Source: a virus. From it: a stretch of DNA of 26,969 bases. The notes beneath the pieces were generated by a model. That model was not told the DNA's origin. It saw nothing but the letters and a program-made list of their open reading frames with translations, and searched no databases. Position numbers and translations under genes: made by a program. Below, piece after piece: positions 1 to 26,969 of this stretch (positions are counted from its first letter, which is position 1; the number at the start of each line of letters is the position of its first letter). The DNA lies in the IMG/VR virus record IMGVR_UViG_3300032322_001453, positions 1 to 26,969 of that record. One strand, 5' to 3'.

Positions 1-134
1 AGGAGCCCGCGACTTGCGACGTTTTAGCCCAAATTTATTGCGATTCGCTGAAGTAATAAACACTTCCCACGATTTCAGTCTCAACAAGCCCTTTTGATAA
101 TGAGACACGCAAAAAAGCCGTATCACAATGCCCA
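1..134. other. Leader upstream of terminase, with inverted repeat
   Basis: Non-coding leader before the terminase genes. It holds an inverted repeat, GTCTCA (78-83) and TGAGAC (101-106), around a 17-base AT-richer loop, and an A-run at 111-116 just before the small terminase start. There is no clear Shine-Dalgarno site. The position next to the small terminase is where a cos/pac recognition site or the late-operon leader would be expected, but I see no repeated binding sites that would prove it. Antisense reading frames cross this stretch, but they look like shadows. Confidence 0.35.
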
Positions 135-674
135 ATGGCCCTGACGCAGATCCAACTGGCGAAGGCGCTCGACGCCAACCAGACGAGCGTGTCTCTCTGG
201 AAGGCGCAGGGGATGCCAACGGACTCGGTGGACGCGGCGAGGGCATGGATGGCCGCGAACATTCGCCGCCGCAAGTCGGGCAAGGTGGCCGCGCCAACGA
301 CCAGCACCAACCCGGCGCTGGGGCCGAAGGCGAGACTCGACCGGGCGGCGGAGGGGGAGATTCGCCATTACGAATTGTGGAAGGCGGCAGCGAACTCGGA
401 GGAGGCCAACAGCCGAACCGTGGCCGAACTGGCCGGCGCGTGGCGCGACAGCCGAAAGGCCGTGGCTCAAGCCGAGCAGGAGTTGGGGCAATTCCTGTCG
501 ATGACCAAGGCGACACTCAACAAGGCGGAGACGGTTGCGGCGATCCGTGGGCTGATCTCGGCAATGGTTCAGGATTTTTCGACATTTCCGTGGGGAGAGC
601 AGGCGACCTCGATGCTACGGAAGCACTTAGCGACCCTGCCGCCGTCCTTGTCCGAGGCGACCGCGAAGGGTTAG
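135..674 (+). CDS. Terminase small subunit (Nu1/HTH-like)
   Basis: Predicted small terminase, the DNA-recognition partner that brings the packaging motor to cos/pac DNA. The N-terminus (about residues 1-45) reads as a helix-turn-helix of the Nu1 type (LTQIQLAKALDANQTSVSLW), followed by a basic linker (RRRKSGK) and a helical middle rich in Ala, Glu and Arg (about 65-115) suited to oligomerisation. At 179 aa it matches lambda Nu1 (181 aa). It lies directly before the large terminase, whose frame overlaps its 3' end, as in lambda. ATG 135 is chosen over ATG 128 because ATG 128 opens a different frame whose product is Gly/Arg/Gln-rich low complexity. The assignment rests on the HTH, the size and the position; no Shine-Dalgarno site is visible. 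Confidence 0.75.
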   Translation: MALTQIQLAKALDANQTSVSLWKAQGMPTDSVDAARAWMAANIRRRKSGKVAAPTTSTNPALGPKARLDRAAEGEIRHYELWKAAANSEEANSRTVAELAGAWRDSRKAVAQAEQELGQFLSMTKATLNKAETVAAIRGLISAMVQDFSTFPWGEQATSMLRKHLATLPPSLSEATAKG

Positions 675-2374
675 CCGAAGCGTGGGCCGCAGGGCACGAG
701 GTAACACTGACGCCGCCGAAGCCAGGTGTGGTGGCGTGGGCCGAGTCGAATCTGAAGCTCTCCGAGCGCATAACCAACAAGCCGGGGAGTTATCTGACCC
801 AGCGCACTCCGTATGTCCGCGAAGTGTTGGAGTGCTTTGCGGACGAGCGGGTGCGGCGGCTTGCCTTGGTGTGGGGCGCTCAGACGAGCAAGACCACGGC
901 CATCATCGTGGGCATGGCCTACAAGCTGGACGTAAATCCCGCCCCGTGTCTTTGGGTTATGCCTTCGACGCACTTGGCGCGGTCATTCTCCGAGACGCGA
1001 TGGATGCCGCTCATAGATCAGAACCCGACCTTGGCGCGGCACAAGCAGGCCGACCCTGACAAGTATCGACTCCTTGAACAGCACTTTGACCGCATGAGCG
1101 TGTGGTTCACGGGCAGCAACTCGCCGGCCTCACTTTCCTCGCGCTCGATTGCCGCTCTGTGCATGGACGAATTGGACAAGTTCCCAGCGAAGGGCGGCAA
1201 AGAGTCCGCGCCGCTGCAACTTGCCGAGGCCCGCGTGGCGACTTACCCGAAACACATCATCGTAACGACCTCGACCCCAACCTACGAAGACGGGGCAATT
1301 TGGACGGAATGGGTCAAGGGCGATCAACGCAAATACTTCGTGCCCTGCCTTGGGTGCGAGGAATCTTGGGCCCTGGAATGGGAACACATCCGATGGGACG
1401 AGACGGCCAAACAGGACGAGGGATGGGACATGACCAAGGTGGCCGACACGGCGCGCTGCGTCTGTCCTGCCTGCGGCCACGCGCACGCGGAAAACGACAA
1501 GCCTTTGATGCTAGAGCGTGGGGAGTGGCGGGCGACCGAGCTTGCCGCCGAGCCAGGGCGGCGAAGCTATCACCTTTCCTCGCTTTATGCGCCTTGGCGA
1601 AAGTGGTCTGACTTGGCCGTAAAGTTTCTACAAGACCGCGATGCGCCGGGAGGGCTTCAAGACTTCAACAACCGCGAACTGGCCCTGCCGTGGAAACCTG
1701 ACGGGGCGCTTATCACTACGCAAATGATCCGTGACCGCGTAGACGCCTCACCACGTTACACGATGGGGGCCGCGCCCGAAGGAAAGGTGATCGGGCGGCT
1801 TATGTCCATCGACGTTCAGCAGACCGAGATGTGGTGGATCGTCCGCGAGCTCCATGAAGACGGTAGCAGCTACCTCCTCGATTACGGGGCGATGGTCGGA
1901 TGGGATGGCGTGATGGACAAGTTCCGCCATTACAAATGCTATCGCGGCATCGTGGACGCAGGCTACGCGGCCAAGACCCCGGCAGGCGTCTACGACTTTG
2001 TTGCCAGGTCGGGTGGGTTATTTGTCGCGGCCAAAGGGCGCACCGTCAGCCAGGGATTGCGCGAGCCCTACAAGTTCCAGCAAATCGTGTCGGGCGGCTC
2101 GGTCCTGTGGGCGGTGCAATTCGACGCGCACTTTTGGCAGGCAAGACTGTATCACGACATCCTGCGCGACGGGCGTGGCCGGTGGCATCTGCCGCGAGAC
2201 ATTGCAAAAGACTACGTTGGGCAGCTTCAAGGCGAGGCACTGATTGAGAAAGACGGCGAGGCAAAGTGGCAAAGGCTGGGGCCGAACCACTTGGCCGACT
2301 GCGAAAAGATGGCCCTCGTTCTGGTCGACTCCATCGTGGCGCAATGGCGGTCAACCAACGCGCCAACAGAGTAA
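590..2374 (+). CDS. Terminase large subunit, GpA family
   Basis: ATP-driven packaging motor with a C-terminal nuclease that cuts concatemeric phage DNA into the prohead. Numbered from GTG 590 (594 aa): Walker A-like GAQTSKTT near residue 95, Walker B ALCMDELDKF near 188, a Cys pair set (CLGC near 253, CVCPACGH near 290) forming a probable zinc knuckle, and nuclease acidic residues in SIDVQ (about 407), VDAGY (about 454) and DCEKM (about 570). The LTPPKPG...WAESNLKLSE stretch is the usual GpA N-terminus. The reading frame stays open back to ATG 128, but that 154-residue extension is low complexity and fully overlaps the small subunit. GTG 590 is the last in-frame start that keeps the conserved N-terminus; it overlaps the small subunit by 85 bases. 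The family call is firm; the start is uncertain. Confidence 0.9.
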   Translation: MGRAGDLDATEALSDPAAVLVRGDREGLAEAWAAGHEVTLTPPKPGVVAWAESNLKLSERITNKPGSYLTQRTPYVREVLECFADERVRRLALVWGAQTSKTTAIIVGMAYKLDVNPAPCLWVMPSTHLARSFSETRWMPLIDQNPTLARHKQADPDKYRLLEQHFDRMSVWFTGSNSPASLSSRSIAALCMDELDKFPAKGGKESAPLQLAEARVATYPKHIIVTTSTPTYEDGAIWTEWVKGDQRKYFVPCLGCEESWALEWEHIRWDETAKQDEGWDMTKVADTARCVCPACGHAHAENDKPLMLERGEWRATELAAEPGRRSYHLSSLYAPWRKWSDLAVKFLQDRDAPGGLQDFNNRELALPWKPDGALITTQMIRDRVDASPRYTMGAAPEGKVIGRLMSIDVQQTEMWWIVRELHEDGSSYLLDYGAMVGWDGVMDKFRHYKCYRGIVDAGYAAKTPAGVYDFVARSGGLFVAAKGRTVSQGLREPYKFQQIVSGGSVLWAVQFDAHFWQARLYHDILRDGRGRWHLPRDIAKDYVGQLQGEALIEKDGEAKWQRLGPNHLADCEKMALVLVDSIVAQWRSTNAPTE

Positions 2375-2424
2375 AACCCAGATTTTCCTTGCCAACGCAA
2401 GCGGCTTGCGTAGTTTGGTGACGT

Positions 2425-2610
2425 ATGAGCAAAGTCAACATTCTAGAGATTGCTGCCAATTTTAATGCGGCAACCGACTACGACATCGAAACGGCGCTTA
2501 GTTTGACCTCAATCATCCTTCGTCACGCGCACACGGTGCAGCTTGCCCGCATCAAAAGCGCCGATCCTCAACTAGAGCTTCCCATTGAGATCGGCAACGA
2601 TGCGCCCTAG
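2425..2610 (+). CDS. Small hypothetical protein, 61 aa
   Basis: I do not recognise this protein. It begins MSKVNILEIAANFNAAT and is mostly predicted helix with an acidic C-terminus (LELPIEIGNDAP). It lies between the large terminase and the connector, a place where many siphoviruses carry one or two tiny accessory genes. Its stop (TAG 2608-2610) is one base before the next start (ATG 2612), so the two are probably translationally coupled. No Shine-Dalgarno site precedes ATG 2425. No function is suggested. Confidence 0.55.
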   Translation: MSKVNILEIAANFNAATDYDIETALSLTSIILRHAHTVQLARIKSADPQLELPIEIGNDAP

Positions 2611-2611
2611 A

Positions 2612-2788
2612 ATGGAGGGCGTGAAATGCCCGAACTGTAAAAAGCCCTTGCCAGCAAGTTATGTGGACACCCGCGCAGCCGGAAGCAAGGGCGGCAAAAC
2701 AACAGGGGCGACAAAAGCTCGGACTAGCAAACAAGCCCGCGCTGCCGTAATGGCTCGGTGGGCCAAGCGCAAGAAGTCGGACTCTTGA
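2612..2788 (+). CDS. Small basic protein with CPNC knuckle, 58 aa
   Basis: Short protein beginning MEGVKCPNCKK, then a Gly/Lys/Thr/Arg-rich segment and a C-terminal AVMARWAKRKK-type basic helix. The single CPNC pair is half of a zinc ribbon, so any zinc site would need a partner chain. The basic tail suggests nucleic-acid contact. ATG 2612 follows the previous stop by one base; an upstream in-frame ATG at 2585 would overlap the previous gene, and GTG 2621 is a further option. The TGA stop is contained in a TTGACA element (2785-2790) that precedes the next gene. Function unknown. Confidence 0.5.
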   Translation: MEGVKCPNCKKPLPASYVDTRAAGSKGGKTTGATKARTSKQARAAVMARWAKRKKSDS

Positions 2789-2807
2789 CACAGCCCGCGA
2801 GGGCATG
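2785..2807 (+). promoter_or_regulatory. TTGACA-hairpin-start element 1
   Basis: TTGACA (2785-2790) is followed by the hairpin GCCC-GCGA-GGGC (2793-2804), a 4 bp stem with a GNRA-type loop, which abuts ATG 2805 of the gpW-like gene. The TTGACA contains the upstream TGA stop. Seventeen bases after the hexamer the sequence is ACCGAC, so no sigma70 -10 element is present. The 3' stem arm GGGC is purine-rich and only weakly Shine-Dalgarno-like, and sits directly against the start. A translational role is inferred from its recurrence. Confidence 0.6.
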
Positions 2808-3065
2808 ACCGACGCGGCGATTCTCGCCTCATGCTTTAGTTCCGAGGAACTTTCCGACCTCAAGACGGCCTGCAAATCGCAGATCGTCGCGGGCGGTGCG
2901 TCACAGGCGTTCGTGGTGTCAAGCAGCGTGGGCGGGCGCTCCGTAACGCTCCAGCAAACTTACAACGCATGGGAAATGCTTGGCCTCATTGAGACGGCCC
3001 TTGCCATCAACGCAGGCAAGATCGGCAACAACAGATGCAGCCGCGCTCAATACGGCACTTACTGA
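2805..3065 (+). CDS. Probable gpW-like head-tail connector
   Basis: An 86-aa protein with a helical N-terminus (SSEELSDLKTACKSQI), a central beta hairpin (AFVVSSSVGGRSVTLQQ) and a helical tail (NAWEMLGLIETALAI). That alpha-beta-alpha order, the size and the location between large terminase and portal match lambda W, which plugs the filled head and prepares it for tail addition. Sequence identity to gpW is not obvious by eye, so this call is mainly positional. Its TGA (3063-3065) is one base from the portal ATG at 3067. Translation probably starts under the TTGACA-hairpin element immediately upstream. Confidence 0.6.
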   Translation: MTDAAILASCFSSEELSDLKTACKSQIVAGGASQAFVVSSSVGGRSVTLQQTYNAWEMLGLIETALAINAGKIGNNRCSRAQYGTY

Positions 3066-3066
3066 C

Positions 3067-4584
3067 ATGGCAAAACTGATCGACAAACTCGCCAAGCAAT
3101 TCGGCTTTTCCCGCATGGTGGAAGCGGCCAACTGGCGACCCGAAGAACGCTCTTGGGTTTGGTCGCAGGCGCAGGACTCCAAGGTAGACATAAGCAACGG
3201 CGACCGCACCCGGCTCCTCGGCCTTTCTCGGAAACTTTTTTACAACAACGCCATCGTCAGGTCGGCCATCCGCGACAAGGCCACCTATTCGGTCGGCTCG
3301 GCCATCGCTCCGCAGGCCAACAGCGGCGATCCCGCGTGGGATGATGCCGCCGAAGCGTGGTGGGATAACTGGAGCAAGTCGCCCGAAATTAGCGAGCGCC
3401 ACGATATGCGCCGGCTGCAAATGCTCGTCTCCGAAGCCATTGACCGTGACGGCGAAATCTTTTGCATCCTGACCAACAAACGCGACGGGATGCCCGCCGT
3501 TCAAGTGGTCGAGTCGCACCGAGTAGCCAACCCGCCCGACAAGGCCGACCAGATCATTGATGGCGTAAGTCTCGACCGCTTTGCGCGTCCGCTCGCTTAC
3601 CATGTGGTCGAGGGCGACACCTTCAGCCAGCGCACCAGCCGCCGCATCCAGGCGGATCTAATGCTTCACGTTTACGAGCCCGAACGTCCCGATCAGGTGC
3701 GCGGGTATCCCGCTGTGGCCGTGGCGCTGAACAACCTCCTCGACCGCGACGAACTCCTCCGCTTTGAGATGCAGGCCGCGAAGATCGGCAGCAGCATCGG
3801 CCTTGTCGTTCAGAACGCGCAGGGCGGGGTGGGGGCCGAAGGATTTTTTGGCGACTTGTCAAAGAGCACGGGCGAATCCCTGACCCGCGAAACGGTTTTC
3901 GGCGGCGGCATGATCCCTCGTCTCAAGGCCACCGAGCGCATTGAGTCGTTCATGATGAACCGCCCCAACGAGAAGTTGGACGCGCACCTTGAGCAATACA
4001 TCCGCGCCGCCGCCCTCGGCCTCGGCCTGCCTTACGAATTTATCTGGGACACATCCGCAGTCGGCGGCGTGGCCCAGCGTTTCATCATTCAAAAAGCCGC
4101 CCGCGCCTTTGCCGCACGGCAAGACGTTCTTATCTCCTCCTTCCTTGGCAAGCTCTGGAACTACGCGATAGCCAACGCCATGCGCCGCCGCGAACTGCCG
4201 CAGAATCCCAACTGGCGCAGCGTTCACTGGCAGACCCCGCGCTCAATCACCGTGGACGTAGGCCGCGAAGCGCAGGCCCGCCGCGACGATGTGAAGGCCG
4301 GGCTCATGACCTTGGCCGACTTCTTTGGCGAGCAGGGACTCGATTGGAAAACCGCCATGCAGGAAATCGCCGCCGAGCGTCAGTTCGCCGCCGAGCTCGG
4401 CGTGGTGGTCGGCGTCGAGCGCACCGAGGGGGCGACGGTTATCGACCCTGTGCCTACAGGGGACGGCGGTTCAACTCCGCCCGCCTCCACCCCGGAGCCG
4501 CAAGCCGCAGAGTTTTCGGAACGCGCCCGCAAAAAGAAGCGCATTTACAAGCGCAAGAAGACGCCCGCCAAGCTGGACGCTTGA
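3067..4584 (+). CDS. Portal protein, lambda B family
   Basis: Dodecameric portal that forms the DNA entry channel at one head vertex and docks the terminase and connectors. At 505 aa it is close to lambda B (533 aa). Recognisable features are the N-terminal helical part with LSRKLFYNNAIVRSAIRDKATYS (about residues 50-75), the core segment around VVESHRVANPPD (about 150), the stem/crown region ending around ALGLGLPYEFIWDTS (about 320), and a very basic C-terminus (RARKKKRIYKRKKTPAK). ATG 3067 is chosen because it follows the gpW-like stop by one base and gives a typical MAKLIDKLAKQFGF start; the in-frame ATG 2980 overlaps the connector. The TGA stop lies in another TTGACA (4581-4586). Confidence 0.9.
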   Translation: MAKLIDKLAKQFGFSRMVEAANWRPEERSWVWSQAQDSKVDISNGDRTRLLGLSRKLFYNNAIVRSAIRDKATYSVGSAIAPQANSGDPAWDDAAEAWWDNWSKSPEISERHDMRRLQMLVSEAIDRDGEIFCILTNKRDGMPAVQVVESHRVANPPDKADQIIDGVSLDRFARPLAYHVVEGDTFSQRTSRRIQADLMLHVYEPERPDQVRGYPAVAVALNNLLDRDELLRFEMQAAKIGSSIGLVVQNAQGGVGAEGFFGDLSKSTGESLTRETVFGGGMIPRLKATERIESFMMNRPNEKLDAHLEQYIRAAALGLGLPYEFIWDTSAVGGVAQRFIIQKAARAFAARQDVLISSFLGKLWNYAIANAMRRRELPQNPNWRSVHWQTPRSITVDVGREAQARRDDVKAGLMTLADFFGEQGLDWKTAMQEIAAERQFAAELGVVVGVERTEGATVIDPVPTGDGGSTPPASTPEPQAAEFSERARKKKRIYKRKKTPAKLDA

Positions 4585-4608
4585 CATGAGCCGCCGCCTA
4601 TATGGCGG
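4581..4608 (+). promoter_or_regulatory. TTGACA element before protease (variant hairpin)
   Basis: TTGACA (4581-4586) contains the portal stop and lies 15 bases before ATG 4602. Here the hairpin is shifted: CCGCC (4594-4598) pairs with GGCGG (4604-4608) and the loop contains the first bases of the start codon, so folding would hide the ATG. This is a divergent member of the element family. It is scored lower because the hairpin geometry differs from the well-formed copies. Confidence 0.4.
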
Positions 4609-5462
4609 AACTCAAATTTGACGGCATCAGCGTAGCCACTGTTGGCCCCGCGCTCGGCCACGAGATGTTCGTGGACGATGTGACCCTGCTCCAAGCCGAA
4701 CAGGCGGGGCAGGCTGGTAGCCCGGTCAAAGTGTTTGTCGATCACGACGAGTCCATCGATTCGCTCATCGGTCTTCTCAACAACTTCCGCATCGAGGAAG
4801 ACCAACTGCGCGCCGATTTGGAACTGCTTTCGGCTCACCCGCAGGCCGAGTTCTACGCCGAGATTCTTTCTAAAGCGCCTGGTCGCGTCGGATTTTCAAT
4901 GGCCTTCAGTGGCAAGCCAGAAGAAGTGGGCGACCGCCGTTTTGCCCGCGTCGAAAATCTGGTCAGCGTTGACCTCGTTTCGCGCCCCGCCGCAAACCGC
5001 GAAGGCGTCTTCCGCGCCGGCAGTGAGCCCGTCCAAGTTGACACCTCGGCGGAGGGCATGACCGAATCTTCTGTCACCGAACAAGTCGAGTTTGACGCGA
5101 AAGCCGCCATCGAGGCGCTGACCGCTGTTGTCTCCAAGCTCGAAGAATCCGTCGCCGCGATCGCCGCCGACAAATCCGAACCCGCCGAGGCTGAAGTTGT
5201 TGCCGAGGAAGTGAAGTCCGAAGAGGCCGCGCCCGCTCCTGAAGCCGCCGAACTCTCCGCCCTCTCCGCAAAAGTCGCCGAGCTTGAAATCGCTCTCGCC
5301 GCCAAAGGCAGCGAGGCCGTCGCCAGCAACGCCGTCGCCTCCGAAGACCCCGTTGAGCAGTTCAAAGCTGCCAGCGAGTCGAAGGATTGGAAGCGCGCCG
5401 CGCAAATCTTTTCCGCGAACAAGAGCGCCATCTATCGCGCTCGCAACGCCAAGACTTTCTAA
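4602..5462 (+). CDS. Prohead protease-scaffold fusion
   Basis: Head maturation protease fused to a scaffolding tail. Residues 1-140 look like an HK97-type (S78) prohead protease: His48 in VFVDHDES, Ser99 in GRVGFSMAF, and the family signature VDLVSRPAANR (123-133). Residues 153-286 are Ala/Glu-rich and predicted coiled coil (long runs of E, A, K and V), with a C-terminal basic helix (SANKSAIYRARNAKTF) suited to capsid binding. Such a single gene carrying protease plus scaffold resembles lambda C/Nu3. It lies between the portal and the major capsid gene, as expected. The scaffold part also appears to have its own start at 5058. Confidence 0.85.
   Translation: MAELKFDGISVATVGPALGHEMFVDDVTLLQAEQAGQAGSPVKVFVDHDESIDSLIGLLNNFRIEEDQLRADLELLSAHPQAEFYAEILSKAPGRVGFSMAFSGKPEEVGDRRFARVENLVSVDLVSRPAANREGVFRAGSEPVQVDTSAEGMTESSVTEQVEFDAKAAIEALTAVVSKLEESVAAIAADKSEPAEAEVVAEEVKSEEAAPAPEAAELSALSAKVAELEIALAAKGSEAVASNAVASEDPVEQFKAASESKDWKRAAQIFSANKSAIYRARNAKTF
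5038..5060 (+). promoter_or_regulatory. Internal TTGACA-hairpin-start element 2
   Basis: Inside the protease gene: TTGACA (5038-5043), hairpin CCTC-GGCG-GAGG (5044-5055), GC, then an in-frame ATG at 5058. The distance from hexamer to start (14 bases) equals that at 2785 and 10883. The 3' stem arm GAGG, with the next G, is a Shine-Dalgarno-like string only two bases from the ATG. Its placement exactly at the protease/scaffold boundary argues that it drives internal initiation. Confidence 0.6.
5058..5462 (+). CDS. Nested scaffold protein (internal start)
   Basis: Predicted 134-aa scaffolding protein made from an internal in-frame ATG of the protease gene, equivalent to residues 153-286 of the full product. 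It starts MTESSVTEQVEF, is acidic and Ala/Glu-rich with coiled-coil character through its middle, and ends in a basic segment. Lambda Nu3 is produced this way from gene C, giving excess scaffold over protease. The evidence here is the TTGACA-hairpin element immediately upstream, the domain boundary at the same place and the position before the coat gene. It is an inference from sequence, not a demonstrated product. Confidence 0.6.
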   Translation: MTESSVTEQVEFDAKAAIEALTAVVSKLEESVAAIAADKSEPAEAEVVAEEVKSEEAAPAPEAAELSALSAKVAELEIALAAKGSEAVASNAVASEDPVEQFKAASESKDWKRAAQIFSANKSAIYRARNAKTF

Positions 5463-5508
5463 GGGCCAACCCCCAAAGAAAAACCAACAACCAACAAACA
5501 AATAGTAT
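5463..5508 (+). promoter_or_regulatory. A/C-rich unstructured leader of capsid gene
   Basis: The 46 bases before the major capsid start are almost free of G after position 5480 and are A/C-rich with repeated CCAAC/AACAAA blocks, ending AATAGTAT before ATG 5509. There is no Shine-Dalgarno site and no TTGACA-hairpin here. An unstructured A-rich leader commonly supports strong SD-independent initiation, which would suit the most abundant virion protein. The function is inferred. Confidence 0.4.
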
Positions 5509-6357
5509 ATGGCTAACTCATTCGATTCAGCACTCGTCGTAGCGACGATCTCTGAACAAGTGCAGACGGTGCTCGCCAACAGGTTGGCCCCGCTTCGCAT
5601 CTTCAGCACGGATTTCAGCAACGAAGTCCGCAAACCCAAGGACACCATTCAGGTGCCCCTCGTCACGGCCACCAGCGCCACGGCGACCAACCCGACCGAT
5701 TTCACCCCGGCTTCCGACGTTACCGTTGGCAAGGCGACCGTGACGCTCGACCACTACAGCCAGTTCTTCGGCATCACACAGGCCGACCTCGCTCTGGGTC
5801 ATCGTCTGGAGAACTTGGTTCGTATCAACCTCAACGCCCTAGCCGACAAATTGTTCTCGGTTGCGATCACCCCGATCACGACCACCAATTTCGGCGCGGC
5901 GGTTGTCACGACCACGACCATCACCCCCGGCAGCGGCCATCTGGCGACCCTCTGGAGCTCGATCAGCAAATCCGACCGCAAGGGCTTGGTTGTCACTCCC
6001 GAAATCTACAGCAAGTTGATCCCGACCAACGCCGACTTCCTGCCGCTCCAAAACGGAGCCTACGGATTCGACCAGGGCATCTACTACGCCAACTCGTTCT
6101 CTGGTGCGGTCACGGGCCTCGACGGCTTCGCGGTTTCGCCCGAAGCGGTTGCGGTGGCCTCGGCCATGCCTGTCATCGACCCGGCGGTCGCTAACCTCCT
6201 CTACGTCTCGGATTCCGTGACGCTCGATCAGCTTGGAATGACCGTGATGTATAACATCACCGCCTCGCAATCCACCCGTAACGTGACGGCCTCCGTCGAA
6301 GTTATGTTTGGATCGGCGGCTGGTCTGACCAGCGGCACCTGCGCGCTCATCATCTAA
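5509..6357 (+). CDS. Major capsid protein
   Basis: Predicted shell-forming coat protein of 282 aa, with the HK97-type fold expected from its neighbours. It has a helical N-terminus (MANSFDSALVVATISEQVQTV), a beta-rich middle (DTIQVPLVTATSATATNP, then VTLDHYSQFFGITQADL) and a Thr-rich stretch at residues 121-140 (TPITTTNFG...VTTTTITP). It follows the protease-scaffold gene and is followed by two strong hairpins, typical of a very highly expressed coat gene. No separate decoration (gpD-like) protein is visible before or after it. The call rests on position, size and composition more than on recognised motifs. The Thr-rich part is a possible glycosylation target, given the glycosyltransferases downstream; that is a guess. 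Confidence 0.8.
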   Translation: MANSFDSALVVATISEQVQTVLANRLAPLRIFSTDFSNEVRKPKDTIQVPLVTATSATATNPTDFTPASDVTVGKATVTLDHYSQFFGITQADLALGHRLENLVRINLNALADKLFSVAITPITTTNFGAAVVTTTTITPGSGHLATLWSSISKSDRKGLVVTPEIYSKLIPTNADFLPLQNGAYGFDQGIYYANSFSGAVTGLDGFAVSPEAVAVASAMPVIDPAVANLLYVSDSVTLDQLGMTVMYNITASQSTRNVTASVEVMFGSAAGLTSGTCALII

Positions 6358-6373
6358 GGCTCGTGTGTTCATC

Positions 6374-6403
6374 CTCCCGGCGGTTTGAGTGGCCCGCCGG
6401 GAG
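6374..6403 (+). terminator. Strong hairpin after capsid gene (first)
   Basis: Perfect 10 bp stem CTCCCGGCGG (6374-6383) with CCGCCGGGAG (6394-6403) and a 10-base loop, 16 bases after the capsid stop. The following bases (TTCTCATCTGGGTTT) are only moderately T-rich, so it may be an RNA-stabilising or processing hairpin rather than a full terminator. Confidence 0.6.
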
Positions 6404-6425
6404 TTCTCATCTGGGTTTCGACCCG

Positions 6426-6464
6426 AAGGGTCACGGTTCCACTCACCGTGGCCCTTTCCTTTTG
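6426..6464 (+). terminator. Rho-independent terminator after capsid gene
   Basis: Twelve-pair stem (6426-6437 with 6445-6456, including one G-U pair) closing a 7-base loop, immediately followed by TTTCCTTTTG. This is a good intrinsic terminator shape. It separates the head genes from the glycosyltransferase pair. Partial read-through would lower expression of all downstream genes relative to coat. Confidence 0.65.
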
Positions 6465-6470
6465 TAATCA

Positions 6471-8192
6471 GTGGCAAAGATTCATCTCGGCATCATAGTG
6501 GGCAACGAGGAGGCGCTTATCGGGCGCTTCTTGGACTCGTTCCAGCCTCACGTTGATTCTGTTTCGGTTGTCCGCGCCATCGGAAACCAATCGCCAGACC
6601 GAACGCTCGACATCGCCAAGGAGCGCGGCTGCATCACCGCCGAGTATTGGAACGCGCCCGATAGGCAATGGGAGCACGTCGATAACTTCGCCGCCGCCCG
6701 CAACCAGACCTTTGCCCTGGCCCCCGAAGGCACGGACTTCCTCATGTGGGCCGATTGCGATGATTTGCTAGGTGACAGTGGCGCGGCGGTGCTCCGACTC
6801 CTTAGAGACGGCAAAGATCCGCAGGCAGACGTGCTTTACGCGCCGTATGTGACCAATGCCAGCGGCAGCTACGCGCGCCGCGTTCGACTTCTCAAGGCAT
6901 CGGCCTTCGACAAGTGGATCAACGCTGTCCACGAAGACATCGAGCACAAGCCTGGCAGCAAGCTGACGTGGGCGCACGAGCTTCAAGTCATTCACCTTCC
7001 AGCCAACAACAAGCGCAACAGCGTGGTCCGCAACCGCCGCATCCTTGAAGCCATCCCCGAAACCGAGCGCACAGGCCGCGAGTGGTGGTTTCTTTTCCGC
7101 GAATGCGAGACGCAAGAAGACATACCAAAAGCCATGCAAGCCGCTGTCATCGCCACAGGCTGCGACGATTTGGGCGACGAAGAAAAGTTTGTCGCCTATC
7201 AAACCATAGGGCGATGGCTCAAAGATGTGGACGAAGCCGAGCGTCCGCTACTAGAGGCCGTCCGACTCATGCCGCACCGCCGCGAGGGCTACGCCGAGCT
7301 TGCCAAGGTTCACCTGGCGCGCGGCAGCGCGAGCAAAGCCTTGGCCTATGTAAACGCAATGGAGGCCCAGCCGCAGCCCGAGGAGGCAAGCTGGACGCAC
7401 GACGCCTCGCTCTACGGCTGGCGAGCGCACGACTTGAAATGCTTGGCCTTGGCAAAAGCAGGGCAGACCAAAGAATCTGAGCGCCTCCGCAAAGATTGGC
7501 TCAAACGCTACAAGCCGCGCATTGCCGTGGGCCACCCGGCGGGCCGAGGGGCCAAAGACATTGAGGTCCGCAAGATGTGGCTTGAACGCGCCGCGCAGCC
7601 CGAGCGCGTAGCCTATTATTTTGGCATCTGCGAGTCGGACAAAGAGATCGTTGAGGAATTGCAGCACTACCCGCACGGCATGGCGCAAGCGGTGCCAGAG
7701 GGCTACAGCAGCGCCGTGGCAAATTACAACGCCGCCGCCCGCGCGGCTACAGCATCGGGCGCTCGAATCTTCATCATGGCGCAAAGTGACGTGTATCCGC
7801 CGCACGGTTGGGACGAACAAATTGTGCAGGCCATGAAGCCGCACATGGACAAGCCGACAGTGCTGCACGTTTCGGACGGCTTCGACAAACCTGACCAAAA
7901 GCTCATGACCATAATGACCTTCAACTGGCGGTGGTGGCTTGGCCGCGATTGGTTGCTCTGTCCCGAATACGACGGCTACTGGAGCGACACCGAGTTCAGC
8001 TTCCGCGCCTACCGTGACGGCGTAGTAGAGGACGCGCGGCACATTCAGTTCTACCACGACCATCCTCTCTTTACCAAAGCCGCCACGGACGAGTGCTACC
8101 GCCGGCAACAGAATCCCGAGGCTAACGAGCGCGGCAAGGCCGTCTTCAAGCGCCGCAACCCTGACGCCGTGGCCGAGGGCTGGGTGCCATGA
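6471..8192 (+). CDS. Large glycosyltransferase: GT2-like, TPR-like, second GT-like domain
   Basis: A 573-aa sugar transferase candidate. The N-terminal domain (about 1-190) is GT-A/GT2-like: HLGIIVGNEEALIGRFLDS start, then FLMWADCDD with a DxD-type metal site (D95, D97), and a VHEDIEH segment. A middle helical region (about 200-345) has TPR-like pairs (AEELAKVHLARGSASKALAYV type). The C-terminal part (about 375-573) looks like a second GT-A fold, with IFIMAQSDVYPPHGWDEQI (S439-D440) and YWSDTEFSFRAYRDG (503-517). The start is GTG 6471, just after the terminator; no Shine-Dalgarno site is seen. It ends in an ATGA overlap with the next gene. Enzymes like this within virion genes may decorate capsid or tail proteins, or modify host surface glycans; the substrate is not deducible. 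Confidence 0.8.
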   Translation: MAKIHLGIIVGNEEALIGRFLDSFQPHVDSVSVVRAIGNQSPDRTLDIAKERGCITAEYWNAPDRQWEHVDNFAAARNQTFALAPEGTDFLMWADCDDLLGDSGAAVLRLLRDGKDPQADVLYAPYVTNASGSYARRVRLLKASAFDKWINAVHEDIEHKPGSKLTWAHELQVIHLPANNKRNSVVRNRRILEAIPETERTGREWWFLFRECETQEDIPKAMQAAVIATGCDDLGDEEKFVAYQTIGRWLKDVDEAERPLLEAVRLMPHRREGYAELAKVHLARGSASKALAYVNAMEAQPQPEEASWTHDASLYGWRAHDLKCLALAKAGQTKESERLRKDWLKRYKPRIAVGHPAGRGAKDIEVRKMWLERAAQPERVAYYFGICESDKEIVEELQHYPHGMAQAVPEGYSSAVANYNAAARAATASGARIFIMAQSDVYPPHGWDEQIVQAMKPHMDKPTVLHVSDGFDKPDQKLMTIMTFNWRWWLGRDWLLCPEYDGYWSDTEFSFRAYRDGVVEDARHIQFYHDHPLFTKAATDECYRRQQNPEANERGKAVFKRRNPDAVAEGWVP

Positions 8193-8803
8193 AAAAGCCC
8201 GCCGCGCTAAAGAAGATGCCGCGCACGCGGCAGGCAAAGCTCTTTGAGGTGCTGATCCCCACCATGCCAGGGCGCGAGTTTATGCTCTCGCAACTGATGG
8301 CCGCGCTTGAGCCGCAGTTTGCCAAATGGCCCCGGGCCACATTTACAGCCGATTGGGGTGAGGGAAGCATTGGGGCCAAACGCCAGCGCATGATTGAAAC
8401 CAGCAAGGCCGAGTATGTCGCGTTTGTGGATGATGACGATATGGTTTCGCCCGACTACCTCGACCGCATCATGCCGTGCCTTGAGTCGCGGCCCGATTGC
8501 GTTGGCATCACGATGCACGTCAAGATGGACGGCAAGGATTGGCACCCGTCGCCCATTTTCCGCCACAGCCTGCGCTTCCGCGAAAACACGGCGTGGTCAC
8601 ACAATGACCGCACCCCGCACCACCTTTGCCCGCTGAATCGAGAGATTGCCGTCCGCTCGCGGTTTCCCGATCTGATGTGGGGCGAGGATTACAACTTTGC
8701 CCTTGGTATCCTGCCGCACCTTAAAACCGAGGAATGGAGCGGCGGCGACCCGATTTACTTCTACCACTACCGCAGCCGCAAAGAGTTTGACTTGGGGGGC
8801 TAG
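8189..8803 (+). CDS. GT2-family glycosyltransferase
   Basis: A compact 204-aa GT-A glycosyltransferase. It shows the nucleotide-sugar half with VLIPTMPGREFMLSQL (21-36), the GAKRQRMIETSKAEYVAFVDDDD signature with its DDDD metal-binding run (81-84), and a GEDYNFALGI acidic acceptor-side motif (165-174) ending in FYHYRSRKEF. It is translationally coupled to the preceding glycosyltransferase (ATGA, 8189-8192). Its stop is three bases from the head-tail joining gene, so it is an integral part of the structural operon rather than a flanking cargo gene with its own signals. Acceptor unknown. Confidence 0.85.
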   Translation: MKKPAALKKMPRTRQAKLFEVLIPTMPGREFMLSQLMAALEPQFAKWPRATFTADWGEGSIGAKRQRMIETSKAEYVAFVDDDDMVSPDYLDRIMPCLESRPDCVGITMHVKMDGKDWHPSPIFRHSLRFRENTAWSHNDRTPHHLCPLNREIAVRSRFPDLMWGEDYNFALGILPHLKTEEWSGGDPIYFYHYRSRKEFDLGG

Positions 8804-8806
8804 AGC

Positions 8807-9115
8807 ATGGCGACTCAGCTAGACAACGCGCACATACTTGGCATAGGCGCGCTTTTGGACGTGGGCGGCGAGACAATCACCATCGCCAGCACAAACTACA
8901 CCGCCGTTGTCGGGGAGATCGAGGAGCGCGACGAACTGGCCGAGGGTGGTGTGCGCCAGATTCGCTCGGTGCGCTTTGCCATCAAGCGAAGCTCCATCAC
9001 GACCGTCCCCGCTATGTGGTCCCGCGTCACGGTCCGTGGGCAAGAACTTCAAGTGCTTAACGTGTCGCAGGATGCGGCAGTTCTCGAAATCACCGCCGGC
9101 GGATTGGCGGAGTAG
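8807..9115 (+). CDS. Head-tail joining protein (gpFII-like)
   Basis: A small beta-rich protein of 102 aa. Strands such as GALLDVGGETITIA, YTAVVGEIEER, VRFAIKRSSIT and SRVTVRGQELQVLNVSQD fit the head-tail joining family related to lambda FII (117 aa), which forms the ring joining filled head to tail. It is the first gene after the inserted glycosyltransferases and is followed after two bases by the neck/tail-completion candidate, matching the lambda FII-Z order. Confidence 0.7.
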   Translation: MATQLDNAHILGIGALLDVGGETITIASTNYTAVVGEIEERDELAEGGVRQIRSVRFAIKRSSITTVPAMWSRVTVRGQELQVLNVSQDAAVLEITAGGLAE

Positions 9116-9117
9116 GT

Positions 9118-9999
9118 ATGGCTGCCGTATCGGCCACGGTAGATTTTAAGGAGCTTGGCGATCTTCTGCCAAGGCTGCAAAAGGCTTTCAACGCCGGTAT
9201 CATCAAAACTGTTGATCGGGAAGCTCGGCTCATGCTTCGCAACGAAAACCAAGCAAGCTTGGTCAAATTCACACCGCCGCGCGGAATAAACGAAGGCAAG
9301 GACATTGGCGATTGGGCGGTTAATAGAGACGTGAATCGTGTTTTTGTTCAACGTGGAACAATTGCCGCTATTTTGCGCCGAACGCGCGGAGCGTCTTCAG
9401 CCTTCAATCGCTACATCCGCCAAGGGCAATACGAGGAGGCCAAAGACTTTTTGAACGGTCAAAAACAAGGCTCGGTGCAAGTTGCTGGTTACACGCGCAA
9501 CGGCAAACAAGTTAAGGGCTACACACAGAAACGCAGCGTCAGCAATCTGGGTGACAACCGCCTTGGCTACATTTCCCACATTGCCAACGAACCAAGCAAA
9601 ATGTTGCACAAGTCTAGGCGCGGATCGGCTGGTCGCGTTCGCCGCGAACAATGGTCGCAAGTTGTTTTAAGAAAACCGCCGCTCAAACAATATATTGAGC
9701 AGCTTCAAAAGCGCGTTGGCACAATGAAGGCTGGCTGGCGTTTTGCCGCGCAGGCTTTGGGCGTTTCTTTGCCTCCGTATGTGAACAGCGCCACAAACAA
9801 GGTCAACGGCTCCTTCGCAACATCGTCGGCAAGCAGTGGGCCGTGGGCGGCTTATTGGGTTGAAATGATAAACACGACCCCGCGCATAGACAGAATGCTC
9901 ACTCAAGCGGCTGTGAATTGGCTTGTCGGGCACAGGCAAAGAAACATGGAACAAGCCATAAAACACCGACTTGGCGAAGCCGTTGCCTCAAACAAATGA
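9118..9999 (+). CDS. Neck / tail completion protein (gpZ-position)
   Basis: A 293-aa basic protein. It starts MAAVSATVDFKELGDLLPRL and is rich in Arg, Lys, Gln and Asn, with a helical amphipathic end (AAVNWLVGHRQRNMEQAIKHRLGEAV). The N-terminal FKELGDLLPRLQKAF...VDREARLML pattern resembles HK97 gp10/lambda Z-type neck proteins. Its place between the FII-like protein and the tail terminator is that of lambda Z (192 aa); the extra length lies in the middle (about 80-200), which I do not recognise. It is more AT-rich than its neighbours. ATGA overlap with the next gene. Confidence 0.55.
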   Translation: MAAVSATVDFKELGDLLPRLQKAFNAGIIKTVDREARLMLRNENQASLVKFTPPRGINEGKDIGDWAVNRDVNRVFVQRGTIAAILRRTRGASSAFNRYIRQGQYEEAKDFLNGQKQGSVQVAGYTRNGKQVKGYTQKRSVSNLGDNRLGYISHIANEPSKMLHKSRRGSAGRVRREQWSQVVLRKPPLKQYIEQLQKRVGTMKAGWRFAAQALGVSLPPYVNSATNKVNGSFATSSASSGPWAAYWVEMINTTPRIDRMLTQAAVNWLVGHRQRNMEQAIKHRLGEAVASNK

Positions 10000-10877
10000 T
10001 CCACCGCGAACTAGAACAACGCTTTGCCGCGCGAATAGCCGCCCTCACAGCCAACACGGCGCTTGTCGGCACGACCATCCGCCACGGCGTCCCCGAGTCG
10101 GATCTAGGCTTTCCCTGTCTTATCATCGCCGCCACCGGCAGCGAGCTCATCGAGGGCGGGGTCCGCAACTGCTCGCGGGTCAATATGGACTTCACGGCGA
10201 TTTCCGCAGCCAGTGCCACAGCGGGCTGGCAAACCACGCATAAGAACCGGGTGGCCGCGCTGACCAAGATTCTGGACGATACCAACACCAACGCCTCTAT
10301 CTCGGCCATTAACTCGGCGCAAACCGACTTCACGCTATACGGATGGGCCATCACCGACATTGCCAGCGAAACCTCTGCCAACCACCAGAGCGACCTCATC
10401 CGCATTAGCGTGGTGGCCGGCGACCGCGTTGCCACGGCCCAGACAGGCCCGACCAGCGCCACACCGCAGGACTTCAGCCTACGTCACGAGCTTGAGGAAA
10501 TTCTTTCCTCGCACCTTGCCGCCGAACTCCCCGAGCTTGTGACGGATGATTACGCCGTGGTGCCGTATTACAACGAAAGCGCAGCCGACGCTTCGCGGAT
10601 CGTTTCGGCCTGCCTGTCGGCCACCAAGCCCTTTCCGCAGCTAGACCGCTACCAAGTCGAGGCAACAGTTCACGTCATTACTAGCGGGATCGACAGCACC
10701 GGGCACGTTGCCGCGACCAAATCGGTCCAGGCCGCGCTGCGTTCCTTGACCACCCAAGACTTCACGAGCGCCGACCTGACTGTAGCCGGCGTCCTCGAGG
10801 CCAGCCACAGCCAGCAAAAAGACTCCAACAAAATCACCGACGTTTTGGGTTTAAGCATCTGGTGCCAGGTGAACTGA
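9996..10877 (+). CDS. Tandem-duplicated tail terminator-like protein
   Basis: A 293-aa protein built of two related halves in the gpU (tail terminator) position. Half 1 (about 1-148) starts IHRELEQRFAARIAAL and ends with ASISAINSAQTDFTLYGW then DLIRISVV. Half 2 (about 158-293) starts LRHELEEILSSHLAAEL and ends with FTSADLTVAGVLEASHSQ then TDVLGLSIW. Tail terminators (lambda U, 131 aa) form a hexamer that stops tube growth; each half here is about that size, so a fused protein could give a pseudo-hexameric ring from three chains. ATG 9996 overlaps the previous stop (ATGA) and is preferred over an in-frame ATG at 9918. Confidence 0.6.
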   Translation: MIHRELEQRFAARIAALTANTALVGTTIRHGVPESDLGFPCLIIAATGSELIEGGVRNCSRVNMDFTAISAASATAGWQTTHKNRVAALTKILDDTNTNASISAINSAQTDFTLYGWAITDIASETSANHQSDLIRISVVAGDRVATAQTGPTSATPQDFSLRHELEEILSSHLAAELPELVTDDYAVVPYYNESAADASRIVSACLSATKPFPQLDRYQVEATVHVITSGIDSTGHVAATKSVQAALRSLTTQDFTSADLTVAGVLEASHSQQKDSNKITDVLGLSIWCQVN

Positions 10878-10882
10878 CCAAG

Positions 10883-10905
10883 TTGACATCGCCCAAAGGG
10901 GCATG
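10883..10905 (+). promoter_or_regulatory. TTGACA-hairpin-start element 3
   Basis: TTGACA (10883-10888), hairpin GCCC-AAAG-GGGC (10891-10902), then ATG 10903 directly. The hexamer-to-start distance is 14 bases, as in elements 1 and 2. It precedes the presumed tail tube gene, one of the most abundant virion proteins. Unlike element 1, the upstream stop (10875-10877) lies outside the hexamer, so the hexamer is not conserved merely because it encodes a stop. Confidence 0.6.
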
Positions 10906-11448
10906 GCTATCAGCTACGGTTCCAGCGCAGACGGCAAACAAATCGCCAAGTCCTATGAGTGGCTGGCCGTGCAAGACAACCAGGGCGCTGTTGCCGACAA
11001 CATCCTCAAGCACACCCGCACCGAAACCACGACTGAAACCGTGGAATCAACTTGGGGTTGCCCGACTTTGGATGGCGACGAAGTTCTTAACGCCACTGTC
11101 ACTTGGACCGTGGACGAGGCGCTTGTTGAGGCTTCTGCCAGCGGAACGGCTCCGCAGGCTATCCGGTATTACAATCCAAAGGCCGAGTGCTCAGTCACTT
11201 ACTTAGGCAGCAGCAACCAAGACAGCACTTTTACTTTCGACAGCGTCGAGTTTGAAACCGTCTCAAGCGAAGTCGCAGAAACTTTGGGCGATGTGCAAAA
11301 GGTGACCGTGCGCGGCGTTGCTTACGGCGCGACCAACGGCCTTACCACTGGCACAGCCTCCAGCGGCACGATCCGCAAAGAGAAGCGTTTTTCCAACACC
11401 GACTTCGTCCGCACCTCGACAACCACTGTCGCCTTTAGCGGTTCGTAA
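10903..11448 (+). CDS. Probable major tail (tube) protein
   Basis: A beta-rich 181-aa protein with many Thr, Ser and Val, no predicted membrane segment, and a flexible Gly/Ser/Thr C-terminus (TNGLTTGTASSGTI). Segments such as TVTWTVDEALVEAS and CSVTYLGSSNQDSTFTFDSVEFETVSS resemble the tube-forming beta sandwich of siphoviral major tail proteins. The slot between the tail terminator and the assembly chaperone/tape measure is where lambda V lies (V is 246 aa). It has its own TTGACA-hairpin element. Confidence 0.65.
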   Translation: MAISYGSSADGKQIAKSYEWLAVQDNQGAVADNILKHTRTETTTETVESTWGCPTLDGDEVLNATVTWTVDEALVEASASGTAPQAIRYYNPKAECSVTYLGSSNQDSTFTFDSVEFETVSSEVAETLGDVQKVTVRGVAYGATNGLTTGTASSGTIRKEKRFSNTDFVRTSTTTVAFSGS

Positions 11449-11460
11449 GGAGCAGCGCCA

Positions 11461-12036
11461 ATGGATGCGCTGGCCGCTGAAGCGTTCCTAAACGCCGAGC
11501 ATTCTGTTTACGGGCTGCGGATGCGCCCGCTGTCGCTCGGCCATGCCTTTGCTTTAGAGGCTATCGGTTCGCCACTCTACGAGGGCAAGGAGGGCGTTGA
11601 GTCTGATTTGTTTTTGGCCGCTTGGATGTGCAGCCGCCCGCCTCTGGCGCAGCTTAATTGCTCTGGCCCGCGATATAATGTGTGGCGCTGGCTGGCCGCC
11701 AAAATGGATTTCATTGAGCAGCGCCGCCGCTGGGAAACCTACGTTGGCGACTACTCGGCAGCGCCGCAGTTTTGGAAGAAGCAGACCTCTAACAAATACG
11801 AGCCATCCAAAATCCCCAACGGCATTTCAACCGTGGTCGGGCTAATGAAGCTCGGTATGACCGAGGCGCAAGCCTGGGCCACCCCGGTCGGCGCGGCATC
11901 CTGGTATCAAGCCGCCTCCTACGAAGCAGAAAGCGGCAACAAGGTCGACATCGTGACCGATAGCGAGCGCATTGCCATCCTTCGCCAGAAGACGCGGCGG
12001 GCGGCAAAAGCAAAGGAGGCGAAAGACAATGGCTGA
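11461..12036 (+). CDS. Probable tail assembly chaperone
   Basis: A 191-aa, mainly helical protein between tail tube and tape measure, the place of lambda G/GT. It begins MDALAAEAFLNAEHSVYGLRMRPLSLGHAFALEAI, which resembles the RPLTLGHWLLL pattern seen in phage tail chaperones, and ends in a basic Lys/Ala/Arg tail. A Shine-Dalgarno site AAGGAG (11447-11452) lies 8 bases before ATG 11461. I found no canonical XXXYYYZ slippery site near the 3' end and no second chaperone frame, so lambda-style -1 frameshifting is not supported. Its last eight bases overlap the tape measure start. Confidence 0.6.
   Translation: MDALAAEAFLNAEHSVYGLRMRPLSLGHAFALEAIGSPLYEGKEGVESDLFLAAWMCSRPPLAQLNCSGPRYNVWRWLAAKMDFIEQRRRWETYVGDYSAAPQFWKKQTSNKYEPSKIPNGISTVVGLMKLGMTEAQAWATPVGAASWYQAASYEAESGNKVDIVTDSERIAILRQKTRRAAKAKEAKDNG
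12012..12031 (+). promoter_or_regulatory. Strong Shine-Dalgarno of tape measure gene
   Basis: AAAGGAGG (12012-12019) lies nine bases before ATG 12029, inside the chaperone coding sequence. It fixes the tape measure start, since the frame is open further upstream (ATG 11972). It also shows that canonical ribosome binding sites are used in this genome, which makes the TTGACA-hairpin junctions more striking. Confidence 0.75.
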
Positions 12037-13495
12037 AGTAAAGGTAAGGATAACAGCGCAGAATGAGACGCAGACAGGGTTCCAAGCGGTCCTTAATGAC
12101 GCCAAGAAAACGGCGGCACAAGTGCAGCAAACCATGTCTAATGGCACGGCAACGACACCGCGCCAACGCGAAGCCCAACCCTTTCAAATTGGCGATGTAT
12201 TAGCCGAAAACGCAAAAAAAAGTTACGACGCACAACGCGGAGCCCTGCAAGAAATGCTGGGCGAGCTTAGATCCGCGCGACAATTGGCGACACAGCCAGT
12301 TGATATGTCTGTTGCATCGGAAAGAACTATTGCAACATCGTCAAAGGCCTCGCAATCCATTCGTGCGCTTGCGTCTGATTTGCTCAATGCCAACAGCGCG
12401 GGAGATGTTTTCAGCGCAATCATCAACCGTCTGACAACTGCGCTCGGCGGACTTATTGCCGGGGCTGCTGGTTTTGCCTTGGGGCGAATTATTGCGGGCC
12501 AGATAGACCAAGCGACCGCCAGCATGGAAAATCTCAATTCCGCGTCGGCGTCACTGAACGAATCCCTAAACAGTCTTAACGCTCCAAGTCTTACCTTTGA
12601 ACAACTTGGCTCGGCTGTTTCCTCAGTTACGACCAAAATCAATGCCTTAAAGACCGCCAACGAGGAAATGCAGGGGTCGTTTAGAAATAAAGTGTTAGAC
12701 ACTGCATTTAAGGCGCTCGGAACTATAGGGCAATTGCCATTTGCTTCTGCCGGCGGACCGCTCGGATCTGCCGCAGGGATAGCTGGCGCGGGGATAAGCG
12801 CCCTGGGCCTAGACGGAGGATTCCTTGATGCAGCCAACCAAGAAGAGGAAGCAGGAGTTGCCGCAGCAAGAGCAAGCATTGCCGTTCGCCTTAAACAACT
12901 TACGGCTGACGAGATTGCGCTCTCCAAAACCCGCACAGAAGAAGAACGCAAACTGCTCCAGCTACAACAAGAGCGCGCACAGCTTCGCCAAGTTGTAGGC
13001 GAGGCTGGAGGAAAAAAAGCGGTAGATGAGCTAAACAAACTTTTTGCAGCACAAGATGCCGCGCAAAAACAGGCCGAGAAGACGGGCACACGCTTTGGAA
13101 ACGTGACAGGCAAACAGCTTGGTCCAGGCGATACGCAGGGCATCGAACAATTCCGCCGCGAACAAGAAGCCGCCCGCCGCGCACTCGGCCCCGAGTTTGG
13201 CCCCGGCACCGCCGAAGCGGCCACTGGCGGTTTCCGCGTGGATGCGGCCATGTTCCAGCAGCAGCAGGCCGAAGAAGCCGCGCGCCTTTTAATGCAGCAA
13301 CAACAGCAAGCCTTCCAAGGCTCCTCCGGCGCATCCGCCTTCCAGCGCGTCGGCCTCGCCACCAACGAGTTCTTCGATACAAGCAAGCCCAAAGACCCAG
13401 CCGCCGACACCAAACGGGCGGCAGACTTTGCCAAGCAAATCTTAGAGGTTCTTAAAAAAGGCGAACCCCTAGTTCTCAACCCGACAAGCAGCTAA
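12029..13495 (+). CDS. Tape measure protein
   Basis: A 488-aa tail length-determining protein. Helical throughout, starting MAEVKVRITAQNETQTGFQAVLNDAKKTA (the usual tape measure opening), with a hydrophobic membrane-active segment (LGGLIAGAAGFALGRIIAG, about 145-165), a second Gly/Ala-rich hydrophobic part (about 230-270), a charged coiled coil (about 290-345, RTEEERKLLQLQQERAQLRQ) and Gln-rich stretches near 410-440. At roughly 1.5 angstrom per residue it predicts a tail of about 70 nm, far shorter than lambda H (853 aa). AT-richer codons in the first two thirds than the last suggest mosaic origin. Confidence 0.8.
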   Translation: MAEVKVRITAQNETQTGFQAVLNDAKKTAAQVQQTMSNGTATTPRQREAQPFQIGDVLAENAKKSYDAQRGALQEMLGELRSARQLATQPVDMSVASERTIATSSKASQSIRALASDLLNANSAGDVFSAIINRLTTALGGLIAGAAGFALGRIIAGQIDQATASMENLNSASASLNESLNSLNAPSLTFEQLGSAVSSVTTKINALKTANEEMQGSFRNKVLDTAFKALGTIGQLPFASAGGPLGSAAGIAGAGISALGLDGGFLDAANQEEEAGVAAARASIAVRLKQLTADEIALSKTRTEEERKLLQLQQERAQLRQVVGEAGGKKAVDELNKLFAAQDAAQKQAEKTGTRFGNVTGKQLGPGDTQGIEQFRREQEAARRALGPEFGPGTAEAATGGFRVDAAMFQQQQAEEAARLLMQQQQQAFQGSSGASAFQRVGLATNEFFDTSKPKDPAADTKRAADFAKQILEVLKKGEPLVLNPTSS

Positions 13496-13507
13496 CCACT
13501 TAACACT

Positions 13508-14140
13508 ATGGCACAATACGAAGTTCCCGGCGGCGGCTTAGTAAACTCAGGCGACAAACTTATCACTCGCAAAGTGGTTGTCGCCACAGGCGGTTCAGAC
13601 CCATCGGCCCCAGGCGGGGCAGGACGCCTTACCAACGTGACTATCACCGCCGAGCCGGGCGGCATTAAGCGCGGCGTTTTTGAATACACGCAGGGCGGCG
13701 GGGGAGACGCCAACTACAACGCTTACGGCAAGAAGATCGAACTGCTCGGCGGTTCGCGGGAGGTGCCCATATACAAGCATCCAAACTTTGAAGATTTAAC
13801 AAATACGGAAATTGAGACCGTTCAAAAAGATGTTGAGAAAAAAGCCAAAGGAACTGGCTACACCACACCGCAGGACAATCTTTACCAATGCCTTATTCGG
13901 CAAATCGAATACTACTTGGCCCCCTCGCTGGTTGCCCGCATTTCGGAAATTGAAAGCAATCTGCCAAGCGTGGCGGGTCTTTGCAGGGTCGATTCGCCAA
14001 GCGGCGTTTCCAGCGCACCGAACGGATCAGTGTGGTTGCTGACGGGAATCTCGGCAACGCCAGTGGGCGACAAATACGAAGTGACCCGCGAATACACCAT
14101 GAGCGCGGAGCCGCAGGCAACTTTGTTTCTATACGACTAA
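13508..14140 (+). CDS. Unassigned tail protein, 210 aa
   Basis: I do not recognise this family. It starts MAQYEVPGGGLVNSGDKLITR, has a beta-rich N-terminal half, a short charged helix (NTEIETVQKDVEKKAKGTG, about 98-117) and a further beta segment ending ATLFLYD. Directly after the tape measure, this is where distal tail or tail-tip proteins (lambda M/L equivalents) are encoded, so a tail-tip role is likely by context only. It is followed after three bases by the next gene. Confidence 0.5.
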   Translation: MAQYEVPGGGLVNSGDKLITRKVVVATGGSDPSAPGGAGRLTNVTITAEPGGIKRGVFEYTQGGGGDANYNAYGKKIELLGGSREVPIYKHPNFEDLTNTEIETVQKDVEKKAKGTGYTTPQDNLYQCLIRQIEYYLAPSLVARISEIESNLPSVAGLCRVDSPSGVSSAPNGSVWLLTGISATPVGDKYEVTREYTMSAEPQATLFLYD

Positions 14141-14143
14141 ACA

Positions 14144-14752
14144 ATGTCTGCCTTTGATTCAGTCCGCTTTACTTCGGGGCGTCCGCTCCTTGGCGAAATC
14201 ACTAGCGACAAGCTCAACGCCATTTTGGCTGAAATCCGCAAGAACCGCCCTCGAGGCGAGCGTGGAATCACGGTGCGCGAGTCGGGCGATGCGACTTATA
14301 TCGGGCTGGCAACCGCAATCAAACAGGGTGGTGCGCCAGCGCAACGCAACCCTTGGGACATTTACGTTGAATCGTCCGAGGAGGACACTTACACGCTCAA
14401 GGTTCAGCCGGGCACGCTTGGAGGGGTTCTTGCCTCAAATTGGGAAGCCGAGTTCGAGGCAAGCGGAAATGGTTTATTTTACGGCATCGCCAAAGTGACT
14501 ACGGATGGCCGCTTTGTGACGGGCGTTACGCTTGAAATAGGAGAAGATCCTCCGACTCAACAATCTCCAACGGCGTGGGGGCTTGAAGAAGAAATAGATT
14601 TGCTTTTCGGCCTGTTCAAAGATGGCGCGAGCTACAATTTGGTTGGGGCTGGCAACCTCCCCGCTGAAGCAAGATTGGTCGCCACAGCGGAGAACGAGGC
14701 TCCTGTTGCAACCGGCTTCCCATTGTTTGATCTGTATTATGTGCTGCAATGA
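14144..14752 (+). CDS. Unassigned tail-tip protein, 202 aa
   Basis: Starts MSAFDSVRFTSGRPLLGEITSDKLNAILAEIRKNRP, a helical or linker N-terminus, followed by a beta-rich body (DTYTLKVQPGTLGG, FYGIAKVTTDGRFVTGVTLEIG) ending FDLYYVLQ. The opening SGRPLLGEITSDKLNAILAEI resembles attachment segments of small phage fibre or baseplate components. No catalytic motif is visible. It is coupled to the 608-aa protein by an ATGA overlap, so the two are likely co-produced and may interact. Confidence 0.5.
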   Translation: MSAFDSVRFTSGRPLLGEITSDKLNAILAEIRKNRPRGERGITVRESGDATYIGLATAIKQGGAPAQRNPWDIYVESSEEDTYTLKVQPGTLGGVLASNWEAEFEASGNGLFYGIAKVTTDGRFVTGVTLEIGEDPPTQQSPTAWGLEEEIDLLFGLFKDGASYNLVGAGNLPAEARLVATAENEAPVATGFPLFDLYYVLQ

Positions 14753-16575
14753 TTAGCTACTTGAAGCCGACCATTCGCGGGGAAATGTTGTTTACTCAGG
14801 TAAAAACAACAAATCTCGCCAGCAGTTTTGGCAACGCAAACCAAACAGATATTACGGAAGGCGCTGGCGGCGAGACCACAAGCATCAACGTCACGGGAAC
14901 GACGGTCACTTACTCGACAACGTCCAGATACGATGGAACCACAAAAGTTACCACAGGAACCGGAAGCAACACCGGAACAAGCAATCAAACGTCATCGGCA
15001 AGCAGTTCGATTACTGGAAGCGGTTCCACGGCAAAGACACTGTCTGATTACACGACCACAACCGCAACAGCGAACAATGTTTATCGGACTACGAAATCTG
15101 AAAATCTTCAGAAAACGCGGTGGACGACTCAGAGCTATGGCGACAGCTTTCAGTTTACCACATCGCTATTTTCAACAACTGGAATTCTGACAGAAACAAC
15201 CAAACGTCCGGCAACACGCAAAAGAGACGTAATAAAAAGCGGGGCAGCATCAACGGTGACGGCCAATGTTTACGACACTGTCTACATCGCGGAATACAAC
15301 AAGGGGGACGACATATTTTTTCAATCCCCCGGCAACGAGTATTTGGTGGCAATATCTGCTCCCATCTACGCAAGCGATTGGAATTTGTCGGGATCGTGGG
15401 CAAATGGGCTGACAATCGGAGGGGAAGAAATAACCATGACGGCGGAGGTCGGCGCTAGGGACGTGTTTATTGTTGGACCGTCCGTAACCGCATCAACATC
15501 ATCCACATCAACCGAATATGAAACATTGACTTATCAAGCTCCCGACAATGATGGGGCCACTTTTAGCGGAGTTGATTCTGCATATCTTCCCAATCAATCA
15601 TTTGTGGGCTTCTACATTGCAAGCAGCGCCTCGGAGGTAACGGTGCGAAATATCACCAAGCCACACTATTTTGTTATCCATCACGGAAACACGATTGCAA
15701 CAACTTCGGTCTTTACAAATTTCACAACAGCAACCTGGGCGCTTTTCAATGGCGACACTTATTCGGACAGGGCAACAAGCATTTCCAGCGTTACGAGGCC
15801 GACAACTATTGCGTCAACGCGAAGCAGCACAAATGTTTCTCTTGGAGGAAATACAACATTTGAACGAAAAGAAGAGCAACAGTTGGGGTTTGGAAATACC
15901 CGTCCTGTGTATGCAAACTATTATGACTTATTTTTAAGGGATCTTGGGAGTTGCTATGTTTTCAAATCGTGTGGCGCGGTAGTTGATGGACAGACAGGAG
16001 CCTCGGCAACAGCCGACAACGCCCCAATTGCAGGAAGTTTTTTTGCCGCGCTGTCTAGGCAGCCAATCAACTCAAACGATGCCGATCCACTGTTTGAGGG
16101 AGAATTTCCACAGGCGGCAGGCCAACTTGGTCCCGGTCTGTTTACGCTGCTCAACACCACAAATTCGTCAGTCACCATTGAAGTTCCAAGCGTCACTTAT
16201 TCAACGACAGCTTCCGCAAATGAAACAACAGTAGAAACCACGCAATCGTTCACCGTTGGAGTAGAGGGAGAGGCGCAAGTTGGCTTTGTCGCAGCAAAAA
16301 ACATTTTGGGCGGAAAGCCAGAGTCATTGGCAACTTTTTATCAAATAGCAAAGCGCGGAGTGTATATCTCTAAAAACCACAGCACAACAGGCACAACGCT
16401 GATTGATGGCCTTGCTTCCAGCTACACGCACGGCGACGCGCCTCCGAGCATGATGCTAATCAATGATGCGTTTGTAAGCATTTCCCACAATTTGCCGCAA
16501 ATCACCACCGTTTCGCGCAATCCTTTTCTGAATTACGGCCCTGACGGGGTCTTTGATGATGTCGCTGATCTTTGA
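14749..16575 (+). CDS. Ser/Thr-rich tail protein, 608 aa
   Basis: A large protein of unknown family. Residues 40-117 are about half Ser plus Thr (40 of 78 by my count), a mucin-like composition, and Thr-rich segments recur to the end. The rest is beta-rich (ISAPIYASDWNLSGSW, FFAALSRQPINSNDADPLFEG, NPFLNYGPDGVFDDVADL). No signal peptide, transmembrane segment or enzymatic motif is seen. It is markedly AT-richer than most neighbours, with many ACA codons, suggesting separate ancestry. It lies where lambda J would be but is much shorter and does not resemble J. The next gene is a glycosyltransferase, so an O-glycosylated tail tip or spike is an attractive but unproven reading. Confidence 0.5.
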   Translation: MISYLKPTIRGEMLFTQVKTTNLASSFGNANQTDITEGAGGETTSINVTGTTVTYSTTSRYDGTTKVTTGTGSNTGTSNQTSSASSSITGSGSTAKTLSDYTTTTATANNVYRTTKSENLQKTRWTTQSYGDSFQFTTSLFSTTGILTETTKRPATRKRDVIKSGAASTVTANVYDTVYIAEYNKGDDIFFQSPGNEYLVAISAPIYASDWNLSGSWANGLTIGGEEITMTAEVGARDVFIVGPSVTASTSSTSTEYETLTYQAPDNDGATFSGVDSAYLPNQSFVGFYIASSASEVTVRNITKPHYFVIHHGNTIATTSVFTNFTTATWALFNGDTYSDRATSISSVTRPTTIASTRSSTNVSLGGNTTFERKEEQQLGFGNTRPVYANYYDLFLRDLGSCYVFKSCGAVVDGQTGASATADNAPIAGSFFAALSRQPINSNDADPLFEGEFPQAAGQLGPGLFTLLNTTNSSVTIEVPSVTYSTTASANETTVETTQSFTVGVEGEAQVGFVAAKNILGGKPESLATFYQIAKRGVYISKNHSTTGTTLIDGLASSYTHGDAPPSMMLINDAFVSISHNLPQITTVSRNPFLNYGPDGVFDDVADL

Positions 16576-16596
16576 CACTCCGCCCGCCCGCGAGTG
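16572..16596 (+). promoter_or_regulatory. TTGACA element before third glycosyltransferase
   Basis: TTGACA (16572-16577) contains the TGA stop of the upstream gene and lies 16 bases before GTG 16594. CACTC (16576-16580) can pair with GAGTG (16592-16596), a 5 bp stem with an 11-base loop that includes the start codon. The layout is a looser version of the elements at 2785, 5038, 10883 and 23124. Confidence 0.4.
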
Positions 16597-17625
16597 CTGG
16601 CAATCGCAACATACGCAACCAAATCGTATTTTTACTGCTGGCCGCAGTTCCTTCGCAGGATAGCCGCCGCAGCCGGGCATCACGCCGAGGCGCATTTCAT
16701 TCTGGCCACTGACCAATCGGACGAGGCCAAAGAAGCGGTTGAGGTTGCTCGCCACGAACTGCCCGAAGGCTGGCGCATCCAAGCGGTGCAGCTTCCGCTA
16801 GATGACGGCGGGGCAGAGGGCAAGGACTACAAGGTTGAGGCGCAAATGCGGATTGCCGCCTTGCAGGGGGCCGCGTTTGCCGCCGCAAGAAAGATCCGCG
16901 CCACGGCTCTGTGGTCGGTGGAATCGGACAACCTTGTCCCCGCCGACGCCCTCCGGGTGGCCGAGTGGACGCTGCAAATGCCGCAGGCGGACGGCTCGCC
17001 CTACTACGAGGTGGCCGCAGTGACCTACCCGAACGGCCTGTTTCTCGGAGGCAACGGAACACCCGCCAATCCCATTGCCGAGGATTTTAATGAGAAAGAG
17101 CGCAAGCTGCCGCCGCGCCTGGTTCGCGCCTTGGAAGTCTGTCGGGAGCGGCTGAAGGCCGAGCCGAGCAGCGAGAAGGAGGGCAAGCGCCTTGGGAGGC
17201 TGGCCGAGCGGGTCCGCAAATGCCCGCCAGACGGCAACGTCTTCGAGGTAAACGGCAAACACGGATGGAGGCGCAGGGGATGGATGGACCTTGCCTATCC
17301 CGGCATCGGCAGGGGGGCCATTGTGCCTTCCGATTGGTGCGGCCTTGGCTGCACGCTAATGAGCGGCAAGGCGCTCGCTCTGGCGACTTTTGAGGGCTAC
17401 GACGGGCGCGGCACGCAAGACCTGTTCCTTTGCTGGCATCGCTGGTATCCGGCAGGGCTGCGGATTGCCTGCATCCCGCACACCGTGGCCGACCACGTTA
17501 AGCGCAAGGGGAAAGACGCGCCTGCCGACGCACCCGACATTATCCACTACCGCGCCTATCACGAAACCGAGGGCGAATATCGCGGCCACCTCCGCGTCCG
17601 TCAGCAACCTTGGATGCCCTGTTAG
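16594..17625 (+). CDS. Glycosyltransferase-like protein, 343 aa
   Basis: Probable GT-A-type glycosyltransferase. N-terminal strand and nucleotide-binding region AIATYATKSYFYCWPQFLRRI (3-23), FILATDQSDEAKEAV (35-49), a metal/nucleotide motif LWSVESDNLVP (106-116, ESD at 110-112 in place of DxD), and a late GTQDLFLCWHRWYPAGLRI region (273-291) with acidic D276, then IPHTVADHV. The start is GTG 16594, because the downstream sequence is in the conserved frame and the TTGACA element lies upstream. It is the third glycosyltransferase in the virion operon and directly follows the Ser/Thr-rich protein. The family call is moderately sure; the donor and acceptor are unknown. Confidence 0.65.
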   Translation: MLAIATYATKSYFYCWPQFLRRIAAAAGHHAEAHFILATDQSDEAKEAVEVARHELPEGWRIQAVQLPLDDGGAEGKDYKVEAQMRIAALQGAAFAAARKIRATALWSVESDNLVPADALRVAEWTLQMPQADGSPYYEVAAVTYPNGLFLGGNGTPANPIAEDFNEKERKLPPRLVRALEVCRERLKAEPSSEKEGKRLGRLAERVRKCPPDGNVFEVNGKHGWRRRGWMDLAYPGIGRGAIVPSDWCGLGCTLMSGKALALATFEGYDGRGTQDLFLCWHRWYPAGLRIACIPHTVADHVKRKGKDAPADAPDIIHYRAYHETEGEYRGHLRVRQQPWMPC

Positions 17626-17660
17626 GGCTTTGACACAGGGGGCGAGGGCAGTAGGTCATG
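17616..17660 (+). promoter_or_regulatory. Stop-codon hairpin and TTGACA before next tail gene
   Basis: GCCCT-GTT-AGGGC (17616-17628) forms a 5 bp hairpin over the stop of the glycosyltransferase. TTGACA follows at 17630-17635, and ATG 17658 lies 22 bases further. Between them is a purine-rich run (GGGGGCGAGGG, 17638-17648) that could serve as a Shine-Dalgarno site. There is no hairpin between the hexamer and the start, so this is the weakest member of the set. Confidence 0.35.
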
Positions 17661-18188
17661 CGCGTTTATATCAATCTCGACAGCCGCGAATTTGTCGTTT
17701 CCCCGACGCTTATCCAGCGGGTGACAACGCTGTATTTCACCCGCCGCGACAACGAGCCCGTCGAAGTGCAGTTTGTCCGCAACGGAGCGGTGGTCGAGCT
17801 TGCCGCCGGGGCGCTTGGCAAAATCGGGCTGAAATCTACCTACGCGGGCAACTTCCTCGCCTATGCCGGTGCATGGGCAAAAACAGGCACAGGGGCCAAT
17901 ACGATCTACACGTTTTCGCTCAACATGACCTCGGCCAACTTGACTGCGCTTTTCCCCGACGATGACGAGGACGCGGTGACTTGCAAAGTCGAAGTCGAGT
18001 GGCAACAGGGCGGCAACATTTCGTCAACGCTGCCGACCGAGGCTGTCATCTATAACGATGTCATTCGTGGCGGCGAGTCGGTCATCACCTCGGTGACAAC
18101 GCTTTCCTCATTCAACCTCGCCTCGGCCAACTACACCTGGACAGTGAGCATCAACGACGATGGAACTTTCTCGGCGCTTCGCAACTAA
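17658..18188 (+). CDS. BppU/Ig-like tail or baseplate protein
   Basis: A 176-aa beta-rich protein. It starts MRVYINLDSREFVVSPTLIQRVTTLYFTRRDNEPVEVQFVRNGAVVEL, reminiscent of the N-terminal adaptor domain of phage baseplate proteins that hold receptor-binding proteins, and continues GKIGLKSTYAGNFLAYAG...YTFSLNMTSANLTALFPDDDEDAVTCKVEVEWQQ. The C-terminus (YTWTVSINDDGTFSALRN) is a short extension that often precedes fibre segments. It opens the fibre module and sits four bases from the signal-peptide repeat protein. The similarity is judged by eye only. Confidence 0.5.
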   Translation: MRVYINLDSREFVVSPTLIQRVTTLYFTRRDNEPVEVQFVRNGAVVELAAGALGKIGLKSTYAGNFLAYAGAWAKTGTGANTIYTFSLNMTSANLTALFPDDDEDAVTCKVEVEWQQGGNISSTLPTEAVIYNDVIRGGESVITSVTTLSSFNLASANYTWTVSINDDGTFSALRN

Positions 18189-18192
18189 CACC

Positions 18193-19038
18193 ATGAAAAC
18201 CCTTCTCACCCTCCTCCTCGCAGCCCTCTGCGCCGTCGCCTCGGCCAGCGGACAGACCATCCGCACGCTCGGCTACAATACGACCAATGGGCAAATAGTT
18301 TATAGCGGGACGAACACGCTGACATTCACAAATGCAGTTCTATGCAACGCAAATGTTAGTGCGGTGGATTTAGCAGCCGACAACCTGACCGTAGAAGGTG
18401 CAATTTATTTTACGGAGGCACTGACGAACATTGCAGTCACCCGCACCAACCTCGGCCTTGGAGCCACATGGCTCACCAACACCACCATACCAAATTTTCT
18501 CACGGCGATTGGGTTGTCTTCAACAAATGAGGTTTCATTTGAAACAGTAAGCGTTGATCAACTTAGTTGGGAAGGAACTACTCGGTTTGAACCAGAAACA
18601 GGAACTTTTTATATACCTATCAATTTTAACAACACAACCAACACCGCCACCACCCGCACCAACCTCGGCCTCGGAGCCACTTGGCTCACCAACACCAACG
18701 CAACCAACTTCCGCACGGCGATTGGGTTGGGGGCAGAGGACTCTCCGCAATTTGATGATATAAGCTCATCTTCGGCAAGTATTTCGCAAATTTCTGCCGA
18801 TGCCATAGGCATGAATGGTGCAATTTCTTGGACTGGAACAAACGCAACAGCAAACGCGGCCACCACCCGCGCAAACCTCGGCATCCCGCTCGCGGCCCTC
18901 ACCAATACCAGCAACGTCACCACGATGCGGGCGCTGTCGGGAAGCACCAACACGAACCACCCGTTCAGCGGATCGGTTGCGCTGACAAATACCAACGTGC
19001 TGGTTTTCAGCAACGGAATTTTGCAATCGGTTCAATGA
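18193..19038 (+). CDS. Fibre-like repeat protein with N-terminal signal peptide
   Basis: A 281-aa protein whose first ~20 residues (MKTLLTLLLAALCAVASASG) look like a cleavable Sec signal peptide: a basic start, a Leu/Ala core and an Ala-x-Ala-type end. The body contains three units of about 71 residues, each with [TR][NT]RxNLGLGATWLTNT, then FxTAIGL, a pattern found in phage tail fibres. Mature sequence is Asn/Thr-rich and beta-prone with no cysteine cluster. A signal peptide is odd for a virion fibre, because tails assemble in the cytoplasm; it may be a misread hydrophobic start, a lipid- or periplasm-targeted protein, or an exported accessory factor. ATG 18193 is preferred over in-frame ATG 18160, which is inside the previous gene. 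Confidence 0.6.
   Translation: MKTLLTLLLAALCAVASASGQTIRTLGYNTTNGQIVYSGTNTLTFTNAVLCNANVSAVDLAADNLTVEGAIYFTEALTNIAVTRTNLGLGATWLTNTTIPNFLTAIGLSSTNEVSFETVSVDQLSWEGTTRFEPETGTFYIPINFNNTTNTATTRTNLGLGATWLTNTNATNFRTAIGLGAEDSPQFDDISSSSASISQISADAIGMNGAISWTGTNATANAATTRANLGIPLAALTNTSNVTTMRALSGSTNTNHPFSGSVALTNTNVLVFSNGILQSVQ
18439..18910 (+). repeat. Three 213-bp-spaced repeats within fibre-like gene
   Basis: The segment ACCCGCACCAACCTCGGC begins at 18439 and 18652, with a degenerate copy (ACCCGCGCAAACCTCGGC) at 18865: two exact steps of 213 bp (71 codons). The first two copies stay nearly identical for about 45 bases and share CACGGCGATTGGGTT further on. In protein the unit core is TRTNLGLGATWLTNT. The exact spacing implies tandem duplication of a 71-aa fibre module. 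Confidence 0.8.
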
Positions 19039-19217
19039 TCCACGAGCTTTCAGACTTCTTTACCCGCCCAACCGTGGCCGTGGCGTCTTCGCTCGGTAGC
19101 GTGATCGTTTCGCTGCTTCCGCATTTAGAGACGGGCATGAGGCTTGGGACGCTTGGATGCGGTTTGGCAATCGCTGTGCTGGCTTTGGGCAAGGCGTGGA
19201 GGGACCGCAACAAATGA
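19035..19217 (+). CDS. Small two-helix membrane protein, holin-like
   Basis: A 60-aa protein with two hydrophobic helices: about 13-30 (TVAVASSLGSVIVSLLPH) and 37-54 (LGTLGCGLAIAVLALGKA), then a basic tail (WRDRNK). Size, two helices and charged end fit a class II holin or antiholin. It overlaps the previous stop (ATGA, 19035-19038) and is itself overlapped by the next gene (ATGA, 19214-19217). It lies in the fibre module well upstream of the endolysin, and a second holin-like gene sits by the endolysin; the two could be holin and antiholin, but that is inferred. Confidence 0.55.
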   Translation: MIHELSDFFTRPTVAVASSLGSVIVSLLPHLETGMRLGTLGCGLAIAVLALGKAWRDRNK

Positions 19218-19567
19218 GCGCCGTAGCCTCGACAGATTTGAACATTGCCCAGGGCGCGACCTATTCGCAGGTCATTAACTGGAAGACGGGCTCGCCCGCC
19301 GCGTTCGTGAACACTACTAATTTCACCGCCCGGATGCAGCTTCGCACCAGCTACTCGGCGGCAGCGGCCTCGCTAGAGCTAACGACGGCCAACGGGCGCA
19401 TCAGCTTGACCAACGCGGGCGTCATCACCTTGTCGCTCACGGCCACCGAAACCGCCGCGCTCGCGGCCGGGCGCTACGTCTACGACTTGGAATTAGTATC
19501 AAGCGGCGGCCAAGTGACGCGCCTGCTTGAAGGCGTGGTGACGGTTAGCCCGGAGGTTACACGCTAA
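19214..19567 (+). CDS. BppU-like baseplate/tail protein, 117 aa
   Basis: A beta-sandwich protein common in phage tail modules, with the typical sequence flow [86 protein letters not shown] and [10 protein letters not shown]. Such proteins typically join fibre or spike proteins to the tail tip. It overlaps the preceding holin-like gene (ATGA) and its stop shares a base with the next start (TAATG at 19567). So membrane protein, adaptor and fibre are one tightly coupled unit. Confidence 0.65.
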
Positions 19568-22047
19568 TGGCCGACACCATCGAGATTGTCCAGGGCACGG
19601 CCACGACCATTGAAATCGCTGGCTTGCAGGGGCCGCAAGGCCCAGCGGGCGCAACCGGGGCAACGGGGGCAACCGGGGCGCAAGGCCCAGCGGGAACGGG
19701 CATTGAAACACTAACGACCAAAGGCGACCTTCTATCGCGCAATGACAGCGCGGCAATTCGCGTCGGAATCGGCACAACGGGGCAAATTCTAAAAGTTTCG
19801 GCAAGCGGCATCCCCGAATGGGGCGCAGCCCCGGCGAGCGGTGTGTCTTCGGTGAATGGCGCAACGGGCGCGGTCACGGTTGCCGCCGCATTGCACGCCG
19901 CCGAACACGAGGCGGGCGAAGCTGACGAGATTCAGGCGATGGCCGCGCTTGTTGCTACGGAAGACGCATCGCTCAATGGCGTTTACGTTCCAAATTCCGT
20001 CGGCACATCAGTCGGAGGAAGGCTTACGCTTTTTAAGCCCGGAACCCGTCAAAACACCAAACTGGAGTTTAATGTTGCCAACAATTTATGGTATCTGGTT
20101 AAAAATACCGTTCAGCAGTTGGAGGGGCAAGAAACTGGCGCACCATACGCATGGACTAACCAACAATGGTTAGACATCCGCAGCCCGCAAGTTCTGCCAA
20201 ACGGAGGCACAGTGACACGCGCAGGGCTTGAGATTTTGGCGCGGCGGGCCACAGATGGAACAAGCAATGTTGCTACGGCAACAACAACGCAAGACGGACT
20301 CATTAGTGCGGCTGATCAGACGAAGTTGAACGGCATCGCCACAGGCGCAGAAGTAAACGTCAACGCCGACTGGAACGCGAGTAGCGGCGACGCGCAGATC
20401 CTCAACAAACCCACAAGCCTCACCCCGACAAGCCATGCGGCCAGCCACGCCGCAGGCGGCACGGATGCGCTGGCTCCGTCCGATATTGGGGCGCAAACGG
20501 TTTTTACAGACGAACAGCTTACTCTTCTAAGCACAACGCGAGTTGATTTGACCGCTGCTCGCGCAAAGATTTTTAATGTTGTTCAATACGCTGACGGAAC
20601 GGCAACGGTGCGATTGCCAAGCACGGGTTCGCTTGTTGGAGATGTGTTTGTTTTCCGGTGGGCGACAGGATCGGATACCGTTGTCATTCAAAATTCTACT
20701 GCGCCGAATCTGCCTATCGGAACACTCTCAAGTGGACAGCAGATTCGTTTTGCGTTTGCAGCGGTTGGAGGATGGGTGCCTGTCGCTGTCGATACCCACA
20801 CCCACGGCAACCTAACCAACGCGGGAGCTATCGGCACCACCGCCAACCTCCCGCTCAAAACAGGCACCAACGGCGTAGTCGAGGCGGGTTCTTTCGGCAC
20901 ATCGGCAGGGAGCTTTTGCGAGGGGAACGATGCGCGGCTTTCGGATGACCGCGACCCGAATCTTCACTCCGCAAGTCACCTCCCCGATGGCGCGGATGAG
21001 CTTTTTGATCAGTCGTTGAATACTACGGACGTTGTGACGTTTTTAGATATTAACGTGGCCAACTTGATAACTGTAGGCGAGGGCGGAACCGTTGATTTTT
21101 CGCTGGCAAGCTCTATTTCCTTGCCAGCCATCGCCCAATCGTTGGCGATTTTTGAAAATGCCAATGAATTTACTGGCACTTTTCGCGCCGAAGCCGATTC
21201 CCTCACCGCCAACCGAACCTACGACCTCCCGAACGCCAGCGGAACTCTCGCCCTCCAAGGAGCTATCACCACCTCTGGCCTAACCCAATCCACCGCCCGC
21301 ATCCTCGGACGCACGACCGCCAGCACGGGTGCCGTCGAGGAGATCACAATCGGCTCGGGCCTTTCGCTGTCGGCGGGGCAGCTTTCTTCCACCGTCAGCG
21401 CGGGAATCCCTGCTACTATCGTGGACGCCAAGGGCGATCTTATCGTCGCCTCGGCAGCGGACACCGTGGCGCGGCTCCCTGTGGGCGGGACGAACGGCCA
21501 TGTGCTGACAGTCGATTCGGCGGAAACGCTGGGAGTGAAGTGGGCGGCGGCGGGCGGCGGATCTGGCGGCACAAAGACCTACGCCGTCTTCACCGCCGAA
21601 CACAACCAACCGCCTGCCACCGCCTTCGCCACGTTAGACACCCGCAACAGCATTGCCGTCCTCGACTTCGATGCCGCCACGGACGAAAGCGCAGTCTTTG
21701 TCGGCATTATCCCCGAAGGCGCATCCCTAGGCAGCGGCCTCAAGGTTTTCATTCACTGGATGGCAAGCACCGCAACGAGCGGCAACTGCCGCTGGGGCGT
21801 CCAGTTTGAGAAATCTGGCACAGACCTCGACGCGGACTCATTCGACACGGCCACCGAAGCGCACAGCGCGGCCAACGGCACAAGTGGCATTGAGACAGTC
21901 ACCGAAATCACCGCCACGGCCATCGACTCGCTGGCGGCAGGCAACAGATTTCGCTTAAAAGTCTTTCGCAATGCGGACGATGCGACCAACGACACCATGA
22001 CAGGCGATGCGGAGTTGATTGCTGTCGAAGTAAGGAGCGCGGCGTAA
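19567..22047 (+). CDS. Tail fibre with collagen-like segment
   Basis: An 826-aa fibre. After a short N-terminal attachment region ([19 protein letters not shown]) comes a Gly-X-Y collagen-like run (residues ~20-44), then shaft modules: three HxxxHxxGGxD-type motifs (starting His110, His290 and His467), a [18 protein letters not shown] element, a [18 protein letters not shown] element and a [20 protein letters not shown] element, all common in trimeric tail fibres. The last ~150 residues (from about [11 protein letters not shown]) form a distinct beta-rich head ([31 protein letters not shown]). It is likely the main host-recognition fibre. It ends one base before the LamG-like gene. Confidence 0.85.
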
Positions 22048-22048
22048 T

Positions 22049-22699
22049 ATGGCTTACGATTTTACACGCACAAGTTCGCAAAGTTTAACAACTGGCTCCA
22101 CGCCTGTTACTGGTAATCTGATGACACTCGCCTGCTGGTTTAATCGGAAGACAACCGCCGACGGAGTGAACACGCTGTTTCTGGTCGCTGTTGACGCCAC
22201 AAGCGGCACAAATTTTAATGGCATTGCTTGTGCGTCTGGCAGAAACAATGTCATTGCAACAAGCAATGTCGGCGGGGGGCCATCATTCGCGGAATCAGCC
22301 CAATATAATATAAACGAGTGGAATCACGCTTGCGGCGTATTTGAATCTTCTACAAGCAGATCAATTTTCCTAAACGCGGGCAGCCCCGCAACGGCCGACG
22401 CCACCCGCAATGTAAGCGGACAGAACAACATTACTATCGGCGCACGATACTCGGCTGGTGCGTTGCCATCGAACGTTTTTGCTGACTGTCTCATAGCCGA
22501 AGTCGGCATCTGGAACGTGGCTCTTACCGCCGCCGAAATCGCCTCCCTCTCCAAAGGCATGACATGCGACAAGGTGCGTCCGCAGTCGCTTGTCTTCTAC
22601 GCCCCGCTCGTCCGCAACCTACAAGATGTGCGCGGCGGATTGACCATCACGAATAACAACACGGCGACAGTCGCCAACCATCCGCGAGTTTATGCCTAA
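22049..22699 (+). CDS. LamG/concanavalin-like lectin-domain protein
   Basis: A 216-aa protein made of one laminin-G/concanavalin-A-type jellyroll: MAYDFTRTSSQSLTT (start strand), TGNLMTLACWFNRK (the FTISAWVKP-like strand), NEWNHACGVFESSTSRSIFLNAG (the WhhvA.V..G..l.lYvNG pattern), NNITIGARYSAG (the l.IG.r) and CLIAEVGIWNVALTAAEIASLSKG (the G.IDDVrIYnRALS pattern). The set is highly characteristic. Such domains bind glycans and sit at tips of phage fibres. It is co-transcribed with the fibre and overlaps the next gene by eight bases. Confidence 0.8.
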   Translation: MAYDFTRTSSQSLTTGSTPVTGNLMTLACWFNRKTTADGVNTLFLVAVDATSGTNFNGIACASGRNNVIATSNVGGGPSFAESAQYNINEWNHACGVFESSTSRSIFLNAGSPATADATRNVSGQNNITIGARYSAGALPSNVFADCLIAEVGIWNVALTAAEIASLSKGMTCDKVRPQSLVFYAPLVRNLQDVRGGLTITNNNTATVANHPRVYA

Positions 22700-23120
22700 C
22701 TATTACCGCATTTCCGATCCGTCCGATGTCCGCGACCTTGGCGAGCAGATGGCTGCGTGGGAGCTTGCAGACAACCCGAAGCGTTTTGATTGGGCCGTCC
22801 AAAGCGCACCCCCAAGCGTAGATGCCGTGTGGACTGACGGCGCGTGGATAGTGCCGCCTGTGGCGACGATGACCGCCGAACAAGCCGTCAGCACTTACTT
22901 TTCTGCCTACCAAATCGCCGCCCTGCAACGCCTTGAAATGGCCCTCCTGCAAGCAGGCAAACCCCTCGGCCCGAAGATGACGGCCTGCAAGACATGGCTG
23001 GAGGGCGTGATGCTTGGCTGGGCGATGAATCCTGTCGCTGCACCAGCGGAGAGCTTTGGAAGTCCTGCGGCTACGTTTGAGGAGGCCAGCGCGGAGGCTG
23101 TTGCTGACCTCGCCGGGTAG
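22692..23120 (+). CDS. Hypothetical fibre-module protein, 142 aa
   Basis: I do not recognise this protein. It starts MPNYYRISDPSDVRDLGEQMAAWELADNPKRF, has a Trp-rich segment (VDAVWTDGAWIVPPVATM, about 44-61) and a mainly helical second half with two Ala/Met-rich helices (AYQIAALQRLEMALLQAG and TCKTWLEGVMLGWAM), ending acidic. Position after a lectin-domain protein suggests a tail fibre assembly chaperone or a lysis accessory, by context only. It overlaps the previous gene by eight bases and is followed by a TTGACA-hairpin element. Confidence 0.5.
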   Translation: MPNYYRISDPSDVRDLGEQMAAWELADNPKRFDWAVQSAPPSVDAVWTDGAWIVPPVATMTAEQAVSTYFSAYQIAALQRLEMALLQAGKPLGPKMTACKTWLEGVMLGWAMNPVAAPAESFGSPAATFEEASAEAVADLAG

Positions 23121-23123
23121 GCT

Positions 23124-23145
23124 TTGACACCCCGCAAGGGGCATG
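23124..23145 (+). promoter_or_regulatory. TTGACA-hairpin-start element 4
   Basis: TTGACA (23124-23129), hairpin CCCC-GCAA-GGGG (23130-23141, GNRA-type loop), C, then ATG 23143 of the holin gene. Distance from hexamer to start is 13 bases. The preceding stop (TAG 23118-23120) is outside the hexamer. Translational control at the holin gene would fit lysis timing, but that is speculative. Confidence 0.6.
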
Positions 23146-23307
23146 AACTTCGCTCTCGACCGACTCAAAGAAAACTCCACCTGGCGCGGTTTGATCATGC
23201 TTGCCACCGCAGTCGGGCTAAAGCTCGACCCTTCGCAGGGCGAAGCCATCGTTGCCGCCGGCCTCGCGCTGGTCGGCCTCATCAACGTCTTTCGCAAAGC
23301 GAAGTAA
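23143..23307 (+). CDS. Holin, two-helix type
   Basis: A 54-aa protein: a polar N-terminus (NFALDRLKENSTWRG), helix 1 (LIMLATAVGLKL), a short turn with an acidic residue (DPSQGEA), helix 2 (IVAAGLALVGLINVF) and a basic end (RKAK). The STWRG...EAIVAAGLALVGLINVF pattern is typical of small phage holins encoded next to endolysins. It is preceded by a TTGACA-hairpin element and shares its last base with the next start (TAATG). A holin would permeabilise the inner membrane to release the endolysin. Confidence 0.75.
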   Translation: MNFALDRLKENSTWRGLIMLATAVGLKLDPSQGEAIVAAGLALVGLINVFRKAK

Positions 23308-23444
23308 TGCGCCTCATTCTTTTGGTGGCGCTGGCGTTTTGCCTCACCGGCTGCGCGGGGTGGAAACTTGGCGGCGGCTACGATTTCGACTCAAAGCAGT
23401 TTTTCTTCAACTTAGAAAAGCCGCTTAACGGATTCGACAAGTGA
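23307..23444 (+). CDS. Small lipoprotein, probable outer-membrane spanin (Rz1-like)
   Basis: A 45-aa protein with a lipoprotein signal peptide: MRLILLVALAFCLTGC, with lipobox LTGC and Cys16 as the lipidation site. The mature part is only 30 residues (AGWKLGGGYDFDSKQFFFNLEKPLNGFDK). Position between holin and endolysin fits an Rz1-type outer-membrane spanin, though no inner-membrane Rz partner is recognisable nearby and the mature part is not proline-rich as in many Rz1 proteins. It overlaps the holin stop by one base (TAATG) and is followed by GTGA overlap. Its presence argues for a two-membrane host. Confidence 0.65.
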   Translation: MRLILLVALAFCLTGCAGWKLGGGYDFDSKQFFFNLEKPLNGFDK

Positions 23445-24004
23445 ACTGGCTGAAAAAATGCCTGCTGTCGTTTCGCTCTTTAATGGGGTCAAAGGTTGGC
23501 CGTCTGCCGACCTCGCCAAGCTCCTCGGACTTGTCCACGAAGAACTTCACAACCGCGCCGAACACCACCGCAAAGGCGGAGGCGTCGAAGCCGAGCTTAC
23601 AAAGCGAAGCCAAAGCAAGCGGGTGGGTGGCCGATCCGAGAAGTGAGAAGAATTTGGCAACGGTGCAGCCGCAGTTGCAGAAGCTAGGCCGTGAGCTTTT
23701 GCGCCGTCTCGCCGCCGAGGGGCTGACGTTCAAAGTCATCCAAGGCCGCAGGACACCCGCAGAACAGGCCGCGCTCTACGCCAAGGGTCGCACCGCCCCG
23801 GGGCCACAAGTCACATGGACGCTCAAGTCCCGACACCTCACAGGCCGCGCCATCGACCTCGCTTTATTCAACGGCAAAAATGTGGTCTGGGAATCGAAGC
23901 ACTACAGCAGGGCAGGGGAGATTGGCGAGGAGTTAGGGCTTGTCTGGGGCGGCAGATGGAAGGGCGGCAAGACCGACAAGCCGCACTTTGAGTTGCCAGC
24001 CTAA
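23441..24004 (+). CDS. Endolysin, M15 peptidase (L-Ala-D-Glu type)
   Basis: Cell-wall peptidase that ends infection by cutting peptidoglycan stem peptides. The M15 zinc site is visible: SRHLTGRAID with His132 and Asp139, and PHFEL with His182; an acidic residue near 158-164 (AGEIGEEL) may be the catalytic acid. The fold core begins near residue 75. An N-terminal ~70-residue stretch is low complexity (Ser/Thr/Ala/Lys-rich) and could be a linker after a short basic helix (NWLKKCLLSFRSLM). GTG 23441 overlaps the lipoprotein stop (GTGA). No signal peptide, so release should depend on the holin. Confidence 0.85.
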   Translation: MNWLKKCLLSFRSLMGSKVGRLPTSPSSSDLSTKNFTTAPNTTAKAEASKPSLQSEAKASGWVADPRSEKNLATVQPQLQKLGRELLRRLAAEGLTFKVIQGRRTPAEQAALYAKGRTAPGPQVTWTLKSRHLTGRAIDLALFNGKNVVWESKHYSRAGEIGEELGLVWGGRWKGGKTDKPHFELPA

Positions 24005-24037
24005 TCGGCACGACGATTGCTTTTGCTACTTAACATG

Positions 24038-24054
24038 AAAGGAGGACACCTATG
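24038..24054 (+). promoter_or_regulatory. Strong Shine-Dalgarno of 43-aa gene
   Basis: AAAGGAGG (24038-24045) lies six bases before ATG 24052, a textbook ribosome binding site that supports translation of the small frame after the endolysin. Confidence 0.65.
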
Positions 24055-24183
24055 CACCGAATCCCCGAAAATGGCATTGTCATTGGCCCTTACGGCGGCA
24101 TCGGCTTCATCCCGCGCAACACTCCGAGGCGAACTGCGGTTCGTTTCAGCGTGCTGCGTTGGTTTGTGAAGCTGTTTGCCTAG
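24052..24183 (+). CDS. Small basic hypothetical protein, 43 aa
   Basis: Starts MHRIPENGIVIGPYGGIGFIP, then a basic stretch (RNTPRRTAVRFSV) and a short amphipathic C-terminus (LRWFVKLFA). The frame is short, but its Shine-Dalgarno site is strong. It converges with the minus-strand membrane gene; the two TAG stops share the palindrome CTAG (24180-24183). No function is evident. Confidence 0.5.
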   Translation: MHRIPENGIVIGPYGGIGFIPRNTPRRTAVRFSVLRWFVKLFA

Positions 24184-24326
24184 CGCCAAGTCAGCCACAG
24201 GAAGCCGACATTTGCCAGGGCATACCCGCCAAAGGCCACGGCCATCGGCCCGTTGCCGTCGCGTAGGAAGCCTAGCGCCGTGAGCACATAAAGCCCGGTG
24301 CAGGCTAGGAGCGGCCAGAAGGTCAT
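24180..24326 (-). CDS. Small membrane protein, 48 aa
   Basis: Two hydrophobic helices: about 2-19 (TFWPLLACTGLYVLTALG) and 28-46 (MAVAFGGYALANVGFLWLT), with a polar turn (FLRDGNGP) and a C-terminal Arg. ATG 24326-24324 overlaps the stop of the zincin gene (ATGA), so this is the last gene of the minus-strand operon. A longer in-frame start at 24383 lies inside the zincin gene and is less likely. Could be a small holin-like or membrane-anchor protein; no family is recognised. Confidence 0.5.
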   Translation of the reverse strand: MTFWPLLACTGLYVLTALGFLRDGNGPMAVAFGGYALANVGFLWLTWR

Positions 24327-24661
24327 GCTGCCTTGTGCCTGCCGATGGAGATTTTGCCGTCGCAGAATGTGTTGGCCAACCACTCGGCAACCACAGACGC
24401 CACGCGCTCGTTGTCGCGCACATGGGTTTCGTCAACGCATGGCATCGTCGCGTGCGATATTTCATGAACCACGATTCCGAGAAGGTTGTCCTTAATAGCT
24501 TTGGGATGGAAATAAACGATGCGCTTGCGGTAGTCGCAGGACCCTTCGCAAAGCTCTTTGTCTGGTGGTCGCTGCACCTTCACGGTCCACCACTCGCCGT
24601 CCAACTTGAAACGGAAATGTGGGCGCTTCTTTCGCTTGCGTGGTTTAGCTTTGGCGCTCAT
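24323..24661 (-). CDS. HExxH zincin-like metalloprotease, 112 aa
   Basis: A small putative zinc peptidase. After a very basic start (SAKAKPRKRKKRPHFRF) come a Trp/Val-rich strand (EWWTVKVQ), CEGSCDYRKRIVYFHP, and the core helix IVVHEISHATMP with HExxH zinc ligands; a third ligand could be the Glu in DNERVASVVAEWL about 20-30 residues later, as in gluzincins. The basic N-terminus suggests DNA or RNA contact. Phage proteins of this shape are reported in prophage accessory regions (e.g. SprT-like or ImmA-like zincins), but this one does not clearly fit a named family. It overlaps the winged-helix gene upstream by ATGA. Confidence 0.65.
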   Translation of the reverse strand: MSAKAKPRKRKKRPHFRFKLDGEWWTVKVQRPPDKELCEGSCDYRKRIVYFHPKAIKDNLLGIVVHEISHATMPCVDETHVRDNERVASVVAEWLANTFCDGKISIGRHKAA

Positions 24662-24927
24662 TTGAGCAAGCGATAGTGCGGGACGGGGTAAACTCCGCGC
24701 CCGGTCATCACGCGGAAACGGCGCATCTCGGCTTTGCCTTGCCGAACCATATCGGTCATGCGCTTGCTAATCGTTGCATTCGCGCGTCCAGTTTTTTCGC
24801 AAAGCTGCGTCACGGTGAACCAGCCCGGTGGCACTTGCTCGACAGCAACGGAAGACTGCGCTAACGCCGCGCACCAAGCGGCTAGGGATGCGTCGGTCAC
24901 ATTCTTTGCCAACTTTTTGTGACTCAT
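24658..24927 (-). CDS. Winged-helix/HTH protein, 89 aa
   Basis: A small probable DNA-binding protein: MSHKKLAKNVTDASLAAWCAAL start, then PPGWFTVTQLCEKTGRANATISKRMTDMVRQG (a helix-turn-helix with recognition helix ANATISKRMTDMV, about 51-63), and a wing-like C-terminus (RFRVMTGRGVYPVPHYRLL). Such proteins often regulate phage operons. The start is ATG 24927-24925 (ATGA overlap with the phosphoesterase stop). It could autoregulate the operon; no operator was identified. Confidence 0.65.
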   Translation of the reverse strand: MSHKKLAKNVTDASLAAWCAALAQSSVAVEQVPPGWFTVTQLCEKTGRANATISKRMTDMVRQGKAEMRRFRVMTGRGVYPVPHYRLLK

Positions 24928-25664
24928 AGGGGCAGGCGGTAGTGGGGGGAAAGTTGCTCCAAGCGAACGATGCAATGCGTGTCCGTGTATTCGCCCCAGG
25001 CAAACCCGTGGGACCAAGAAAGCGTGCTGCGATTGTTTTTTGCGTAATCCACATCGAGCCGAACCGCGCACCCGGCGTTGTAGCCAGTGAAGGGCTTTTG
25101 CGTCCTCGCCTTCTCCATTGCGACTTTGTGCGTATGCACGAACACACAATTCGAGGACAGCGCCTCCGCTGTGTCTCGGCTGGCCTGCATATTGTAGAGC
25201 GAGCCATGCAGGAAAAGCGTGTCGCCAAGCTGACGGCAGCACTCAGGGCGAAGACCAGCGTAGGGCACAATCTCGGCCTTTAATGCCTTCATCGCATCGG
25301 CCATGCGGGCGATCACGGCCCCGGCGGCATAGCTCACAACGGCGTTGGGCGAATAGGCTAGGCGCGCAAGTCGATCTTCGTGGTTTCCCATGAACCACTT
25401 CGTCACTTCAAGCTCTTGCAAGTAACTCAGCCCCGCGAGCAAATCGTCGGCCATGTCTTGCGCTCTGTCGCCACTGTCTGGGTCGCGCTGCGCCCCGGCC
25501 CGCATGGCGGCAAGGTCTACCGCGTCACCGAGATGCCAGCACTCGTCAGGCTTCCACGCCTTGCGGAACTTTAGGATGGCGTTGGTGGCCTTGGGGTCGG
25601 CCAAGTGGCCGTGAGAACACCCGGAGGCAAGGAACCGTTTCCACTTTCGTGTGATGTTCGCCAC
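24924..25664 (-). CDS. Metallophosphoesterase (calcineurin-like)
   Basis: A 246-aa phosphoesterase candidate, first gene of the minus-strand operon. Motifs in order: CSHGH (motif I; the usual Asp of D-x-H appears to be Cys), HLGDAVD (motif II, GDxxD), MGNHEDR (motif III, GNH[DE]), LFLHGS (motif IV His) and VFVHTHK (motif V, usually GHTH). So four of five metal-ligand motifs are intact. GTG 25664 is chosen over TTG 25685 because a TTGACA-hairpin sits exactly before it and the TTG is part of that hexamer. It could act on nucleotides, RNA or phosphoproteins; no substrate is evident. Confidence 0.75.
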   Translation of the reverse strand: MANITRKWKRFLASGCSHGHLADPKATNAILKFRKAWKPDECWHLGDAVDLAAMRAGAQRDPDSGDRAQDMADDLLAGLSYLQELEVTKWFMGNHEDRLARLAYSPNAVVSYAAGAVIARMADAMKALKAEIVPYAGLRPECCRQLGDTLFLHGSLYNMQASRDTAEALSSNCVFVHTHKVAMEKARTQKPFTGYNAGCAVRLDVDYAKNNRSTLSWSHGFAWGEYTDTHCIVRLEQLSPHYRLPL

Positions 25665-25685
25665 GCATCCCGCAAAGGATGTCAA
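25662..25685 (-). promoter_or_regulatory. TTGACA-hairpin-start element 5 (minus strand)
   Basis: Read on the minus strand: TTGACA (25685-25680), a stem CATCC-TTTGCG-GGATG (25681-25666), C, then GTG (25664-25662) of the phosphoesterase. The hexamer-to-start gap is 15 bases. This copy is on the other strand, in a separate operon, and has no upstream stop to explain the hexamer. Confidence 0.55.
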
Positions 25686-25708
25686 GGCGCATGGCGAGGG
25701 GGATGTGG

Positions 25709-25798
25709 CTAGGGGTCAAATGCGACCAAAAAGTAACCACTTCCGCCAATCTGTTTTTGGCTAACGGCTTACCAAATTACTGCATTACTTGACCCTAG
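25709..25798. repeat. Inverted repeat downstream of integrase
   Basis: CTAGGGGTCAA (25709-25719) and TTGACCCTAG (25789-25798) are inverted copies differing by one base, 69 bases apart. The direct repeat AAAGTAACCA occurs at 25730-25739 and 25884-25893. Such repeats are typical of integrase arm or excisionase sites, or of an operator for the minus-strand operon. Function is inferred from position only. Confidence 0.35.
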
Positions 25799-25825
25799 AG
25801 TGACCGCAAAAACCACCGATGTCTG

Positions 25826-25856
25826 TTTTCGACCCCCTCCGCCGGCATTCTGAAAA
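25826..25856. other. Possible attachment core, tRNA 3'-end-like
   Basis: TTTTCGACCCCCTCCGCCGG (from 25826) resembles the T-loop and acceptor 3' side of a tRNA (TTCGAxxCC followed by a pyrimidine/G-rich strand). It lies immediately beyond the 3' end of the integrase gene, where attachment sites often sit, and is flanked by TTTTC and GAAAA. The 5' half of a T-stem is not present, so it is not a complete tRNA. A weak candidate, by pattern only. Confidence 0.25.
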
Positions 25857-26921
25857 TCAAGGCTTTGTGACTTTTATCAGCGGAAAGTAACCAGTAGCAA
25901 ACCACTTTGCTGCGGCCTTGCGCTCCTGACTTTCTAGGTAGTGACGGCGCACGATGGCCTCGCTATTTCCCATCTCAAGGGCCACTTGACCCGCGCTTTT
26001 GACCATCGCGCAGCGGTAGGAGCCAAACGAATGGCGAAGACCGTTCTTGACCCAGACCGCGCCTTTTCTGCGCGCGGCTTTGGCGGCGTTGTCGATACGG
26101 TCCTGCGGCGAAACCATGCCGCCGGGGTTGGGTTGGCTGTTGCGAATCCATGAGGCCAGCGCGGGCACAATCGGGACGAGTCTGCGGCGGCGTGTTTTGC
26201 ATATCTCTGGCCGCACCTCAATGAGCTTGCGTCCGAGTTTTATGTCTTCCCATCGCAGACCTTGAATTTCTTCGGTGCGTAAGCCAGCCAACCCTCCGAT
26301 GGCAATGGCAAGCCGCCATTTCTCTGGCAGCACGGAAAGCAAGTCGCGGAACTGCGTGGGCGTGTAAACGGCCACGGCCTTGTCTTCCAGCGTCATTGCA
26401 TGGGTCCGCTCCGGGGCCGTGGTGGCGTCGGGAACCATGCCCTGCAACTTGGCCCAGCGGAACAGGCTGACGAGCGTGGCGCGCACGTTGTTGTGCCTGC
26501 GCGCTCCGACGCCAAGGCCCGACAAATAGACACGCACATCGTCGGGCGTCACATCGCTTATGCGTTTGCGGTGCTTGGCGGCGAATTTCTCCAAGTCGCT
26601 CTTGATAATGCGGACATCCACTTTGCGCTCGGCTAGGTGCGCTAGGTATTTCGTCGCGCAATCTGCGACCTTGGGGCTCTCGATCCGCGCGGCCCGCCAG
26701 GCATTGAACTCGGAAAGCAAAGAGGGCGACAAATCAGCCAGCACTTCCTTGCCGTCTCGCAACGCCACAAGCTGCGCCTTGGCCTTAGCGCGGGCCTTGT
26801 GGATGTCTTTGGCCGTGCAAAGAACGCGCTTGCCCGCCTTGCGTGTGCGCCATTTCCAGCGGCCATCGGTGGCCCGCCAAAGGTGGACAGAGAAACCTCC
26901 GACTTTGACTGTCTCTGTCAC
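25857..26921 (-). CDS. Tyrosine integrase
   Basis: Site-specific recombinase of 354 aa for integration and excision. N-terminal arm-binding/SAM-like part (about 60-165), then catalytic domain. Catalytic residues: Arg215 (GLR-TEEI), Lys242 (KTRRRR), Arg296 (NGLRHSF), Tyr328 (RRHY). The two usual histidines are Asn here: N293 in the HxxR position and N319 in the GHS position (MGNS). His327, beside the Tyr, might compensate. The set otherwise is intact and the gene looks full length. It starts with GTG 26921. Sites for its action are probably in the flanking 25665-25856 region. Confidence 0.85.
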   Translation of the reverse strand: MTETVKVGGFSVHLWRATDGRWKWRTRKAGKRVLCTAKDIHKARAKAKAQLVALRDGKEVLADLSPSLLSEFNAWRAARIESPKVADCATKYLAHLAERKVDVRIIKSDLEKFAAKHRKRISDVTPDDVRVYLSGLGVGARRHNNVRATLVSLFRWAKLQGMVPDATTAPERTHAMTLEDKAVAVYTPTQFRDLLSVLPEKWRLAIAIGGLAGLRTEEIQGLRWEDIKLGRKLIEVRPEICKTRRRRLVPIVPALASWIRNSQPNPGGMVSPQDRIDNAAKAARRKGAVWVKNGLRHSFGSYRCAMVKSAGQVALEMGNSEAIVRRHYLESQERKAAAKWFATGYFPLIKVTKP

Positions 26922-26940
26922 GTTAATATCATGCTATCAT

Positions 26941-26969
26941 GTTTTCGCGGGGGGGGGGGGGCGAAAAAC
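26941..26969. other. 13-G run flanked by inverted repeat at window end
   Basis: GTTTTCGC (26941-26948), 13 G (26949-26961), then CGAAAAAC; the last G with the right side reads GCGAAAAAC, an inverted copy of the left arm with one extra A. On either strand this forms a stem with a poly-G loop. It lies just upstream of the integrase start. It may be a real G-quadruplex or regulatory element, or an assembly artefact at a contig end. Confidence 0.4.

Follow-up and report, generated by a model that had tools for sequence, protein, structure and literature searches.

What is encoded by a run of four minus-strand genes lying between the lysis and integration genes of a phage, and what might it do for the phage that carries it? 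The window analysed here, meaning the whole 26,969-bp IMG/VR virus record IMGVR_UViG_3300032322_001453, contains such a run (Table 1); a search of the window for end repeats found none. A preliminary description of this DNA reported a four-gene set linked by ATGA overlaps at 24180-25664, and these coordinates and the three overlaps, which couple the phosphoesterase (PPE), winged-helix (wHTH), zincin and membrane protein genes, are confirmed to the base. The placement between lysis and integrase genes is also borne out, with Pfam and PHROG matches identifying an M15 endolysin and a tyrosine integrase on the two flanks. It is close to certain that the four genes are a genuine, tightly linked and widespread modular phage cassette, although its function can only be addressed with much less assurance.

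Table 1. Features of the window discussed in the text, with the basis of each assignment.
Feature	Position	Strand	Basis
TerS-like, HTH-containing ORF overlapping the TerL ORF start	135-674		By eye; TerL by search
M15 endolysin, convergent with the cassette	23441-24004	+	Peptidase_M15_4, 2.4e-11; phrog_465, 2.6e-34
Membrane protein, 48 aa, two hydrophobic segments	24326-24180	-	Alignment; zincin linkage; membrane-seeded scan
Zincin, basic and minimal, 112 aa, H66-E67-x-x-H70	24661-24323	-	Invariant columns; AF2
wHTH, small winged-helix protein, 89 aa	24927-24658	-	Weak MarR_2 match, E 0.057; slot 2 position with exact ATGA
PPE metallophosphoesterase, 246 aa	25664 (GTG)-24924	-	phrog_221, E 4.6e-12; invariant columns; AF2 fold
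Cassette leader: CTTGACA box (25686-25680) and hairpin including the GTG start codon	25658-25697	-	Fold z-score -3.1
attP core-like 20 bp, reading as a tRNA-Leu 3' end (TTCGACCCCCTCCGCCGGCA)	25828-25847	+	tRNA identity by eye
Tyrosine integrase	26921-25857	-	Pfam Phage_integrase, E 1.2e-7; phrog_1, E 4.7e-27

All four genes show substitutions enriched at codon position 3 when compared with relatives, including the 48-aa membrane gene, for which the values are 0.30, 0.23 and 0.50 at positions 1, 2 and 3. This excess indicates that the four genes, even the smallest, are real and under coding constraint. The set is co-inherited in the same order in relatives, where gene order and ATGA junctions are kept at PPE identities of 38-96%. 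Profile scans with PPE, zincin, and a second phosphoesterase, PPE2, identified ~125 distinct IMG/VR loci with such cassettes, which argues against a chance assembly. The PPE scan gave at least 531 relatives, of which the best 80 were used, and the zincin scan gave 26 viral contigs with the same gene order in nearly all. The overlap between the phosphoesterase and wHTH genes is ATGA in almost all of the ~125 cassettes. The zincin and PPE alignments detected no relative in a scan of 84,980 prokaryote species genomes, and tblastn of the window zincin, the window PPE and a related TM protein against 50,697 phage records returned no match. As the preliminary description had proposed, the set corresponds to no named module: none of the four window proteins reaches the threshold of a family in PADLOC, NCBIfam or Pfam, the best PADLOC value for any cassette protein (E 0.038, against models of defence families) being at chance level. 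The set is described neither in the literature found by searches on the cassette nor in the family libraries searched.

Comparison of these loci reveals three slots. Slot 1 is occupied by PPE or PPE2, and slot 2 by wHTH in nearly all cassettes. Slot 3 contains either a zincin with a two-TM protein or a GNAT acetyltransferase (139-143 aa; Pfam Acetyltransf_1, E 5.8e-11) without the two-TM protein. PPE has been swapped for PPE2 while wHTH was retained, with parsimony requiring at least 11 slot-1 changes on the wHTH tree. For slot 3, the PPE tree calls for no fewer than 17 changes and the wHTH tree for 31. Exchanges between zincin and GNAT number 23 on the wHTH tree against a shuffled-label mean of 28.7 (range 23-31), and 12 on the PPE tree against 13.2 (range 11-14). 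The two enzymes thus alternate almost randomly on both trees. The possibility raised in the preliminary description that the genes occur independently in relatives is realised for PPE and wHTH, since roughly one locus in four has these two without the zincin and membrane gene. It is not realised for the zincin and membrane protein, which are almost never split. Of 91 zincin loci, 90 have a TM gene, against none of 32 GNAT loci, which makes the two-TM protein a near-obligate partner of the zincin.

The main census was seeded by PPE, PPE2 or zincin, and membrane protein and GNAT seeds served as a check on seed bias. With the membrane protein as seed, 75 loci received new numbers, some of them on contigs found before. 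A zincin stands directly upstream in 72 of the 75 and ~70 bp away in another (L254). The remaining two (L240 and L279, in 57-71-kb contigs) have no zincin. These two-TM proteins from large phage contigs lie within L240:2631-3138 and L279:2750-3135, the former after a phrog_858 starvation-inducible regulator-like protein. The GNAT seed gave 80 loci, with wHTH plus PPE or PPE2 present in 44. Outside the cassette, several GNAT relatives adjoin holins or lysozymes without a phosphoesterase, and others directly follow other phosphoesterases (L328-L330, L357 and L373/L374). The L328 enzyme matches Pfam Metallophos (E 7.5e-10), and that of L357 belongs to phrog_704 and has an ATGA overlap with the GNAT gene. 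The identical ORFs of L373 and L374 belong to the phrog_1745 DNA transfer proteins, relatives of which are annotated as T5 A1-like. In MW202647, PPE2 is followed by a wHTH-like protein and then by a protein resembling, by eye, a PD-(D/E)XK nuclease. In a further locus, L061, the GNAT gene precedes an ATGA-coupled gene for a 75-aa protein that appears DUF3310-like by eye.

The phosphoesterase of the window was originally described as having a changed motif I, CSHGH, and this reading is correct. The PPE motifs are C16-S-H18-G (motif I), GD47, GNH95E, H153-G, and H177-T-H179. The Asp of the metallophosphoesterase motif I (D-x-H) is replaced by an invariant Cys throughout the PPE family (C-x-H-G), with Cys16 and His18 invariant in 19 aligned members and conserved in at least 98% of 81. 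D47, N94, H95, H153, H177, and H179, from motifs II-V (GD, GNH, H, GHxH), are likewise invariant in the alignment. As every other ligand is retained, the Cys is probably a metal ligand and not the mark of a dead site. With its invariant C-x-H motif I, the family has an unusual metallophosphoesterase site.

The AF2 model of PPE (pLDDT 78) adopts a metallophosphoesterase fold. Its structural matches, including SapH, SbcD, and YfcE (E 6e-6 to 1e-3; VIA Z 10-12), point to the superfamily level and no more, and the match of the window protein to Pfam Metallophos (E 0.01) is below the cut-off. The GNHE and HG motifs look closer to ApaH and phosphatases than to Mre11, and a 38%-identical relative of PPE from an uncultured phage is annotated as ApaH type. 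By HMM comparison PPE belongs to the same family as the phrog_221 phage metallophosphoesterases (4.6e-12 to 1.9e-19), for example that of Pseudomonas phage Andromeda. The Andromeda protein, however, retains the Asp of motif I and carries an HTH-like domain, recognised by eye, N-terminally on the same chain, whereas the cassette has a separate ATGA-coupled DNA-binding gene and an exchangeable third slot. PPE2 is a different protein, in which SDLH, NGD, HH, and HRH are invariant across 7 diverse members. It has no Pfam or PHROG match and no profile alignment with PPE or T5 A1, and its putative phosphoesterase class rests on motifs. A PHYRL-like C-terminal motif is common to the adjacent PPE (window ~24927-24950) and wHTH (~24661-24680), with PHY found in the last 12 residues of 81/82 PPE, 114/128 wHTH, and 0/49 PPE2 proteins. 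Conservation extends to the PPE tail despite the low confidence of its prediction.

The zincins of the cassettes are of 92, 96, or 107-115 aa, with one of 201 aa, and the two-TM protein that directly follows them is 47-52 aa across cassettes. In the window protein the third zinc ligand is probably E85, based on invariant columns. Its AF2 model (pLDDT 80) has weak structural matches to the minigluzincins selecase and abylysin (Z 3.4-4.1) and to IrrE (Z 2.7). Like the selecase/abylysin, SprT, and IrrE/ImmA minimal zincins, it has the HExxH helix after a small beta sheet. It differs from these in having no sequence family above threshold, a basic N-terminus, and its near-obligate two-TM partner. 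The SprT-like PF10263 profile scores 13.2 bits, under its cut-off of 25.6, and no M78 match was found in Pfam at E <= 1, although another cassette zincin of 96 aa has a weak one (E 0.14). Neither the zincin nor the PPE2 profile has a sequence relative in the PDB at E <= 1. A role for the membrane protein as a lysis component is unlikely, as it follows the zincin in head operons distant from lysis genes. The wHTH was also considered as a small terminase, which was rejected given the separate TerS-like ORF at the start of the TerL ORF.

The stretch between lysis and integrase genes had been taken as the usual site of lysogeny or host-benefit genes. In window-type phages the cassette does adjoin both the integrase and a tRNA-derived attP core, which would put it at the very end of the integrated prophage. 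In relatives the attP-like site holds the 3' part of a tRNA-Ser or a longer one of a tRNA-Leu, with tRNA identity assigned by eye; the relatives also differ in integrase type and orientation. The lysogeny argument is weakened, however, by cassettes inside head operons. In the L003/G004 group the cassette is flanked by a scaffold-like gene and the major head protein gene, and in the L175 group it is upstream of the scaffold and major head genes, in both cases on the same strand. In L205 it lies near replication genes and an integrase. A tblastn census of 131 loci found an integrase nearby in 52 and two types of head gene nearby in 30 and 28 (about 58/131). The cassette is not lysogeny-specific, and the head-operon cassettes of the two groups mean that its position is no sign of a role in lysogeny.

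Upstream of PPE, the slot-1 start codon lies within a hairpin just after a TTGACA box, both in the window and in 53 other leaders. The mean MFE of these 54 leaders is -11.95 kcal/mol, compared with -9.22 kcal/mol for the shuffled leader (sd 0.26), and there is a weak sign of covariation between leader and start region (16/300 swaps). The [TC]TTGACA box occurs shortly upstream of many start codons, in the window at 25680-25686 (-) and at 2784, 4580, 16571, 17629, and 23123 (+). It also stands upstream of start codons in G011, G005, and G010 but is largely missing from the G004 group. In this phage group TTGACA was counted 22 times upstream of starts versus 4 times in equal coding stretches. A cassette-specific operator or promoter was rejected, as the box precedes many genes and stands so near the start that a -10 box would not fit in between. 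It is likewise too near start codons for a -35 box, and it looks like a translation or RNA element.

The closest parallel is found in phage T5. Degradation of host DNA by T5 requires A1, and second-step DNA transfer requires A1 together with A2 (PMC13250531). The A1 orthologues have been classed as calcineurin-like phosphodiesterases (PMC7824862). Among the foreign sequences tried, T5 A1 was the best match to the PPE profile in hhalign (P 1.1e-4 over 151 columns). The Andromeda phrog_221 protein and the A1-like protein of L373 each gave P 5e-4, and 18 controls gave P >= 0.12. The PPE profile is low in diversity, and the A1 match therefore supports kinship, not orthology. The T5 record has A2, a DNA-binding protein, a 65-aa two-TM protein (T5.005), and A1 in succession. 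As in the cassette, a phosphoesterase-superfamily protein is encoded together with small DNA-binding and two-TM proteins. In addition, the A1-like protein of L373 is followed by a GNAT. T5 A1 differs in having an extra N-terminal half that PPE lacks, the motif I of A1-like proteins is apparently D-x-H rather than C-x-H, and no zincin or GNAT was noted among annotated T5 genes adjoining A1. Neither the wHTH profile compared with A2 (P 0.27) nor the cassette membrane protein compared with T5.005 gave detectable homology or sequence similarity. For this reason, working like A1/A2 is meant as an analogy, not as membership.

On this analogy, the cassette may serve host takeover much as A1/A2 do, with accessory enzymes that can be exchanged, a reading that is plausible but falls somewhat short of an even chance. 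Through the wHTH, the phosphoesterase would reach DNA or a host complex bound to DNA; it would attack host nucleic acid or a nucleotide and contribute to host shutdown. The slot-3 enzyme would modify or cleave host proteins, with the zincin version acting at the membrane. More broadly, and tentatively, the cassette could represent a previously undescribed plug-in system by which tailed phages achieve host takeover or counter-defence. The Cys-ligand metallophosphoesterase and its dedicated wHTH adaptor would be the constant core, combined with an effector slot of exchangeable content (zincin and membrane partner, GNAT, possibly a nuclease), assembled repeatedly around different phosphoesterases. 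If this is correct, a widespread unannotated phage cassette becomes testable as a single system and gives a way into the old question of what T5 A1-type phosphoesterases do. The zincin/two-TM pair and the GNAT would be a natural mix-and-match set for finding host targets. A G011 relative encodes a beta-glucosyl-HMC-alpha-glucosyltransferase-like protein (L041:1151-2062; phrog_842, E 4.5e-69). This hints that the phage DNA is modified, and modification could shield it from the phage's own nuclease.

The strongest rival to host takeover is counter-defence, in which the phosphoesterase breaks down an alarm nucleotide and slot 3, as GNAT or as zincin with TM protein, disarms different host defence proteins, its variability reflecting an arms race. 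The exchangeable, near-randomly distributed slot 3 fits this proposal, as do predictions that T5 A1 orthologues of phages act against nucleotides and that SprT-like zincins cleave host proteins (PMC7824862). It is nonetheless somewhat unlikely, since there is no link to a known inhibitor and no defence target is known; PADLOC gave no match either, although it covers defence and not anti-defence families. Expression from the prophage for lysogenic conversion, superinfection exclusion or anti-phage defence, with the membrane protein or zincin blocking incoming phages, would suit a cassette beside attP, at the prophage end and on the strand opposite the late genes. This is rendered improbable by the head-gene neighbourhoods, two of which were inspected and place the cassette inside the operon on the same strand, and by the loci that lack the zincin and TM gene.

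A passive moron cluster, in which the genes stay together but share no biochemical function, is about equally improbable. Slots recombine freely and contexts differ widely, as such a cluster predicts, but the ATGA coupling survives the replacements, the zincin-TM linkage is nearly complete, and the adjacency of phosphoesterase and GNAT recurs with several phosphoesterase subfamilies. The preliminary description also saw a loose resemblance to ImmA/ImmR, in which HTH and zincin genes are neighbours as in the cassette and the zincin would cleave the wHTH repressor to induce the prophage. No Xre repressor domain was found, nor an M78 match for the window zincin, and the cassette zincin is replaceable: wHTH stays in the 32 loci where GNAT takes the place of the zincin. 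The near-random exchange on the wHTH tree, where wHTH lineage and zincin have almost no co-distribution, indicates that wHTH is independent of the zincin and argues against a protease-repressor switch. The resemblance was therefore dismissed on the exchange statistics, and such a switch is highly improbable. Host takeover by analogy with A1/A2 is the preferred reading.

Elsewhere in the window, ARAGORN calls a tRNA-Thr(CGT) at 775-872 (+), within the terminase ORF, and this call could be a false positive. The window closes at 26945-26969 with a G run (a C run on the minus strand) that has the short inverted repeat GTTTTTCGC/GCGAAAAC at its flanks and is perhaps an artefact of the assembly end. 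Downstream of the portal gene, positions 6471-8192 (+) encode a 573-aa glycosyltransferase-like ORF (phrog_13126, E 1.7e-18).
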